A DNA stretch of 64,000 nt, from positions 1 to 64,000 of the forward strand of contig CANGJM010000005.1 of NCBI GenBank assembly GCA_947454525.1, given 5' to 3'. Made by a program: the position numbers and the translations under genes. This DNA comes from Flavobacteriales bacterium. GTDB taxonomy: Bacteria; Bacteroidota; Bacteroidia; Flavobacteriales_D; Crocinitomicaceae. Positions 1 through 64,000 of this stretch are shown here, one piece after another. Within the stretch, counting starts at the first letter, position 1, and each line of letters starts with the position of its first letter. Below the pieces are notes generated by a model. That model saw nothing but the letters and a program-made list of their open reading frames with translations, searched no databases and was not told the DNA's origin.

Positions 1-5
1 GAAAA

Positions 6-656
6 CTAAATTGTTTTCAAGATGATTTTATTGCGGTGCAAGGTGATTTCCCCCTTGATTTCTAACTGCTTTAACAACCTTGAAATAACCACTCGAGAGG
101 AGTGAAGGTCGTCTGCAACTTGTTGGTGCGTGTGCAAAATCTCCAATGAACCCATTAATTTTGCTTGATCACGCAGGTATTTGAGTAATCGCTGGTCTAA
201 ATTCATGAAGGCGATGGCGTCAATGGATTCCATTAATTCCATCATGCGTGTGTGGTAATTACTGATGATGTACGTTCGCCAACTTTTGAATTGATCCATC
301 CAAATTTCCATGTACTCCGCTGGAATAATGAGTAGCAGCGATGGTTCCATTGCAGTAGCTTTGATTTGACTATCGATTTTCTTCGTGCAGCACTGCAAGG
401 ACATCGCGCATGTGTCTCCGCCTTCAATGTAGTAAAGGAGTAGTTCTTCGCCGTTTTCATTCTCGCGAGAAACTTTGATAGATCCTTCGATGACGATGGG
501 AATTAACTGTAAGCGATCTCCTACATGGACAATGATTTCGTCCGTTGTGGTTTCGCGAACTTTGGCAAGTTTCGCCATTTCAGTAATTAACTCGGACTCT
601 AATACATAGCCAAGTTGAGCTTGGAGCATGTGCTCCTTGTTTTCAACGCTTAGCAT
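6..656 (-). CDS. Crp/Fnr family transcriptional regulator
   Basis: A cyclic-nucleotide-binding-fold (cupin beta-roll) domain is followed by a C-terminal winged helix. The N-terminal half carries the Bacteroidota-type signature 'GDTCAMSLQCC' in the beta-roll. The C-terminal helix-turn-helix reads HQQVADDLHSSRVVISRLL. The recognition helix keeps the FNR-like SR pair but has Val where FNR has the base-reading Glu. There is no N-terminal cysteine cluster, so it is not an oxygen-sensing Fe-S FNR. Start: ATG at 656 overlaps the end of the upstream DUF983 gene by 14 nt, and ATG at 629 is an equally plausible start. It is probably co-transcribed with that gene, and a palindrome upstream of the pair could be its own binding site. 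The effector is unknown. Confidence 0.85.
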   Translation of the reverse strand: MLSVENKEHMLQAQLGYVLESELITEMAKLAKVRETTTDEIIVHVGDRLQLIPIVIEGSIKVSRENENGEELLLYYIEGGDTCAMSLQCCTKKIDSQIKATAMEPSLLLIIPAEYMEIWMDQFKSWRTYIISNYHTRMMELMESIDAIAFMNLDQRLLKYLRDQAKLMGSLEILHTHQQVADDLHSSRVVISRLLKQLEIKGEITLHRNKIILKTI

Positions 657-1032
657 CTGCTTTATAGGAAATGAAGATGTTCGCGTAAATGATTTTTGAT
701 AAGGCAAATAAATAGGGTGCTAAAACGATGGTAAAAAATGTTACCAGTCCAATTTGGGTCCAGGCTCCAAAACTAGGAAACCAAAGTTTACAAGAAACCC
801 AAATGGTCACAAATAAGGCTACACCCAATGCATAAGAAATATACATGGCGCCGTAGAAAAATCCAGGTTCACGTTCATATTTCAAGTGGCACACGTCGCA
901 TTCTTGACGCACATCACCAACATATTTCAGATTGTATACATTGGAAACCAGAAACTTTCCTTCGTGACATTGCGGACACGTTATGTGTGCAATGCTGTAC
1001 AATTTGGATCCTTTTTTTATCATAGCATTCAT
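643..1032 (-). CDS. DUF983 family membrane protein
   Basis: A small protein of about 129 residues. Near the N-terminus is a CPQC pair and then CDVC, a zinc-ribbon-like arrangement (CPxC...CxxC) typical of DUF983. Two hydrophobic segments follow (around SYALGVALFVTIWVSCKLW and GLVTFFTIVLAPYLFALS), so it is probably an inner-membrane protein. Its function is not established. ATG 1032 is chosen because a TAnnTTTG element lies at 1045-1052, so a TTG at 1047 would fall inside the promoter; ATG 1023 is an alternative. It is the first gene of a two-gene unit with the Crp/Fnr regulator, whose start lies inside its 3' end. Confidence 0.8.
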   Translation of the reverse strand: MNAMIKKGSKLYSIAHITCPQCHEGKFLVSNVYNLKYVGDVRQECDVCHLKYEREPGFFYGAMYISYALGVALFVTIWVSCKLWFPSFGAWTQIGLVTFFTIVLAPYLFALSKIIYANIFISYKADAKR

Positions 1033-1044
1033 ATTTTCTTCCGA

Positions 1045-1052
1045 CAAAAGTA
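1045..1052 (-). promoter_or_regulatory. -7 promoter element of the DUF983-crp operon
   Basis: On the minus strand this reads TACTTTTG, an exact match to the Bacteroidota -7 consensus TAnnTTTG, 12 nt before the ATG at 1032. No good -33 TTG is seen, which would fit activator dependence through the palindrome at 1075-1088. Confidence 0.55.
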
Positions 1053-1074
1053 CATGATTTACTTACTTGAGTGT

Positions 1075-1088
1075 GTAACAGATGTTAC
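1075..1088. promoter_or_regulatory. Crp/Fnr-type palindrome, probable operator
   Basis: GTAAC-AGAT-GTTAC is a perfect 5+5 bp inverted repeat with a 4-nt centre, the geometry of Crp/Fnr family sites. Its centre lies about 42 nt upstream of the transcription start predicted from the -7 element at 1045-1052, the usual class II activator position. It stands before an operon that encodes a Crp/Fnr regulator, so autoregulation is plausible. It could instead act on dnaK on the other side. Confidence 0.45.
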
Positions 1089-1237
1089 TAAAATCAAGAA
1101 CTTGACGAAAATCATGTTTTGTCCGAAATCGGGGATTCTTCTGACATGAATTATGACAAAAAGACACTGTTTTTTGGTGGAATCTTTCATTTTGTCATTG
1201 GTCCGTGTATAAATACGGATGGCACACAAATTGAGAA

Positions 1238-1267
1238 TTGCAAAACATCAAAATGAAAATATATTTA
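1238..1267 (+). promoter_or_regulatory. possible dnaK promoter (TTG-N19-TATATTTA)
   Basis: TTG at 1238-1240 is followed after 19 nt by TATATTTA (1260-1267), one base from the TAnnTTTG consensus and with ideal spacing. It ends only 2 nt before the dnaK ATG, so transcription would start at or slightly inside the start codon. That is a reason for doubt. No other convincing promoter was seen in 1053-1237. Confidence 0.3.
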
Positions 1268-1269
1268 GA

Positions 1270-3174
1270 ATGGGAAAAATAATTGGAATTGACTTAGGAA
1301 CAACAAACTCGTGTGTTTCTGTCATGGAAGGAAATGAGCCAGTAGTAATTGCGAACTCAGAAGGTAAAAGAACAACACCATCTGTTGTTGCATTTGTTGA
1401 GGGTGGAGAGCGTAAAGTAGGAGATCCTGCAAAACGTCAAGCAATCACGAATCCAACAAAAACAATCTCTTCGATTAAACGATTCATGGGATCTAGTTTC
1501 GATGAGTGTAGCAAAGAAGTAGCTCGCGTACCTTACCAAGTGGTAAAAGGTGACAACAATACCCCTCGTGTAAAAATCGACGAGCGTTTGTATTCTCCAC
1601 AAGAAATTTCTGCAATCATCCTTCAGAAAATGAAGAAAACAGCAGAAGATTACCTTGGACAAGAAGTTTCAGAAGCAGTTGTTACGGTTCCAGCTTACTT
1701 TAATGATGCGCAACGTCAAGCGACAAAAGAAGCAGGTGAAATCGCAGGATTAACAATCAAAAGAATCATCAACGAGCCGACAGCAGCAGCTTTGGCTTAC
1801 GGATTAGATAAAAAAGGAATTGACCAAAAAATCGTTGTATTCGACTTCGGTGGTGGAACGCATGACGTTTCAGTACTTGAATTAGGAGATGGTGTATTTG
1901 AAGTATTGGCAACAGACGGTGACACACACTTAGGTGGTGACGACGTAGATGAGGCAATCATTGTTTGGTTATCAGAAGAATTTAAAAAAGACGAAGGATT
2001 AGACTTACGCAAAGATCCAATGGCACTTCAACGTTTGAAAGAAGCGGCGGAGAAAGCGAAAATCGAATTGTCTTCAACAAATTCATCGGAAATCAATCTT
2101 CCGTACATCATGCCTGTTGATGGAGTTCCAAAACACTTAGTAAGAACTTTACAACGTGCAAAATTCGAGCAATTGATTTCTGAAATCGTTGAGCGTACGA
2201 TTGCTCCTTGTCGTTCTGCCTTGAAAAATGCAGGATTGTCACCAAGTGATATCAACGAAGTAATTTTAGTAGGTGGTTCTACACGCATTCCAATCATCCA
2301 AGATGCGGTTGAGCGTTTCTTCGGAAAAGCGCCATCAAAAGGAGTGAATCCAGATGAGGTAGTTGCAGTAGGTGCAGCGATCCAAGGTGGAGTATTGACA
2401 GGTGAAGTGAAAGACGTTCTTTTATTAGACGTGATTCCTTTATCTTTAGGTATCGAAACAATGGGTGGTGTTTTGACAAAATTAATCGAAGCAAACACAA
2501 CGATTCCAACGAAAAAATCAGAAGTGTTCTCTACGGCATCTGACAATCAACCATCTGTAGACATTCACGTACTTCAAGGTGAGCGTCCAATGGCAACAGA
2601 TAACAAAACATTGGGTCGTTTCCAATTGACAGACATTCCACCAGCGCAAAGAGGTGTTCCTCAAATTGAGGTGACATTCGACATCGATGCGAACGGAATC
2701 ATGAATATTTCAGCGAAAGACAAAGGAACAGGAAAACAACAATCGATTAAAATCGAAGCGTCTTCAGGTTTGTCTGACGAAGAAATCCAACGAATGAAAG
2801 CAGAAGCAGAAGCAAATGCTGAATCCGATAACAAAAAACGTGAAGAAGTTGAAACAATCAACAAAGCTGATTCCTTAATTTTCCAAACGGAGCGTCAAAT
2901 GAAAGAATATGGCGATAAAATCCCAGCGGATAAAAAACAAGGAATCGAAGAAGCCTTAACTGAGTTGAAAGCGGAATTCGAAGCGCGTAACATTCAAAAC
3001 CTTGAGCCAGCAATGGAAAAATTAAACAATGTTTTCCAAGCAGCTTCTCAAGATATGTACAATGCAGCAAATGCTGATGGCGGAAACGCTGGAGATGCAG
3101 GAGCGGATCAATCAACTGGTAACCCGAACGACGAAGTGACGGATGTTGATTTCGAAGAAGTAAAAGATAAATAA
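1270..3174 (+). CDS. dnaK: Molecular chaperone DnaK (Hsp70)
   Basis: An ATP-dependent Hsp70 chaperone that folds and protects proteins together with DnaJ and GrpE in the cytoplasm. Its 634 residues match the family length. The nucleotide-binding domain starts with the signature [12 protein letters not shown] (residues 6-17). It has the second signature [11 protein letters not shown] around residue 190 and [11 protein letters not shown] around residue 335. The substrate-binding domain follows with [13 protein letters not shown], and the acidic tail ends EEVKDK. ATG 1270 gives the universal N-terminus MGKIIGIDL, and an in-frame ATG at 1219 would add a non-homologous extension. The gene is monocistronic here, with a strong terminator downstream; grpE and dnaJ are not adjacent. 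Confidence 0.98.
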
Positions 3175-3192
3175 GTTTAACTTGTTTCCACT

Positions 3193-3223
3193 AAAAAGGG
3201 CTTCCATTTGGCAGCCCTTTTTT
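3193..3223 (+). terminator. Rho-independent terminator after dnaK
   Basis: AAAAAGGGCT (3193-3202) pairs with AGCCCTTTTT (3213-3222) across a 10-nt loop, and the U-run continues. It lies 18 nt after the dnaK stop and before the end of the convergent gene at 3242. The A-run on the 5' side makes it usable in the opposite direction too. Confidence 0.85.
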
Positions 3224-3241
3224 GCGTTATCATAAATAAGT

Positions 3242-4726
3242 TTAGTCGACAATCAGGTGTTTTTCGATGCTGCCATCATTATACTTAATCAGGTATAATT
3301 TCCCTTTTTCAGGAGTGCACGGTCGACCGAGTAAATCGTAATACGCGATGATCGTTTTCGCTTCAATTGGTGAAATTTCAGTTTGATCGGCTGTGACTTG
3401 ATCACAATTATAATAGTTCACTTGAAGGTTGTAAAATTGCTGAATGGAATCTGCTACTTCGAGTAGGCCTTGAACGTTTTCTAAATGATTGCCTTGACGG
3501 TTGTAGATAATTGCCAGGTCATAACATGTTTGTGTGTGAGAATTCAATTGAACATCTTCCAATGTCATGAGGCTGCGTCGGTCTCCAGGTGGATTCTGTG
3601 CACTTACTTCGGTCCAACCTTGATTCGAATAAGGATTGCCGCTAAACATAAACTTGGTTGGAATGTTTGACGTTGCGGCGGTTCCTCCATGCCCTTGTCC
3701 GCCATAATAAAAGCCAAAACCATTTGCCCACATGCCATTCAAGAAATTCCAATATTCAAGAGCTGGTCCGGGATCGTTATATGGATAAGCTGAAGTACTG
3801 GTGAAGTAGGACATATTCTCCAAATCATGACTTAAGCTGATGGCGCCAATTGCAGGCGGGTTGATTCCATATTCCGAATCCGTGTTGTCATAGTTGTAGG
3901 TGTACATGAGGTTCAGCGTGGAGTCGCAACCAACGTAATCATCGTTGTATCCACCCACGTCAGCATCCATAAAAAATCCGCATTTGAAATTTGCAAAGGA
4001 CAGTGCGCCTCTATTGAAAATGCGCAGGTTCATGAACGTGGTCTCATTTAAATAATCAGTGGATGCGAATTGATAAATCATGACATGGACTTCAATCCGC
4101 ATGGAATTTCCATTGGTGTAGAGGTGTGGTCTGTCATCGTTGTAAATGACATAACTTGCTTCGTCACCGCGAATGTCTGGGAATTCTCCTAATTGAGGTT
4201 CGTACAGCAAGTTTCCATTGAAATCAATAAACGGAGCGAGTTGTGCGGCAACTCCTAGCATGACATCTCCATTTCCTGGCCAATTTTGAATGGAAGTAGG
4301 GATAACGTATCCAGGATCTTGAAAATGCTGCGCATGAAATTCGATTTCAGCTTTCGTTACTGACCAAATGGACTCTGAATATTTGGCAATGTAACTTGGG
4401 TCCATGTAGGTGTGATAGGTCGAATATGGACCACTATAGAAATCGTTTTGATTCGTTTGAGCAAATCGTTGCCCAGCCAAAAATAATTGTCCCCATTGGT
4501 CAAGTCCACCCATCCAGAATCCCGCTGTAAAAATGGCGTTTATTCCACTGCCTTTGGGGATTTCATATCCAGGTTGAAGATTAGAAGAATTCGGTTGACT
4601 GAACAGTACTCCCTCGTCTAGAATAGTTGCAGAAGCCTGATTAAAATCTAAGGTGCTTTGCGTATGTTGTCCGAAACTGAACAGACGAAAAATCAGAAAG
4701 GAGAAAAGAAATACGTAGTTTTTCAT
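3242..4726 (-). CDS. Exported protein with probable T9SS C-terminal domain
   Basis: A 494-residue protein with an N-terminal signal peptide (MKNYVFLFSFLIFRLFSFGQ). Its body is rich in Asn, Tyr, Gly and aromatic residues, typical of secreted Bacteroidota surface proteins. The last 40 residues (YYDLLGRPC, then GKLYLIKYNDGS, ending KHLIVD) resemble a type A T9SS sorting domain, predicting export through the outer membrane and surface attachment or release. I recognise no catalytic motif. The body has features of large uncharacterised gliding/T9SS-associated families (for example GFWMGGLDQWGQL, and a repeated 'DxNxN' type segment DFNGNLLYEP). It is encoded alone and converges on dnaK across the shared terminator. 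Confidence 0.75.
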   Translation of the reverse strand: MKNYVFLFSFLIFRLFSFGQHTQSTLDFNQASATILDEGVLFSQPNSSNLQPGYEIPKGSGINAIFTAGFWMGGLDQWGQLFLAGQRFAQTNQNDFYSGPYSTYHTYMDPSYIAKYSESIWSVTKAEIEFHAQHFQDPGYVIPTSIQNWPGNGDVMLGVAAQLAPFIDFNGNLLYEPQLGEFPDIRGDEASYVIYNDDRPHLYTNGNSMRIEVHVMIYQFASTDYLNETTFMNLRIFNRGALSFANFKCGFFMDADVGGYNDDYVGCDSTLNLMYTYNYDNTDSEYGINPPAIGAISLSHDLENMSYFTSTSAYPYNDPGPALEYWNFLNGMWANGFGFYYGGQGHGGTAATSNIPTKFMFSGNPYSNQGWTEVSAQNPPGDRRSLMTLEDVQLNSHTQTCYDLAIIYNRQGNHLENVQGLLEVADSIQQFYNLQVNYYNCDQVTADQTEISPIEAKTIIAYYDLLGRPCTPEKGKLYLIKYNDGSIEKHLIVD

Positions 4727-4889
4727 ACAGGAAGAATTATTAAAATGAATGACTCAAATTGAGCAGTTGTCGACTGAATGAACGTAAAACGTTTCCATAA
4801 AGGAGGGTTCATAGTTCAAAATGGTGAAACACGAGCAATATCCATGGATGATTTTATTCTGCAGGTGAATGAACGCGTTTGTTTTTTCC

Positions 4890-4897
4890 TATATTTG
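4890..4897 (+). promoter_or_regulatory. -7 element abutting a leaderless start
   Basis: TATATTTG, an exact TAnnTTTG, ends 3 nt before the ATG at 4901. This predicts a transcript starting at or next to the start codon. No clear -33 TTG. Confidence 0.55.
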
Positions 4898-4900
4898 CCT

Positions 4901-5677
4901 ATGTTATATTCCAAAAAACTTGAAAATGCCAATAGTAAAGAGTGGGTGGTCTTCATCCATGGTGCTGGGGGCAGCTCAAGTATTTGGCATAAACAAATCA
5001 AAACCTTTTCGGAAAAGTACAATCTGCTGCTCATCGACCTTCGTGGACATGGGAAAAGTCAGATTGAAACAAAAAAGAAACGCTACTCCTTTAAGCTGAT
5101 TGCACAAGATGTTATTGAAGTACTTCATGCACGCGAAATCGAAAACGCACATTTTGTAGGAGTTTCATTGGGATCCATTGTGATCAAGCAAATTGAACTA
5201 CTCGAACCAACTTTGGTAAAATCCATGATTTTTGCTGGAGCCATTACGCGTTTGAATTTTAAGTCACGTTTACTACTAAAAGCGGGACGTATCTTGAATC
5301 GCATGATTCCTCAAATGGGATTGTACCAGTTGTTCGCACGCATCATGATGCCCAAGAAAAATCATGCCTCCTCTCGTGAATTGTTCATCACGGAAGCACG
5401 TAAGATCGTTCACAAGGAATTTAACCGTTGGTTCAAATTAACTTCACGCTTGGCCTTGTACTTGATTGAATTGGAAAAACAAACGGACAAAACGCCAACT
5501 TTATTTATCATGGGGGAGGAAGATCATTTGTTTTTGGCCCCAGTAAAAGAATTAGTGGCTCAGAATCCACGCTTAAATTTGAGTATTGTGCCGAATTGCG
5601 GACATGTAGTCAACTACGAACAAGCAGAGACCTTCAACGACTTAAGTTTGAAATTTATCGATCAAGTTTCCGCCTGA
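4901..5677 (+). CDS. Alpha/beta hydrolase
   Basis: A 258-residue alpha/beta-hydrolase-fold protein. The oxyanion-hole motif FIHGAGGSSSIW follows the first strand. The nucleophile elbow GVSLGS places the catalytic Ser at residue 89. The acid is probably Asp208 in MGEEDHLF and the base His235 in CGHVVNYE, so the triad is complete. The substrate cannot be predicted from sequence; esterase/lipase-like or haloperoxidase-like roles are possible. The reading frame is open further upstream to 4778, but the promoter element at 4890-4897 lies inside that extension and the protein fold begins just after ATG 4901, so the short form is preferred. It stands alone upstream of carB. Confidence 0.85.
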   Translation: MLYSKKLENANSKEWVVFIHGAGGSSSIWHKQIKTFSEKYNLLLIDLRGHGKSQIETKKKRYSFKLIAQDVIEVLHAREIENAHFVGVSLGSIVIKQIELLEPTLVKSMIFAGAITRLNFKSRLLLKAGRILNRMIPQMGLYQLFARIMMPKKNHASSRELFITEARKIVHKEFNRWFKLTSRLALYLIELEKQTDKTPTLFIMGEEDHLFLAPVKELVAQNPRLNLSIVPNCGHVVNYEQAETFNDLSLKFIDQVSA

Positions 5678-5744
5678 AAAGCACCTATTAACAATTTGAA
5701 TTCATTTTGTTAAAAAACACTTCGTCAAAAAGTACGCACCTTCA

Positions 5745-5763
5745 TAGATTTGAACTAAATTTG
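5745..5763 (+). promoter_or_regulatory. Two -7 elements upstream of carB
   Basis: TAGATTTG (5745-5752) and TAAATTTG (5756-5763) both match TAnnTTTG exactly, 11 bp apart. They lie 52-63 nt before the carB ATG, giving a leader of about 50 nt. This may be one promoter with two start sites. Confidence 0.5.
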
Positions 5764-5815
5764 TGCTCAATTTGCAGCGAACATCCGCTTCGAAGAAAAG
5801 TAAATTGAAATCCCT

Positions 5816-8632
5816 ATGCCAAAAGACTTATCCATCAAATCGGTTCTGATTATCGGAAGCGGACCAATTGTTATCGGACAAGCCTGTGAGTTTGACTACG
5901 CAGGATCACAAGCCGCTCGTTCATTGAGAGAAGAAGGAATCGAAGTAACACTCATCAACTCGAATCCAGCGACAATTATGACGGATAAAGTGGTGGCAGA
6001 TAATGTGTATTTGCAACCCTTGGAGCCAGAAAGCATTATTGAGATTTTGAAAAATCACAAAATTGATGCGGTTTTACCAACAATGGGTGGACAAACAGCC
6101 TTGAATTTATGTATCCAATGTGATGAATTAGGTATCTGGGAGAAAAATGGGGTTCGCTTGATTGGTGTGGATATCGAAGCAATTGAAATTACGGAGAATC
6201 GTGAGGCTTTCCGTGAATTGATGTTGGAAATTGGCGTGCCAATGGCACCACAAAAAACGGCAAAATCATTCTTGGAAGGAAAAGAAATCGCACAAGAATT
6301 CGGTTTCCCACTTTGTATTCGTCCTTCGTATACCTTAGGCGGTTCTGGTGCTTCGATCTTACATGAACCAAAAGAATTTGACAACCTACTTGAGCGTGGA
6401 CTACAATTGTCTCCGATCCATGAAGTCATGATCGACAAAGCGCTATTAGGTTGGAAAGAATATGAATTAGAATTACTTCGCGACGCCAACGATAACGTAG
6501 TGATTATCTGTTCGATCGAAAATTTCGATCCAATGGGAATCCACACAGGAGATTCGATTACGGTTGCACCGGCAATGACCTTGTCGGATACGACTTTCCA
6601 AAAAATGCGTGATATGTCCATCAAAATGATGCGTTCTATCGGGAATTTCGCAGGTGGATGTAACGTCCAGTTTGCTGTTTCTCCTGATGATGCAGAGGAT
6701 ATTATTGCGATTGAAATCAATCCACGTGTATCGCGTTCGTCTGCACTTGCTTCTAAAGCGACTGGATATCCAATTGCGAAGATTGCCTCGAAATTGGCGA
6801 TCGGTTACCATTTGGATGAGTTGCAAAATCAAATCACGAAAACAACTTCGGCTTTATTCGAACCAACATTGGATTACGTAATCGTAAAAATCCCACGTTG
6901 GAACTTTAATAAATTCCCAGGAACAAATCGTCAACTTGGACTTCAAATGAAGTCGGTAGGAGAGGTGATGGGAATCGGACGTTCTTTCCAAGAGGCATTG
7001 CAGAAAGCATGTCAATCTTTGGAGATTAACCGCAACGGATTAGGTGCAGATGGAAAAGAATTGACCAACCAAGATGAAATTCTTCATTCACTAGAGTTTG
7101 CAAGTTGGAACCGTTTATTCCATATCTACGATGCGATTAAATTGGGAATTCCGTTTAAAAAAATCGTTGAAAAAACGAAAATCGATATTTGGTTCTTGAA
7201 ACAAATCGAAGACCTGATCAAATTAGAGCGCAGAATTGAGAAGTTCCATTTGGGTAGTATTCCAAAAGAATTATTGTTCGAAGCGAAACAAAAAGGATAT
7301 GCCGATCGTCAAGTTGCGCATTTATTGCGTTGTTTGGAATCTGAAGTATATACGAAGCGCACCGATATGGGCATCAAACGTGTGTACAAATTGGTAGATA
7401 CTTGTGCGGCGGAATTTGAAGCAAAGACACCTTATTACTATTCAACGTTTGAATACGAAAACGAAAGCATCGTTTCAGACCGTAAAAAAGTAATCGTATT
7501 AGGTTCTGGACCAAACCGAATCGGACAAGGAATCGAATTTGATTATTCATGTGTACATGGTGTATTGGCAGCGAAAGAATGTGGTTACGAAACCATCATG
7601 ATCAACTGTAATCCAGAAACTGTTTCTACGGATTTTGACACGGCGGATAAATTATACTTTGAACCTGTATTCTGGGAGCATATTTACGACATCATTATGC
7701 ACGAGAATCCAGTAGGAGTAATCGTTCAACTAGGTGGACAAACGGCATTAAAATTAGCAGAGAAACTTCAGCGTTATGGAATCCGTATTCTAGGAACGAG
7801 CTATGAAGCCCTCGATTTAGCAGAAGATCGTGGACGTTTCTCTAAATTACTAGAAGCGAACAATGTTCCTTTCCCTGAATATGGGGTAGTGGAAAGCGCG
7901 GAACAAGCACTGGAATTATCCGATAAACTAGGATTCCCGTTATTGGTTCGTCCTTCTTATGTGTTAGGTGGACAAAAAATGAAAATTGTCATCAACAAAG
8001 AAGAGTTGGAGCACCACGTAGTTGATATCATCAATGAGATGGGGAACAATCAAATTTTATTGGATCACTTCTTAGGTGGAGCAATTGAAGCAGAAGCAGA
8101 TGCCATTTGCGATGGTGAGAATGTGTACATCATTGGAATCATGCAGCACATTGAACCAGCAGGAATACACTCTGGAGATTCATATGCAGTATTGCCACCA
8201 TACAATTTAGGTGATTTTGTCATGACTCAAATTGAGGACATCACCAAGAAAATTGCCATCGAATTGAAAACAGTTGGATTATTGAATATCCAATTTGCCA
8301 TCAAGGACGATAAAGTATATGTAATTGAAGCCAATCCACGTGCGTCGCGTACCGTTCCATTCATTGCGAAAGCATACGATGAGCCTTATGTGAATTACGC
8401 AACGAAAGTCATGTTGGGCGAGAAAAAAGTTACAGACTTTAATTTCCAACCAAGAAAAGAAGGGTATGCAATTAAAATCCCTGTGTTCTCTTACGAGAAA
8501 TTCCCGGATGTGAAAAAAGAACTCGGACCAGAAATGAAGTCAACTGGTGAGGCAATTCGCTTTATCAAGGACTTGAAAGACCCATTCTTCACGAAAATCT
8601 ATTCCGAAAGAAATATGCATTTGTCTAGGTAA
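5816..8632 (+). CDS. carB: Carbamoyl-phosphate synthase large subunit, lacking the MGS domain
   Basis: The synthetase subunit makes carbamoyl phosphate from bicarbonate, ATP and glutamine-derived ammonia for pyrimidine and arginine synthesis. Both tandem ATP-grasp halves are present. The first begins VLIIGSGPIVIGQACEFDYAG, the second begins VIVLGSGPNRIGQGIEFDYS (around residue 560). ATP-site segments RPSYTLGGSGA and RPSYVLGGQKM are intact. The protein has 938 residues against about 1070 in E. coli. It ends shortly after LGPEMKSTGEA, so the C-terminal methylglyoxal-synthase-like allosteric domain is absent. The reading frame ends cleanly, and short CarB proteins are known in Flavobacteriia, so this is a natural form. 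carA is not in the window. Confidence 0.96.
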   Translation: MPKDLSIKSVLIIGSGPIVIGQACEFDYAGSQAARSLREEGIEVTLINSNPATIMTDKVVADNVYLQPLEPESIIEILKNHKIDAVLPTMGGQTALNLCIQCDELGIWEKNGVRLIGVDIEAIEITENREAFRELMLEIGVPMAPQKTAKSFLEGKEIAQEFGFPLCIRPSYTLGGSGASILHEPKEFDNLLERGLQLSPIHEVMIDKALLGWKEYELELLRDANDNVVIICSIENFDPMGIHTGDSITVAPAMTLSDTTFQKMRDMSIKMMRSIGNFAGGCNVQFAVSPDDAEDIIAIEINPRVSRSSALASKATGYPIAKIASKLAIGYHLDELQNQITKTTSALFEPTLDYVIVKIPRWNFNKFPGTNRQLGLQMKSVGEVMGIGRSFQEALQKACQSLEINRNGLGADGKELTNQDEILHSLEFASWNRLFHIYDAIKLGIPFKKIVEKTKIDIWFLKQIEDLIKLERRIEKFHLGSIPKELLFEAKQKGYADRQVAHLLRCLESEVYTKRTDMGIKRVYKLVDTCAAEFEAKTPYYYSTFEYENESIVSDRKKVIVLGSGPNRIGQGIEFDYSCVHGVLAAKECGYETIMINCNPETVSTDFDTADKLYFEPVFWEHIYDIIMHENPVGVIVQLGGQTALKLAEKLQRYGIRILGTSYEALDLAEDRGRFSKLLEANNVPFPEYGVVESAEQALELSDKLGFPLLVRPSYVLGGQKMKIVINKEELEHHVVDIINEMGNNQILLDHFLGGAIEAEADAICDGENVYIIGIMQHIEPAGIHSGDSYAVLPPYNLGDFVMTQIEDITKKIAIELKTVGLLNIQFAIKDDKVYVIEANPRASRTVPFIAKAYDEPYVNYATKVMLGEKKVTDFNFQPRKEGYAIKIPVFSYEKFPDVKKELGPEMKSTGEAIRFIKDLKDPFFTKIYSERNMHLSR

Positions 8633-8733
8633 GATTTTTCATCCTGCCTTTTTCTTTCCTTGCAAATCGTTCATCTGATGGCATGTCAAGAGATGTTATT
8701 GTCCTTTTTGTATATTAGTTGAGTTAGTACATC

Positions 8734-8786
8734 GTTTGGCTTACCAAACAGTAACTTACCAAACAGTAACTTACCATCTAGTAAGT
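8734..8786. repeat. Tandem 15-bp palindromic repeats upstream of the ATPase gene
   Basis: Three direct repeats of 15 bp at 8740-8754, 8755-8769 and 8770-8784: CTTACCAAACAGTAA twice, then CTTACCATCTAGTAA. Each unit is itself a dyad TTAC-N6-GTAA. The third extends to a perfect ACTTAC-N6-GTAAGT (8769-8786). A further hairpin, GTTTGG-CTTA-CCAAAC, covers 8734-8749. The array ends 5 bp before the -7 element at 8792, so it covers the place where a -33 box would be. This looks like a multi-site operator. Confidence 0.8.
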
Positions 8787-8791
8787 TTTTG

Positions 8792-8799
8792 TATATTTG
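8792..8799 (+). promoter_or_regulatory. -7 element of the ATPase gene
   Basis: TATATTTG, an exact consensus match, 15 nt before the ATG at 8815 and directly after the tandem repeats. Confidence 0.55.
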
Positions 8800-8814
8800 T
8801 CTTAAATTAGGCAA

Positions 8815-9969
8815 ATGCAACAAGAATTATCACCTTTTTTATTTGGGAGAACGGTCAGTGATCTAGGGTTTACCAATAGGGAAAAAGATTTGGATAAATT
8901 ATATAAAAATCTGACCCAAGGAATCAACACCATGCTTATTTCTCCTCGGCGTTGGGGTAAATCTTCATTGGTTGAGAAGTTGATTTTGGAATTGAAAACA
9001 AAAAATCCTACCATCAAAGTCGTGAATTTAGATTTGTTTTCTGTTTCAAGTGAAGAAGAGTTTTTGGAAATGTTTGCGCGAGAAGTGATTAAAGCATCGT
9101 CAACGATGTGGCAAGAATGGATACAGTCAGCCAAAGATTTCTTTAAACAATTGACACCTATCTTAACCGTTGGTATTGATCCAATGAATGATTTTAGTTT
9201 AGGGTTTGATTGGAATCAATTAAAAAAACACCGTTCTGAAATATTGGACTTGCCTGAAAAATTGGCCAATGATAAAAATTGCCGCTTTATTATTTGTTTA
9301 GATGAGTTTCAGAATTTGGCAACTTTTCACGAGTTTGAATTCCTAGAAAAATCTATGCGTGCCATTTGGCAAAGACAAAAATCAGTTTCCTATTGCCTGT
9401 ATGGAAGTAAACGACATATGATGACGGATATCTTCGATAATCCATCGAAGCCATTTTATAGATTTGGTGACATCATGTTGCTTCAAAAAATTAAACGAGA
9501 AAAATGGATTAGTTTCATCGTCGAAAGTTTTGCCAATACTAAAAAAGAAATTGCTCCAGATTTAGCTGAGTTAATACCAACTTTGATGCAAGATCATTCA
9601 TGGTATGTTCAGCAGTTGGCTCATTACACTTGGCAAAAAACAACGAAAAAAGCAACGAAAAGGGAAGTCCAACTGGCTTTTTCAGAATTGATAGATGCGA
9701 ATTCGCCCTTGTACATGCGCGAGGTGGAAGGATTGAGTGTTACGCAACTGAACTTTTTAAAAGCTGTTGCGAAAAAAGAGGATAAGTTAAGTAGCATGGA
9801 AATGCTGCTTAAATACCGATTGGGAACCTCTGCCAATGTTGTTAAGAACAAAGCGATACTTCTGAAAGCGGACATACTCGATGAATTTAATGGTAAATTG
9901 TCTTTTCTTGATCCAGCGTTTGAATATTGGTTTTTGAGGCAGTATTTTAGACAGGAAAAAATGATTTAA
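8815..9969 (+). CDS. AAA/STAND-type ATPase with C-terminal winged helix
   Basis: A 384-residue ATPase of the archaeal-ATPase (PF01637-like, MNS clade) type common in Bacteroidota. The Walker A motif is ISPRRWGKSSL with Lys49; the first Gly of the classical motif is replaced by Ser, as usual in this family. Walker B is FIICLDEFQN with Asp163 and Glu164. The last 80 residues (from LSVTQLNFLKAVAKK) look like a winged-helix domain ending in LDPAFEYWFLRQYF. The family's role is poorly known; members are often mobile or present in many copies. It stands alone between carB and a polyprenyl synthase gene, and the DNA looks more AT-rich than its neighbours. The operator-like repeats upstream suggest autoregulation by the winged helix (inference). 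Confidence 0.85.
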   Translation: MQQELSPFLFGRTVSDLGFTNREKDLDKLYKNLTQGINTMLISPRRWGKSSLVEKLILELKTKNPTIKVVNLDLFSVSSEEEFLEMFAREVIKASSTMWQEWIQSAKDFFKQLTPILTVGIDPMNDFSLGFDWNQLKKHRSEILDLPEKLANDKNCRFIICLDEFQNLATFHEFEFLEKSMRAIWQRQKSVSYCLYGSKRHMMTDIFDNPSKPFYRFGDIMLLQKIKREKWISFIVESFANTKKEIAPDLAELIPTLMQDHSWYVQQLAHYTWQKTTKKATKREVQLAFSELIDANSPLYMREVEGLSVTQLNFLKAVAKKEDKLSSMEMLLKYRLGTSANVVKNKAILLKADILDEFNGKLSFLDPAFEYWFLRQYFRQEKMI

Positions 9970-10104
9970 TCTTCCTTGTGGATGAATTTTAATTTCAATA
10001 GTCGAACAGTAGACCTGGTTCTTTATCACGATCTATTCGGAAAGAAATATCCATTTTCCCACGAAATTCCTCAGTTTCGGCGCTCATAACCTTAATGGAT
10101 TCCG

Positions 10105-10112
10105 TATATTTG
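10105..10112 (+). promoter_or_regulatory. -7 element abutting a leaderless start
   Basis: TATATTTG followed by 4 nt and the ATG at 10117. This predicts a leaderless mRNA for the polyprenyl synthase operon. Confidence 0.55.
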
Positions 10113-10116
10113 TCTT

Positions 10117-11091
10117 ATGCAGAAGGTTGAGGACATTATGGCGCCAATTCAGTCAGAATTGACAACATTTGAAGCTTATTTTAAAGAGTCAATGAGATCC
10201 GATGTGGCCTTGCTGGACAAAGTCACTCAGTACGTGGTGAAGCGAAAAGGAAAGCAAATGCGTCCGATGTTCGTTTTTCTAACAGCGAAAATGTTGGGTG
10301 AAATCAATCAAGTGACCTACGATGCCACGACCTTGGTGGAACTCTTACACACAGCAACACTCGTACATGATGACGTGGTGGATGATGCCAACGAACGCCG
10401 AGGATTCTTTTCCGTCAATGCACTTTGGAAAAATAAAATCGCCGTCCTTGTAGGTGATTACATGCTTTCACGCATTCTGTTGCTTTCCATTGAGAAAGAA
10501 AACATCGCCTTGTTGGAAGTCGTTGCCCGCGCCGTTCGTGAAATGAGCGAAGGAGAACTTCTTCAGATTGAAAAAGCACGCGACCTGAATATTGATGAAG
10601 AAACCTATTTCGAAGTCATTCGGAAAAAGACCGCTTCACTTATTGCTACCTGCTGCGAGGCTGGAGCAATCAGTGTCCATGCGAACGCTGATCAACAAGA
10701 GAAAATGAGAAAATTCGGTGAGCTAATCGGACTTGCCTTTCAAATCAAAGACGACATTTTTGACTACGGAACAGGTGAACACATCGGAAAGCCAACAGGA
10801 ATTGATATCCGTGAACAAAAAATGACCTTGCCGTTGATCTACGTGATGAATCATTCTCCAAGTGAAATTCGTAAGGAATTAATGTACATCATGAAGAATG
10901 AATTCGACGTAACAGCACGAATTAAACGCGCCATTCAATTGGTCATTCAGTATGGTGGAATTCAATTCGCCACCCAAAAAATGGAAACTATTGCCAAGGA
11001 AGCACTCGAATTATTGGAGTCTTTCCCCGACAACGACGCAAAAAAATCGTTAATAGGATTGGTACATTACACAATGAATAGAGAGAAATGA
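10117..11091 (+). CDS. Polyprenyl diphosphate synthase
   Basis: A trans-isoprenyl diphosphate synthase that extends allylic diphosphates with isopentenyl diphosphate, probably to the C35-C40 chains used for menaquinone or other long isoprenoids. It has 324 residues. The first Asp-rich motif DDVVD (residues 85-89) follows LLHTATLVH, and the second, DDIFD (about 212-216), follows FQIK. The GKQMRP segment binds IPP. Chain length cannot be read with confidence. It is first in an operon with a MORN lipoprotein, dnaG and mscS; its stop overlaps the next start (ATGA). Confidence 0.93.
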   Translation: MQKVEDIMAPIQSELTTFEAYFKESMRSDVALLDKVTQYVVKRKGKQMRPMFVFLTAKMLGEINQVTYDATTLVELLHTATLVHDDVVDDANERRGFFSVNALWKNKIAVLVGDYMLSRILLLSIEKENIALLEVVARAVREMSEGELLQIEKARDLNIDEETYFEVIRKKTASLIATCCEAGAISVHANADQQEKMRKFGELIGLAFQIKDDIFDYGTGEHIGKPTGIDIREQKMTLPLIYVMNHSPSEIRKELMYIMKNEFDVTARIKRAIQLVIQYGGIQFATQKMETIAKEALELLESFPDNDAKKSLIGLVHYTMNREK

Positions 11092-11507
11092 TGAAAAATA
11101 CATTCTTAATCGCCTTAGTGGCATTGTTTACATTGAACGCATGTTCGGATTCATCTTCTAAAAAGGAGGATCAACCTGCGAAAAAAGAAGTCCTTTTTCA
11201 AATAAAGGATGGACACTTTACAGAATGGTATGCTGGAAAAAAACAAGTGAAATTTGAGGGAGACTTGGATGTAAAAGGAAATAGAGATGGTAAATGGACC
11301 TTCTACTCCGAAAAAGGAAATATGCTTTCATTCACTTTCTATGATCATGGAAAAAGAGAAGGATATTCCGTAGTTAAACATCCAAACGGACGAATTCACT
11401 ATCACGGTGAATACCGCAATGATAAAATGGTTGGCGTATGGACTACCTACGACGAAAAAGGTAAAAACAAACAAGTTAAAGATTACGGTCAACCGGAAAG
11501 TGAGTAA
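11088..11507 (+). CDS. MORN-repeat-like lipoprotein
   Basis: A 139-residue lipoprotein. The signal ends in the lipobox LNAC (MMKNTFLIALVALFTLNAC), so it should be acylated and anchored in the outer or inner membrane. After the linker, repeats of the type 'DGKWTFYSEKGN', 'KREGYSVVKHPNGRIHYHGEY' and 'DKMVGVWTTYDEKGK' are YwqK/MORN-like. Such repeats form small beta-sheet proteins, often of unknown partner. Two successive ATGs (11088 and 11091) could serve as the start. It overlaps both neighbours in the operon: 4 nt with the polyprenyl synthase and 8 nt with dnaG. Confidence 0.8.
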   Translation: MMKNTFLIALVALFTLNACSDSSSKKEDQPAKKEVLFQIKDGHFTEWYAGKKQVKFEGDLDVKGNRDGKWTFYSEKGNMLSFTFYDHGKREGYSVVKHPNGRIHYHGEYRNDKMVGVWTTYDEKGKNKQVKDYGQPESE

Positions 11508-13473
11508 AATTCCACCACATATCATTGATGAAATCATGCAAGTTTCTCGCATCGAGGAAGTTATTGCTGATTATGTTCAATTAAAACGTGCGGGATCTAA
11601 CTTAAAGGGACTCAGTCCATTCACGGATGAAAAAACACCATCCTTCGTTGTCTCTCCAGCTAAACAAATTTTTAAATGCTTTTCAACTGGAAAAGGAGGG
11701 ACGGTTGTTTCCTTCTTGATGGAGAAAGAACATTTCTCCTATCCCGAAGCGCTTCGTTGGTTAGCAGATCGTTACGGGGTTCAAATTCCCGAATCAGCGC
11801 AACCTACCGCGGAGGAATTAGCTGAATTAAACGAACGCGAGAGTTTTTACATCATCAATGAATTCGCGAAAAACACCTTTTCGGAGAATATGCATGGAAC
11901 CGATGAAGGAAAGGCGATTGGACTTTCCTATTTCGAAGAACGTGGTTTTCGTAAAGACATCATCGAACGTTTTCAACTCGGATATTGCCTCAATAAAGGA
12001 GATGATTTCACGAAAAAAGCACTCGAAAAAGGCTACAAGTTAGATTACCTCGAAAAAGTTGGACTCGTTAAAACCAAAGATGAACGTTCCTTCGATTTTT
12101 TCCGTGGACGTGTGATTTTCCCAATTCATAGTATTTCTGGTCGTGTTTTAGGTTTCGGTGGACGAACCTTACTGGCCGATAAAAAAATCGCGAAGTATTT
12201 CAATTCGCCGGAAAGCATCATCTACAACAAAAGTGAAATCCTTTATGGATTGTTCTTTGCTAAAGGTGACATCGTTAAATACGACGAGTGTTTGTTGTGT
12301 GAAGGATATACGGATGTCATCAGCATGCATCAAGCGGGAATGCAGCACGTCGTTTCTTCATCGGGTACCTCGTTGACCAAAGAACAAGTGAAGTTGGTGA
12401 AACGCTACACCAAAAACTTGACCATTTTATATGATGGTGACGCAGCTGGAATCAAAGCGAGTTTCCGTGGAATTGACTTGATTCTTGAAGAAGGATTGAA
12501 TGTGAAAGTTGTTCTTTTTCCAGATGGAGAGGATCCAGATTCGTTTTCGAAGACACGTAGTTCAAGTGAACTAGAAGAATACATCAAAACACATAAGCAG
12601 GATTTTATCACCTTTAAAGCATCGATTTTATTAGCGGATGGATTAAATGACCCGATTCGTAAGTCTGAATTGATTAAGGAAATTGTTCATTCTGTTTCTT
12701 TAATACCTGACCAAATTACTCGGAGTGTGTACATTCAAGAAATTGCACGTCAATTTGAAATTTCCGAGTCGATTGTCAACAATGAACTCATGCGTCTGCG
12801 GAAGTCAACGATGGCGAAGCAATTGCAAGAGCCGATGTTGAACGAGATTCAACTTCCGAAGGAAAGTACGAATCTTCTTCAAGATGAATTGGCCATCCAA
12901 GGGAATGAGTCAGGTGATACTCCGCTCGAAGTTAAACACGAAGATGAAATCATTCGGTTAATGATCAAATACGGGACACGTGAAGTCCTAATTAAAGAGA
13001 TTGGAAGTGAAGATAAATCCACGAGTGTCATTGAGTTGATCATTCAGGAAATTGAAAGCGATGACTTGCGCATCGAACATCCGCTCTACAGAGAAATCTA
13101 CGGTCTGTTCATGGACGGAGTCAAGGACAATACACTTTTATCAGCTTCGTACTTAAAACGATTAGAAAATCAAGACATTGTCGCGTTTGTGAGTGATTTG
13201 GAAAGCGATGACCAAGACTTAAGTCATAATTGGGTGGGGAAATACAACATCCATACGAAATCAGAATCTGACAATTTATACGAATCGGTGATGAATGCCA
13301 TTTATCACTTTAAACTCATCAAAGTAGAGCAGCATATTCAAGGATTGCAACGTGAATTGAAGGAAAAAAATCCTCAAGGTGAAGATTTAATCCTGTTATT
13401 GTCCGAACAAATGGTGTATGCAAAGGTGCGAAAGGAATTTTCAGAAAAACTAGGGAGGATTATCACGAGGTAA
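11500..13473 (+). CDS. dnaG: DNA primase with degenerate zinc-binding domain
   Basis: DnaG makes RNA primers at the replication fork. From a GTG at 11500 the protein has 657 residues, and its N-terminus (VSKIPPHIIDEIMQVSRIEEVIADYV) aligns with E. coli DnaG; upstream in-frame ATG codons would give an unrelated extension. The TOPRIM core is normal: LLCEGYTDVISMHQAG and ILYDGDAAGIKAS. In the CHC2 zinc module the four E. coli ligands Cys40, His43, Cys61, Cys64 correspond to Ser39, Thr42, Cys60 and Thr63 here (LSPFTDEKTPSF and KCFSTGKGG), so zinc is probably not bound. The rest of that fold looks intact. The start overlaps the MORN gene by 8 nt, and mscS follows after 1 nt. Confidence 0.95.
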   Translation: MSKIPPHIIDEIMQVSRIEEVIADYVQLKRAGSNLKGLSPFTDEKTPSFVVSPAKQIFKCFSTGKGGTVVSFLMEKEHFSYPEALRWLADRYGVQIPESAQPTAEELAELNERESFYIINEFAKNTFSENMHGTDEGKAIGLSYFEERGFRKDIIERFQLGYCLNKGDDFTKKALEKGYKLDYLEKVGLVKTKDERSFDFFRGRVIFPIHSISGRVLGFGGRTLLADKKIAKYFNSPESIIYNKSEILYGLFFAKGDIVKYDECLLCEGYTDVISMHQAGMQHVVSSSGTSLTKEQVKLVKRYTKNLTILYDGDAAGIKASFRGIDLILEEGLNVKVVLFPDGEDPDSFSKTRSSSELEEYIKTHKQDFITFKASILLADGLNDPIRKSELIKEIVHSVSLIPDQITRSVYIQEIARQFEISESIVNNELMRLRKSTMAKQLQEPMLNEIQLPKESTNLLQDELAIQGNESGDTPLEVKHEDEIIRLMIKYGTREVLIKEIGSEDKSTSVIELIIQEIESDDLRIEHPLYREIYGLFMDGVKDNTLLSASYLKRLENQDIVAFVSDLESDDQDLSHNWVGKYNIHTKSESDNLYESVMNAIYHFKLIKVEQHIQGLQRELKEKNPQGEDLILLLSEQMVYAKVRKEFSEKLGRIITR

Positions 13474-13474
13474 C

Positions 13475-14584
13475 ATGTTGAGTGCAACACTTTTTCATAT
13501 TGGTCCATACAAAATTTGCTTTTGGAATTTGGTGTTTTTGACACTCATTTTTTTAGCAGCAGCGATATTGCGACGCCTCGTTCATCGTTTGCTTAAACGC
13601 TACGTAAAAACAACACACATAAACCTGGAAGGCAGGCAACTTGCTTGGTTGAAATTGTTGAGTCAAAGTGTTTACTTACTAGCAATTTACGTGGCAGTTT
13701 TAAGTTTTAAATTCAACAACTACAATGTCACATTTAAAAAATTCCTCACCTATAAATTCATTGACTTAGGAACGATTAAAATTGATTTTTCGGATCTTTT
13801 AATCATCGTTTCCGTGTTTTTTGGTGCGCGAATTCTCGTAAACTTGAGTAAATTATATATCGGACGAAAGTTTAAACGAAACACAAATTACGATGCAGCT
13901 TCGGAATATGTGTACATTCAAATCGCGAAGTACGTCATTTACGTTTTTTCCATCCTTTTTTGTTTTCAGTTATTAAACATTGATTTGGTGATTATTCTCA
14001 CGAGTTCCGTGGGATTATTAGTTGGAATCGGACTTGGATTACAGGATGTATTCAAAGACATGATTGCAGGGCTCGTTTTGCTTTTTGAAGGAAATTTACG
14101 GGTAGGGGATATTGTAGAGATATACGGAAGCACTAGAGCTAATCAAAAATCAACGAATACTATCGTCGCAAAAATCCTGAAAATCAATGTGAGGACCACG
14201 CAAATTCAATCACGCGAGGGAAATGTTTTGATTATTCCAAATACTCGGTTAACCCAAGATCAAATTGAAAACTGGAGTCACGGTTCAGAATTAACGCGCT
14301 TTACCATCAATGTTGTTGTAGACTTTGGGGCTGATACAGAACTGATAAAACGACTATTGACTCAAGCAGCAATGGCGCATCCAAAAGTGAAGAAAAACAA
14401 TCCTGTCATGGTGCGTTTGGCTAACTTCGGTGAAAATGGACTTGAATTAGAATTGATTTTTTGGGCTGACCAAAGTTGGGACATTAATAACTATAAGTCA
14501 GAAATTCGTTTTGAAATAGACCGACTTTTTCGAGAGTACAATGTAAATATTCCGTATCCACACCGTACAATTAAACAGATTTAA
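13475..14584 (+). CDS. Mechanosensitive ion channel, MscS family
   Basis: A 369-residue membrane protein. There are three to four hydrophobic helices in the first 190 residues, then the pore-lining and beta-domain signature: SSVGLLVGIGLGLQDVFKDM, with GLVLLFEGNLRVGDIVEI following. The C-terminal part (LTRFTINVVVDFGADTELIKRLL to NIPYPHRTIKQI) is the usual MscS vestibule domain. It should open under membrane tension to release solutes in osmotic downshock. The insert TRANQKSTNTIVAKILKIN lengthens the beta domain slightly. It is last in the dnaG operon and ends directly against the convergent pdxJ gene, with no intergenic space. Confidence 0.92.
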   Translation: MLSATLFHIGPYKICFWNLVFLTLIFLAAAILRRLVHRLLKRYVKTTHINLEGRQLAWLKLLSQSVYLLAIYVAVLSFKFNNYNVTFKKFLTYKFIDLGTIKIDFSDLLIIVSVFFGARILVNLSKLYIGRKFKRNTNYDAASEYVYIQIAKYVIYVFSILFCFQLLNIDLVIILTSSVGLLVGIGLGLQDVFKDMIAGLVLLFEGNLRVGDIVEIYGSTRANQKSTNTIVAKILKINVRTTQIQSREGNVLIIPNTRLTQDQIENWSHGSELTRFTINVVVDFGADTELIKRLLTQAAMAHPKVKKNNPVMVRLANFGENGLELELIFWADQSWDINNYKSEIRFEIDRLFREYNVNIPYPHRTIKQI

Positions 14585-15301
14585 CTAGTCTCGCAACAAG
14601 TGTAAATATCGTTGGATCGTATTCTCAATTCCAAGGTAAAGCGCATCGGATATGAGCGCATGTCCGATGGAAACTTCGTCCAGTTGACAAACAGATTCCT
14701 TAAAATACCTTAAGTTTTCTTGACTTAAATCGTGTCCAGCATTAATTGCTAATCCAATCGAAGCAGCGAACTCAATGGCATCAATATACTTTTTAATGGC
14801 AGCGACTGGATCTTTTCCAAAAGCCTCCGCATACGGACCTGTGTAAAGTTCGATGCGATCAGCTCCTGCTTTTTTTGCTAGCTCAATCCAATGTTTATTA
14901 GGCTCGATAAAAAGAGAAGTACGAACTCCCTGTGATGCTATTTCTTGGAGTGTTTCACTTAAAAAGGATTGGTGTTGTTCTGTGTTCCATCCAGCATTTG
15001 AAGTGAGGACATCTGGTCCATCTGGAACCAACGTTGCTTGAGCTGGACGTATATCAGAAATAAGCGTCAAATAACGGCTATCCGGATATCCTTCGATGTT
15101 GTACTCCGTCGTAACAACTTTCGCAAGGTCATAGGTGTCCTGTGTGGTGATGTGACGTTCGTCCGGACGTGGGTGAACCGTGATTCCTTGTGCGCCAAAA
15201 CGTTCGCAGTCGATAGCGAATTGAACGACATTGGGCATTTGTCCGCCTCGAGCGTTTCGAAGCGTCGCAATTTTATTGATGTTCACACTTAGTCTTGTCA
15301 T
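14585..15301 (-). CDS. pdxJ: Pyridoxine 5'-phosphate synthase
   Basis: PdxJ condenses 1-deoxyxylulose 5-phosphate with 3-amino-2-oxopropyl phosphate to form pyridoxine 5'-phosphate in the DXP-dependent vitamin B6 pathway. It has 238 residues from ATG 15301 ([20 protein letters not shown]). Family motifs include [48 protein letters not shown] and [13 protein letters not shown]. An in-frame upstream start (15322) is rejected because it would lie within the promoter element at 15320-15327. It diverges from the CBS-nadK operon and converges tail to tail with mscS. Confidence 0.96.
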
Positions 15302-15319
15302 GGCACAAATTTTGACACA

Positions 15320-15327
15320 CAAAAGTA
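15320..15327 (-). promoter_or_regulatory. -7 element of pdxJ
   Basis: The minus strand reads TACTTTTG, an exact TAnnTTTG, 18 nt before the pdxJ ATG. Confidence 0.5.
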
Positions 15328-15364
15328 AGAACTCTGAAAGGATTTTACTACTTTGGCGACGCGT

Positions 15365-16027
15365 ATGAGAGCAATTGATTTAATAACGGACGAAATACCA
15401 CCTCTAATCCATACGGATTCAGGGGAAAAGGCCTTGAGTTGGATGGAGGAATTTAAGGTTTCTCACCTTCCTGTTCTTAAAAACGGCAATTTCGTTGGTG
15501 TTGTTTCGGAATCAGATATTCTCGATCACTTAAATTTAGATGAAAATTTAGATGATTTATTTCAGCATTTGCCACGTCCATTTATCTTCGGTCAAGCGCA
15601 TATGTACGATGTCATAGCCAAAATGGCAGAGTTTAAATTAAGTGTCATTCCCATTTTAGATCAACAGGAAAATTACCTCGGATGTTGCAGTGTGTATCAT
15701 GTGATGACACTCTTAGCGAATACAGGGAGCATCAAGGAAAACGGCGGAATTCTTGTTTTAGAGATGAATGCAAGTGATTACACCTTGTCCCAAATCGCTC
15801 AAATTGTCGAAAGTAACAATGCTCGAATTTTAAGCGTTTTTATGACGTCGCACCTCGATTCAACAAAAATTGATGTGACCTTAAAAGTGAACAGCTACGA
15901 TTTAACCAGCATCATTCGGACATTTGAGCGCTACGATTACTTGGTGAAAGCATCGTTCCGAGATGGACATGGTGATGAAGACATGCAATGGAGATATGAT
16001 ACGTTAATGCAATACTTAAAATTGTAA
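15365..16027 (+). CDS. CBS domain protein
   Basis: A 220-residue protein. Two CBS motifs fill the first 130 residues: [20 protein letters not shown] for the first, [18 protein letters not shown] for the second. A C-terminal ACT-like part follows ([19 protein letters not shown] onward). CBS pairs bind adenine nucleotides and regulate partners, but the partner is unknown. The gene sits between pdxJ and nadK, an arrangement I know from other Bacteroidota, so a link to NAD(P) or B6 metabolism is possible but unproven. ATG 15365 is chosen over an in-frame TTG at 15353; TACTTTG at 15349-15355 resembles a -7 element with one base missing. Confidence 0.85.
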
Positions 16028-16029
16028 GC

Positions 16030-16908
16030 ATGAAAGTAGCCATCTACGGTAGAAAGATAAATAAGCAATCAAGTGCATTCTTCCTGGAAGTATTAAAGCA
16101 CATCAATGATTTTGGTTGGAAAGCAGTTTTGGAAGAGGAGCTGAAGGAACAATTGGTAGCGAAAGCTGGAATTTCCACGACCTATGAAACATTTAACAAT
16201 CACAAAGATTTTCATGCAGGACTCGATTTATTGATCAGTCTTGGTGGTGATGGAACCTTTTTAAGAGCGGTTTCCTATATTCGGGATTCAGGGGTGCCAA
16301 TTATGGGAATTAATACGGGAAGACTCGGATTCCTTTCCAACATCTCAAAAGACCATATTTACGATAAATTAGCACAAGTTAGGGACAAGCAATTCGAATT
16401 TCAGAAGCGTTCTTTATTGCGCGTTTCGACAGTGGATGACGTTTTTGGTGAAGATAATTTTGCTTTGAATGAGTTGACCCTACAGAAAAAAGATACGTCC
16501 TCCATGGTGACTGTTCATGCCTATTTGGATAAGAAATTCTTAAATTCTTACTGGGCTGACGGACTCATTGTTGCGACTCCAACCGGTTCTACAGCTTATA
16601 GTCTTAGTTGCGGTGGGCCAATCATAACTCCTGGTTGTCAGGTACATATATTGACTCCAATTGCGCCTCACAACTTGAATGTTCGTCCGGTAGTAGTGCC
16701 GGATCACATGCCTATTACGTTAAGTGTTGAGGGAAGAGATCGTAGCTACCTGCTTAGCTTAGATGGCGTTTCGAAGCACATCAAGCAAGGTGAAGATGTT
16801 ATAGTGACGAAGGCGGAATTTATGATAAATGTTGTTAAATTTGAGGACAACAACTTCTTGGATACAATTAGAAATAAAATGCTTTGGGGAATAGATACCC
16901 GTAATTAA
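16030..16908 (+). CDS. nadK: NAD kinase
   Basis: NadK phosphorylates NAD to NADP. It has 292 residues with the GGDGTFLRA motif (GGDGT at residues 72-76), NTGRLGFLS (substrate-binding), ALNELTL, and the conserved SCGGPI segment with TPTGSTAYSLS. This is the usual bacterial length. It starts 2 nt after the CBS gene and is followed within 14 nt by an FKBP gene, so the four genes from 15365 to 18711 form one operon. Confidence 0.97.
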   Translation: MKVAIYGRKINKQSSAFFLEVLKHINDFGWKAVLEEELKEQLVAKAGISTTYETFNNHKDFHAGLDLLISLGGDGTFLRAVSYIRDSGVPIMGINTGRLGFLSNISKDHIYDKLAQVRDKQFEFQKRSLLRVSTVDDVFGEDNFALNELTLQKKDTSSMVTVHAYLDKKFLNSYWADGLIVATPTGSTAYSLSCGGPIITPGCQVHILTPIAPHNLNVRPVVVPDHMPITLSVEGRDRSYLLSLDGVSKHIKQGEDVIVTKAEFMINVVKFEDNNFLDTIRNKMLWGIDTRN

Positions 16909-16922
16909 TAAAAATAAAAAAA

Positions 16923-17594
16923 ATGATTAAAAAAACAATGGCTATTGCCGCATTGATGTTTAGCGTTTCTGCGAATGCACAATTAACAAAAGTGGACTCT
17001 GTTAGTTACTTGGTAGGAATGAATATTGGAGCAAGTATCATGAAGGATTTTAGCGAGGCAAATGTAAATTTACTCGTGAAAGGATTACAAGATGCGATGA
17101 CAAAACAAGCGCCAATGTGTTCAGATCCAGGTAATGAAATGTTGAATAATTTCTTTCAACAGAAACAACAAGCCATGCAGGCACAAGAAGAAATGAACAA
17201 TATGGCTTACAAACAAGTAGGTGAAGAGTTCTTAGCGAAAAACGCCAAAAAATCAGGGGTAAAAGTAACTGCTTCCGGATTGCAATACGAAGTATTGAAA
17301 GAAGGAAAAGGTGAACATCCTGTCGCTACATCGAAAGTAAAAGTGCATTACCACGGAACAACACCAGAAGGTGTTGTGTTTGATAGTTCTGTTGAACGTG
17401 GGGAACCGATTTCGTTTGGATTAGATCAAGTGATCAAAGGTTGGACGGAAGGTGTTCAATTAATGAAAGTTGGTGCTAAATACCGCTTTTACATCCCTCA
17501 AGAATTAGCGTATGGACCAAGTTCACCATCGCCAACGATTAAGCCATATATGCCATTGGTATTTGAAGTAGAATTAATTGAAATTGAAAAGTAA
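16923..17594 (+). CDS. Exported FKBP-type peptidyl-prolyl isomerase
   Basis: A 223-residue periplasmic prolyl isomerase. Signal peptide: [20 protein letters not shown]. The N-terminal helical FKBP dimerisation domain (residues about 25-110, with [18 protein letters not shown]) resembles FkpA/Mip proteins. The catalytic FKBP domain follows ([39 protein letters not shown]). The usual 'IPPN' loop before the last strand reads [17 protein letters not shown] here, a slight variant. It should assist folding of exported proteins. One base separates its stop from the ATG of the cyclophilin-FKBP fusion. Confidence 0.92.
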
Positions 17595-17595
17595 G

Positions 17596-18711
17596 ATGAG
17601 AAAAGTAATTTTAAGTTTTGGACTAGTAGCCTCAACAATCTTGACTGCATTTGGTCAAGGACAAACGGAAGTGGCAGACGGAATGTATGCGGTTTTTAAC
17701 ACGACCAAAGGGGTAATCGTTTGTGAGTTAGAGTACAAATTGACACCGATGACTGTAGCGAACTTCGTAGGATTAGCGGAGGGAAAGAATTTCAAGGTAG
17801 ACAATGTGACCATTTCTAAACCTTATTTCGATGGCTTAACTTTTCACCGTGTCATTAAGGATTTCATGATTCAAGGTGGTTGTCCACTTGGAAATGGTAC
17901 GGGAGATCCAGGGTATAAATTCGGTGATGAATTCAATGAGAATTTAAAGCATACAGGTCCTGGGATCCTTTCGATGGCTAATTCTGGGCCGGCTACAAAT
18001 GGCAGTCAGTTCTTCATTACTCACAAAGAAACTCCTTGGTTAGATGGAAAACATACAGTCTTTGGTCATGTGATAAGTGGTCAGAATGTGGTAGATTCCA
18101 TTCAGCAGGGTGATGTTATGACATCGGTTGAAATTAGACGCATTGGGAAAGATGCACAGAACTGGAATGCGCAAACAGCGTTTGATCAAGTTTACTTGGC
18201 TAAACAAGTGGAATTAAACCGTCAAAAAGAGGCCTTCGCAAAAATTGAAGCGATGTCCGAAGATGAGTACAAACAATTCATGTATGCAGAGGTGAAAAAG
18301 GTGCATAAAAAAGCCAAAATGACTGAAAGTGGATTGGTGTATGTTATTCAAGAAAACGGATCGAAAGACCGTGTTGTCAAAGGTTCTAAGGTGTCTTTAC
18401 ATTATACAGGTACGTTTCGTGCGGATGGTAAGAAATTTGATTCTTCAAAAGACCGAAATCAAACACTTGATTTTAATTACATCGATCAGAAAATGATTCC
18501 TGGATTCGAAGAAGGAATCGCTATGGTTGGTAAAGGTGGTAAAATCACGATCTACATTCCGTACTTCAAGGCTTATGGTAAAAACGGACGTCCGGGAGCA
18601 ATTCCTCCATACTCAGACTTAGTGTTTGAAATTGAAATGGTCGATATTCAAGCGCCAGGTGCAGAAGATCATCAGCATGACGGTCATGATCACGATGGTC
18701 ATCAACATTAA
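17596..18711 (+). CDS. Dual-family immunophilin: cyclophilin-FKBP fusion with His-rich tail
   Basis: A 371-residue exported protein with two unrelated prolyl isomerase domains. The signal peptide is [21 protein letters not shown]. The cyclophilin domain (about residues 35-200) has the active-site motifs [29 protein letters not shown] and [11 protein letters not shown] charged helical linker follows ([19 protein letters not shown]), then an FKBP domain (about 255-350) with [53 protein letters not shown]. The C-terminus is [14 protein letters not shown], a possible metal-binding tail. Cyclophilin-FKBP fusions (CFBP) have been described in flavobacteria. ATG 17596 is preferred over an in-frame TTG at 17578. 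It is last in the nadK operon and overlaps the convergent gene by 4 nt. Confidence 0.93.
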
Positions 18712-19610
18712 TCAATGATAATATGCTTCACTTGACTCAGGCGCTGATCTGACGATTGAAGTTGTAGAAAATAGTTTCCTTTTGAAAGTCCTGAGTAATT
18801 CAGGACTTTTTTATTCCCCAATAGTTCTGTTTGAACAATACTACCATTTAAATCACGTAGAATCGCTCTTTCCACATCGGATGAGCTGTTTATCTCTATC
18901 CAACCATTAGATGGGTTTGGAGCGACGGAAAAGTCAAAGAGCGCTACTTCCTCTAATCCGGAACCTAGGTCTGCATACGAAAAAGCAATATCCGAAATCA
19001 TCCAGCCTTCTTTTGTGTTATTCACAGTGTCGCTAATAAATCGAAAACGGTAATACATGGTATCTGTGGGAAAATCCTTGATTGGAAATAACCAAACCCA
19101 TTCTATTTCTGTGTAGCGGTCAGTAAAGCTTCCTGAAAATCCTTTTTCGCCGGTATACAAGGTGTCTGCTGAAGTGTAAAGTTCGTTGCTCAAAAAGAGC
19201 ATGTTCGTTTGATCGTCAATGACATTTGTCCAGGTTGCGCCATAATCTCGAGAAACCTCGATGATACCGCCATCCAATAAACTATCAGAATCCATGGAGT
19301 GGTGAAAGCTCATAATCAAACTAAGTGGGTACTGATTCCATGCTGGCCAATGAACTTCAAAAGAAGCGTTTGTTTCGTTTGGATACGTGTTTACACTGTC
19401 TGTAATCATCACGCCTCCTATACTCGTTAAAATGGATTTTTGCGATTCTCCACGCACCCAAATATTCGAAGTCGAATTAGGAATTACTACGTATCCACAC
19501 GTGTCCGAAAAATCACATTCGTCCAGTGGAAAAATGCCTAAAAACGTTGAAAGCTGCGCGTAGCTGTTAAGCGAAGCAAAAAGGATTGCAAGAAATAGTG
19601 AGCTTTTCAT
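18708..19610 (-). CDS. T9SS type A sorting-domain exported protein
   Basis: A 300-residue secreted protein. Signal peptide: [19 protein letters not shown]. The middle contains a beta-sandwich-like region with [19 protein letters not shown], of the kind seen in MAM/jelly-roll-like extracellular modules. From about residue 228 a T9SS type A C-terminal domain is clear: [37 protein letters not shown] and KHIIID. The protein should be exported across the outer membrane and anchored or released; its ligand is unknown. It is the last gene of the ribD operon (5 nt after DUF4159). A terminator for the opposite strand lies inside its coding sequence. Confidence 0.85.
18785..18812 (+). terminator. Rho-independent terminator inside the convergent gene
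   Basis: AAAGTCCTGA (18785-18794) pairs perfectly with TCAGGACTTT (18800-18809) across a 5-nt loop, followed by more T to 18812 (six in a row from 18807). It lies 73 nt after the stop of the cyclophilin-FKBP gene, within the C-terminal sorting-domain codons of the minus-strand gene. Confidence 0.8.
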
Positions 19611-19615
19611 TGGGG

Positions 19616-20272
19616 TTAATTTAAAAAGACAAAGGTGATAATGTTCGCGCCCATTTGCAAAGCTTGCTTTCTTTTTTCCGGGCTATCGTTATGAACCTGA
19701 GGATCTTCCCATCCATCACTTAAATCTGTTTCATAGGTGTATAGGCATACAAGTCTGCCATCGATGACAATGCCAAATGCTTGCGGACGCTTTCCATCAT
19801 GTTCATGGATTTTTGGAAGTCCGTTTAGTTTATATTTTTGAGAGTAAATAGGATGATTACTAGGTAGTTCTGTTAGTTCACTTGAAGGAAAGATTTTCTT
19901 TAGTTCGACACGGATGAATTCGTCCATTCCATAGTTGTCATCGATGTGTAGAAATCCACCGGCAAGTAGATAATTACGCAAGTTTTCCACTTCGGATTTC
20001 GAAAAAACTACGTTTCCGTGTCCGGTCATGTGAATAAAGGGATAGCGAAAAATATCCTTGCTTCCAACATCTACATAAGGGACATCCTTCGAAATACTGG
20101 TACCTAAATTTTGATTGCAAAATTGAATCAAGTTTGGCAAGGCAGTGGGATTCGCATAGTAATCACCTCCGCCGCTATATTTCAAAACGGCAAGTTGAAA
20201 ATTAGATTGTGTCCAACCTAGTGCATTGAAAAAAACCGTGAAAATAAAAAAAGGTAGTGCTTTCGTAATCAT
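19616..20272 (-). CDS. DUF4159 exported protein
   Basis: A 218-residue protein with a signal peptide (MITKALPFFIFTVFFNALGWTQ). Motifs of the DUF4159 family are visible: LKYSGGGDYYANPTALPNL, the glutamine-amidotransferase-like MTGHGNVVFSKSEVENLRNY, LLAGGFLHIDDNYGMDEF, and HPIYSQKYKLNGLPKIHEH. In other bacteria such proteins are encoded near MoxR/DUF58 clusters; the function is unknown. ATG 20272 makes a 4-nt ATGA overlap with the upstream transporter, which supports it over an upstream in-frame start at 20341 that would lack a clean signal peptide. Confidence 0.82.
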   Translation of the reverse strand: MITKALPFFIFTVFFNALGWTQSNFQLAVLKYSGGGDYYANPTALPNLIQFCNQNLGTSISKDVPYVDVGSKDIFRYPFIHMTGHGNVVFSKSEVENLRNYLLAGGFLHIDDNYGMDEFIRVELKKIFPSSELTELPSNHPIYSQKYKLNGLPKIHEHDGKRPQAFGIVIDGRLVCLYTYETDLSDGWEDPQVHNDSPEKRKQALQMGANIITFVFLN

Positions 20273-21132
20273 GCTGCAAGATATAAAAACAAGATGGAAA
20301 TGAGCGCGGAAATGAATCCGATTATTTTGTTTTTTGTCCATTTTTCTTGAAAGAAGAAAAGTCCAATGACGGAAGCAATCACAACAATGCTCACATTGAT
20401 AACGGCAAGAATGCTACTTCCACTCCAAGGGAGAACATGGTAAGCCTTCATTAAAAAGTAGATGGAAAAGTAATTGGGTACACCTAGAAAGATTCCAGCG
20501 ATGATGTTTCGTAGGGCTGGTTTTAGTTTTCCTTGGATCCATAAAAACAAGGCGATGCAAATACCAATGACTCCAGCCATTCCGAAAGCAAAAGCAGTGA
20601 AAAAGGCCGTTTCATTTTCTAAAAGGACGTGGTGTTGAATGTAATTCAATAGAAAATCAAGTAAGCCACTTCCAACAAATAACACAAGGAGCATCCATGT
20701 AGAGGAAACCTGATTCTTTTCAGAGTTTGGTTGAATGGTCATTCCAATCACACCAATAATCGCCAAGACGATTCCTGCAATTTTCAACCATTGAATTTCT
20801 TCGGAATAGCTAATCATCATTCCAAGTACGGATAAAGCCATGCTCATCTTCACGGCAACCGAAGTACTCGAAAGTCCGTTTCGTTGCGAACTAATGCCCA
20901 TGATTAAAAACAAACCGATGAAAAGGACACCGGCGGTAAACGTATTCATAAACCAAAAGAGATCAACGGAAACAAGCTTACTTAATTCAAAGGGGAAAAA
21001 GAGGAATCCACACAAGAACGCTACAAAATAATTCACGACGATTGCCTGAAAGGTGTCGATCTGAAAGCGTGGGAATAATTTGAAAAGAACAAAAATGAAA
21101 CTAGAAAATAAGATGGCGAAAAGTAGTTCCAT
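20269..21132 (-). CDS. DMT/EamA-family transporter
   Basis: A 287-residue protein with about ten hydrophobic segments, from MELLFAILFSSFIFVLFKLF to FISALISILFLYLAA, in two five-helix halves as in the EamA drug/metabolite transporter superfamily. It should be an inner-membrane exporter or permease. The substrate cannot be told from sequence. Position after ribD (stop and start share one base, TAATG) raises the possibility of a flavin-related substrate, but this is only context. Confidence 0.8.
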   Translation of the reverse strand: MELLFAILFSSFIFVLFKLFPRFQIDTFQAIVVNYFVAFLCGFLFFPFELSKLVSVDLFWFMNTFTAGVLFIGLFLIMGISSQRNGLSSTSVAVKMSMALSVLGMMISYSEEIQWLKIAGIVLAIIGVIGMTIQPNSEKNQVSSTWMLLVLFVGSGLLDFLLNYIQHHVLLENETAFFTAFAFGMAGVIGICIALFLWIQGKLKPALRNIIAGIFLGVPNYFSIYFLMKAYHVLPWSGSSILAVINVSIVVIASVIGLFFFQEKWTKNKIIGFISALISILFLYLAA

Positions 21133-22163
21133 TATCGGCGTTTATAGTAATAAATGGTGTCTGTCCCGAAGGAATGTGATCTTGTCGGCACACGGTTTAA
21201 AATAGGAGCCTTGACACCTTCGTTAAAGTGGACATCACCTACAATGACATAAGCTTCGTCCCAAACGTTGTCGATGATAAAGTATTGCAGCGTTCGACTT
21301 CCACCTTCGACCATAATCGAAGTGATTTGACGCTTGTACAATTCTTCCAAAATCACTTTGGTGGATGTTTCTTTGATTTTCACCCATTCGATGTTGTCCT
21401 TTTTCTCGTCCTTCAGTCGGTTGAAAATAATCGTCGGGGCATCGTCAGAATAAAGATTGATGTTTTCTTTTACTTGCAATTGACTATCGATCAGAATTCG
21501 GATGGGATTTCTTCCGGTAAATTCACGCACGGTTAAGGTTGGATTATCATTCATTGCTGTATGTTTACCAACAAGAATTCCATGTTCTTGACTGCGCCAT
21601 TTATGCACGAGTGCTTTTGTTTCTTCGCAGGAAATCCAATTGATTCCTTTTTCCTCGTTGGAACGGATGCGATCAAGGTATCCATCCTTTGTTTGTGCCC
21701 ATTTTAAAATAACGTATGGACGTCCTTTTTCATGAAAATTGAAGAATCGCTTATTTAAAATGCGGCTTTCTTCTTCCAGAATTCCTTCTTGAACTTTGAT
21801 ACCAGCGCGCACTAATTTTTCGATCCCTCTACCAGAAACAAGTTTATTGCTGTCTCGACATCCGATAATGACTTCTGCGATTTTTGAAGCCACAAGTAAA
21901 TCCGAACACGGCGGTGTTTTGCCATGATGAGAACACGGCTCCAAGTTGACATAAACGGTTGCACCTTCGAGTTGACCTTGGTCCTTAACAGATGCAATGG
22001 CATTTACTTCAGCATGTGCTTCACCATAGCGTTGATGAAAACCTTCTCCAATGATTTTCCCATCCTTGACAATGACACAGCCAACCATGGGATTTGGAGC
22101 AACCCAACTGGATCCCAGTTGTGCGAGGTCTAGGCATCGTTGCATGTAATCTTCGTGCTTCAT
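21132..22163 (-). CDS. ribD: Bifunctional riboflavin biosynthesis deaminase/reductase RibD
   Basis: RibD carries out the second and third steps of riboflavin synthesis: deamination of the pyrimidine intermediate, then NADPH-dependent reduction of the ribosyl side chain. It has 343 residues. The N-terminal cytidine-deaminase-like zinc site is intact: HAE (His50, Glu52) and PCSHHGKTPPC (Cys77, Cys86). The C-terminal reductase domain starts at about residue 150 (RPYVILKWAQTKDG) and includes VEGGSRTLQYFI. TAACTTCG (one mismatch to TAnnTTTG) lies 4 nt before the ATG, suggesting a leaderless transcript. It is first in a four-gene minus-strand operon. No FMN riboswitch was recognised upstream. Confidence 0.96.
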   Translation of the reverse strand: MKHEDYMQRCLDLAQLGSSWVAPNPMVGCVIVKDGKIIGEGFHQRYGEAHAEVNAIASVKDQGQLEGATVYVNLEPCSHHGKTPPCSDLLVASKIAEVIIGCRDSNKLVSGRGIEKLVRAGIKVQEGILEEESRILNKRFFNFHEKGRPYVILKWAQTKDGYLDRIRSNEEKGINWISCEETKALVHKWRSQEHGILVGKHTAMNDNPTLTVREFTGRNPIRILIDSQLQVKENINLYSDDAPTIIFNRLKDEKKDNIEWVKIKETSTKVILEELYKRQITSIMVEGGSRTLQYFIIDNVWDEAYVIVGDVHFNEGVKAPILNRVPTRSHSFGTDTIYYYKRR

Positions 22164-22293
22164 ACAGCGAAGTTAAGCATTCCTTTGAGTGATTGAAACC
22201 AATTCCACATGGATTTTCGCGCTTGGTTCAATAGATAAGGAAACCAAGGAGCGGATATTACAGCCGAAACAGGTCAAATGTGCGAAGTATTTT

Positions 22294-22301
22294 TATTTTT
22301 G
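22294..22301 (+). promoter_or_regulatory. -7 element of the small mscS gene
   Basis: TATTTTTG, an exact consensus match, 22 nt before the ATG at 22324. No clear -33 TTG. Confidence 0.45.
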
Positions 22302-22323
22302 TTGAAATTTCAAACTTGTTCTT

Positions 22324-23127
22324 ATGATAGATGTGATTGAAAACCTTTTTGGGATGGATCCTAATTACTTAAATGCGGTATTATTTTCGTTGTTAACGAA
22401 TATCGTTTTCGCACTTATTATTGCGGTTGCAGGCTTCTGGTTAACAGGAATTTTAACGCGCTTTATTACCCGCATGCTCAAGAAAAGCGAGACGGATCCG
22501 GGATTAGTTTCCTTTCTAGGTTCCTTCTTGTCGATGGCTTTGAAAATCATGGTAGTGATTAGTGCGATCACTCAATTAGGCATCCCAATGACCTCGTTCC
22601 TTACCTTAATCGGTGCGGCAGGAATCGCCGTTGGTATGGCTATTTCTGGAACGTTGTCCAATTTTGCCGGGGGAATTATGATTTTAGTCTTAAAGCCATT
22701 CAAACTCGGAGATGAAATTAATGCCTTAGGTGAACAGGGTAGGGTGAGTGAAATTCAAATTTTCAATACTTTTTTGACAACTCCGGATAATAAAGTGGTT
22801 ATTTTTCCGAATGGACCGCTTGCAAACGGTAACATCGTCAATTTCACGAAGGAGAAAACGCGTCGAGTAGAATGGACATTCCTACTTTCGCATGATGCTT
22901 CCTTTGAGCTTGTCAAAGAAACAATCACAAAATTTTTATCCGAGGATAATCGCATCCAAACGAAGACTCCAGTAGTCGTTGGATTGGATCAAATTACGGA
23001 GCAAGGAATGCACATCAAGGTGAGAGCGTGGGTGAAGACAGCAGATTTCAACCAAGTTTACTTTGATGTCAATGCAAAAGCTTTGGTTTCTTTTGCGCAA
23101 GCGAACATTCATTTTGCAAAGTCCTAG
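22324..23127 (+). CDS. Small mechanosensitive channel, MscS family
   Basis: A 267-residue MscS-type channel close in size to E. coli MscS. Three transmembrane segments are seen (LLTNIVFALIIAVAGFWLTG; FLSMALKIMVVISAITQLG; the pore helix FLTLIGAAGIAVGMAISGTL with LSNFAGGIMILVLKPFKLGD). The beta-domain and C-terminal cage follow. It is unrelated in detail to the longer MscS at 13475-14584, so the window encodes two classes of the channel. A thioesterase gene starts 3 nt after its stop. Confidence 0.93.
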   Translation: MIDVIENLFGMDPNYLNAVLFSLLTNIVFALIIAVAGFWLTGILTRFITRMLKKSETDPGLVSFLGSFLSMALKIMVVISAITQLGIPMTSFLTLIGAAGIAVGMAISGTLSNFAGGIMILVLKPFKLGDEINALGEQGRVSEIQIFNTFLTTPDNKVVIFPNGPLANGNIVNFTKEKTRRVEWTFLLSHDASFELVKETITKFLSEDNRIQTKTPVVVGLDQITEQGMHIKVRAWVKTADFNQVYFDVNAKALVSFAQANIHFAKS

Positions 23128-23130
23128 TTG

Positions 23131-23547
23131 ATGGATATCATTCAAGCATACATAGATAAAAATCGTTTTGGAGAATGGCTGGGAATGTCCTTTGAGATTT
23201 TAGAACCCGGAATCGTTGCTTACCGACTCGATATTCAAGAAAAACATTTGGCAACTCCAATGCATGCACATGGTGGATGTATTGCGAGTCTATTAGATGC
23301 AACCCTTGGTGTGGGTGCATTATCCTTGGTTGCAGACGAACAAAAAGTGGTCTCCACTGTCGATTTATCGATCCAATTTCTGGCAGGAGTTAAATGCACT
23401 GACCAATTAATTTCTTACTCAAAGTGCTTGAAAAAAGGAAAAAAACTTATTTTTATGCAGGCGGATGTACTCAACCAAGACAAACAGCTCGTTGCACATG
23501 CGAACGGTACTTTTGTTTCTGTTGCGGCAAACGTTGCCGGATATTAA
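23131..23547 (+). CDS. PaaI-type hotdog-fold thioesterase
   Basis: A 138-residue single-domain hotdog protein. The motif MHAHGGCIASLLDATLGVGA corresponds to the HGG...D/E active-site helix of PaaI/YbgC-like acyl-CoA thioesterases, and LSIQFLAGVK is the next strand. It probably hydrolyses an acyl-CoA, substrate unknown. ATG 23131 is chosen over the in-frame TTG immediately before it. It is co-transcribed with the mscS gene upstream and perhaps with the DUF1295 gene 23 nt downstream. Confidence 0.85.
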   Translation: MDIIQAYIDKNRFGEWLGMSFEILEPGIVAYRLDIQEKHLATPMHAHGGCIASLLDATLGVGALSLVADEQKVVSTVDLSIQFLAGVKCTDQLISYSKCLKKGKKLIFMQADVLNQDKQLVAHANGTFVSVAANVAGY

Positions 23548-23570
23548 CCTAAATAATAAATTATTGACCC

Positions 23571-24500
23571 ATGCTTATTACTATTCTACTTTTGATTTTC
23601 ACTGTAATTATTGTTCCATACGTATGTATTGCTTACGGATTAAACCCGAATGATGTACAAGATGCCATTTTGTATCAAATGACTTTTTCCGTTGGTATTG
23701 TGATTGCTTATTGCTTTTTCGTTGGAGAGCTAGCAAAAAACAATTCGCAAGTAGATAAAATTTGGAGCATCATTCCTATTTATTACGTTTGGCACATGAC
23801 CATTATGGGTGGATGGGATCCGCGCATGATTCTCATGTCAATTTTGGTGACGATTTGGGGAGTTCGTTTGACATATAATTTCGCTCGAAGAGGAGCGTAT
23901 CAGTGGAAATTCTGGGCTGGAGAGGAAGATTACCGTTGGGAAGTTTTACGCAGCCGTCCCGGATTTAACAACAAGTTCGTTTGGATGATCTTCAATTTAT
24001 TTTTCATTAGTGGTTATCAAAGTGTCTTGATTTTCTTGTTTACCCTTCCGATTTTGACTTCTTTGGGTGATGGTGTCAATCATTCTTTAAATTGGATCGA
24101 TTATCTGTTAGCTTTAGTTTACGTTTCATGTGTGGTGATCGAATACATTGCGGATCAACAACAATATGATTTCCAAACGGAAAAACACCGTCGCTTAAAA
24201 GCAGGGGAGGAACTAGGAGAATACAGCAAAGGATTCGTTTCAACAGGACTTTGGTCGATTGTACGTCATCCGAATTATGCGATGGAACAAACGATTTGGG
24301 TTGTTTTCTATTTATTCAGTGTAAATGCGACAGGACAATGGATCAATTGGTCAATTGGTGGTTGTGCATTGTTGATTATCCTTTTCAAAGGAAGTTCTGA
24401 TTTTTCTGAGGAATTGTCGGCAGGAAAATACCCAGCTTATAAGGAATACCAAGCGAGTGTGCCTCGTTTTATCCCTTTCACGAAGAGAAAGTCAAACTAA
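23571..24500 (+). CDS. DUF1295 family membrane protein
   Basis: A 309-residue integral membrane protein with about seven hydrophobic segments. The family core is visible: KIWSIIPIYYVW, ILVTIWGVRLTYNFARRG, EDYRWEVLR, and the C-terminal STGLWSIVRHPNYAMEQTIW, which resembles the steroid 5-alpha-reductase / isoprenylcysteine methyltransferase cofactor-binding end. An NADPH-dependent reductase role is suggested by family similarity only. Its last 9 nt overlap the convergent small membrane gene. Confidence 0.85.
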   Translation: MLITILLLIFTVIIVPYVCIAYGLNPNDVQDAILYQMTFSVGIVIAYCFFVGELAKNNSQVDKIWSIIPIYYVWHMTIMGGWDPRMILMSILVTIWGVRLTYNFARRGAYQWKFWAGEEDYRWEVLRSRPGFNNKFVWMIFNLFFISGYQSVLIFLFTLPILTSLGDGVNHSLNWIDYLLALVYVSCVVIEYIADQQQYDFQTEKHRRLKAGEELGEYSKGFVSTGLWSIVRHPNYAMEQTIWVVFYLFSVNATGQWINWSIGGCALLIILFKGSSDFSEELSAGKYPAYKEYQASVPRFIPFTKRKSN

Positions 24501-24716
24501 GTATTTGAGGACAAGAAAGGCGAGTGCGAAAAACGCCATGACACTGAGGTACCATTGACCTACGCCTTTGTGTCCATTCTGACGATTGTACAAGTACGTA
24601 ATCGTTCCAATAGATACACCAATCAACAAAGAGTAAAGCAATACTTTAGTCAAGTAATCCGAATTGTTTGAAGTGATGAGCGAAGTGTTTCGCGTGTAAT
24701 TGATTCCATTTTTCAA
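24492..24716 (-). CDS. Small two-helix membrane protein (hypothetical)
   Basis: A reading frame of up to 74 residues with two clear hydrophobic segments (VLLYSLLIGVSIGTITYLY and WYLSVMAFFALAFLVLKYLV) joined by a short polar loop NRQNGHKGVGQ. From ATG 24716 it overlaps the 3' end of the DinB-like gene by 71 nt. A TTG near 24656 would reduce the overlap to about 10 nt and still keep both helices, and is a reasonable alternative. No family is recognised. The position at the end of a minus-strand operon supports it as a real gene. Confidence 0.5.
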   Translation of the reverse strand: MKNGINYTRNTSLITSNNSDYLTKVLLYSLLIGVSIGTITYLYNRQNGHKGVGQWYLSVMAFFALAFLVLKYLV

Positions 24717-25101
24717 AGTCTAACATCCCATAGTAAGGGTGTAAAGCTGTGAAAGATGGATGCTCTTCGTATTTTTCCATGAAGTCTACAAATGCGGTAG
24801 CGAACTCATCCAAAGCGAATTCCATGTCGTCGTTTCGAAGAGGTGTATCTGCTTGAGCAAAGGAAACCTGTATGTTTTGTGCCATTGGTTTATCTGAAGC
24901 AAGAAAAAGTTGCATTTTTTCAATGCGATCCTCTGGAACTTCCAGTTCAAATTCGCCAATGCCGCAGGACATATACAACGCATCACAGAGGTGTTCAACC
25001 ATTCGTTGTGCGGACATTTCTCCCCAGATTGGAGAAGTAGTTGTTTCTAGTGACTCCAATTTTGTAAGGAGGAACTCTAATTCAAATTCAAAAGTTTGCA
25101 T
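24646..25101 (-). CDS. DinB-like / DUF1569 protein
   Basis: A 151-residue helical protein. The features of the DinB-like four-helix fold are present: WGEMSAQRMVEHLCDALYM near the N-terminus and the closing motif WNQLHAKHFAHHFKQFGLL, with His residues in place for a metal site. Such proteins are often metal-dependent thiol transferases or of unknown role. One base separates it from the lipid kinase gene upstream. Confidence 0.75.
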   Translation of the reverse strand: MQTFEFELEFLLTKLESLETTTSPIWGEMSAQRMVEHLCDALYMSCGIGEFELEVPEDRIEKMQLFLASDKPMAQNIQVSFAQADTPLRNDDMEFALDEFATAFVDFMEKYEEHPSFTALHPYYGMLDFEKWNQLHAKHFAHHFKQFGLLD

Positions 25102-25102
25102 C

Positions 25103-25981
25103 TTATTTTTTTCCTACGAGAATGTGAAGGCTTTTTGGTACGACTTGCACATTTAATTCTTTACGCACAGCAACGGGCTCTCCGTCATAATGTGCGATTC
25201 CTTTAGACAAAGAAATTTTTGCTTTTTCAAAGGAGATTACTTCCGTGTGGATTGACTGATCCGAGCGTTTTGTAAAAAACTGGAAGATGATTCTTGGAAT
25301 CCCCCAAGCTGAAAAAGGTTTTAATATAAATAATTCAATTTTCCCATCGGTTGCATCGGATTTCGGAGAAACCACAAATCCATTACCGAATTCAGAAGTA
25401 TTGGCAATTGTACAAAGAACAACAGGCATTTTTTTTACTTGTCCGTTCATGTCAATCGAGATATTCATCGGGTTGTATTTAAAAAATTCTTTAAATACAT
25501 GTTTAACATAAGTGAGAAATCCTCGTTTTTTATCTTCGTCGAATTTTTTCGCAATCACTGCGTCAAGTCCATAACCACCAACGCCTAAAAAAGGCTTGTC
25601 GTTTACAAGAACGGTATCCATTTGGATATCATTCAGTTCATTAATACATTGAATGGCTTTGCGAACATCTCTCGGAATCAGCATGTGTCGAGCGAGTCCA
25701 TTTCCAGAACCAATCGGAAGCACGGCTAAGCGGGTTTGCGATCCAATTAGTGCTGTTCCAACTTCGTGAACGGATCCATCTCCACCAACGGCGCAAACTA
25801 CATCAATGTTTAATTTGACAGCCTCCAAAGCAATGTCGATGGCATGTCCCTTGTGGCTTGTGTTTCGAATCTCGTAATCAAACAACTCATGATCCAAATG
25901 GGCATGAATCAACCCAGGAATATCGTCTTTTCGACGTACTCCAGAAATTGGATTCACAATAAACCAAATGGTTTTTTTCAT
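25103..25981 (-). CDS. Diacylglycerol/sphingosine-type lipid kinase (YegS-like)
   Basis: A 292-residue kinase of the DAGK catalytic family. It begins MKKTIWFIVNPISGVRRK (the conserved NPxSG) and has the nucleotide-binding CAVGGDGSVHEVGTAL and LPIGSGNGLARHM motifs, then DTVLVNDKPFLGVGGYGLDA and the C-terminal DATDGKIELFILKP and HYDGEP. It should phosphorylate a lipid alcohol such as diacylglycerol. ATG 25981 gives the family N-terminus; the frame is open upstream to 26119, but that extension is basic, unconserved in character and lies under the promoter region of the divergent gene. Confidence 0.9.
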   Translation of the reverse strand: MKKTIWFIVNPISGVRRKDDIPGLIHAHLDHELFDYEIRNTSHKGHAIDIALEAVKLNIDVVCAVGGDGSVHEVGTALIGSQTRLAVLPIGSGNGLARHMLIPRDVRKAIQCINELNDIQMDTVLVNDKPFLGVGGYGLDAVIAKKFDEDKKRGFLTYVKHVFKEFFKYNPMNISIDMNGQVKKMPVVLCTIANTSEFGNGFVVSPKSDATDGKIELFILKPFSAWGIPRIIFQFFTKRSDQSIHTEVISFEKAKISLSKGIAHYDGEPVAVRKELNVQVVPKSLHILVGKK

Positions 25982-26098
25982 GTTTTTTTGTTGTTTGTCA
26001 AGCATAGTAAGGATACGCTTACGTTCAAATATCGTCATTTTTTTGGAAATAGCCCAAAATTTCTTGAACGCAACCTTCAAAAATAATGCCATTAAGCG

Positions 26099-26106
26099 TA
26101 AATTTG
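26099..26106 (+). promoter_or_regulatory. -7 element of the conserved hypothetical gene
   Basis: TAAATTTG, an exact consensus match, 17 nt before the ATG at 26124. Confidence 0.45.
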
Positions 26107-26123
26107 AGAAAAATACCAAGAAA

Positions 26124-26822
26124 ATGGCAAAAGATCCAATTGAAAAAAATCGTGCTCAATTAGTCGATTTACTCATGCACAAATCAGCATTAAAGCAAGA
26201 CATCGCAGACGATAGTGAAAAGGTATTTGAGCGACTCAAAACAATCATTATTTCAGAAATCACCGAGTTGAAAAAGTCTATAACAGATCCACGTGTTCGC
26301 TTAAGCTATCAGGATAAAGGTAAATTCGAGATTCATGCTTACGTTGGTAGTGACGTACTCGTGTACAATCTGCATCAAAATGTTTTCCGTCTTCCGGACC
26401 ATAATCCACTTTGGGGAACCGCTTATTTCAAGCAAAATCAAAACAATGGATACTTTTCCACCATTCATATTTTCAATTTTTTAGCGGAGTCCTTGTTGCA
26501 AAATCGCATGAACGATGCAGGTTATTTAATCGGACGCCTTTTCTTAAATCACGAAAATCATTTCTTAATCGAAGGAAAAGGAACCCTTGGTTTCATGTTT
26601 AGAGATCCGCAAAACATGGTGCTGAGCGATGAAGCCTTGCAATTAATTGTTCAACTTTCCTTCGCACATGCACTAGAGTTCGATTTGTACATCCCACCCT
26701 TTGAATATTTAAGTGAAATCTCTGTTGCTCAGATACAAATGATGGGCGAAAGTTTGAAATTACAAACGGCGAAAAGGCTTGGATTTAAAATGAAACACGA
26801 AGAGGATTCAGAAAATTATTAA
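26124..26822 (+). CDS. Conserved hypothetical protein
   Basis: A 232-residue soluble protein with no signal peptide or membrane segment, and no family I can name with confidence. The first 60 residues are charged and helical (KNRAQLVDLLMHKSALKQDI, FERLKTIIISEITELKKSI). The rest looks like an alpha/beta domain with FEIHAYVGSDVLVYNLHQNV, IHIFNFLAESLLQN, GYLIGRLFLNHENHFLIEG. No catalytic motif stands out. I recall similar proteins in other Bacteroidota. The frame is open upstream from 25968, but the promoter element at 26099 and the ATG at 26124 support the shorter form. It is monocistronic, just upstream of two tRNA genes. Confidence 0.7.
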   Translation: MAKDPIEKNRAQLVDLLMHKSALKQDIADDSEKVFERLKTIIISEITELKKSITDPRVRLSYQDKGKFEIHAYVGSDVLVYNLHQNVFRLPDHNPLWGTAYFKQNQNNGYFSTIHIFNFLAESLLQNRMNDAGYLIGRLFLNHENHFLIEGKGTLGFMFRDPQNMVLSDEALQLIVQLSFAHALEFDLYIPPFEYLSEISVAQIQMMGESLKLQTAKRLGFKMKHEEDSENY

Positions 26823-26839
26823 AAAAAATAAATCAACCC

Positions 26840-26869
26840 TTGCGCTTCAAGAATTTCTGACTATATTTG
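26840..26869 (+). promoter_or_regulatory. Canonical promoter of the tRNA-Glu genes
   Basis: TTG (26840-26842), a 19-nt spacer, then TATATTTG (26862-26869): a full Bacteroidota -33/-7 promoter, 31 nt before the first tRNA. It is the clearest promoter in the window. Confidence 0.75.
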
Positions 26870-26900
26870 CAATCCAAAAAATTAGGAAAACCTAGTTTAT

Positions 26901-26975
26901 GGCCCATTCGTCTAGTGGTTAGGACGCCAGGTTTTCATCCTGGTAACAGGAGTTCGATTCTCCTATGGGCTACCA
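26901..26975 (+). tRNA. tRNA-Glu (anticodon UUC), CCA encoded
   Basis: A full cloverleaf: acceptor GGCCCAT/ATGGGCT, D arm with TAGTGGTTAGGA, anticodon stem CCAGG/CCTGG around the loop TTTTCAT (anticodon TTC), T arm with GGAGTTCGATTCTCC. Discriminator A at 26972, followed by a genomically encoded CCA at 26973-26975. Confidence 0.97.
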
Positions 26976-26982
26976 ATTTTTT

Positions 26983-27054
26983 GGCCTATTCGTCTAGTGG
27001 TTAGGACGCCAGGTTTTCATCCTGGTAACAGGAGTTCGATTCTCCTATAGGCTA
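26983..27054 (+). tRNA. tRNA-Glu (anticodon UUC), second copy, no encoded CCA
   Basis: Near-identical to the first copy, which ends 7 nt upstream. The only differences are two compensating acceptor-stem changes: GGCCTAT/ATAGGCT in place of GGCCCAT/ATGGGCT, which turns the 5-68 C-G pair into T-A. The discriminator A is followed by CGA, so CCA must be added by the nucleotidyltransferase. Confidence 0.97.
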
Positions 27055-27100
27055 CGAGGATTTTAAAGAATTTAGAACGTTTTTAATTAACAATTAAGTT

Positions 27101-27352
27101 ATGGCAAACCATAAATCAGCAATCAAACGTATTCGTTCAAACGATGCAAAACGTGTATTGAACAAATACCAACACAAAACAACTCGTAACGCGTTACGTA
27201 AATTGCGTGAGTCTAAAGACCGTAACGAAGCGATGGCTATGTTGCCAAAAGTTGTTACGATGTTAGATAAATTAGCGAAAAGAAACATTATTCACAAGAA
27301 CAAAGCTGCAAACTTGAAATCAGGATTGCAAGTTCGTGTGAACGCAATGTAA
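27101..27352 (+). CDS. rpsT: Ribosomal protein S20
   Basis: A small basic protein of 83 residues that binds 16S rRNA and joins the 30S subunit early in assembly. It is recognised by MANHKSAIKRIRSNDAKRV at the N-terminus, the TTRNALRKLRES helix and the C-terminal IIHKNKAANLKSGLQVRV. It lies 46 nt after the second tRNA-Glu with no terminator between, so it may be read from the tRNA promoter. A strong terminator follows. Confidence 0.97.
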   Translation: MANHKSAIKRIRSNDAKRVLNKYQHKTTRNALRKLRESKDRNEAMAMLPKVVTMLDKLAKRNIIHKNKAANLKSGLQVRVNAM

Positions 27353-27373
27353 TTTCAGAAATATCCAATTGAT

Positions 27374-27397
27374 AAGGGGCCTCGAGCCCCTTTTTTT
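27374..27397 (+). terminator. Rho-independent terminator after rpsT
   Basis: AAGGGGC and GCCCCTT form the stem around CTCGA, followed by seven T (27391-27397). It lies 22 nt after the rpsT stop. Confidence 0.9.
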
Positions 27398-27399
27398 GT

Positions 27400-27407
27400 T
27401 ATGTTTG
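27400..27407 (+). promoter_or_regulatory. -7 element abutting a leaderless start
   Basis: TATGTTTG, an exact TAnnTTTG, followed by 5 nt and the ATG at 27413. It begins only 3 nt after the T-run of the rpsT terminator. An in-frame ATG at 27401 lies inside the element and cannot be the start if this promoter is used. Confidence 0.55.
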
Positions 27408-27412
27408 TTTTT

Positions 27413-29152
27413 ATGAAGAAAGGTTCGCTGTGCGCTTTGTTGCTGTTGGTATCCGTGGTTACGTATGGACAAACGGCGTTCAACCAACAAGTTGATACGG
27501 TAAAAAGTATGCATCGAACGGGTGGACTTCTGGATACACTTTCGAATACAACACAAGCCTTCCAATCCGCCTTTTTTCTCTCCCCCAATTCTACGATTCT
27601 TTCGCCATTTCAACTGTATGCGGCAAATGGAAGCAGGCTTCATGACTTGAAAGTCAAGGAAAATCCATTGTTATTTTCTGCACTTCCACATCTTGGATTT
27701 ACCTATGCTTTCGGTGCGCAAGGTGCTCAACGGGTGAAAGTCGATTTTCAAGAAGCGTTCAAACATGGTATTTTAGTCAATCTCAACTTCGATAAATCCA
27801 AAGGAAATGGGTTCTTACGAAACGATGATTTTTCCTTTCAGCAATTCAATACACACATTCTTCGGGCCGGTGAACGCTATTCTGTTGATCTTCAAACGGG
27901 AAAAGAAGTCGTTGCTCGTTCCTGGTCAAATGGATTAATTAGTCCAGCGCCGATTCTTGGAATCGACTTGAATTTACAGTCGGTTCAAAAAGAAAATGCA
28001 CACTCGGACCAAGCACTATCCTTTGTTCGATTGCAGCATCGATTTGATTTCGACAAAGATTCCATCAAGGGCTTTGGCTTACTCGCGCGACATGAGTTCT
28101 ATGAGTCCAAGAGAGACTATCAGGAATACGATAGTTTAACAGCATTGTATCAAAATGTCTATTGGGACCTCGATTCAACGCAGGATCGATTTCGGGAGCG
28201 TAACTTCTCGAATGAAGCGGGGATTTTCCTTGATCGACATCCGTTAAGTTTGCAAAGTGTTTTGAGTTACCGCATTCGGAATTGGCACGACAAGCTTCTG
28301 TACCATGACACGACAGAACTTTGGTGGCGGAATGATTTTTCGTTTCGTACTTCTAAATTTCAGTTGGAACACCGCGATGCCATCAATATCCTCGGTGCGG
28401 CAAATGGATTTACTTCTATTAGTAAATTGATGTTGCCATTTTCATTCCTAAATCTTTTTGTCGAACACCAAGTAAAATCGACCTTACCAGAATTGATGCA
28501 GCGAAATTACTTCAGTAATAACGTGCAATACCAATTGAATTCACTAGAAAATCAATGGAATCATTCCATTCGTTTATCGGCGATAAAAAAAATGGGTTCC
28601 ATTCAACTAGAGGCGGGGTATCAAGCCTTGCAATTTCGAAAAGTATATATTTTTGACCAGATTGCTGGAACTTGGAGAAATGATCAGCAGGCGAGTCAGG
28701 GGAATGGACAAAGCGTGCAATTTTCAGCTTCATGGAGCTACAAAGGACTTCAAATAAAACCAGAATACCGTTGGGTACATTTTTCTACTGGCTTAAATTT
28801 TCAGCCGCAGCACCAAAGTTCGCTTCATGTTCAATGGAAGGGTGGAGTGTTTAAAGCGAAAAAGCTACGTATGTTGTTTGCGACAGATGCGCAGTATCTG
28901 AGTTCCTTTCAACAACTTTCATTCCTTCCACAAATGGGCGTTTTTGATCTGCTTCAGAGCAATCCAACGACGATGAATGGATTCTTTAATCTGTCCTTTA
29001 CGACAGCCCTTGAAGTGGAAACGTTCCGTTTCTTTGTCCGTGTAGATAACATTGGTAGCTTCTGGGTTCCATCCACAACAGCTTTCGTTTCGAATTATGC
29101 TTTTCCAAGCATGCAAATCAAAATTGGTTTGACTTGGGACTTTTGGAATTAA
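27413..29152 (+). CDS. Putative outer-membrane porin
   Basis: A 579-residue outer-membrane beta-barrel of the Bacteroidota putative-porin type. After a signal peptide (MKKGSLCALLLLVSVVTYGQ) the sequence alternates polar and aromatic residues throughout. Family features are the FTYAFGAQGAQRVKVDF start, HRFDFDKDS, and the ending 'Y-A-F-P-S-M-Q-I-K-I-G-L-T-W-D-F-W-N', an aromatic C-terminus typical of a final barrel strand. It presumably lets small solutes pass; specificity is unknown. It is transcribed alone between two strong terminators. Confidence 0.82.
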   Translation: MKKGSLCALLLLVSVVTYGQTAFNQQVDTVKSMHRTGGLLDTLSNTTQAFQSAFFLSPNSTILSPFQLYAANGSRLHDLKVKENPLLFSALPHLGFTYAFGAQGAQRVKVDFQEAFKHGILVNLNFDKSKGNGFLRNDDFSFQQFNTHILRAGERYSVDLQTGKEVVARSWSNGLISPAPILGIDLNLQSVQKENAHSDQALSFVRLQHRFDFDKDSIKGFGLLARHEFYESKRDYQEYDSLTALYQNVYWDLDSTQDRFRERNFSNEAGIFLDRHPLSLQSVLSYRIRNWHDKLLYHDTTELWWRNDFSFRTSKFQLEHRDAINILGAANGFTSISKLMLPFSFLNLFVEHQVKSTLPELMQRNYFSNNVQYQLNSLENQWNHSIRLSAIKKMGSIQLEAGYQALQFRKVYIFDQIAGTWRNDQQASQGNGQSVQFSASWSYKGLQIKPEYRWVHFSTGLNFQPQHQSSLHVQWKGGVFKAKKLRMLFATDAQYLSSFQQLSFLPQMGVFDLLQSNPTTMNGFFNLSFTTALEVETFRFFVRVDNIGSFWVPSTTAFVSNYAFPSMQIKIGLTWDFWN

Positions 29153-29180
29153 TGAACTTCCTAAAATTTACGACATAAAA

Positions 29181-29202
29181 AAAAGCGCCCTCAGGCGCTT
29201 TT
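29181..29202. terminator. Bidirectional terminator between porin gene and sucD
   Basis: AAAAGCGCC (29181-29189) and GGCGCTTTT (29194-29202) form a perfect 9-bp stem with loop CTCA. The A-run on one side gives a T-run on the minus strand, so the structure serves the converging porin gene and sucD, best for sucD. Confidence 0.88.
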
Positions 29203-29222
29203 CATATTTTGTAGCTGAACGA

Positions 29223-30098
29223 TTATTTGTTAGCCATTACTTCTGCCATTTTCGCTCCGATTTGAGCTGGAGAATCTACTACGTGAATTCCACATTCGCG
29301 CATGATGCGTTTTTTCGCTTCAGCTGTATCATCAGTTCCACCAACAATTGCACCTGCGTGACCCATTGTTCTTCCTTTTGGAGCAGTTTCACCTGCGATG
29401 AATCCAACAACTGGTTTCGTTCCATTTTCTTTGATCCATTTCGCAGCGATTGCTTCAAGGTTTCCACCAATTTCACCAATCATTACGATTCCTTCTGTTT
29501 CTGGGTCATTCATCAAAAGTTCAACAGCTTCGCGTGTCGTTGTTCCAATGATTGGATCTCCACCGATTCCGATTGCTGTTGTGATTCCCATTCCAGCTTT
29601 AGCAACTTGATCCGCTGCTTCGTATGTTAAGGTACCAGATTTAGAAACGATACCAATTTTACCTTGTTTGAAAACGAATCCAGGCATGATACCTACTTTC
29701 GCTTCACCAGCAGTAATTACTCCTGGACAATTTGGTCCGATTAAACGTGTTTCGAATCCTTTAATGTATTCTTTTGCTTTGATCATGTCGTTCACAGGAA
29801 TTCCTTCCGTAATACAAACGATCACTTTGATTCCAGCTTCCGCAGCTTCCATAATTGCGTCAGCTGCAAATGCAGGTGGAACGAAGATAATGGAAGTATC
29901 TGCTTGTGTGCTTGAAACAGCATCAGCAACTGTGTTAAATACTGGACGATCCAAATGGGTGTTTCCACCTTTTCCTGGTGTCACTCCACCAACAACATTT
30001 GTTCCGTACTCGATCATCTGACTTGCGTGGAATGTACCTTCACTACCGGTAAATCCTTGAACAATGACTCTGGAATTTTTATTTACTAAAACACTCAT
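29223..30098 (-). CDS. sucD: Succinate-CoA ligase, ADP/GDP-forming, alpha subunit
   Basis: A TCA-cycle enzyme: interconverts succinyl-CoA and succinate with formation of ATP or GTP, working with SucC. It has 291 residues. The CoA-binding Rossmann domain starts [28 protein letters not shown] and [16 protein letters not shown] are conserved, and the phosphorylated His is about residue 247 in [13 protein letters not shown]. sucC is not adjacent, which is common in Bacteroidota. The gene stands alone with its own promoter and terminator. Confidence 0.97.
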
Positions 30099-30123
30099 AA
30101 GGCTACTTCTATTTTTGCGTGGT

Positions 30124-30153
30124 CAAAATTAATCAATGTGGCGATAATGACAA
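30124..30153 (-). promoter_or_regulatory. Canonical promoter of sucD
   Basis: On the minus strand TTG (30153-30151), a 19-nt spacer, then TAATTTTG (30131-30124). The leader before the ATG at 30098 is about 20 nt. Confidence 0.7.
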
Positions 30154-30165
30154 GTAAAACGGCAT

Positions 30166-30612
30166 TTATTTCACGTCATCAACGCGCAATTCGAAATACA
30201 AAGGCGCATTTGCTGGAACTTTATCCATGCCACCTGCGCCGTATCCTAATTGCGGTGGGACAATAATTCTTAATTTCACCCCTTGTTTTTGTCCAATAAG
30301 GGCTTCTTTCCAACCATCAATTACTCCGCGCAAGGGCAGGTAAATGGTTTTTTTCTGTTCATCAAACTTTTTGCCAGAGAGCAATGTTCCGATATAAGTA
30401 ACACCAATACTATCTGTCAAATGGATTTCACGTCCGGTACCTTCTTCAAGGATTTCGGTATACAGTCCACTTTCTGATTTCTCCAAGTGAAAGGATTTCC
30501 CTGCGCTAAACTTTTGGATGCGTAGATCGAATCCTTGAAGTTGTTCATCGGAATAACTACAGGCACAAAGCACACAGAATAGGGCGAGGATTAAGGTATA
30601 AATCGCTTTCAT
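30166..30612 (-). CDS. FKBP-type peptidyl-prolyl isomerase lipoprotein
   Basis: A 148-residue lipoprotein with signal MKAIYTLILALFCVLCAC (lipobox LCAC). A single FKBP domain covers residues 50-148: SIGVTYIGTLLSGKKFDEQ, VIDGWKEALIGQKQGVKLRI, PPQLGYGAGGMDKVPANAPLYFELRV. It is anchored in the membrane and faces the periplasm or surface. It is the third FKBP domain protein in the window, after those at 16923-17594 and 17596-18711. It is last in an operon with a methyltransferase and a pRiA4b-like protein. Confidence 0.9.
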   Translation of the reverse strand: MKAIYTLILALFCVLCACSYSDEQLQGFDLRIQKFSAGKSFHLEKSESGLYTEILEEGTGREIHLTDSIGVTYIGTLLSGKKFDEQKKTIYLPLRGVIDGWKEALIGQKQGVKLRIIVPPQLGYGAGGMDKVPANAPLYFELRVDDVK

Positions 30613-30630
30613 TTCGTTTTAAAATGCAGC

Positions 30631-31344
30631 TTAGATTTTTGTTAATTGAGCGAGGAAATGGGCGTCTAAGTCATATACACGTTGACATTTGAATCCTGCT
30701 TGGCTAGCTATGTCATGCAAGGTGTCGTAGTCTACGTACAACCAAGGAAATTCTGGTCCGCTGATTTTTTTGTAGTGCATTTGAAATTTGAAATTACCGT
30801 AGTATTCAGCATTCAAGTCCATCCAATACGAACCATCTTCATCCTCATACAAATATTTCACATCCGAAGAATCACAAATGATTTGTCCGCCTTTGTTTAA
30901 TTTTTCACCGGCATTTTTCAAGAAGCTCAATAAGTTTGATTTCTTTTTTGCGATTCCAATACCGTTCATCAATAATAAAATGGTATCGAATTTAGCAGGT
31001 GGATTATACGATTCAAAGTCAATTTGCTTTGCTGAAATCCCTTGTCCCTTCATGTATTCTACGGCTCCTTCAGACGAATCGATCGCGAATACGGTATGTC
31101 CTCTTTTAATAAGCTCATTGGCATGAACACCAGCTCCGGCTCCAGCATCAAGTACTTGTCCTTTACACAGTTTAATGGCCAATTTTTCTAATTCGGGCAT
31201 GTCTTTGTAGGTGCGAAATAGGACCTCGATTGGAATGATATCATCATCACATAAATCGGAAGATACGACGATGTCAAACGGTTTTTTTGTTTTGTGGTAG
31301 TCCAAAATGGCTTGACCAATTGGATCTTGTTCTGTTGCTTTCAT
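30631..31344 (-). CDS. Class I SAM-dependent methyltransferase
   Basis: A 237-residue Rossmann-fold methyltransferase. Motif I is VLDAGAGAGVHANEL, motif II has the acidic residue in HTVFAIDSSEGAVEYM, and motif IV reads FDTILLLMNGIGIAKKKSNL. The substrate is not predictable; the lack of an NPPF/NPPY motif argues against an N6-adenine DNA methylase. One base separates it from the pRiA4b-like gene upstream, and the FKBP lipoprotein follows after 18 nt. Confidence 0.85.
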   Translation of the reverse strand: MKATEQDPIGQAILDYHKTKKPFDIVVSSDLCDDDIIPIEVLFRTYKDMPELEKLAIKLCKGQVLDAGAGAGVHANELIKRGHTVFAIDSSEGAVEYMKGQGISAKQIDFESYNPPAKFDTILLLMNGIGIAKKKSNLLSFLKNAGEKLNKGGQIICDSSDVKYLYEDEDGSYWMDLNAEYYGNFKFQMHYKKISGPEFPWLYVDYDTLHDIASQAGFKCQRVYDLDAHFLAQLTKI

Positions 31345-31345
31345 A

Positions 31346-31906
31346 CTAATATTCGTACTCGTTGTAGTCGCTCAAATCGTCATCGGAATAATCGTCGTCA
31401 AATTCATCAAAGCCAAAATCATCCTCCTCATCGTCAGTGGACACGGATTCACTTTCGTGTAATAAATCTTCATCAAGCGCCTCTCTGGAAGCTTCTCCAG
31501 GTGCATTTCCTATCGCTAGTAGCATTTCTGGACTTTCCGGTTCGTTTCTATCGTATCCAATTAATTCAATGAGGAAAATCCACATCTTCATGAAGTCGTA
31601 AACTAAGATAAAACGTTGGTCTGGTTCATCAAGGAAATCTTTGATGACTGCATTCTTCATGACTGTTGCTGGGGAATCAATGGAATCGTCGTCGTAGGAC
31701 ATATCCAATAAACTGATCTCATGTCCTTTGTCCCAGTCCTCATTGGAAACGTAAAAGCTAGCCATTTGATCTCCTTTGAAATCAAAAGATTTCATAATTG
31801 CATGATAAAACGTTTCAAAGTCGCTGGCGTCACTAATCAAAACGTCTCTAAAGACCTCTTCATTTTTGTCTGAATCCAATAAAACTCTGAATTTTAAGCC
31901 TGGCAT
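31346..31906 (-). CDS. Plasmid pRiA4b ORF-3-like protein with acidic tail
   Basis: A 186-residue protein. The first 125 residues fit the pRiA4b ORF-3 / IS1096 passenger fold: FRVLLDSDKNEEVFRDVLIS, SDFETFYHAIMKSFDF, FYVSNEDWDKGHEI, YDFMKMWIFLIELIG. The last 45 residues are an extremely acidic, low-complexity tail (EEDDFGFDEFDDDYSDDD). The family's function is unknown; relatives occur on plasmids and insertion sequences, but chromosomal copies are common in Bacteroidota. It heads an operon with a methyltransferase. TAACTTTA at 31930-31937 on the minus strand is a one-mismatch -7 candidate. Confidence 0.78.
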   Translation of the reverse strand: MPGLKFRVLLDSDKNEEVFRDVLISDASDFETFYHAIMKSFDFKGDQMASFYVSNEDWDKGHEISLLDMSYDDDSIDSPATVMKNAVIKDFLDEPDQRFILVYDFMKMWIFLIELIGYDRNEPESPEMLLAIGNAPGEASREALDEDLLHESESVSTDDEEDDFGFDEFDDDYSDDDLSDYNEYEY

Positions 31907-31940
31907 TTTTACTGATTTTACACGTTAGGTAAAGTTAGTA

Positions 31941-33377
31941 TTATTTATCCAAATGGGGAGTTCTTGCTACGGTTAATCCTAATTCTTTTCCAAGTTTCAG
32001 CATTTCTGCTACAGCTTCTTCGTACGAATTCGCGATCACTCCTTCAAGAATGGCTTCTTTGATATGTGCTTTGATGATGCCGATTTCGGCGCATGGACCA
32101 ATCTCAAACGTTTGCATAATCAACTCACCACTGACCGGTGGTTGAAAATTTCGAATGCGGTCTTTTTCTTCCACTAATTTTATTTTCTCCGAAACGAGTT
32201 CGAAGTTTTTCTTGTAGCGTTTGACTTTGAATTCATTTTTCGAAGTGATGTCGGCATTGCACAACAACATTAAATCTTCTACGTCGTCACCGGCTTCACT
32301 CAGTAAGCGTCGAACTGCAGAATCGGTCACGGAACCTTTTACTAAGGAAATTGGACGTAAATGTAGTCGTACTAATTTTTGAACATACTTCATTTTGTAA
32401 TCCAATGGCAAGCGCAAACGAGTAAAAATTCTCGGAACCATTTTGGCGCCTAATTCTTCGTGTCCGTGGAAGGTCCAGCCAGCAACGGCGTCGAACCGTT
32501 TTGTTGGAGGTTTCGCAATATCGTGAAGGATCGCTGCCCAGCGTAACCACAGTGAGTCACTGTTTTGCGCAAGGTTATCCAGGACTTCTAATGTATGGTA
32601 GAAGTTGTCCTTATGTGCTTTTCCGTTTCGTGTTTCGATGCCGTGTAAGGCAATCATCTCAGGGAAAAATTGGTGCAATAAATCAGTTGAATTCAATAGT
32701 TTGAATCCACGTGAAGGCGTTTCGGTGAGAATGATTTTATTCAGTTCCTCTGTGATTCGTTCTTGAGAAATGATTTCCAAGCGATTGGCTTGTTTTTTCA
32801 TTGCCTCCAAACACGTTCGCTCAATTTGAAAATCGAATCGCGTAGCAAATCGAATGGCTCTCAACATACGCAAGGGATCGTCACTGAAGGTGATTTCGGG
32901 TTCCAATGGAGTACGGATGATTCCTTTTTCGATGTCCAGAACTCCGCCAAATGGATCAACGAGTTCCCCAAAAGATTCTGTGTTGAGTTTTAGCGCAAGT
33001 GTATTGATGGTAAAATCTCTGCGATTTTGGTCATCCTGTAATGTTCCCTTTTCCGTAATCGGTTTTCGGGAGTCACGAGAATACGATTCTTTGCGTGCGC
33101 CAACAAATTCAACATCCAAATCTTTGTAGCGAAAATGAGCGGTTCCAAAATTCTTAAAAACGCTTACTTTTTTGACGCGAAGTATTTTAGCTACGGCTTC
33201 TGCGAATTCGGGTCCATCTCCAAGAACAAGGATGTCAATGTCTTTTGACGGACGCTCCATGACAAGGTCACGAACGAATCCACCAATGACATATGCGTCA
33301 AGGCCATGTTCCGTCGCATACTGCGATACAACTTTAAAAACGGGATGTTTTAATTTTTCTGCGTAATTCGATGACAT
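31941..33377 (-). CDS. CCA tRNA nucleotidyltransferase / poly(A) polymerase family with HD domain
   Basis: A 478-residue class II nucleotidyltransferase. The head domain has YVIGGFVRDLVM, the catalytic Asp pair in SKDIDILVLG, then RRDFTINTLAL and DPLRMLRAIRFATRF, all typical of the CCA-adding/poly(A) polymerase group. An HD domain follows (ILHDIAKPPTKR). It probably adds or repairs the 3' CCA of tRNAs, which is required here because one of the two tRNA-Glu genes lacks an encoded CCA. ATG 33377 is preferred to an in-frame TTG at 33386, which lies in the -7 element. Confidence 0.93.
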   Translation of the reverse strand: MSSNYAEKLKHPVFKVVSQYATEHGLDAYVIGGFVRDLVMERPSKDIDILVLGDGPEFAEAVAKILRVKKVSVFKNFGTAHFRYKDLDVEFVGARKESYSRDSRKPITEKGTLQDDQNRRDFTINTLALKLNTESFGELVDPFGGVLDIEKGIIRTPLEPEITFSDDPLRMLRAIRFATRFDFQIERTCLEAMKKQANRLEIISQERITEELNKIILTETPSRGFKLLNSTDLLHQFFPEMIALHGIETRNGKAHKDNFYHTLEVLDNLAQNSDSLWLRWAAILHDIAKPPTKRFDAVAGWTFHGHEELGAKMVPRIFTRLRLPLDYKMKYVQKLVRLHLRPISLVKGSVTDSAVRRLLSEAGDDVEDLMLLCNADITSKNEFKVKRYKKNFELVSEKIKLVEEKDRIRNFQPPVSGELIMQTFEIGPCAEIGIIKAHIKEAILEGVIANSYEEAVAEMLKLGKELGLTVARTPHLDK

Positions 33378-33383
33378 GGGGCG

Positions 33384-33391
33384 CAAAGGTA
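33384..33391 (-). promoter_or_regulatory. -7 element abutting a leaderless start
   Basis: The minus strand reads TACCTTTG, an exact TAnnTTTG, followed by 6 nt and the ATG at 33377. Confidence 0.55.
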
Positions 33392-33419
33392 CAACGAAAG
33401 AACCGAATAGCGTTATCTG

Positions 33420-34025
33420 CTATGCTAAATCCTCGTCGTCTTCTTCGTCGAAATCGTCTTCTTCGTCATTTTTATGGAAGGAAAACAAGTCTCCATCGAA
33501 ATCATCATCGTCATCGTCGTCAAAAAATCGATTGGCTTTCCCACTTTTTTTGTAGGCATCCATTTTCGGCTTTTTAGAACGATTATCTGAATCGGAATCT
33601 CCTGGTTTTTTATCCTTATTGACTTTCTTTCTCGGCTCCATTTTGAGTGATTCAAGTGGAGGCGTAATGATAGGTGTGTCTGAACCTATGGGAGAACTTG
33701 GTCGACGGTCATCACTTCTTGGTGTAGAGGATCGTTGGAAATCATTACCTGAACGAGGATTGTTGTTTGGACGAGTATCTCCACGTTGTTCCGCTTCTTT
33801 CACGGCAATGTCTCTACCGTTGATCATGTGTCCATTTAAGGAATTGATCGCGTTCATGGCTTCCTCTCGATTGGCCATCTCTACAAAGGCAAAGCCCCTA
33901 GATTTACCTGTTTCTCTGTCAGTAGCGACATTCACTTTGATTACGCTACCATGTTGTTCGAACAATTGTCTTAATTGCTCATTGGTCACTCCAAAATCTA
34001 ATTTGGCAACAAAAATACTGGTCAT
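33420..34025 (-). CDS. RRM-domain RNA-binding protein with acidic C-terminus
   Basis: A 201-residue protein. The first 80 residues are one RNA recognition motif with RNP2 (IFVAKL) and RNP1 (KSRGFAFVEM). Then comes a Pro/Ser/Arg-rich linker, a Lys-rich stretch (KKPGDSDSDNRSKKPKMDAYKK) and an acidic tail with seven Asp in a row and FSFHKNDEEDDFDEEDDEDLA. Bacteroidota use RRM proteins for post-transcriptional control; a target is not visible. The gene stands alone with an unusually long leader of about 115 nt predicted from the -7 element at 34148-34155. Confidence 0.88.
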   Translation of the reverse strand: MTSIFVAKLDFGVTNEQLRQLFEQHGSVIKVNVATDRETGKSRGFAFVEMANREEAMNAINSLNGHMINGRDIAVKEAEQRGDTRPNNNPRSGNDFQRSSTPRSDDRRPSSPIGSDTPIITPPLESLKMEPRKKVNKDKKPGDSDSDNRSKKPKMDAYKKSGKANRFFDDDDDDDFDGDLFSFHKNDEEDDFDEEDDEDLA

Positions 34026-34147
34026 AAATGTTTAAAAAGCAAGGGTTTTACTTGTGTTTACTAGGTTTTAACTCTTCGAAATTAGGATAAATATTTAAAA
34101 GCACCTCATTGTTTGGTAAAAAAGATGTTTTTCTTTTTGCAAACGGA

Positions 34148-34155
34148 CAAAATTA
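34148..34155 (-). promoter_or_regulatory. -7 element of the RRM gene
   Basis: The minus strand reads TAATTTTG, an exact consensus match, 122 nt before the ATG at 34025. No good -33. Confidence 0.4.
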
Positions 34156-34350
34156 GGGCAATTAATCAGCTAGAAAGCAGGTAAAATCAGGCTTTGAGAT
34201 GGAATATTTCGGATAATATTGTATTCTAATTAATTATCTTAAAGTCATTAACTATCACTTAAACAGGTAGGTAGTAGGTGTTATTGAACTTCTTCAGAAA
34301 AATAAATTCAATTCACACATGAAAAATTTTAAGAATTATCATCGTTTCCC

Positions 34351-34358
34351 TAATTTTG
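34351..34358 (+). promoter_or_regulatory. -7 element of the DUF1987 gene
   Basis: TAATTTTG, an exact consensus match, 16 nt before the ATG at 34375. Confidence 0.5.
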
Positions 34359-34374
34359 ACCCTCTTATTAAGAT

Positions 34375-34764
34375 ATGGACCATTTAGTTATCGCTCAAAC
34401 AGAACAAACACCGCTTGTCTCTTTTCTTTCAAATGGATTGATGGAAATTAGTGGTAAATCGATAGATGAAGATTCTCAAGAATTTTGGAGTCCAGTTGTC
34501 TCTTGGGTTAAAACCTATAGTCTGAAACCTTCCACGAAGACCTGCTTAAATTTGTTCATCGAATCGTTGGATACAAGTTCATCTACTGCGCTAGTAGAAG
34601 TTCTTTACTTGTTGAAAGAAATGATTAAGGAAGGGAACGAAGTGCGTGTACATTGGAATTATGAAGAAAATGACCTAGACATGTTGGAATTAGGCAAAGA
34701 CATGGAGCAACTCACGCAAATTGGTTTTGAATTCGACGTCCTAAAGCCTTTTCCACTCGGATAA
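34375..34764 (+). CDS. DUF1987/SiaC-like regulatory protein
   Basis: A 129-residue soluble protein of the SiaC (DUF1987) type: TPLVSFLSNGLMEISGKSI and EFWSPVVSWVKTYS at the N-terminus, then NLFIESLDTSSSTALVEVLYLLKEM, where the Ser/Thr run is the likely phosphorylation site in SiaC proteins. In Pseudomonas, SiaC works with a kinase and a phosphatase to control a diguanylate cyclase; no such partner genes lie nearby, so the partner here is unknown. The next gene has its own promoter 25 nt downstream. Confidence 0.75.
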   Translation: MDHLVIAQTEQTPLVSFLSNGLMEISGKSIDEDSQEFWSPVVSWVKTYSLKPSTKTCLNLFIESLDTSSSTALVEVLYLLKEMIKEGNEVRVHWNYEENDLDMLELGKDMEQLTQIGFEFDVLKPFPLG

Positions 34765-34788
34765 TTCGGACCACAGTGCGAAAATTGT

Positions 34789-34796
34789 TATTTTTG
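34789..34796 (+). promoter_or_regulatory. -7 element abutting a leaderless start
   Basis: TATTTTTG, an exact TAnnTTTG, followed by 3 nt and the ATG at 34800. An upstream in-frame start at 34776 lies on the other side of the element. Confidence 0.55.
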
Positions 34797-34799
34797 TAC

Positions 34800-35042
34800 A
34801 TGCGTTTAATTAAACAAATTCCTCACGAACGATTTCTGATTCAGCTTCATGCGTACAATGGAAAATTCATTTTATCGATTTCCTTGGACCAATACGAACA
34901 ATCATTTAAAGTTTCAGAGACAGATTTCCCTCAAGTTGAACAACTTGAGTCACTCATTCAAGGTACCTTTTTAACAAAATGCATTCAACGCTTTATCGAA
35001 ATGAGAGGCGATTGGATGGAAATTATACAACTAAAATCATAA
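34800..35042 (+). CDS. Small conserved Bacteroidota protein
   Basis: An 80-residue soluble protein starting MRLIKQIPHERFLIQLHAYN and containing FILSISLDQYEQSFKVSETD. I recall similar short proteins as conserved hypotheticals in other Bacteroidota but know no function. The predicted shape is a small alpha/beta fold: three strands followed by two helices. The start is set by the -7 element 3 nt before the ATG. It ends 1 nt before the OmpH-like gene, so the two are co-transcribed with DUF4924. Confidence 0.7.
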   Translation: MRLIKQIPHERFLIQLHAYNGKFILSISLDQYEQSFKVSETDFPQVEQLESLIQGTFLTKCIQRFIEMRGDWMEIIQLKS

Positions 35043-35043
35043 T

Positions 35044-35640
35044 ATGAAATCATTGATCGTTTCAGCTTCCATTCTTGGAATTTCACTTTTTACTTCTTGC
35101 GGTGAGAAACCGGCTCCTAAAAAGGACACTACGCCTAAAGTAGCCGTTCGTTCTTTGGGTGGATTAAAAATTGCTTACTATTCCAACGATAGCATTAAAG
35201 CAAACTTTGCTTACTTCGTTAAGGAGGAGGGAATCATTAAGAAAAAACAAAAGGCCTTTGAAACCGAAGTAGAGCGCAGAACCAAAGCGTACGAAGCATT
35301 TATCACTAAAAAGGATGCTGAGGCGCGTGGTGGATTATTATCACAAAACGAGATAGCGCAAGTTCAACAACGCGCACAAGAAATGCAAAACCAAATCATG
35401 CAGTACCAACAAACAGAAGGTGCAAAAATTGAGGAACTTGCCATGAAATCTTTGGAAACGGTGAATAAAAAAATTGAAGCCTTAGGTAAAAAGTATTGTG
35501 AAAAACACCAGATTGATATCTTGTTAATGCATGGTGCTGGTGGACAAATAAACTACATCAATGACCGAATGGATGTCACAACTGAATTCGTCAACTTCTT
35601 AAACGAGAATCAGGCACAAATCGAAAAGGAATTAAACTAA
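35044..35640 (+). CDS. OmpH/Skp-family periplasmic chaperone lipoprotein
   Basis: A 198-residue lipoprotein: signal MKSLIVSASILGISLFTSC with lipobox FTSC. The mature part fits the Skp/OmpH fold: a short beta segment (KIAYYSNDSIKANF), a long coiled coil of about 90 residues (KKKQKAFETEVERRTKAYEA through EMQNQIMQYQQTEGAKIEEL), and a C-terminal strand around QIDILLMHGAGGQINYIND. Skp holds unfolded outer-membrane proteins in the periplasm; a lipid anchor is a variation on the usual soluble form. Confidence 0.85.
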   Translation: MKSLIVSASILGISLFTSCGEKPAPKKDTTPKVAVRSLGGLKIAYYSNDSIKANFAYFVKEEGIIKKKQKAFETEVERRTKAYEAFITKKDAEARGGLLSQNEIAQVQQRAQEMQNQIMQYQQTEGAKIEELAMKSLETVNKKIEALGKKYCEKHQIDILLMHGAGGQINYINDRMDVTTEFVNFLNENQAQIEKELN

Positions 35641-35641
35641 C

Positions 35642-36193
35642 ATGCGTCCAACAGAGTCAAAAAAAGTAGAGAACGTTGCTGAATACATTTTGTATTTGTT
35701 TCAAATTGAAGATTTAGTTCGTTCCCTTAATTTGGATATAGAATTAATCAAATCAAAAGTATTGGAGCCGGCGATTCGCGATGAGTTCCAATTGAACGAA
35801 CAAATTTCTTGGTATCAGAATTTGGTTCAGGAAATGAATAGGAAGGGACTCGAAAAAGAGGGGCACATCGATGAAGTTCAGGAGATTTTGGTTGAATTGA
35901 CGTATTTGCATAACAGTTTGCTGACCATCATGAACGACGCAAAGTATAAATCCTTGTGTGAAAATGCCCACGAAGCATTGGAAGAGTTCAAGCAAAAGTC
36001 TAATATGGTGCAACGTCAAGATGTCGAAATTTTGATGCACGCCATGTTTATGAAGTTGCAACTAAAAATGCGTCAAAAGGAAATCAGTGCGGAGACGGAA
36101 GCAGCTTTCGACTTAATGCGCATTCAACTTGCTTATCTTGCGAGAGAATACCAACGTATGAAATCAGGCGATTGGGATTATTTAAATAATTGA
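35642..36193 (+). CDS. DUF4924 family protein
   Basis: A 183-residue, largely helical cytoplasmic protein of the Bacteroidota DUF4924 family: VAEYILYLFQIEDLVRSLNL at the N-terminus, LTYLHNSLLTIMNDAKY in the middle, LMRIQLAYLAREYQRMKSGD at the C-terminus. Function unknown. It starts 1 nt after the OmpH-like gene. Its last 12 nt overlap the 3' end of the convergent HsdR_N-like gene, with a perfect 7-bp hairpin (36189-36205) at the junction. Confidence 0.8.
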   Translation: MRPTESKKVENVAEYILYLFQIEDLVRSLNLDIELIKSKVLEPAIRDEFQLNEQISWYQNLVQEMNRKGLEKEGHIDEVQEILVELTYLHNSLLTIMNDAKYKSLCENAHEALEEFKQKSNMVQRQDVEILMHAMFMKLQLKMRQKEISAETEAAFDLMRIQLAYLAREYQRMKSGDWDYLNN

Positions 36194-36646
36194 GGAACCC
36201 TCAATCGGTAGTTTTTCTAAGACAGACAAACATTTTTTTTCTGTATTCACTTCGTAATAAGCGTGGCTTAAGCCATTGCTTAACGCGATGAATCTACCTT
36301 GCATTTCTTTGTGATACGTCAATGCTTGGTAAAGTGTGTCGACTGAGATTGGAACGTGAGGGGCCTTGCATTCTACCAACACATACGGCAGAAAATCTTT
36401 ATCATAGACCACGATGTCCCAGCGTTTCGTTAATCCAGCGTATTGAATCGATTTTTCTACGGCAATTCGCGAAAGCGGGAAACGATGTTCTTGGTGGAGG
36501 TACGCAATGAAGTGTTGACGAACCCATTCCTCCGGAGTCAATTTTATTTTTTTTCTACGAATGAGGCATTGGACGTAAATCTCCTCTTCTTTCCGGCTTA
36601 ATTGAAGCGAAGTTTTCGGAAGATTTAATGGAATAATTGGACTCAT
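36182..36646 (-). CDS. Stand-alone HsdR N-terminal-type nuclease domain protein
   Basis: A 154-residue protein resembling the N-terminal domain of type I restriction HsdR (HSDR_N_2). It has a PD-(D/E)XK-like core: an acidic residue in KRWDIVVYDKD, then YVLVECKAP with Glu and Lys. The helical lead-in LTPEEWVRQHFIAYLHQE is typical. There is no helicase, HsdM or HsdS, so it is not a restriction system. Such orphan proteins are common in Bacteroidota and have no known function. It is last in the lpxK-to-ald operon; its start shares one base with the ald stop. Confidence 0.75.
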   Translation of the reverse strand: MSPIIPLNLPKTSLQLSRKEEEIYVQCLIRRKKIKLTPEEWVRQHFIAYLHQEHRFPLSRIAVEKSIQYAGLTKRWDIVVYDKDFLPYVLVECKAPHVPISVDTLYQALTYHKEMQGRFIALSNGLSHAYYEVNTEKKCLSVLEKLPIEGSSII

Positions 36647-37866
36647 TACATGCCCGGAAGAAGGAGGTGAATGTCTTTGTATTTCAAATCAAATACTTTT
36701 CCAAGTACTTCATTCGTTAAAATTCCTTTGTACATATACACACCATTACGGAATCCGCTATGTGTTCGGATCAAATCGACAACACCACCTTTTTCACCCA
36801 TTTCAAGAATCATTGGGGAGAAGGTGTTCGACAAGGCGAAAGAAGCAGTTCTGGAAACACGTGAGGCAATGTTTGGCACACAATAATGAACAACACCATG
36901 CTTGATGAAGGTTGGGTCGTTGTGATTCGTTACGCGCGAAGTTTCAAAACATCCACCTTGGTCAATGCTTACATCAACCAAAACGGAACCTGATTTCATT
37001 TCTTGAATCATTTCTTCACTCACAACACATGGAGTTCTACCAATTGGTGAGCGCAATGCTCCAATCACCACATCCGCTCGACGAATGGCTTTCGCTAAAA
37101 CTTTGGGCTGTATGATGGACGTGTAAACACGTAAGCTTAAATCGTTTTGTAAGCGACGTAAACGTGTCAATGAATTGTCAAAAACTTTTACAGAAGCTCC
37201 AAGTCCTAATGCTGCTCGCGTGGCAAATTCTCCTACGGTTCCAGCACCAATTACTACTACTTCGGCAGGTTGAACTCCTGCAATTCCACCCAGCATCAAT
37301 CCTTTTCCTTGGGAGAAAGAGGAAAGTAATTCACCAGCGACCAAAATGGAGGTTGTTCCAGCAATTTCACCCATGGTACGAACTATGGAGAAGACTCCTT
37401 CTTCATCTTGAATGTAATCCCAAGCGACGGCTGTAATTTTTTTCGCGGTTAATTTTTGAAGTATTTCCTTCGGTTGCGTGGATATTTGAAGCGCAGAAAT
37501 AAATGTTTGATTCCCAATCATCATCTCCACTTCTTCTTCGGATGGCGGAGCGACTTTCAGGATGATGTCGCAACTATAAATGGATTTTCGGTCGTACACA
37601 ATTTGTGCACCCGCTTCGCTATATTCGTTATCTGTGAAATTGGATCCTTCACCAGCATTCGTTTCCATTAATACTTGATGTCCGTTTGAAACGAGTAAGG
37701 TAACGGCTTCAGGAACCAAGGCTACGCGTCTCTCTTGAAAGGAAGTTTCCTTCGGAATACCGATAAACAAGTTTCCTTTTTTCTTGCGCACTTCCAGCAT
37801 TTCTTCTTTTGGAAGAAGACTGCCTTTTTGAATGAGTGTTTTTAATAATTCAGGATCAGTTATCAT
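36646..37866 (-). CDS. ald: Alanine dehydrogenase
   Basis: A 406-residue NAD-dependent dehydrogenase of the alanine dehydrogenase / transhydrogenase-alpha family. The catalytic domain includes IGIPKETSFQERRVALVPEA and GSNFTDNEYSEAGA. The Rossmann domain begins AEVVVIGAGTVGEFATRAAL, and VDVSIDQGGCFETSR is the conserved loop. A 30-residue N-terminal extension (ITDPELLKTLIQKGSLLPKEE) is of the kind found in Bacteroidota homologues. It probably interconverts alanine and pyruvate. It overlaps tsaE by 11 nt. Confidence 0.88.
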   Translation of the reverse strand: MITDPELLKTLIQKGSLLPKEEMLEVRKKKGNLFIGIPKETSFQERRVALVPEAVTLLVSNGHQVLMETNAGEGSNFTDNEYSEAGAQIVYDRKSIYSCDIILKVAPPSEEEVEMMIGNQTFISALQISTQPKEILQKLTAKKITAVAWDYIQDEEGVFSIVRTMGEIAGTTSILVAGELLSSFSQGKGLMLGGIAGVQPAEVVVIGAGTVGEFATRAALGLGASVKVFDNSLTRLRRLQNDLSLRVYTSIIQPKVLAKAIRRADVVIGALRSPIGRTPCVVSEEMIQEMKSGSVLVDVSIDQGGCFETSRVTNHNDPTFIKHGVVHYCVPNIASRVSRTASFALSNTFSPMILEMGEKGGVVDLIRTHSGFRNGVYMYKGILTNEVLGKVFDLKYKDIHLLLPGM

Positions 37867-38299
37867 AATTCAGGACGATTTCTCTTAGTTCACCTTCTGG
37901 TTCACAACGAATATACAGCCAATTCGCGTGTTCTGGAAGAATTTTTTCAATTTTATCTGGCCACTCGACAAAGAAATAGGCATTTTCTTCAAATAATTCA
38001 TCTAGTCCAAGTTGGGCAAGATCACGTTCATTTTCAATGCGATAGCAGTCCAAATGGAAGGCCTTTGTTCCTGGTTTGGTCACATATTCATGAACAATCG
38101 CATACGTCGGTGATCCATCTGGTTGTTTAATGCCAAGTTCCCGAAGTAAAGCCTGAACGAAGGTTGTTTTACCAGCGCCCATTTCTCCTTGAATGGCTAC
38201 GAAGCTAGGTTTGGAAAGAAGTTTGACAAGTTCAGCTGCGACACTGGAAAGTGATTCCAACGGAACATGTTCCCAACGTTTAGTTTGGTCTTTTTGCAT
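37856..38299 (-). CDS. tsaE: tRNA threonylcarbamoyladenosine biosynthesis ATPase TsaE
   Basis: TsaE, an ATPase needed with TsaB and TsaD for the t6A modification at position 37 of ANN-decoding tRNAs. It has 147 residues with P-loop GEMGAGKTT (residues 38-46), the SPTYAIVHEY segment, HLDCYRIE, and FVEWPDKI. The start overlaps the end of lpxH by 20 nt and the stop overlaps ald by 11 nt, so it is tightly coupled in the operon. Confidence 0.95.
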   Translation of the reverse strand: MQKDQTKRWEHVPLESLSSVAAELVKLLSKPSFVAIQGEMGAGKTTFVQALLRELGIKQPDGSPTYAIVHEYVTKPGTKAFHLDCYRIENERDLAQLGLDELFEENAYFFVEWPDKIEKILPEHANWLYIRCEPEGELREIVLNYDN

Positions 38300-39068
38300 C
38301 GTAGGCTTCTATTTGTCCATTTTTCCATGAACACATTTCTAATTTTTGTCCATCGAAACGAGCAAAGGTTTGTGCGTACAACCATTCTCCTGTATTGAGG
38401 TAAACAGCCTGATCTATGGTCAATTCCAAGGGCAAATGTCTGTGTCCAAAAATATAGTAGTCTTGCGGATTTGTTTTCTGATGTTCAACAGCGAAGTGAT
38501 AAAGCCATTCCTTATCCTTTCCAGCATAAATCATGTCTTTCGCCATGCCACTTTTGCGGCTGCTACGGGAAAAGTAATTCGCTAACGAAATTCCGAAATT
38601 CGGGTGGATACGGGCAAAAGCCCATTGACACAATGGATTTCTAAAAACACGTTTGATGAACTTGTATTTATAGTCACCCGGACCTAATCCGTCTCCATGC
38701 GCGACAAAAAATCGCTTACCGTTTTTCTCAAAGCAATATTCGTCTGCATGTAATTGAACACCTAATTCTTCTTGAAAATAGTGAAACATCCACATGTCGT
38801 GGTTTCCTTTAAAGAAATGAACGGGAATTCCTTTGTCAACGAGTCCAGCGATTTTTGCTTGCAATCGGACAAATCCTTTAGGAATGACGGTTTTGTATTC
38901 AAACCAGAAGTCAAAGATGTCTCCGATTAAAAAAATTTCATCGGCATCTTTTTCAATGCAATCAAGCCAAGCCACGATAGCTGACTCGCGTTCTCGACTT
39001 TTAGCTAAATCAGGAGTGCCCAGATGGAAATCTGAAGCAAAATACGTGTATTTAGCCGGGGAGTCCAT
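38280..39068 (-). CDS. lpxH: UDP-2,3-diacylglucosamine diphosphatase (LpxH-type)
   Basis: A 262-residue metallophosphoesterase that should cleave UDP-2,3-diacylglucosamine to lipid X in lipid A synthesis. The binuclear metal motifs are in order: SDFHLGTPD, IGDIFDFWFEY, FKGNHDMWMF, VAHGDGLGPGDYKYKF and FGHRHLP. A basic amphipathic segment (RVFRNPLCQWAFARIHPNFG) fits membrane association. Together with lpxK at the head of the operon and lpxA at the window's right edge, it points to a lipid-A-making outer membrane. Confidence 0.92.
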   Translation of the reverse strand: MDSPAKYTYFASDFHLGTPDLAKSRERESAIVAWLDCIEKDADEIFLIGDIFDFWFEYKTVIPKGFVRLQAKIAGLVDKGIPVHFFKGNHDMWMFHYFQEELGVQLHADEYCFEKNGKRFFVAHGDGLGPGDYKYKFIKRVFRNPLCQWAFARIHPNFGISLANYFSRSSRKSGMAKDMIYAGKDKEWLYHFAVEHQKTNPQDYYIFGHRHLPLELTIDQAVYLNTGEWLYAQTFARFDGQKLEMCSWKNGQIEAYDAKRPN

Positions 39069-40180
39069 TAATGACCAAAAATGCGTTTTAATTCTTCCTC
39101 CAAAGCTGGACCTCTCAAATTCGTTTTGATCACGTGCCCTTCACGATCGATGAGCACTGTGAACGGAACACTTGAAACTTTGTATAATTGAGCTACTTTA
39201 CTGTTCCATCCTCCTAAATCACTCACGTGGTTTGGCCAAGACAGTTGATCTTGTTCAATGGCATTTTTCCATTTTTGCGCGTCTGTATCCAGGGAAACAC
39301 TCACAATAGTAAAGCCATCTTTTTTGTATTTCTCATAGGTCTGAACCACATTTGGGTTTTCTCGACGGCAAGGTCCACACCACGAAGCCCAGAAATCAAT
39401 GAGTACAATTTGTCCACGCAAAGAAGAAAGTGTCATGGTCTTTTTCCCATCCGTTTTTAACTCAGTAAAATCCGGTGCTATTTTTCCTGGTGCTAAAAAG
39501 TTGGCATCGTCGAGGCGTTTTTTAATTTGGGCGAAATGGGTGTAGAACGATTGTACGGTTGGACTTTCACTAAAGACAGAATACAATTGATTCAATACAT
39601 TTTCATACGTCGCCATGTCCTGTTCCGCATTCATATTCGCTAAAGCAAGGATCAAAACCGGTGAATTTGCGTTTGCTCCAACAAATCCTTGAAGTTCACT
39701 GTTGAATTTATAAAATTCTTGGGTCATGTAGTCATTCACCGCTTGTTCACGAGAAGGATCCGTTTTAATAGCTGTTAATGCAGAATCACTTTTTGCTGTC
39801 CATTTTTCCGCAATATGTGAAAAGTCATTCATTGCTTTAGATTCATCTGAACCTACGAAATTGCAGAAGTCCTTCAGTTTTTTCCCGTCACCGTATACTT
39901 TGATGTCACTGTTGTTTTTCAAAATAAGGTGAATGTTGTCATTTCCAACACGTAGGTAATAGTAATCTGGATTGGGTAATTCGAGGGTAAGTTTAAAATT
40001 CCCTTTTTTATCCATAGCAGCAGATCCGTAGTCTTTGTAGACATTTCCGAAGTTTTGAGAAATTCGAACAGAATCTACGTTGGCATTAAAAATCATGCCC
40101 GAAACAGTTACTTTGATGGCATTTTGACCAAATATTCCAAAGGGAAAAAAGGCTAAAAGTATAATTCCTAGGTTTTTCAT
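39068..40180 (-). CDS. TlpA-like thiol-disulfide reductase with DUF4369-type domain (copy 1)
   Basis: A 370-residue exported protein. The signal peptide is MKNLGIILLAFFPFGIFGQ. The N-terminal beta domain is DUF4369-like (ITVSGMIFNANVDSVRI region and YYYLRVGNDNIHLILKNNSD). The C-terminal redoxin domain has WASWCGPC, with the active cysteines at residues 268 and 271, and the cis-Pro in SSVPFTVLID. It should act as a periplasmic thiol-disulfide reductase. It overlaps its paralogue at 40177 by 4 nt and shares one base with lpxH. Confidence 0.9.
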   Translation of the reverse strand: MKNLGIILLAFFPFGIFGQNAIKVTVSGMIFNANVDSVRISQNFGNVYKDYGSAAMDKKGNFKLTLELPNPDYYYLRVGNDNIHLILKNNSDIKVYGDGKKLKDFCNFVGSDESKAMNDFSHIAEKWTAKSDSALTAIKTDPSREQAVNDYMTQEFYKFNSELQGFVGANANSPVLILALANMNAEQDMATYENVLNQLYSVFSESPTVQSFYTHFAQIKKRLDDANFLAPGKIAPDFTELKTDGKKTMTLSSLRGQIVLIDFWASWCGPCRRENPNVVQTYEKYKKDGFTIVSVSLDTDAQKWKNAIEQDQLSWPNHVSDLGGWNSKVAQLYKVSSVPFTVLIDREGHVIKTNLRGPALEEELKRIFGH

Positions 40181-41373
40181 TTTAAAAGTTCGTTTAAGGT
40201 TTCTTCTAATTTTTCACCGCGAAGGTTTTTTCCAATAATCTTTCCTTCTTTGTTTAAGAGAACGGTATAGGGAATTCCTTCAATTCCAAAGTTTGCGACA
40301 ACGGAAGATTTCCATCCCTTCAAATCACTCACATGGTTTGTCCACGACAAATTATCCTTCGCAATTGCTTCTTTCCATTTTGCAGCATCTTCATCCAAGG
40401 AAACGGAATAAATGGTAAATCCTTTATTCTTAAATTTCTCGTAAACTTTCACAACGTTCGGATTCTCTGCTCGACAAGGTCCACACCACGATGCCCAAAA
40501 ATCAACAAGAACTACTTTTCCTTTGAGGTCGGAAAGTTTCAAGATTTTCCCTGACGAATTCGGTAAGGCAATTTCTGGAGCTGGAACAGTACCATTTACA
40601 GATGAAGCGAATTCAAAATAGGCATTTTCAATTTGTGCATATTGATTTCGGAAAGTTTCAGCTGCCGGTTGTCCTGCATATTTTTCTTCGAATGCTTCGG
40701 TTACTTTTTTCAGTGCTTCCAAATTCGTTGCATCCCAATCGTCAAAACTGACGCTTGGCAACAAATCCATGGAAAGAATGATGTTGTAAGCATTGCTTGG
40801 GTCTTTCAACATTTGTGTTCTGGAAAAAGATTCCATTTTACTTTTTGCTTGAAGAAAAAGTTCAGAAACTTCTTCCTTGCTGCGGTTTTCTTCGTTTAAC
40901 TGCAAGCGGGCTTGTGTTTGTTGAAACGCATCGAATTCACCTAAATAGCGGTTCATGGTTTTACTCCAACTGGTCCCACCGGCATTTGGTTTGGAAACGA
41001 AGGAGCTCGCCGACGTATTGATGGTCAGATGATCTCCAGGAATTAAGGTAATTGGAATTAAACTGTTTTTCTCATCACTCAATCTCAAGAAATAATATCC
41101 CAAACCAGGAATGTTTCCACTGATACTGAAACTTCCATCGTCGTTTATTTGTCCTTCGGCAACAGGAATGGTTCCTTTGTCGCTAGGTGCTTCGATAAAC
41201 AAAGTCAATCCTGGCACACCAGTGATTTTACCGGAGATTTCAAAATTTGCTTCGAGTCCACCTGTTTCTGCTAAGTCCTTTTGGTTTTTGTTGTACCAAA
41301 TAATTCCGCCAACAAGTGCGACAATTGCCACAAGGATTACCCAGGTTTTATGTTTGATCATCCAATCTTTCAT
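40177..41373 (-). CDS. TlpA-like thiol-disulfide reductase with DUF4369-type domain (copy 2)
   Basis: A 398-residue paralogue of the neighbouring gene. Here the N-terminus is a membrane anchor (MIKHKTWVILVAIVALVGGIIWY) without a clear cleavage site, so it is tethered to the inner membrane. The DUF4369-like domain is followed by a redoxin domain with WASWCGPC (residues 297-300) and cis-Pro in EGIPYTVLLN. The redoxin parts of the two copies are closely similar, which suggests a tandem duplication with one soluble or exported form and one anchored form. It has an ATGA overlap with gatB. Confidence 0.9.
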   Translation of the reverse strand: MKDWMIKHKTWVILVAIVALVGGIIWYNKNQKDLAETGGLEANFEISGKITGVPGLTLFIEAPSDKGTIPVAEGQINDDGSFSISGNIPGLGYYFLRLSDEKNSLIPITLIPGDHLTINTSASSFVSKPNAGGTSWSKTMNRYLGEFDAFQQTQARLQLNEENRSKEEVSELFLQAKSKMESFSRTQMLKDPSNAYNIILSMDLLPSVSFDDWDATNLEALKKVTEAFEEKYAGQPAAETFRNQYAQIENAYFEFASSVNGTVPAPEIALPNSSGKILKLSDLKGKVVLVDFWASWCGPCRAENPNVVKVYEKFKNKGFTIYSVSLDEDAAKWKEAIAKDNLSWTNHVSDLKGWKSSVVANFGIEGIPYTVLLNKEGKIIGKNLRGEKLEETLNELLK

Positions 41374-42824
41374 GCATCAAGAAGTTGACGTAATAATCCA
41401 TTTGCTAATTTCGGATCTGCTTTTCCTTGCGACACTTTCATCAATTGTCCCATAAAGAATCCAGTCAATTGTTTTTCTCCTCCTCTGTATCGAGCAACTT
41501 CATCTGGATTTAATTCAAAAACTTTCAAGATGAATCCTTTCAAGGCATCTTCATCGGAGTTTTGAATTAAATTTAATCGTTCGGCCACCTGTAAAGGAGA
41601 TTCTTGTGTGGAGAATAAGGCCGGAAAGATGTTTTGTGAAGCAACGGAGCTAGAAACTTTCCCTTCTTCTACAAGGTGAATTAATTCGGCAATCACCAAA
41701 GGTTTCAATGGGAATTTATCCATCTCAATTCCATATTCATTCAAATAGGATTTGATGTCTCCCATCAACCAATTGGCCGCGGACTTGTAGTTTTTTGTAT
41801 GTGCTAGAATAGATTCGTAATAAAGTGCAATTCCTTTGTTGTCCGTAATGTTGTAGGCATCGTATTCAGACAAGCCATATTCTTTTGTATAGCGTTGGAA
41901 CAAGGCACGAGGCAATGCTGGCATTTCCTGCGCAACTGTTTCAATTTGTTCTTTAGTGATCGTAATTGGTGGGAGATCTGGTTCCGGAAAATAACGGTAA
42001 TCATTCGCCGCTTCTTTGGATCGCATGGAAATTGTAATTCCTTTCAGCGCATCAAATGCTCTTGTTTCTTGCGATAATGTTCCACCTGCTTCCAATACTT
42101 CAATTTGACGAAGAATTTCAAATTCAATCGCACGTTGAACGTTTCGAATGGAGTTCATGTTTTTCACCTCTACCTTCGTTCCAAATTCTGAAACACCGAC
42201 AAGTCTTACGGAAACATTCGCATCACAGCGCAGGGATCCTTCTTCCATGTTGCCATCACAAATATCCAGGTAGCGAACAAGTTTACGCACTTCCGTTAGG
42301 TAGTGGTAAGCTTCCATGGATGAACGCATGTCCGGTTCAGAAACGATTTCGAGTAGGGGAGTCCCCGCACGATTTAAGTCCACCAATGTATCGTAAACGT
42401 CCACATCGTGAATGCTTTTTCCGGCGTCTTCTTCCATGTGAATACGTGTCAAACCAATGGATTTCTCGGTTCCGTCATCTGTGCGAATAACGATGCTTCC
42501 TCCGGTACAAATTGGTGTTGTATCTTGGGTGATTTGGTATCCTTTCGGTAAATCGGGATAGAAATAATTTTTACGTGCGAAATGCTGTGCTGGTGCGATG
42601 TGTGCGTCGCAAGCAAGGCCTAATTTAATGGCGAATTCAATGGTTTTTTTGTTCATCACCGGCAAAGTACCTGGATGTCCAAGTGTCACCACGCTAATGT
42701 TTGAATTTGGTGCGGAACCATATTCATTTACATCGTTTGAATATGCCTTGGTTTTGGTCAACATTTGTGCATGGACTTCAAGTCCGATTACAACTTCGTA
42801 TTTATCGCGAATGGATGCTTCCAT
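41370..42824 (-). CDS. gatB: Asp-tRNA(Asn)/Glu-tRNA(Gln) amidotransferase subunit B
   Basis: GatB, the kinase subunit of the GatCAB complex that converts Glu-tRNA(Gln), and in some species Asp-tRNA(Asn), to the correct aminoacyl-tRNA. It has 484 residues. Motifs: YEVVIGLEVHAQMLTKTKAY, LGHPGTLPVMNK, ARKNYFYPDLPKGYQITQ, HMEEDAGKSIHD, and SLRCDANVSVR. The C-terminal YqeY-like tail ends in GKADPKLANGLLRQLLDA. gatA and gatC are not in the window. Confidence 0.96.
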   Translation of the reverse strand: MEASIRDKYEVVIGLEVHAQMLTKTKAYSNDVNEYGSAPNSNISVVTLGHPGTLPVMNKKTIEFAIKLGLACDAHIAPAQHFARKNYFYPDLPKGYQITQDTTPICTGGSIVIRTDDGTEKSIGLTRIHMEEDAGKSIHDVDVYDTLVDLNRAGTPLLEIVSEPDMRSSMEAYHYLTEVRKLVRYLDICDGNMEEGSLRCDANVSVRLVGVSEFGTKVEVKNMNSIRNVQRAIEFEILRQIEVLEAGGTLSQETRAFDALKGITISMRSKEAANDYRYFPEPDLPPITITKEQIETVAQEMPALPRALFQRYTKEYGLSEYDAYNITDNKGIALYYESILAHTKNYKSAANWLMGDIKSYLNEYGIEMDKFPLKPLVIAELIHLVEEGKVSSSVASQNIFPALFSTQESPLQVAERLNLIQNSDEDALKGFILKVFELNPDEVARYRGGEKQLTGFFMGQLMKVSQGKADPKLANGLLRQLLDA

Positions 42825-42829
42825 AATTT

Positions 42830-43642
42830 TTAGATGCGGGAGATTAGTTCTTTCATGATTTGCGTCATTTTCGGCTCTTGTCTACTAGCCACTTCAATCA
42901 CGTCTTGAACGCTCACTTTTTTGATTTTTCCAGGCACGCCTAAATCTGTGATGATGGAAATAGCAAAACATGGAATGCTCATGTGTCGAGCTACGATGAC
43001 TTCTGGGACTGTTGACATTCCCACAGCATCAGCACCAATCACGCGAACGTATTTGTATTCAGATGGCGTTTCCAAGGTTGGACCAGTAAGTCCTGCGTAA
43101 CATCCAACAGAAACTTTGATGGACAATTCTTCTGCAATTGTTTTTGCCATTTGAATCATGGATTCATCGTACGGATCGCTCATATCTGGGAAACGTGGAC
43201 CTAATTCGTCGATGTTTTTTCCAATTAATGGATTTCCGGGGAATAAATTGATGTGGTCATTCATGATCATGATTTCACCTACGGCGAAATCTGGATTCAC
43301 ACCACCGGAAGCATTGCTCACGAAAAGTCGCTCAATGCCTAATAATTTCATCACGCGAACAGGAAAGGTTACTTGTTGTAAATCGTATCCCTCGTAATAG
43401 TGAAAACGTCCCTGCATTGCTACGACATTTTTTCCGCCAAGACGACCAAAAATGAGTTTACCTGAATGACTTTCCACAGTTGACACAGGGAAGTTTGGAA
43501 TCGTTTCGTATGGAATTTCATCCACGATTTCGATTTCTTTCACGAGTCCACCTAGACCCGTTCCTAAAATAATTCCAATCGTTGGTTCAATACTTGTTTT
43601 GGCTTGAATAAATGCCGCTGTTTCTTTAATTGCTTGTAACAT
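42830..43642 (-). CDS. Purine nucleoside phosphorylase (type II, trimeric)
   Basis: A 270-residue purine nucleoside phosphorylase of the trimeric (PNP/MTAP) group, which cleaves inosine and guanosine with phosphate for purine salvage. Motifs: IGIILGTGLGGL with the phosphate-binding loop, VESHSGKLIFGRL, MQGRFHYYEGYDLQQ, SNASGGVNPDFAVGEIM, and the C-terminal ITDLGVPGK. It overlaps the end of lpxK by 17 nt and lies 5 nt before gatB. Confidence 0.94.
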   Translation of the reverse strand: MLQAIKETAAFIQAKTSIEPTIGIILGTGLGGLVKEIEIVDEIPYETIPNFPVSTVESHSGKLIFGRLGGKNVVAMQGRFHYYEGYDLQQVTFPVRVMKLLGIERLFVSNASGGVNPDFAVGEIMIMNDHINLFPGNPLIGKNIDELGPRFPDMSDPYDESMIQMAKTIAEELSIKVSVGCYAGLTGPTLETPSEYKYVRVIGADAVGMSTVPEVIVARHMSIPCFAISIITDLGVPGKIKKVSVQDVIEVASRQEPKMTQIMKELISRI

Positions 43643-44642
43643 AATCTTTTATCATCGAATTAAACGCTTCTTCGTTCTCCATTTTCACGGTAATGGGAAG
43701 AACATACCAAGGATAGGTTTGTCGATCATGTTCAGAGAGAAGTCCTTGGATTTTCACTAGGTCCTTTTCTGTTGTGATGATGGCCATTTCCTTGCTTGCA
43801 AAGGTATCAAATTTTCTGTGAATTTCTTGGATATCTCCTTGTGTAAACGAGTGATGATCACCAAATTTAAGTTCTTCGACTTCATAGCTTTCCATCAAGT
43901 GGTTTTTCAAGGATGTGGACGAGGAGATTCCAGTCACCAATAAGATGGACTTTAGTTGCTTGACGGATGACCCAACCAATTGAAAATCGGCGTATTCGAT
44001 TCGCGAGAAAAAGATCGGTAAATCATAGGATTCATAGCGTTTTCGATGAGTCATCATCTCTTCTTCCGTTAGATTTGGACATTTGGTCAAAATGATCGCA
44101 TCTGCGCGATGAGCGCCTTGTTTGGATTCCCTTAGGTTTCCAGAAGGCAAGTGCCAATCGCTCAAAAATTGATTGTAAAATGGGGTCAAGAGAAGTTGAA
44201 GTCCAGGTTGAACATATCTGTGCTGAAAGGCATCGTCCAAAATTATGGTAGCTGATGGATTGATTTCCTTCATTTTGACAAGCGCATCTTGTCGTTTTTC
44301 GCAGACAAACACATTCGTTTTTGGAGCAAATTTTTGAAAGTAGGAAAGAGGTTCGTCACCTACTGTTGAGGCATCATCTGTGCTATGAACGTGTCGGTAA
44401 CCCTTTGTTTTACGGCCATATCCTCGGCTTAGAATTTGAATGGAATGCTCATTCTGTAAAAGAGAAGTTAAATAGTTGACCATCGGTGTTTTTCCAGATC
44501 CTCCAACGGATAAGTTGCCAACCGATATCGATTTACCTGGAATAATAGTTGAGTTCAGAATACCGACATCAAAGAGGATATTCCGTGTATAAGTGATGAG
44601 CCAATATAAAATCGTAAAGGGAAGTAGTCCGATTTTTCTCAT
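43626..44642 (-). CDS. lpxK: Tetraacyldisaccharide 4'-kinase
   Basis: LpxK phosphorylates the 4' position of the tetraacyldisaccharide to make lipid IVA. It has 338 residues, with an N-terminal membrane-association helix (LLPFTILYWLITYTRNILFD) and the P-loop VGNLSVGGSGKTP (residues 41-53). ILDDAFQHRYVQPGLQLLL and LLPSGNLRES-like sequence (LPSGNLRESKQG) follow. ATG 44642 is chosen over the TTG at 44648, which is part of the promoter element. It is first in the nine-gene operon. Confidence 0.94.
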   Translation of the reverse strand: MRKIGLLPFTILYWLITYTRNILFDVGILNSTIIPGKSISVGNLSVGGSGKTPMVNYLTSLLQNEHSIQILSRGYGRKTKGYRHVHSTDDASTVGDEPLSYFQKFAPKTNVFVCEKRQDALVKMKEINPSATIILDDAFQHRYVQPGLQLLLTPFYNQFLSDWHLPSGNLRESKQGAHRADAIILTKCPNLTEEEMMTHRKRYESYDLPIFFSRIEYADFQLVGSSVKQLKSILLVTGISSSTSLKNHLMESYEVEELKFGDHHSFTQGDIQEIHRKFDTFASKEMAIITTEKDLVKIQGLLSEHDRQTYPWYVLPITVKMENEEAFNSMIKDYVTSN

Positions 44643-44645
44643 CCT

Positions 44646-44653
44646 CAAAGATA
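44646..44653 (-). promoter_or_regulatory. -7 element abutting a leaderless start
   Basis: The minus strand reads TATCTTTG, an exact TAnnTTTG, followed by 3 nt (AGG) and the lpxK ATG. It begins directly after the stop of the DUF4956 gene at 44658 and so starts a new transcript for the nine-gene operon. Confidence 0.6.
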
Positions 44654-44657
44654 CTCT

Positions 44658-45332
44658 TTATTGGTTGTTGTAGTCCGAAAAAGCTTGTTCGTCTGCAAAA
44701 TAATAAATGCGAATTAGAGCGGTATCGTTTAAAAAGTCAATTTTACCGATGTCTACACGGTTGATAGATAAACCTGTTCGTTTCTCTAAATCCGCTTTCA
44801 TTTCGTCGTATTTTTCTGGTGTAATTAAATCGATTCGTTCGTAGTTAATCGTTTTACGCGTTTCGTGTTTCATCAACCATAGGTTTTCTAGAATGAAGGT
44901 CAATAAAACCACGGAAACATTGATGACAGCTACTTCAGAAACACTCAACTCATTTGAGGCAAGTGCATTCACGACACTGATTCCGATGATCATGAACAAG
45001 TAGGTCATTTCCTTGATTTCGATGGCATCTGTTCGGTAGCGAATGATTCCGAAAATCGCGAATAATCCAAGTCCCATTCCCGTATCAATGTCCATTTGCA
45101 TCAATCCAAAACACAGGAAAAATGTGATGGTTCCAATCAGGTAATAGGTGAATAAATAGTCCTTACGCTGTGTTTTAGGGTAATACAAAAAGCGAATTAA
45201 GATGGTTAAAAACAGCAAGTTGATTCCAAGGCGGACAAGTAACACATAAAAGTCATCACTAAACCACGTCAGAGTTGAACTGCTTAATGCAGCTTTTTTT
45301 AGAGGAAGTAGAAAGGAGTTAAATAGCATCAT
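44658..45332 (-). CDS. DUF4956 membrane protein
   Basis: A 224-residue protein with about four transmembrane segments (VLLVRLGINLLFLTILIRFL; YYLIGTITFFLCFGL; GMGLGLFAIFGIIRY; YLFMIIGISVVNAL and VSVVLLTFILENLWL), then a C-terminal soluble domain with ERIDLITPEKYDEM and RTGLSINRVDIGKIDFLND. The GLFAIFGIIRYRTDAIEIKEMTYLF core is diagnostic for DUF4956. In many bacteria this family is paired with a VTC-domain protein, as it is here, with a 14-nt overlap. A channel or polymer-translocation role has been suggested by that pairing only. Confidence 0.88.
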   Translation of the reverse strand: MMLFNSFLLPLKKAALSSSTLTWFSDDFYVLLVRLGINLLFLTILIRFLYYPKTQRKDYLFTYYLIGTITFFLCFGLMQMDIDTGMGLGLFAIFGIIRYRTDAIEIKEMTYLFMIIGISVVNALASNELSVSEVAVINVSVVLLTFILENLWLMKHETRKTINYERIDLITPEKYDEMKADLEKRTGLSINRVDIGKIDFLNDTALIRIYYFADEQAFSDYNNQ

Positions 45333-46077
45333 GGTTTATTTTCTTTAAATAAAGTAATTTTTTCTTAAAACGGTTGAATTTTAATTTGTCCTCGCCGTAA
45401 ATTTCCATGGATCCGAGGCAATATTTGCTTAAGCGATATGGACGAATTCGTTGTTCTTTCATTAACTGATAGAAAACGGAATTTCGATTGAGGTCCTCTT
45501 GCTTTAATTCAGCAATCACGAGTTGTTTGAAGGATTTTTTCACCCCATCTTTTTCAAAAAGAATGTTAAAGTCTAGTGTTAATCGTTCGTTTTCTGTTTT
45601 TGAAACCAAGGTGATTCGCTGAAAGGAATTCCACATGGTTGGCACCAAATTTTTGTTGGCTTGCAGTTCCTTGTGAACAAATGCGAGGTCACTTTCTGGA
45701 AGCACTTCATTAAATTGATCTGTGACGATTCGTTTCTTGTCTGTTCGACCTTTAATTTTATGTTTAACTTCTAAAAAGAACAGATTTGATTCAACATATT
45801 TCCGAATGCGCACCTTAAAACGATTTCCTTTTGAATTGTGATGATCTTTAAAGAATGAAAATCGTTCATCATCAAAATATAGGCTTTCATAATGAGGGGT
45901 GGTAGTCTCCTCCACCGTCAAAACGTGATAAAAATCACAGAGTGAAGGTAAGAGTGTATCTAATTCAGTGAGAGTGAATGCGAATTTTGTATCCACACGA
46001 TTCATCAACTTTACACGTTCCATTTCTTGCAAAGAAATAGGGCTAAATGATTGAAGTAGTTCGTGGATCAGGTTCAT
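45319..46077 (-). CDS. VTC-domain protein (polyphosphate-polymerase-like)
   Basis: A 252-residue triphosphate-tunnel-type protein of the VTC family. Tunnel residues are well placed: RVDTKF near residue 27-32, FKVRIRKY (basic, around 88-95), the E-x-K pair in FLEVKHKIKG (about 102-110), RTDKKRIV, RITLVSKTENERLTLDFNI and the C-terminal VIAELKQE. Yeast Vtc4 makes polyphosphate from ATP with this fold; bacterial homologues are less well studied. ATG 46077 is preferred because the -7 element at 46089-46096 lies upstream of it; ATG 46113 and 46179 are in frame but would sit in or before the promoter. Confidence 0.85.
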   Translation of the reverse strand: MNLIHELLQSFSPISLQEMERVKLMNRVDTKFAFTLTELDTLLPSLCDFYHVLTVEETTTPHYESLYFDDERFSFFKDHHNSKGNRFKVRIRKYVESNLFFLEVKHKIKGRTDKKRIVTDQFNEVLPESDLAFVHKELQANKNLVPTMWNSFQRITLVSKTENERLTLDFNILFEKDGVKKSFKQLVIAELKQEDLNRNSVFYQLMKEQRIRPYRLSKYCLGSMEIYGEDKLKFNRFKKKLLYLKKINHDAI

Positions 46078-46088
46078 ATATGTTAAGT

Positions 46089-46096
46089 CAAAGTTA
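46089..46096 (-). promoter_or_regulatory. -7 element of the VTC-DUF4956 operon
   Basis: The minus strand reads TAACTTTG, an exact consensus match, 11 nt before the ATG at 46077. Confidence 0.55.
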
Positions 46097-46156
46097 ACAA
46101 AATTTGTTTTCATTTCTAGCTTAGGATGTCGATTATCAGGAATACTTGTTTCTTCA

Positions 46157-46187
46157 TTGAAAAGTTTTTCATGTTTCACTACTTTTG
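46157..46187 (+). promoter_or_regulatory. Promoter of purT, abutting the start codon
   Basis: TTG (46157-46159), a 20-nt spacer and TACTTTTG (46180-46187), followed by 4 nt and the ATG at 46192. This is the best -33/-7 pair among the leaderless-type promoters. Confidence 0.65.
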
Positions 46188-46191
46188 TTCT

Positions 46192-47352
46192 ATGAATAAA
46201 AAGATCCTACTATTGGGTTCTGGTGAACTCGGAAAAGAATTTGTTATCGCATGTCAACGTTATGGTCAACACGTGATTGCTGTAGATAGTTACATTGGTG
46301 CTCCTGCCATGCAAGTTGCGGATGACTATGAAGTCATTAACATGTTGGACGGTGCGGAACTTGATCGCATTGTAGCGAAACATCAACCAGACCTTATTGT
46401 TCCTGAAATTGAAGCGATTCGAACGGAACGTTTCTATGATTACGAGCAACAAGGGATTCAAGTGGTACCAAGCGCTAAAGCGGCAAATTTCACGATGAAC
46501 CGCAAAGCGATTCGCGATTTAGCATCGAAAGATGTCGGTGTCCGCACAGCAACATATCGTTACGCAACAAGTTTTGAAGAACTTGCTGCTGGTGTGGAAG
46601 TGTGTGGAATTCCTTGCGTGGTTAAACCACTTATGTCCAGTTCAGGAAAAGGTCAATCGGTGATTAAATCTCCAGAAGATATTCAAAAAGCGTGGGACTA
46701 CGCCATGGAAGGTTCTCGTGGTGATTTGAAAGAAGTCATCGTCGAAGGATTTATCGATTTCGATTATGAAATCACGCTTTTAACAGTGACACAGAAAAAT
46801 GGCGAAACCTTGTTTTGTCCACCAATTGGACACCGTCAAGAACGTGGTGATTACCAAGAAAGTTGGCAACCAATGCCGATGAATACAGAGCACCTTGCAG
46901 AAGCGCAAGAAATGGCGGCAAAAGTCACTTCCGCTCTCGGTGGAGCTGGAATTTGGGGTGTGGAATTTTTCATCACAAAAGAGGGAGCCTATTTCTCTGA
47001 GTTATCTCCTCGTCCACACGACACTGGAATGGTGACACTTGCTGGAACTCAAAACTTATCAGAATTCGAATTGCACGCTAGAGCTATTTTAGGATTACCC
47101 ATTCCAAAAATTGAACACCTTCAAAATGGAGCAAGTGCGGTTATCTTAGCTTCAGAGTCTTCTGATCAAGCGCCACAATTTGTTGGACTTGAAAATGCGT
47201 TGTCCCTCGAAAACACGGAAGTACGCATCTTTGGTAAACCAACAACAAGACCTTATCGACGCATGGCTGTGGCACTCGCTTTTGGCACAGAATCTGTTGA
47301 AGACTTAGTCGAAAAAGCGAAATTAACCGCAGCTAAAATCCAAGTAAAATGA
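46192..47352 (+). CDS. purT: Formate-dependent phosphoribosylglycinamide formyltransferase 2
   Basis: PurT makes formyl-GAR from GAR, formate and ATP, an alternative to PurN in purine synthesis. It has 386 residues. The N-terminal part begins [20 protein letters not shown]. The ATP-grasp region has [16 protein letters not shown], and the metal/substrate segment is [15 protein letters not shown]. The C-terminus has [19 protein letters not shown]. The 22 codons open upstream are excluded by the promoter position. Its stop overlaps the M61 gene by 4 nt (ATGA). Confidence 0.97.
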
Positions 47353-49112
47353 AACATTTCTTCCTCCTTTTAATGTGCATTCCATTAAGTTCTTTTGGAA
47401 TGTCTATTTCGTATGAACTTCGAATGCCCAAACCTCAAAATCACTATTTCGAGGTACAAATGAATATTGCCGATAACGACGATAAACAAATTGAAGTGAA
47501 GATGCCCGTGTGGACACCAGGTTCATATTTGGTACGTGAGTTCTCGAAAAACGTCAATTTAGTGAAGGCATTCACTAAGGAAGGTAAAGCGCTTAAAGTT
47601 TCCAAAAAATCCAAAAATGCATGGTTGATTGATGCTGGAAATGAAAAGAACATTCAAGTGAAATATGAAGTGTATTCCTTTGAAGTTTCGGTGCGCACTC
47701 CATTTTTAGATTTAAGTCATGGTTTCGTGAGTGGTTCAGGTGTTTTTATGTACGTTGAAAAAGCCAAAAACCTAGCAGGATCAGTAACCGTGTTTCCACA
47801 TGAATCGTTTAAGCGAATTTCTACTTCTTTGCCTTTAGATCAGACAGCAAAAGGTGCTGGACAACGCTTTACCTTTGAAAACTACGATCAATTGGTAGAT
47901 TGTCCGATGGAAATTGGAAACCAAGAAATCTTTGAATTTTCTGCGGCGGGTGTCTTGCACACGGTAGCCATGTACGGTGATGCCAACTACAACGTCGAGC
48001 AACTCAAAAAAGACATGCCGAAAATTGTCGAGGCAGAAACAGCGGTCATTGGAAAAAATCCAAATAAGACGTATACGTTTATTGTGCACAATGTGGTCGA
48101 TGGACAAGGCGGACTCGAACACATGAATTCAACTGTCTTGAGTGTGAACCGTTGGACCTACGCAGGAAAACAATATGTTGATTTTCTGAATTTGGTTGCA
48201 CACGAATATTTCCATTTATGGAACGTGAAACGCATTCGTCCAATTGAATTAGGTCCCTTCAATTACGACGAGGAGAATTATACAACTTTGCTTTGGGTGA
48301 TGGAAGGATTTACCTCCTACTACGACGAACTAATTCTTCGTCGAACTGGCTTTTACACAGAGGAAGAGTTCTTGGCGAAATTGCAATCCTCCATTAATTA
48401 TGTGGAAGGATCTCCAGGTTCACGTGTTCAACCCGTTGCACATGCAAGTTTTGATGCTTGGGTTAAGGCATATCGTCCAAATGAAAACAGTTCTAACACC
48501 AGTATGACGTATTATTCGCGTGGTTCAGTTCTCGCTTCTGTCATTGATGCAATGATTGTTGCCGATTCAGATGGTAAAAAATGCTTGGATCATTTCATGC
48601 AACAGCTGTATACTACGTATTACGAAGGATTAAAACGTGGATTTTCGGAAGCAGAATTCAAAGCGGAATTGTCCAAATTCGTTGGTAAAAACATGGACGA
48701 TTTCTTCGCGAAATATGTGGACGGTACGGAAATCATTCCGTATAAAGATTTTTATGGTCCGGTGGGATTAAACGTTCAGGATGTTACGACCAACAATCCA
48801 TCTTTTGGCGCTAACGTGCGAGAAGAAGGAGGGAAGGTGATTGTGAAATCAGTACGCTTTGGATCGAGTGCTGAAGAGGCTGGAATCAGTGTAGGTGATG
48901 AAATCGTTGGATGTAACGCCTACCGTGTTGATCAGTCTATGTTCGAAGGTATGATGAGTGGAATGGGAAACATGGAAACATGTGATTTATTGATCGCAAG
49001 AGAGGAAAAATTGTTCTCTGTTCATGTGACCATTCGTCCGTACAAAAAACCACAATTTTTATTGACTAAATCGACATCGAATGAAAAACGCCTTCATTAT
49101 TGGCTTCGTTAA
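47349..49112 (+). CDS. M61 family metallopeptidase with PDZ domain
   Basis: A 587-residue exported peptidase of the glycyl-aminopeptidase (M61) family. Signal peptide: [17 protein letters not shown]. The N-terminal beta domain ([37 protein letters not shown]) is typical. The gluzincin site is HEYFHLWN (His285, Glu286, His289), with the third ligand Glu319 in [15 protein letters not shown] domain (about residues 490-570) ends the protein. It should act in the periplasm or at the surface. It overlaps purT by 4 nt and the following gene by 32 nt. Confidence 0.93.
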
Positions 49113-50373
49113 TTTTTGGATTCTAGGTTCAACCATTTCATTTGGACAAAGTCAATTTAAAAATGTACAGATTCCACCCGTTAAAACCTCCTATGCGTTT
49201 AACGAATGTGAACCATCCATTGCGATCAATCCGCGCAATACGAATCAAATTGCTGCTGGATCTGTACTAAAAGGTTATCATTACTCTGTTGATGGCGGAC
49301 TTACTTGGACCAGTAAAAAAATGTCAAGTCCGTATGGTGTGTATGGTGATCCCGTTTTACAATTTGACCAACTTGGACGCTTATACTATTTTCATTTAGC
49401 GGATTACTCGAAAGGGACACATTTGGATCGTATTGTTTGTCAAACGTCTAATACCGTTTTAGGGAAATTTACTTCAGGAACATTTCCGGCTACGAATGGA
49501 ACGAAAGTTCAGGATAAACATTGGGTAGTTATTGATCCGAAAACGAATGTATTGTACATGACTTGGACACAATTCGATGCCTATGATTCCGCGGATCCAA
49601 AAGACACCTCGATTATCGTTTTCTCGAAATCTCTTGATCGTGGAAAATCATGGACAACTCCGAAACGTATTTCCAAATTTGGTGGTGACTGCCTGGACGG
49701 TGATAATACGGTCGAAGGTGCTGTTCCTGCTTTGGGTCCGAATGGAGAAATTTACGTAACATGGACAGGTCCAAAAGGTCTCATGTTTCAAAAATCAACA
49801 GATGGCGGTTCAACATGGATGAAAGAAGAAAAACATTTGTCCAAGCAAGTAGGTGGATGGGATTTGCAAATCCCGGGATTCTATCGTGCCAATGGATTAC
49901 CATTTTTGATGTCCGATATGAGCAATGGTCCAAATCGTGGAAACTTGTACTTGAACTGGTGCGACCAACGAAATGGCGATGATAATACAGATGTTTGGTT
50001 GCTGAAATCAACAGATGGCGGTGAATCTTGGTCAGAGCCGATAAAGGTCAACCAAGATCAAACCAAAACCCATCAGTTTTTAACCACGATGAGTATTGAC
50101 CAGTCGAATGGAAACTTACATTTTGTTTATTACGACCGTCGAAAATACACGGGAAATGCCACAGATGTTGTTTGGGCAACGAGTTCCGACGGCGGAGTGA
50201 GTTTCAAAGAAGAAACGATTTCCCAAAAACCATTTACGCCGAGCAACAGAGTTTTCTTTGGAGATTATTTGGGTATTTCGGCAGTGAATGGACATGTTCG
50301 TCCAATTTGGCCGAGAATGGATGAAGGAAAAATTACCCTTTGGACTGCGCTTATTGATCCAATCAAACAATGA
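49081..50373 (+). CDS. Exported Asp-box (BNR/sialidase-fold) protein
   Basis: A 430-residue protein with a signal peptide ([23 protein letters not shown]) and a beta-propeller marked by five Asp-boxes: SVDGGLTWTSKK, SLDRGKSWTTPK, STDGGSTWMKEE, STDGGESWSEPI and SSDGGVSFKEE. The fold is that of sialidases, but I do not see the arginine triad and FRIP motif needed for sialidase activity, so calling it a sialidase would be unsafe. It starts inside the M61 gene (32-nt overlap, different frame) and has a 4-nt overlap with ung. Confidence 0.82.
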   Translation: MKNAFIIGFVNFWILGSTISFGQSQFKNVQIPPVKTSYAFNECEPSIAINPRNTNQIAAGSVLKGYHYSVDGGLTWTSKKMSSPYGVYGDPVLQFDQLGRLYYFHLADYSKGTHLDRIVCQTSNTVLGKFTSGTFPATNGTKVQDKHWVVIDPKTNVLYMTWTQFDAYDSADPKDTSIIVFSKSLDRGKSWTTPKRISKFGGDCLDGDNTVEGAVPALGPNGEIYVTWTGPKGLMFQKSTDGGSTWMKEEKHLSKQVGGWDLQIPGFYRANGLPFLMSDMSNGPNRGNLYLNWCDQRNGDDNTDVWLLKSTDGGESWSEPIKVNQDQTKTHQFLTTMSIDQSNGNLHFVYYDRRKYTGNATDVVWATSSDGGVSFKEETISQKPFTPSNRVFFGDYLGISAVNGHVRPIWPRMDEGKITLWTALIDPIKQ

Positions 50374-51053
50374 CAACGGAAATGAGTATTGCCATACATG
50401 ATTCTTGGAAAGTAGTGCTGGAAAGTGAGTTTCAACAAGCTTACTTTTCGAACTTAACCGAACAAGTTCGCCTGGCATACATTGAACACAAAGGAAGTGT
50501 TTTCCCGAAGGGATCTCAGATTTTTCGTGCCTTTGATTTATGTCCATTTGATCAGCTGAAAGTTGTGATTTTAGGACAAGACCCTTATCCAACGAAAGGA
50601 CATGCACACGGACTCTGTTTTTCAGTGGAACCAGAAGTCAAGCCTTTTCCAAAGAGTTTATTGAATATTTTCAAAGAAATTCAGTTGGATTTAGGTATCC
50701 CAATGCCCGAAAACGGCAACCTTGCCCGTTGGGCAGAACAAGGGGTATTGTTACTGAATTCATCCTTGACCGTAGAAGAGGGGAAACCTGATTCACACAA
50801 AGGATTTGGTTGGGAAAAGTTCACAGATGCGGTGATTCAAACAATAAATGAACAAAAAACAGGAATTGTTTTCATTTTATGGGGAGCGAAAGCCATTTCG
50901 AAGGAATCCTACATTGATCATTCGAAGCACCTCATTTTGAAGTCGGTGCATCCATCACCACTGTCAGCACACCGTGGATTTTTTGGTTGCAAGCATTTCA
51001 GTAAAACAAATGAATTCTTGCGCATGATGGAACAAAGTGAAATTCAATGGTAA
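50370..51053 (+). CDS. ung: Uracil-DNA glycosylase
   Basis: Family 1 Ung removes uracil from DNA to start base-excision repair. It has 227 residues. The catalytic water-activating loop is [19 protein letters not shown] (Asp71), the Ser/Pro loop is [34 protein letters not shown] binds uracil, and [19 protein letters not shown] is the Leu/His loop. It is last in the purT operon. The frame overlaps the upstream gene by 4 nt; an alternative ATG lies four codons inside. Confidence 0.96.
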
Positions 51054-51058
51054 TTCCC

Positions 51059-51066
51059 TAACTTTG
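51059..51066 (+). promoter_or_regulatory. -7 element abutting a leaderless start
   Basis: TAACTTTG, an exact TAnnTTTG, followed by 6 nt and the hemE ATG at 51073. It lies between the ung stop and hemE. No -33 TTG at the right distance. Confidence 0.55.
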
Positions 51067-51072
51067 CACGCG

Positions 51073-52104
51073 ATGAACTTACAGAACGATTTATTTTTAA
51101 GAGCAGCAAGAGGAGAGCAAATCGAACGTTATCCCGTTTGGTTAATGCGTCAGGCTGGAAGAATTTTACCAGAGTATAGAGCGGTTAGAGCGAAACTATC
51201 TGGATTTAAAGAATTGGTAGAGACACCTGAATTTGCTTCAGAGGTAACGATACAACCCGTTGACTTACTCGGAGTTGATGCTGCAATTATCTTCTCGGAT
51301 ATTTTGGTGGTTCCAGAAGCAATGGGACTAACCTATGAAATGATTGAGCAGAAAGGACCATGGTTTGAAAAAACCATTCGTTCTCGTGAGCAGTTGTCGT
51401 TCATCGATCGCAACATTGACGTACAGGATCGTTTGTCCTATGTGATGGAAGCGATTCGATTGACGAAACGCGACCTAGCCGGACGCGTTCCATTAATTGG
51501 ATTTGCTGGAGCACCTTGGACCATCCTTTGTTACATGGTGGAAGGAAAAGGTTCTAAAACCTTTTCGGAGTCTCGTAAAATGTTGTACACACAACCTGAT
51601 TTAGCGCACGAACTGCTACAAGAAATTACCAATGTGACCATTGCTTATTTAAAAGCGCAAATCGAAGCAGGTGCGGATGCCCTTCAATTATTCGATTCAT
51701 GGGCCGGAATTTTAGGCGATGATCAATACGAAGAATTTGGTATCAAGTACATTCGTCAGATTACAGAAGCGATTTCCAACGTTCCGTTTACCGTCTTTTC
51801 GAAAGGAGCAATTAGTTCATTGCCAAGTTTAGCGACGCTTCCATGTACGACCCTTGGTTTAGATTGGAACATGTCAGTCGATGTGGCACGAACTTTGGTT
51901 CAGGAAACAAAGACATTACAAGGTAATTTAGATCCTTGTGTGTTGTATGGCTCGAACGATTTAATTGAAAAGGAAACAAGAAAATTGTTAAAATCATTTA
52001 AAAGTCAAAGACATATTGTAAATTTGGGTCACGGGGTGTATCCCGATATTGACCCAGAAAAAGTAAAAGTTTTTATAAATACAGTGAAAAGTTATGAAAT
52101 TTAA
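51073..52104 (+). CDS. hemE: Uroporphyrinogen decarboxylase
   Basis: HemE removes four carboxyl groups from uroporphyrinogen III to give coproporphyrinogen III in haem synthesis. It has 343 residues. The N-terminal signature [16 protein letters not shown] is intact, then [40 protein letters not shown], and the C-terminal [15 protein letters not shown]. The ATG at 51073 fits the family N-terminus; the 12 codons open upstream cross the promoter element and the ung stop. It overlaps the OmpA gene by 11 nt. Confidence 0.97.
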
Positions 52105-53341
52105 CCAAAGAACTTTTGGATGTGTTGCCCTTTCATTTGCGGCGATGATGTCTGTTTCAACGAGCTTTGCTCAGAAAAGTAAAAAAACAAATGAGAAGGA
52201 AATTCTCAACATGACCTTTGAACATGTGAAAGGTGAAGATGTAACCGAATTGAACAACGTTGATATTGTTGGGAAAGGTGTGACATCGCCCACCGAGTTA
52301 AAAGCTGATATTTTCCACAAGTCGGGAACAGGAGACGTGGCAATTCCTACCAATGTTTATGGTAAGGAAGATCCAACGACTGAAAACGGTGGAGAGGTTT
52401 ACGCTGGAATCGTTGCTTACAAGCCGGGTAAAACTGCGGGTGAGCGTTCATATGTTACCATCCAGTTGATGAAAAATGATTCACCAGTTACCTTGAAAAA
52501 AGGTTTGACATACTGTGTGGAATATTCCTTGTCCTTGGGTGAATCTTCGAAGTTTGCTTGCAACAACTTGGCAGCATACTTTTCTAAAGAAAATCCAGGA
52601 ACAGGAGAGCCGGGAGCGATTTATGTTGCAACGGATCACGTCCTAAAAGGACAAATGAACAAAGTTCACAACGGTTTCTTTGGATGGGAAAAAGTGTGTA
52701 ACACATACATCGCAAAAGGAGACGAGAAGTACATCACTATCGGAAACTTTGACCGCAATGAAACGACAAGATTTGAGGCAGTTAAAAAACCGAAAGAAAG
52801 CGAAGCAGATCCAATTGCACACGCATATTACTACATCGACAATGTCATTATCCGTTTGGTTGACAATGTATCTGAATGTGCTTGTTACAACGCACGTCCA
52901 CCGAAAATCGAAGATGCATTCTCTACATTGATCTACGATAAAGCGCCGGAGATTACGGACAAAATGACGATTGACAAGAAAATTGAAGCGCATTCAATTT
53001 ACTTCCGTCAAGGAAAAGCTTCATTAACAGAGAACGCGAAAGAAAACATGAACTTTGTGATTGAGCAAATGAATGCGAATCCAGCAATGAAAATTGAAAT
53101 CTCTGGTAACAATGATGAACTTGAAGTAAAAGCAAGTAAAGAAAACGAAGAATACCTTGATTTAGATAGAAAACGCGTAGCGATTGCAGTGAAGTACTTC
53201 GTTGCTCAAGGAATTGCGGAAGACAGAATAATCAAAACGTACAAAGGAACATCTACTCCAAGTACGGAAATCGTTGAGGACGATGAGCAAGACGTGAAAG
53301 ACGCTAAATGTCGCCGAGTTGAGTTTAAAGTGAAAATGTAA
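52094..53341 (+). CDS. OmpA-family outer-membrane protein
   Basis: A 415-residue protein. The signal peptide is [27 protein letters not shown]. The middle 240 residues form a beta-rich domain with conserved Cys pairs ([28 protein letters not shown]) that may be a carbohydrate-binding-like fold. The C-terminal OmpA-like domain begins [20 protein letters not shown] and continues [10 protein letters not shown] and [17 protein letters not shown], predicting peptidoglycan attachment. The OmpA-like part has an insert ([14 protein letters not shown]) between the first strands and the DxxR region. It overlaps the end of hemE by 11 nt; a terminator follows. Confidence 0.88.
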
Positions 53342-53360
53342 TACGTTTTTAAGATACCTG

Positions 53361-53387
53361 AAAAGCCATCGAAAGATGGCTTTTTTT
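53361..53387 (+). terminator. Rho-independent terminator after the OmpA gene
   Basis: AAAGCCATC (53362-53370) pairs with GATGGCTTT (53375-53383) around loop GAAA, followed by T to 53387. The stop of the convergent maf gene lies in the T-run; the AAAA on the 5' side may serve as a weak terminator for that strand. Confidence 0.88.
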
Positions 53388-53949
53388 ATGCGTTGAAATC
53401 TTGTAAAGCGAGGTAAAGTTCTTGGGTTGGAAGTCCCATTACATTGGTGTACGAACCTTCTATTTTCTCCACTCCGATGAATCCGATCCAATCTTGAATG
53501 CCATAAGAGCCGGCTTTGTCAAGTGGCTGATAGTTGGTGACGTAATGAGCTATTTCATTGGAGGTTAATTCGCGAAAATGAACAGACGTCTTCACGGAAA
53601 ATGATGTAGAATTTCCGTTGTAAGAAAGAATAACTCCTGTGTATACATCGTGTTTCTTCCCGGAAAGTTTGTGAAGCAAGCGCATGGCATCTTGTTCATC
53701 CACCGGTTTTCCAATTACTTCATTTGCTAAATAAACGATGGTATCCGCGCAAATCAATAGTTCATTTGGAGCTAGTTCGTGTTGTAGGGCATCGGCTTTC
53801 TGCTGTGCAATCGAAAGAACAATTTGTTCGGGAGTGTTAGATTCGTCGAATTCTTCCGAACAATCTGCTTTTACAATCCGGAAATCAAATCCCATTTGAC
53901 GCAATAAATCACTTCGTCTTGGAGAAGCAGAACCTAAAACAATCTTCAT
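53386..53949 (-). CDS. maf: Maf-like nucleotide pyrophosphatase
   Basis: A house-cleaning nucleotide pyrophosphatase of the Maf/YhdE family, which hydrolyses non-canonical or methylated nucleoside triphosphates. It has 187 residues. Motifs: IVLGSASPRRSDLLRQMG, CSEEFDES, ICADTIVYLANEVIGKP, KHDVYTGVIL, and the C-terminal IQDWIGFIGVEKIEGSYTNV. Within the family, TPEQIVLSIAQQKADAL is well kept. It overlaps the UbiA gene by 4 nt and is last in a four-gene operon headed by queE. Confidence 0.94.
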   Translation of the reverse strand: MKIVLGSASPRRSDLLRQMGFDFRIVKADCSEEFDESNTPEQIVLSIAQQKADALQHELAPNELLICADTIVYLANEVIGKPVDEQDAMRLLHKLSGKKHDVYTGVILSYNGNSTSFSVKTSVHFRELTSNEIAHYVTNYQPLDKAGSYGIQDWIGFIGVEKIEGSYTNVMGLPTQELYLALQDFNA

Positions 53950-54875
53950 AAACTATTGGAGAATAAACAGATTAAGCCAAAGAACATGGACCATTTCATG
54001 AGGTGATTAATCCACGTTAACGTAGCTTCCTTCTTGATGATGTACAACAGTGCACTCGTGAAATTCACTGCTCCAGATAACAAAAGTAGAATCATGGTCA
54101 CCTTATTCACTTGGAACCAATCAAATACGTAAAAACCGAAGATGAACAGAATCAATGGAATTTGAATCAAAATAATGGTCAAATATGCTGCTTTTTCCTT
54201 TCCGATTTTCATCGGCAAAGATTCCACATGGGCAACTAAATCACCTTGAATATCGTGGATGTCTTTGTTGATTTCACGTGCAAAATTTTGAATGAATGCA
54301 CAGATTGCCAGAAAATAAATGAAAGAATAGTCGAGGTACGTGGACCAAGATTCTTCACGGTATGGTGAAAAGGGAATGGAACTTTCGTTCAGAACTTTGA
54401 AGAACCATACGGAAAGTAGCGGAACGAGTGCGGTTAAAAAGGCAATGATCAGGTTGCTAATCACCAGTTTGCGTTTCAATTGAACACTGTAAAACCAAAG
54501 TAAATTGATGGAAAGTAAGTGAACGAAAACAAAAATCAATGTAGCGTATTTAACAGATAAATACACCGCAATTAAAAAAGCAATCAAATTAAAACTCCAA
54601 TGCCATAAAATCGCCCATCTTGGTTTCATGAATTTAGAGATAATGACTTTTTCGGGTTTATTGATTCGATCCGCTTTGACATCAAAGTAATCGTTGATGA
54701 CATTTCCAGCAGCAGCAATGATCATCGTGGAGAAGATCAATAGAAAGTAATCGAGGTAATGAAAGTCTACTTTCTGATAACTATTGCTTTTCATCAGGTA
54801 AAAGGCCACACCAATCATGGTCATCACAATGATGAGGAGGTTTTTCGCTCGAATAAGTTTTAAAAAGTACTTCAT
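53946..54875 (-). CDS. UbiA-superfamily prenyltransferase
   Basis: A 309-residue membrane prenyltransferase with about eight transmembrane helices. The two Asp-rich prenyl-diphosphate motifs are NVINDYFDVKADRINKP (NDxxDxxxD) and REINKDIHDIQGD (DxxxD-like). It begins KYFLKLIRAKNLLIIVMTMI. In databases similar Bacteroidota proteins are often called geranylgeranylglycerol-phosphate geranylgeranyltransferase. The true acceptor could be a quinone ring, protohaem or a glycerol phosphate; context with maf and queE does not settle it. It is translationally coupled to its neighbours by two 4-nt overlaps. Confidence 0.85.
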   Translation of the reverse strand: MKYFLKLIRAKNLLIIVMTMIGVAFYLMKSNSYQKVDFHYLDYFLLIFSTMIIAAAGNVINDYFDVKADRINKPEKVIISKFMKPRWAILWHWSFNLIAFLIAVYLSVKYATLIFVFVHLLSINLLWFYSVQLKRKLVISNLIIAFLTALVPLLSVWFFKVLNESSIPFSPYREESWSTYLDYSFIYFLAICAFIQNFAREINKDIHDIQGDLVAHVESLPMKIGKEKAAYLTIILIQIPLILFIFGFYVFDWFQVNKVTMILLLLSGAVNFTSALLYIIKKEATLTWINHLMKWSMFFGLICLFSNSL

Positions 54876-56887
54876 GGTTTCAAGGTGTAAGTCGTTCGAC
54901 GATTTTTCTGATGTGCTTTTTCTTTTTCGTTCACATCACTAATGGCATTAATGGCGGCATCAGTCATGATTGGCGAAGTGGAGCCGTATCCTTTGTAACT
55001 CAACTGAGTTTCAGGAATTCCTTTGCTCGTAAGGAAATCTTTTACTGCTTTGGCACGATTAGTCGATAAAAGCAAATTATCTTGGGCATTACCACGTGAA
55101 TCGGTATGCCCACCAATCTCAATTTTCAAGTTTGGATGTGCCTTCAAGTAATTTGCGAAGGAAGTTAATTCCACGATAGATTCCGGACGCAATTTGGCTT
55201 GATTTAAGTCAAAGAAGACATTCGAAAGTACGTTTTCTGTGGAGGAATTTTCTGGATTCAACGGAATTTGAAGGTGGTAACTTTGTTCGTTTTCCTTCAA
55301 GGTCATATTGAAATTCAAGGAATAAGGAAGGTAGCCGGGATACGTAACTTCAATGGCATAATCCGTATTGATCGGTAATGGCACCATAAACGTTCCGTCC
55401 GTGGCATCTGCTTTGGATTGAATAACAACTTGTCCCGTAGATAGGTTTGTCAATTGGAAACTTGCTCCAAGTGATTTTTTCGTTTTGGCATCGAAGACGA
55501 AGCCATCGAAATAAAGCGTTTTGATCGGTTGATCTTCGACCGGTAACTCGAAATAATAGATGTCCATGAGTCCAAATCCACCGGGACGATCAGACGCAAA
55601 ATAGGCAATATCTCCTTCGGGGGAAACCATGAGCGAATTTTCATCTGACAGTGTGTTGATTGGATAGCCTAAATTCTGTGGGAGTCCCCAATTTCCTTTT
55701 GCATCCATGCGGGAAACATAGAGATCTGAACCTCCCATGCCTACATGTCCACGTGAAGCAAAATACAAGGTTTTTCCATCTGGATGAATTAATACCGATT
55801 CTTCGTTTTGATTCGAATTGATGTGCGGAGGTAATGGTTCAGCGATGCTCCAGGTTCCATCAGCTAATAATCGAGATACGTAAATATCCGAGTCCCTTTT
55901 GCCTTCTCGGCTGCGTAATCCACGTATGAAATACAGTGTTTTTCCATCCGCAGAAAGCGAAGGTTGTGTTTCCCAGTGTGTGGAATTCACTTTTCCCGGA
56001 AGATTCACTGGATTACTCCATAATTTACCTATTTGCTCGGTGACGAATAAGTCACAACTTCCTTTTCCTTGACGATTTGCGCCGTAATCCACTCCACTTT
56101 CATCTGTACATGCAACGAAGATTAATTTTTTTCCATCTGGTGAAATACTCGGTGCTCCTTCGTTGTAGGGTGTATTGACATTACGGGGCATCGGATAAGA
56201 CCGACTCCAAGTATTGTCGATTTGATGTGTAACGTAAAAATCTTCCTGTTCTCGTTTGTTTTCTCCTTGAAATTCAACAAGTCTTCGGGTGAAAAGCATG
56301 GTGTTTCCATCAACAGTAATGGTCGGATAATATTCGGAGAAATTCGTATTCACCGATGGGCCGATATTCTTTGGCTCAAAGGGTTTTGGATTTTTCATGG
56401 CCTGAATGGCGAAGTTTGCACAATCTTGCATGCGTCGAACCGTTCCCAAATTTTCTTCTTTCGCATTTGGATTTTTCAGGTAACGTGAACAGCTTTGAAT
56501 CGCCCCGTTGTAATCTGCAGTGGCCATTTGACAGGTTGCTAAATGGTATACGGTGGAACCACTGATGCTGTGGTTGGGATCAATCTCTAAGGCACGCGTG
56601 TAGTGAAAAATAGCAAGCTTGTAATTTCGCTGCATCTCATTGAATTCCGCACTTAACAAATGTGCTTCCCAGAAGTTGGAGTCCTTTTCTAAGGCTTTAT
56701 CCAGAAGTTCGATGCCACTTTTGAAATCGTAGGCACCGGTCATTGGATTCATTCCTTCCTTTGGTGCTTTCTCGGCCAATTCGAAATAGTGAATCGCTTT
56801 TTTATTTGAACTTGAATAAGGGAATTGCGCTGTCGAACAACCGTAAAAGAATAGAATAAAGATGGGTAAGAGTAGCGCGTTTCTCAT
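54872..56887 (-). CDS. PorE-like lipoprotein: TPR, PD40 propeller, CRD and OmpA domains
   Basis: A 671-residue lipoprotein (signal MRNALLLPIFILFFYGC, lipobox FYGC). The domain order is TPR repeats (about residues 25-160; YKLAIFHYTRALEIDPNHS), a PD40/WD40-like propeller (about 180-430; repeats such as GAPSISPDGKKLIFVA, TQPSLSADGKTLYFIRG, SVLIHPDGKTLYFASRG, NSLMVSPEGDIAYFASD), a carboxypeptidase-regulatory-like domain (about 445-535) and an OmpA peptidoglycan-binding domain (about 555-671; LKIEIGGHTDSRGNAQDNLL). This order and length match PorE of the Porphyromonas type IX secretion system; Bacteroidota have several paralogues of this design, so the role is inferred. Confidence 0.85.
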   Translation of the reverse strand: MRNALLLPIFILFFYGCSTAQFPYSSSNKKAIHYFELAEKAPKEGMNPMTGAYDFKSGIELLDKALEKDSNFWEAHLLSAEFNEMQRNYKLAIFHYTRALEIDPNHSISGSTVYHLATCQMATADYNGAIQSCSRYLKNPNAKEENLGTVRRMQDCANFAIQAMKNPKPFEPKNIGPSVNTNFSEYYPTITVDGNTMLFTRRLVEFQGENKREQEDFYVTHQIDNTWSRSYPMPRNVNTPYNEGAPSISPDGKKLIFVACTDESGVDYGANRQGKGSCDLFVTEQIGKLWSNPVNLPGKVNSTHWETQPSLSADGKTLYFIRGLRSREGKRDSDIYVSRLLADGTWSIAEPLPPHINSNQNEESVLIHPDGKTLYFASRGHVGMGGSDLYVSRMDAKGNWGLPQNLGYPINTLSDENSLMVSPEGDIAYFASDRPGGFGLMDIYYFELPVEDQPIKTLYFDGFVFDAKTKKSLGASFQLTNLSTGQVVIQSKADATDGTFMVPLPINTDYAIEVTYPGYLPYSLNFNMTLKENEQSYHLQIPLNPENSSTENVLSNVFFDLNQAKLRPESIVELTSFANYLKAHPNLKIEIGGHTDSRGNAQDNLLLSTNRAKAVKDFLTSKGIPETQLSYKGYGSTSPIMTDAAINAISDVNEKEKAHQKNRRTTYTLKP

Positions 56888-57511
56888 TTAAGGAATGTTC
56901 ATGAATTTATGGGTCTGTAACGAAATCTTCCATTTTTGGTTACCTTTCACATAGTCGATTATCAGGGGGAGTAATTTATCCTGTTTTTCCCATTCCGGTT
57001 GCAAGTATAATTGACAATTGTCAGTTACTTTTTCTGCGTGTTCTTCCGCCCAAGTAAAATCTGAAATATGGTTGATAACCACTTTTAATTCCTTTGCTTT
57101 TTCGTAGGCTTCCTCAATGGGTTTCATAAATTTCTTTGGAGAAAAACAATACCAATCGATGGGAGCATCTAAACTGTGCACACCTGCTGTTTCGATGGCT
57201 ACTTCGATGTGATTTTCATGTAAACAGTTGACTAATTCTACTAACGAATGCATCGTTGGTTCTCCACCTGTAATCACGACAAATTGCGCATTTACAGACA
57301 GGACTTCCTGCAGAATTGCATCAATTGTCATGAGTTGATCCGGAGTACTTGTCCAACTTTCTTTTACGTCACACCAAACACAACCAACATCGCATCCCGC
57401 TGTACGGATGAAATAGGCCGCTCGTCCAGTATGAAAGCCTTCACCTTGAATCGTGAAGAAATGTTCCATGATTGGAAGTTGGTTGCTAGCAGATGAACGA
57501 TTATTTGACAT
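56888..57511 (-). CDS. queE: 7-carboxy-7-deazaguanine synthase
   Basis: A radical SAM enzyme that rearranges 6-carboxytetrahydropterin to 7-carboxy-7-deazaguanine on the way to queuosine. It has 207 residues. The cluster motif is Cys40-X3-Cys44-X2-Cys47 (GCDVGCVWCD), which is the usual QueE variant. EHFFTIQGEGFHTGRAAYFI precedes it, VVITGGEPTMHSL follows, and IAIETAGVHSL-like sequence (VAIETAGVHSL) is present. Its ATG lies 4 nt after a -7 element. It is first in a four-gene operon; queC and queD are not nearby. Confidence 0.95.
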   Translation of the reverse strand: MSNNRSSASNQLPIMEHFFTIQGEGFHTGRAAYFIRTAGCDVGCVWCDVKESWTSTPDQLMTIDAILQEVLSVNAQFVVITGGEPTMHSLVELVNCLHENHIEVAIETAGVHSLDAPIDWYCFSPKKFMKPIEEAYEKAKELKVVINHISDFTWAEEHAEKVTDNCQLYLQPEWEKQDKLLPLIIDYVKGNQKWKISLQTHKFMNIP

Positions 57512-57515
57512 AGAA

Positions 57516-57523
57516 CAAAGTTA
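57516..57523 (-). promoter_or_regulatory. -7 element abutting a leaderless start
   Basis: The minus strand reads TAACTTTG, an exact TAnnTTTG, followed by 4 nt (TTCT) and the queE ATG at 57511. Confidence 0.6.
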
Positions 57524-57571
57524 AGCAATTCTACTTGTTTTTACCGGACGTTTTTTCAATCCGATTTTCAT

Positions 57572-57579
57572 TATATTTG
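57572..57579 (+). promoter_or_regulatory. -7 element of the PCMD-TonB operon
   Basis: TATATTTG, an exact consensus match, 20 nt before the ATG at 57600. It diverges from the queE promoter 49 bp away. Confidence 0.55.
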
Positions 57580-57599
57580 TTTTAACCTAAAACGAAACT

Positions 57600-58529
57600 A
57601 TGAAGCAAATCATTACACTACACTTACTGTTTATTGCCTATTCTTTTTCCGCTCAACAAATTGAAAATGGCAATATGGAGTCATGGGATAACCTTGGATT
57701 AATCACTGAAGAACCCACGAATTGGAATGGGTTTAAGTCTGGGACAGGTGGACTCGTGTCTTTTGGTTCCCAGCAGTTGGAACAATCAACAGCGATTCGT
57801 GCAAACGCAACAGGAACTTACTGTGCTCGAATTTGGTCGAAAAGCACACTTGGAATTGTTGCTAATGGAACAATGACATTAGGTCAAATTAATATGGGAA
57901 GTACAACGGCTTCTAGTCCATTGAATTATAATTACTCCAAAACTTCGGATACACTTTTTTCTGAACCAATATCAAATGTTCCTGATTCCGTTGTTTTTTG
58001 GGCAAAATATACCGCTGGAACAGGACAGCAAGCGCGCATGCACGCGATCATTCACGATAGCAGCAATGTGCACGATCCGATTGACGCCGCATCACAACCA
58101 TTTGTCGTGGCACGTGCTGAATTAAATTATTCACCAACTGGTGGAAATTGGGCGCGATTTTCTGCTCCATTTGCCTATGAGGTACAAACTGGACTTATGC
58201 CAATAGCGAAGTACATTTTGTTGACATTTGCGACAAACAAAAATCCAGGTGGAGGAGCAGCTAATGATGAGGTTCTTCTTGACGACATCGAATTAATCTA
58301 CAATGCCAGTTCCATTGGTGAACTTACGTCAACGGTACAATTGTATTATTCTTCGGTTTATGGCTTGATGTCCAAAGACCTTTCTATGGACACAGACCTT
58401 TCCATCTATAGTATTTCTGGTCAATTGGTGAAAAAAGGCAGCCTTGCGCAGTTGAGTGGTAAAACATTGCCATCCGGACAATACCTCTTGAACTTTCAAG
58501 GGAAAAGTCAGAAATTGTTCATTCCGTAA
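57600..58529 (+). CDS. PCMD-like T9SS sorting-domain protein
   Basis: A 309-residue secreted protein. Signal: MKQIITLHLLFIAYSFSAQ. The body begins IENGNMESWDN, then PTNWNGFKSGTGG, and has YCARIWSKS, PDSVVFWAKYTAG, ARMHAIIHDSSNVHDPID, FAYEVQTGLMPIAKYILLTFATN and NDEVLLDDIELIY, a jelly-roll resembling the PCMD putative carbohydrate-binding domain. A T9SS type A C-terminal domain fills the last 75 residues (DLSIYSISGQLV, LPSGQYLLNFQGK, ending LFIP). It is encoded 9 nt before a TonB-dependent receptor, so a role in capturing a surface ligand for uptake is plausible. Confidence 0.82.
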   Translation: MKQIITLHLLFIAYSFSAQQIENGNMESWDNLGLITEEPTNWNGFKSGTGGLVSFGSQQLEQSTAIRANATGTYCARIWSKSTLGIVANGTMTLGQINMGSTTASSPLNYNYSKTSDTLFSEPISNVPDSVVFWAKYTAGTGQQARMHAIIHDSSNVHDPIDAASQPFVVARAELNYSPTGGNWARFSAPFAYEVQTGLMPIAKYILLTFATNKNPGGGAANDEVLLDDIELIYNASSIGELTSTVQLYYSSVYGLMSKDLSMDTDLSIYSISGQLVKKGSLAQLSGKTLPSGQYLLNFQGKSQKLFIP

Positions 58530-58538
58530 AACGAACGA

Positions 58539-60950
58539 ATGAAGATTTTAATTACTGTTTGTTGCATTCTATTTACCTGTCTCGTCCATGCTCAAAATCT
58601 GAAGGTAAGCGGTTTTGTGTACGATGAAGATAAACAAGCTATTCGCAGTGCAAGAATAAGTGTTGTTGGCGAAAGTATTGGTGTGTTTTCAAAGTCTGAT
58701 GGTTCTTATGAGCTGTATACTCATTCCGGAAAATTAACACTGCGGTGTAAAATCGATGGAGGACAAGTCGACACGTTGTTCATTGAAAACCTTCAAGCAG
58801 ACATGAAACACGATTTCTATGTAAAAGATAGAGTGCAAAGTGTGGAACAGGTCAAGGTGATGGTTGGTAAATTCGATAAACCGATCGAAGAGCAAACCGT
58901 TACGATGTTGGTGTTGAAACCCGAACTGATTGAAAACAAGAACACACGAAGCATTGAAACGGCACTCGATCAAACTCCTGGATTGAATATTTTGGATGGT
59001 GAACCCCAGATTCGCGGAGGAAGTGGATTTACCTTCGGTGTCGGTTCGAAAGTTGCCGTAATTGTAGATGACATGCCCATGCTTTCTGGTGATGCTGGAC
59101 GTCCAGAATGGGGATTTATTCCGGTGGAGAACATCAGCCAAGTAGAAGTAACCAAAGGTGCTGCATCGGTACTTTCAGGAAGTTCTGCACTTTCTGGCTC
59201 CATTCACATTCGAAACGCCTATCCCAAAGCAAAACCGCTGACAAAAATTCAAATGTACTCTGGAGCTTATTCGAATCCATCTGATCCCTCGATGAAATGG
59301 AACGAGAAGTATCCCGGAATTCATGGATTGACGTTTTTACATACGCGTCGCATTGGACGCTTGGACCTAGTGCTTGGTGGAAATTTAAACCTCGATCATG
59401 GATACATTGGTCCACCAAAAACGGACTCGCTTGTTGCAACTATTTTTCCAGATACCATAACAAATTTCACTGAAAAGGACTTGGTTTCAAAACGTGCACG
59501 AATGAACTTTAACCTGCGTTACCGCTCAGAAAACATAAAAGGATTGTACTATGGACTGAATGGAAACTTCATGAAAATGCATACATCCATGCCATTGGCT
59601 TGGTTGAATGATTCTTCTGGACTTTATCGCGCGTATCCGGGAGCCATTTTCTTGCAAGACCAATTCATTTTCAATGTAGATCCTTTCATTCATTATTTGA
59701 CAGAAAACAAGGGGAGACATTACCTTCGTTCAAGATTACTAAAGGTAGACAATCAAATGTCCGCGAATCAATCCAATAAAGCCATGACGTACTATGGTGA
59801 TTACATGTATCAGCGAAAATTAACGGATTGGAAGCAGATTGAAATGATTGCGGGATTAACAGGAACATTAACCAATTCAGAAGCTAATATTTACGTTGGA
59901 TCTGGGTCTCCTTACAATCAAATGATGAATGTTTCGGTCTATTCGCAATTGGAAAGCAAATGGAATGACCGTTTGAATGTATCCGCGGGTGGACGTTTCG
60001 AGTACTTTCAATTAAACGATACCATCACGGCAAGTAAGCCCATCTTTCGAGCTGGAACAACCTATCGCATTCACAAGGCGACGTTTTTGCGTGCGTCCTA
60101 CGGACAAGGATTTCGTTTTCCAACAATTACGGAGCGATTCATCAAAACGGGCGTAGGTAATTTTGGTGTGTTTCCGAATCCAAATTTAAAACCAGAGAGT
60201 AGTTGGAATGCGGAAATTGGCATCAAACAAGGAATCAAGATTGGGAATGTATTGGGGTATTTAGATGTGGCGGGATTCTGGCAGGAATACCAAAACACCA
60301 TCGAATACATGTTTGGGATTTGGCACGAATTAACCTCTGTTCAGGCGATGGGCTCCAGTGCAGGATTTATGTTTTTAAATACGGGAAATTCCAGGGTGAC
60401 GGGAATCGACATCTCTTACGCCGGAAAAGCACAAACGTCAAAAACGAATGAGTTGACTTTTCTTTTGGGCTATAATTACATTGTTCCCATTACATTGAGT
60501 CCGAATTACGTGTATGCAACGGACTCCTTGAATCGTGTTTTTAGTTACCAGTCAACTTCTCTGGATCCGAGTAAAGGAATTCTGAAATACAGATTCTTGC
60601 ACAATGTGAAATTGGATGTGGAACATACATGGAATAAGAAAGTCTCTGCCGGTGTCAGTGCGAAGTATTTTTCGAAAATCGTGAACATGGATGCGATAAT
60701 CAAGGACTTTGAGCAAGTGACGGTTGATAATGAACTGTTGCAAGATTTAACCTACATGGATTATTTTCAGTCGCACCGATTTGGCAATTGGATCTTTGAT
60801 GCACGTTTATCCTTTCATTTCTCAGAACAGCACAAATTAGCGGTGATTGGCAGTAATATTTTCAATCGAACATATTCATTGCGTCCGCTGAAAATCGAAG
60901 CGCCAAGAACCGTAATGATTCAATACACGTATCGTCTAGAAGGGAAATGA
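58539..60950 (+). CDS. TonB-dependent receptor
   Basis: An 803-residue outer-membrane transporter. After the signal peptide (MKILITVCCILFTCLVHA) comes a carboxypeptidase-regulatory-like domain (about residues 20-100; KVSGFVYDEDKQAIRSARIS), as is usual in Bacteroidota. The plug domain follows (about 115-225; SIETALDQTPGLNILD, GEPQIRGGSGFTF, ISQVEVTKGAASVLSGSSAL), then a 22-strand-type barrel. The last residues, VMIQYTYRLEGK, do not give a C-terminal aromatic, but the YTYRL strand is close to it. The substrate is unknown; there is no SusD partner. It is the second gene of the PCMD operon and converges with cinA. Confidence 0.92.
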   Translation: MKILITVCCILFTCLVHAQNLKVSGFVYDEDKQAIRSARISVVGESIGVFSKSDGSYELYTHSGKLTLRCKIDGGQVDTLFIENLQADMKHDFYVKDRVQSVEQVKVMVGKFDKPIEEQTVTMLVLKPELIENKNTRSIETALDQTPGLNILDGEPQIRGGSGFTFGVGSKVAVIVDDMPMLSGDAGRPEWGFIPVENISQVEVTKGAASVLSGSSALSGSIHIRNAYPKAKPLTKIQMYSGAYSNPSDPSMKWNEKYPGIHGLTFLHTRRIGRLDLVLGGNLNLDHGYIGPPKTDSLVATIFPDTITNFTEKDLVSKRARMNFNLRYRSENIKGLYYGLNGNFMKMHTSMPLAWLNDSSGLYRAYPGAIFLQDQFIFNVDPFIHYLTENKGRHYLRSRLLKVDNQMSANQSNKAMTYYGDYMYQRKLTDWKQIEMIAGLTGTLTNSEANIYVGSGSPYNQMMNVSVYSQLESKWNDRLNVSAGGRFEYFQLNDTITASKPIFRAGTTYRIHKATFLRASYGQGFRFPTITERFIKTGVGNFGVFPNPNLKPESSWNAEIGIKQGIKIGNVLGYLDVAGFWQEYQNTIEYMFGIWHELTSVQAMGSSAGFMFLNTGNSRVTGIDISYAGKAQTSKTNELTFLLGYNYIVPITLSPNYVYATDSLNRVFSYQSTSLDPSKGILKYRFLHNVKLDVEHTWNKKVSAGVSAKYFSKIVNMDAIIKDFEQVTVDNELLQDLTYMDYFQSHRFGNWIFDARLSFHFSEQHKLAVIGSNIFNRTYSLRPLKIEAPRTVMIQYTYRLEGK

Positions 60951-60951
60951 T

Positions 60952-62190
60952 TTATCCTTTGGCTAATTCGTAGCGCAACCAGTTTAAGGCGCTTAAAACG
61001 GTCATTTGAATGTTTCGCTCGCGGTTATCTCCGAATTGAAATTTGCGCGCAACGGTTTTTCCAGAAATACACAATCCAACCCAAACCAATCCTACAGGTT
61101 TATCAACGGTGCCTCCGTTTGGACCAGCAATTCCAGTGGTTGAGATGCAAACATCTACACCCAATTTTTTCGCGCCGTTTTCAGCCATTTCCATCGCGAC
61201 TTTTTCACTCACGGCTCCTTCGGAAAGGATTGCGTCAATGGAAACGTCACAAAGACGGTGTTTCAAATCGTTGGAATAGGTGAGGAGTGAACCCATAAAA
61301 TAATCGGATGCGCCCGAAATACTGGTGATTTGCTGGGCGAGGAGTCCACTAGTCAGACTTTCTACTGTACCAATGGTTTTGCCTTTGTCTTTTAATAAGG
61401 AACCAATAACATCGGGCAACGTATCATTTTCATATCCAAAAACAGCTTCTGGAAGGCGATTGGCTAATTCCCGGAAAAATTCCATGATTTCAGCTTGATC
61501 TTCTTTTCCTTCGTAGGAAGTAATGCGCAGTTTGACAAGACCGGGTGAGGGTAGATACGCTAAACCAAATCCCCTTTCACGAATGCGGTCCTCCCAATCA
61601 CTAATTTGTTCAGCTAAAAACGATTCGCCAATTCCTTGTGTGAGTGCTGTGTAATGGTACATCGCTTTTAATTGAAAGCGTTGCATCAATCGAGGAATCA
61701 ATTCTTCTTGGACGATTCCTTTCATTTCGTAGGGCACACCCGGTAAGGAAACACAAAAGCGTCCGTTTTTCTCAAACATCATTCCCGCGGCAGTTCCATA
61801 ATTGTTCGTTAAGATTTCACAATCGACGGGTAAGGCTGCTTGCTGAATATTCGATTCCAACATTGGGCGATTACGAGAGGCAAAATACGCTTCGATTTTC
61901 GCTAATGTTGCTTGATGTATTTCGAGTTTCGTGTCAAAATATTCACACAAAGTGTGTTTGGTGATGTCATCCTTCGTTGGACCAAGTCCGCCGGTTATGA
62001 TTACACAATTCGTTTCCGGATAACATTGATCGAGTGCTTCTAAAATGCGTTGTTTGTCATCTGCTATAACAAGTGAACGCGTTACACGCGCACCGATTTT
62101 TGATAATTCTTGACCCAGCCACGAAGCGTTTGTATTGATGGTTTGTCCAATCAACAACTCATCGCCGATGGCTAGTATTTCAATGTTCAT
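60952..62190 (-). CDS. cinA: CinA family nicotinamide-nucleotide amidohydrolase
   Basis: A 412-residue bifunctional CinA. The N-terminal COG1058/MoCF-like domain begins NIEILAIGDELLIGQTINTNA and has ITGGLGPTKDDITK. The C-terminal CinA domain has TVESLTSGLLAQQITSISGAS, the conserved TGIAGPNGGTVDKPVGLVWVG, and SEGAVSEKVAMEMA. It likely hydrolyses NMN to nicotinate mononucleotide for pyridine nucleotide recycling, with ADP-ribose pyrophosphatase activity in the N-terminal part. It overlaps rlmD by 4 nt. Confidence 0.94.
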   Translation of the reverse strand: MNIEILAIGDELLIGQTINTNASWLGQELSKIGARVTRSLVIADDKQRILEALDQCYPETNCVIITGGLGPTKDDITKHTLCEYFDTKLEIHQATLAKIEAYFASRNRPMLESNIQQAALPVDCEILTNNYGTAAGMMFEKNGRFCVSLPGVPYEMKGIVQEELIPRLMQRFQLKAMYHYTALTQGIGESFLAEQISDWEDRIRERGFGLAYLPSPGLVKLRITSYEGKEDQAEIMEFFRELANRLPEAVFGYENDTLPDVIGSLLKDKGKTIGTVESLTSGLLAQQITSISGASDYFMGSLLTYSNDLKHRLCDVSIDAILSEGAVSEKVAMEMAENGAKKLGVDVCISTTGIAGPNGGTVDKPVGLVWVGLCISGKTVARKFQFGDNRERNIQMTVLSALNWLRYELAKG

Positions 62191-63614
62191 TTTCGAACGA
62201 ATTTAGCAATGGATTCGATGTGTCCTGTGTGAGGGAATTGATCAGCTAGCGCATATTTCTCTAATACATATCCAGCTTCATTCAAGGTATTTGCATCCCT
62301 TGCTTGGGTGGATGGATTACACGAAATATACACGATGTGTTGAGCGCCTAAATCAATGACTTTCTGTAATGTCTTTGGTGCAATTCCCGCTCTTGGTGGA
62401 TCCAAAACAATGCAGGAGATATTACCTTGGTAATGTGGGTATTCTTTGAGGAATTTCCCTACGTCCGCAGCGTAAAAGTCGATGCTGTGAATACCATTTT
62501 TTTTCGCGTTTTCACGCGCATCCTCAATCGCTTTCTCGATGATATCGACTCCAACGATTTTAACGTTTGGATTTCGTTTCGCTAATAATTGTCCAATGGT
62601 TCCCGTTCCACAAAATAAATCCATCACTACTTTTTCGGATGGAATTTCTTCTTCGAATACGTAATCCAATGCTTTTGCATAAAGCAATTCCGCACAGGAT
62701 GGATTTGTTTGAAAGAAACTTTCCATGGAGATTTGAAAGGTCAAACCGGAAAGAACCTCTTCAATCACTTCTTGTCCGAAAATCAGTTTGGAAGTCCCAT
62801 TTTCAATTTTTGCACGGTCTGCAACATTGTCATTTTCGGTATGCCATAATCCAGCGATTCTGCCTGGAAGTAAATTTTGCAGAAAATCAGCAAATTTGGA
62901 GACGTCAAATTGTTTGTCAACATCCGACGATGTCACCAAATTCAATAGAATTTGATTCGTGTGAAAGGATTTTCTAACGACGATATGGCGAAAGAATCCA
63001 ACCTTTTTTGGTGGATGCCAAGCAGGAAGATTCGTTGCTTTTAGGAAGATTCGAATTTCACGAAGTTTGGTTTCCCATTCCTCATCAAACATTCCGGATG
63101 CTTTGTTTAAGCTCTCCACTTTCCACCACGTTCCTCTTCGTTTAAATCCTAAAGCGAATGCATCGTCTAACTCTTGATTCGTTTCTAAATCATGTTCAAT
63201 ACAGGAGAAACTGTATTCCATTTTATTTCGATAGAAATAATGTTTTGGAGAAGAAATAAAGGAGTCGAAACGTTCGCGCACTTCTTTGATTCCACTCAAT
63301 CGTTCAAAGGTGGTCAATGTCGATTCGCGTTTAACTTCTTCTTGTTTCTCAACTGGAACATGGATATAGGGTCCGCCGGAAATTTCTTGAAAGCGTTGTT
63401 CTGTTTCAAATTCCGATCGTTTTTCTACTTCGATTAATTTCGCCTCTGCGTAGTTTTTTCTTTTCGTTTCAATGCGAACACGTACGGTTTGACCAGGGAA
63501 CGTATTGTCAACAAATACCACAAAATGACCATGCTCTGTCTCTAACTTCGCAATCCCTCTTCCACCAAAAGCATAGTCCGTAATTTCTACGGAAATCTCA
63601 TCTCCTCTTTTCAT
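62187..63614 (-). CDS. rlmD: RlmD-type 23S rRNA (uracil-C5) methyltransferase lacking the Fe-S ligands
   Basis: A 475-residue RNA m5U methyltransferase of the TrmA/RlmD family, probably modifying a 23S rRNA uridine. The TRAM domain covers residues 1-65 (GDEISVEITDYAFGGRGIA). The SAM domain has VVMDLFCGTGTIGQLLA, VLDPPRAG and the catalytic Cys in YISCNPSTQARD. The segment that normally holds the 4Fe-4S motif CX5CGGC reads RFQEISGGPYIH (residues 74-85), with no Cys anywhere in the first 130 residues. The fourth ligand region (ESLNKASGMF) also lacks Cys. So the enzyme probably binds no cluster. Exact uridine target unproven. Confidence 0.88.
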   Translation of the reverse strand: MKRGDEISVEITDYAFGGRGIAKLETEHGHFVVFVDNTFPGQTVRVRIETKRKNYAEAKLIEVEKRSEFETEQRFQEISGGPYIHVPVEKQEEVKRESTLTTFERLSGIKEVRERFDSFISSPKHYFYRNKMEYSFSCIEHDLETNQELDDAFALGFKRRGTWWKVESLNKASGMFDEEWETKLREIRIFLKATNLPAWHPPKKVGFFRHIVVRKSFHTNQILLNLVTSSDVDKQFDVSKFADFLQNLLPGRIAGLWHTENDNVADRAKIENGTSKLIFGQEVIEEVLSGLTFQISMESFFQTNPSCAELLYAKALDYVFEEEIPSEKVVMDLFCGTGTIGQLLAKRNPNVKIVGVDIIEKAIEDARENAKKNGIHSIDFYAADVGKFLKEYPHYQGNISCIVLDPPRAGIAPKTLQKVIDLGAQHIVYISCNPSTQARDANTLNEAGYVLEKYALADQFPHTGHIESIAKFVRK

Positions 63615-63615
63615 A

Positions 63616-64000
63616 TTAGATCATTCCTCGAATTACGCCTTTATCAGAAGCTTGTATAAATCCAATGATTTCATCGCGTAAAGGTGTTTTGTCCATGCTT
63701 TGTAACACGGCGTCAACTCCTTTGGATAAGTTGCTGTTTTGAACGTAAATTGTTCGGTAAATGTCCTCGATTTCACGTACTTGCTCATCTGTATATCCTC
63801 TTCTTCTCAATCCTACGGAATTCACACCGGCGAAAGTCAATGGCTCACGAGCGGCCTTGATATACGGTGGAACATCTTTACGGATGAGGGATGCTCCTCC
63901 AATGAAGGCGTGTTTTCCAATATGAGCGAATTGTTGTGCAGCCACTTTTCCTTCAAGAATGGCAAAATCATCGATGATGACATGTCCGGAAAGTCCGGTG
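63616..64000 (-). CDS. lpxA: UDP-N-acetylglucosamine acyltransferase LpxA (3' part, cut by window edge)
   Basis: The C-terminal 127 residues of LpxA, the first enzyme of lipid A synthesis. The end of the left-handed beta helix is seen: TGLSGHVIIDDFAILEGKVA, then FAHIGKHAFIGGASLIRKD, followed by VPPYIKAAREPLTFAGVN and the C-terminal helical domain GLRRRGYTDEQVREIEDIYR. The reading frame is open through the window edge at 64000, so the gene starts outside. It lies 1 nt before rlmD, so lpxA, rlmD and cinA form one unit. In some Bacteroidota LpxA is fused to or next to LpxC/FabZ, which would be upstream. Confidence 0.93.
   Translation of the reverse strand, partial: TGLSGHVIIDDFAILEGKVAAQQFAHIGKHAFIGGASLIRKDVPPYIKAAREPLTFAGVNSVGLRRRGYTDEQVREIEDIYRTIYVQNSNLSKGVDAVLQSMDKTPLRDEIIGFIQASDKGVIRGMI

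Follow-up and report, generated by a model that had tools for sequence, protein, structure and literature searches.

A palindrome array and its winged-helix ATPase gene as a probable single-gene mobile cassette of Bacteroidota

Results

Palindrome array, promoter and ATPase gene at the locus

The window analysed in this work is a stretch of 64,000 nucleotides of a Flavobacteriales genome, in which carB (5816-8632) and a prenyl synthase gene (10117-11091) are the neighbours of an ATPase gene preceded by a palindrome array. This array (8741-8785, forward strand) consists of three 15-bp repeats of the form (C)TTACN6GTAA, the cores of which are located at 8741-8754, 8756-8769 and 8771-8784, and it represents the probable left end of a mobile unit (see below). 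Copies 1 and 2 have the same sequence, the repeats recur at exactly 15 bp and copy 3 is longer (CTTAC-N6-GTAAG). Dyads with a 1-bp centre (GTAA-C-TTAC) alternate with dyads having an even centre, so that a half-site recurs every 7.5 bp. The first-pass annotation had described three 15-bp palindromic repeats just before a -7 element, and this arrangement was confirmed: the cores at 8741-8784 are followed by a -7 element of the Bacteroidota type, TATATTTG (8792-8799, forward strand), 7 bp past the array. The start codon of the ATPase gene, at position 8815, lies 3’ of both, and from their position at the promoter the repeats would be expected to block or to activate transcription.

The genome (2.8 Mb) contains 61 single occurrences of TTACN6GTAA on each strand, as compared to 133 for a reversed control pattern. 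Lone sites are therefore present at background level and are uninformative, for which reason the raw genome-wide count was dropped as evidence, the tandem array being the meaningful feature. A second cluster of TTACN6GTAA sites spaced by 15 bp was not present among the places listed for this genome. Elsewhere in the genome (contig C10:112459-112640), TTACTTCAATGTAA occurs three times at a spacing of exactly 84 bp, which is probably an unrelated tandem repeat.

The ATPase gene (8815-9969, forward strand) specifies a protein of 384 aa with an AAA+/STAND core covering approximately residues 1-300, a Walker A motif (SPRRWGKSSL) and a Walker B motif (IICLDEFQ), and is present as a single copy in its genome. 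Its earlier description as a lone gene was borne out, the 384-aa ORF standing by itself at loci which share no conserved neighbour. In the AlphaFold model (pLDDT 88), a winged helix is formed by residues 309-364, with a recognition helix at 339-351, and is followed by a C-terminal helix at 367-378.

Relationship of the protein to ATPases of known structure

A profile search of the PDB retrieved as clear sequence relatives only the archaeal ATPases SSO1545 (2fna, E 2e-20) and PABY2304 (2qen, E 5e-14), which share 17-19% identity with the window protein and which match its fold over the full length, including the AAA+ core, the lid and the winged helix (VIA-align Z 25.4-25.6 over 331-332 residues). 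The PF01637 (ATPase_2) score of the window protein, 32.1 bits, is just under the gathering cut-off of 33.2; among its homologues two are above this cut-off (L054, 37.9; L088, 41.5) and another one is below it (L031, 26.1). The next structural matches are Orc1/Cdc6 proteins (Z 16-20.5, with 1w5t, 2qby and 2v1u at 18.5-20.5), and further matches were obtained to TnsC (Z 15-17) and to NLR/CED-4 proteins. By sequence, Orc1/Cdc6 is represented by a marginal local match (2qby, E 0.53 over 40 residues), and the Pfam search of the window protein did not return an Orc/Cdc6 family. The window protein is thus of an ATPase_2-type fold, followed in likeness by Orc1/Cdc6, and is by sequence not an Orc1/Cdc6 protein. 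The ATPase, being the sole ORF of the unit, gave no match to a nuclease or recombinase family. PADLOC returned only partial matches (best E 5e-5) in the P-loop region, and no membership of a defence family.

Tandem palindrome arrays accompany the ATPase family

A match to the ATPase was found in 14 of 60 relatives. Once the upstream regions had been oriented, a tandem palindrome array was apparent in almost all of them, the sequences differing between homologues: besides TTAC..GTAA, the array types include GGTATAATACC, GTTAGTAAC, GCGTTACGC and others, the repeats recurring every 15 or 14 bp. The set of homologues was extended to approximately 230 across the Bacteroidota, from which 228 non-redundant loci were scored for arrays. 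The alternation of dyads is also found in the arrays of the family, a half-site being repeated in alternating orientation every 7-7.5 bp. A combined tandem-plus-palindrome score of at least 0.70 was reached by 64 of 93 upstream regions of homologues, as against 2 of 210 regions upstream of flanking genes, and the array score exceeded the 99th percentile of shuffled sequence for 166 of the 228 homologues. Furthermore, TANNTTTG is found in the 75 nt preceding the gene for 156 of the 228 homologues, compared to 72 of 401 control genes, an enrichment which indicates that the array is usually positioned on or beside the promoter. The first-pass annotation had regarded array-less homologues at the same locus in all relatives as an outcome contrary to its reading; instead, most genomes of the genus are without the gene, and the homologues carry arrays. 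The array is therefore a property of the ATPase gene family and not a local curiosity.

Twenty genomes contain two or more copies, the arrays of which differ wherever they can be called, the corresponding proteins being at most 56% identical. An exclusion of like copies from the same genome is not claimed here: the identity comparison is weak, with 20% versus 40% of pairs above 35% identity, and the numbers are small.

Three loci (L029, L046 and L247) contain a second palindrome array immediately after the ATPase stop codon, the unit being bracketed by arrays; such an arrangement could have arisen by insertion beside an older copy, or the unit could exist in a form with two ends. In one Bacteroidota genus (g77; loci L124-L130, L128 excepted), the array and a module of ATPase_2 and winged helix are found within a single ORF of 1,300-1,900 aa. 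At two of these loci (L125 and L127) the fusion partners of the module are TIR and STAND/NACHT-type domains, resulting in a defence-like architecture, and the fusions of this genus may indicate that the module can serve as a sensor.

These architectures bring in an explanation by which the ATPase would be a host-integrated local regulator, i.e., a STAND-type sensor or defence switch maintained by selection, with the array serving as an operator only. The location of the array on the promoter is in accordance with such a role, as is the fusion, in one genus, to TIR and NACHT/STAND domains that are typical of defence. Ordinary members of the family, however, possess neither an effector domain nor a conserved neighbour, their similarity to PADLOC entries is weak and partial, and the duplications found at their flanks (see below) would be left unexplained. 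We consider this explanation to be unlikely.

Covariation between the winged helix and the array half-site

For 87 loci with clean 15-bp arrays, 312 columns of the protein alignment were ranked according to their covariation with the bases of the half-site. For half-site positions 1-2, columns 339, 338 and 340 occupy ranks 1-3 of 312, and for positions 4 and 5 column 344 ranks first of 312; all four columns fall where the predicted recognition helix begins or one turn further on. With regard to residues 338-339 and half-site positions 1-2, TP is paired with AT in 26 of 26 cases, SS with TA in 35 of 36 and TS with TT in 20 of 24. Similarly, K344 is accompanied by C or T at position 5 in all 45 instances and R344 by A in 14 of 15, and this holds in all three half-site backgrounds.

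When a tree was constructed from residues 5-300 only, so that the winged helix was left out, the half-site positions required at least 11-13 changes, and the covariation is therefore not the effect of a single clade. When disjoint nearest pairs were compared, site and residue changed together (p 3e-5 and 4e-6), as was also the case for some other columns. In this pair-based control column 344 takes second rank and other single columns do better than 338-340, which means that part of the association is due to shared descent. The window protein, with T338, S339, A340 and K344, and its half-sites, TTAC(C/T), are consistent with the code. These sequence correlations make it very probable that each array is read by the winged helix of its own ATPase, which is perhaps an autoregulator at that array.

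Flanking duplications and the ends of the inserted unit

Similarity between the two flanks of a locus was assessed against a null distribution derived from cross-locus flank pairs. Own-locus similarity exceeded the 99th percentile of this null at 37 of 218 loci, where approximately 2 were expected, as compared to 7 of 210 in a distant-window control. Target duplications of approximately 25-460 bp, very variable in length, thus flank the array and gene at many unrelated sites, many of the loci being derived from metagenome assemblies. Approximately five in six loci are without a significant flank duplication, which could be due to the age of these copies or to their arrival by another route.

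The positions of the duplicates relative to the unit are informative as to its ends. At 12 of the 35 loci with a significant duplication, as compared to 1.5 expected (p ~1e-8), the start of the downstream copy falls within -6 to +12 nt of the stop codon, and the left copy ends exactly at the start of the array at six loci (L054, L066, L025, L256, L040 and L029). Empty sites in relatives contain the target once. For one of these six loci (L256) the empty site of a relative (L285) is available, which contains one copy of the target of approximately 100 bp, the element being approximately 1,180 bp in length; a search for an empty site corresponding to L109 gave no usable one. Of the 12 elements in which the right end is defined, 11 are 1,181-1,300 bp in length. 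At some loci the duplicate overlaps the stop codon, implying that the latter may be supplied by the target. It is well supported by these flank comparisons that array and ORF would insert as a unit with target duplication, and the junctions support the array and the stop codon as the best-defined left and right ends, respectively, of this putative unit.

Terminal inverted repeats were not detected (own left/right scores 5.9 versus 6.0 for cross-pairs), and the unit contains no transposase, the ATPase being its only ORF. Neither a conserved neighbour nor a partner gene was found among 588 flanking ORFs of related loci, and beyond the coding sequence there is no conserved DNA motif at the right end. 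Bursts of multiple copies were likewise not seen within genomes. A plasmid or phage origin was rejected, matches being present in only 3 plasmids and 2 phage records.

In genus g350, the ATPase units of L263 and L276 are situated at a repeated terminator element, AAATGGGTTAYGAAA...CATAACCCAT, which is also present at other genes of the genus. The duplications at these two loci are therefore ambiguous, and the terminator element is possibly a preferred landing place. Candidate solo arrays in this genus were discarded, the apparent matches being the repeated terminator and not arrays.

The main rival to a mobile unit is passive insertion by host repair, in which an ordinary autoregulated ATPase gene spreads horizontally and is inserted through template switching or illegitimate recombination of the host, events that leave the duplications behind, its sharp ends being the result of selection for the shortest functional unit. 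The unit indeed has no recombinase and no terminal inverted repeats, the very variable lengths of the duplications are a possible outcome of template switching during repair, copies residing in the same genome are divergent and most loci are without a duplication. Against this stand the clustering of downstream copies around the stop codon and the left junction, which coincides exactly with the array at six loci unrelated to each other, in addition to the consideration that donor flanks should travel along in passive copying. We regard passive insertion as a serious possibility, albeit one with less than an even chance.

The cassette might also be a non-autonomous insertion sequence, moved in trans by a host transposase of the IS1634/IS1549 family type. 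IS1549 and IS1634 are reported to generate direct repeats of 8-514 bp upon insertion (PMC2266710), a range like that observed here. Among 13 host genomes tested, however, 9 (including G000, G036 and G351) gave no IS1634-family match and only 2 had a match above the curated cut-off, and such an enzyme would find no terminal inverted repeats on the cassette. Transposition in trans by an IS1634 transposase was rejected on account of its being missing from most of the host genomes tested, and we consider it highly improbable.

Insertion at the window locus

At the locus itself, the carB 3’ end is present a second time in degenerate form (10019-10056, forward strand), shortly after the ATPase gene. 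This copy, which was missed in the first-pass annotation, is continuous with the sequence that precedes the prenyl synthase gene. It matches the segment 8585-8622 (forward strand) within the intact carB 3’ end, the two representing the right and left copies of the target duplication, and this duplication is short and decayed (82% over 38 bp). Alignment to an empty site suggests that weaker carB similarity may reach back towards the ATPase stop codon. The inserted segment extends at most from 8633 to 10018 (forward strand), this segment being missing from the empty site of G015, and by analogy with the other loci the unit proper probably spans approximately 8738 to 9970.

Two relatives, G002 and the closest relative G015 (prenyl synthase 99% identical), have no ATPase gene between carB and the prenyl synthase gene. 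The gene is found at the same place in G036, which is more distant than G015 (flank DNA 83% versus 90%). As the unit is present in the distant genome and not in the nearer one, G015 may have lost it cleanly, e.g., by recombination between the duplicates.

Discussion

The locus is best explained, with a probability which we estimate at roughly 0.68, as one copy of a widespread single-gene mobile cassette of the Bacteroidota, approximately 1.2 kb in length, which would consist of a promoter array and an Orc1/Cdc6/STAND-type (ATPase_2-like) winged-helix ATPase. In the first step of the proposed mechanism, the winged helix would bind the half-sites of its own array, with residues 338-340 and 344 setting the sequence and with codes that are specific to subfamilies; covariation lends this step strong support. 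Considering the position of the array, ATPase molecules lined up along the half-sites, which alternate in orientation every 7-7.5 bp, would then cover the -33 region and thereby autoregulate the gene, probably by repression that is modulated by ATP. The third step, supported by the duplications, would be the entry of array and ORF as a unit into new sites with duplication of approximately 25-460 bp of target, the copy in the window having gone into the carB 3’ end. Finally, and tentatively, the ATPase-array complex may itself contribute to mobility, for example as a minimal initiator-origin pair through which DNA is locally opened and copied, the joining being left to repair or replication by the host. 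The earlier guess of an autoregulated accessory or selfish unit is well supported by the phylum-wide association of array and gene, the covariation, the empty sites of G015 and G002 and the duplications; the alternative guess of a stress-response switch found no support.

Several known systems resemble the proposed cassette in part. The archaeal ATPase_2 proteins SSO1545 and PABY2304 (PF01637) share its fold over the full length (Z 25), differing by their low sequence identity, and the papers searched yielded no account of self-recognised arrays or of insertion in their case. Archaeal Orc1/Cdc6 initiators likewise join an AAA+ domain to a winged helix, and the anatomy of the locus is that of an initiator gene beside its binding sites, as an Orc1/Cdc6 gene often adjoins its own inverted-repeat binding sites (origin recognition boxes). 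In contrast to these initiators, the unit has a 14/15-bp array overlapping a promoter and no evidence of an origin, and it shows a patchy distribution on bacterial chromosomes and insertion with target duplication. TnsC/IstB-type transposition ATPases are comparable in being DNA-binding AAA+ proteins; they nevertheless work with an adjacently encoded transposase, and none is present at the window locus.

The STAND regulators MalT and IniR also combine a P-loop STAND ATPase with a DNA-binding domain, and the ATPase domain of IniR has been set beside SSO1545 (PMC5760070). These regulators possess large sensor domains and control other operons, whereas the only recognised target of the cassette would be its own promoter. 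With respect to mobile DNA, the target-site duplication is that of an insertion sequence or DNA transposon, whereas a transposase or recombinase and terminal inverted repeats are absent. IS1634 and IS1549, which resemble the cassette in producing long direct repeats of variable length, encode a DDE transposase; the cassette has only the ATPase and no terminal inverted repeats. For the long duplications of IS1549/IS1634, which those of the cassette recall, a survey of 2008 (PMC2266710) noted the lack of any proposed mechanistic model. No earlier description of the association between array and ATPase was found in the papers searched, which were mostly outside subscription journals, and what we call new is the combination of a recombinase-free single-gene unit, a self-recognised array and long target duplications.

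A further-reaching proposal is that the 1.2-kb cassette represents a new class of mobile element, in which the sole protein, an Orc1/Cdc6-like ATPase, would recognise the array at the left end and, with host replication or repair enzymes, drive its own copying with long and variable target duplications and without a transposase. We put this forward as a tentative possibility. If passive insertion were instead true, the finding would reduce to a variant of an autoregulated accessory gene. If the proposal is right, an initiator-like ATPase together with its own binding array would suffice for a mobile unit outside the recombinase and transposase classes. The covariation would provide a readable protein-DNA code for a winged helix of the STAND/Orc type, with natural specificity variants that are directly testable, and the proposal, if right, would suggest a function for the ATPase_2 proteins, which are widespread and have received little study.
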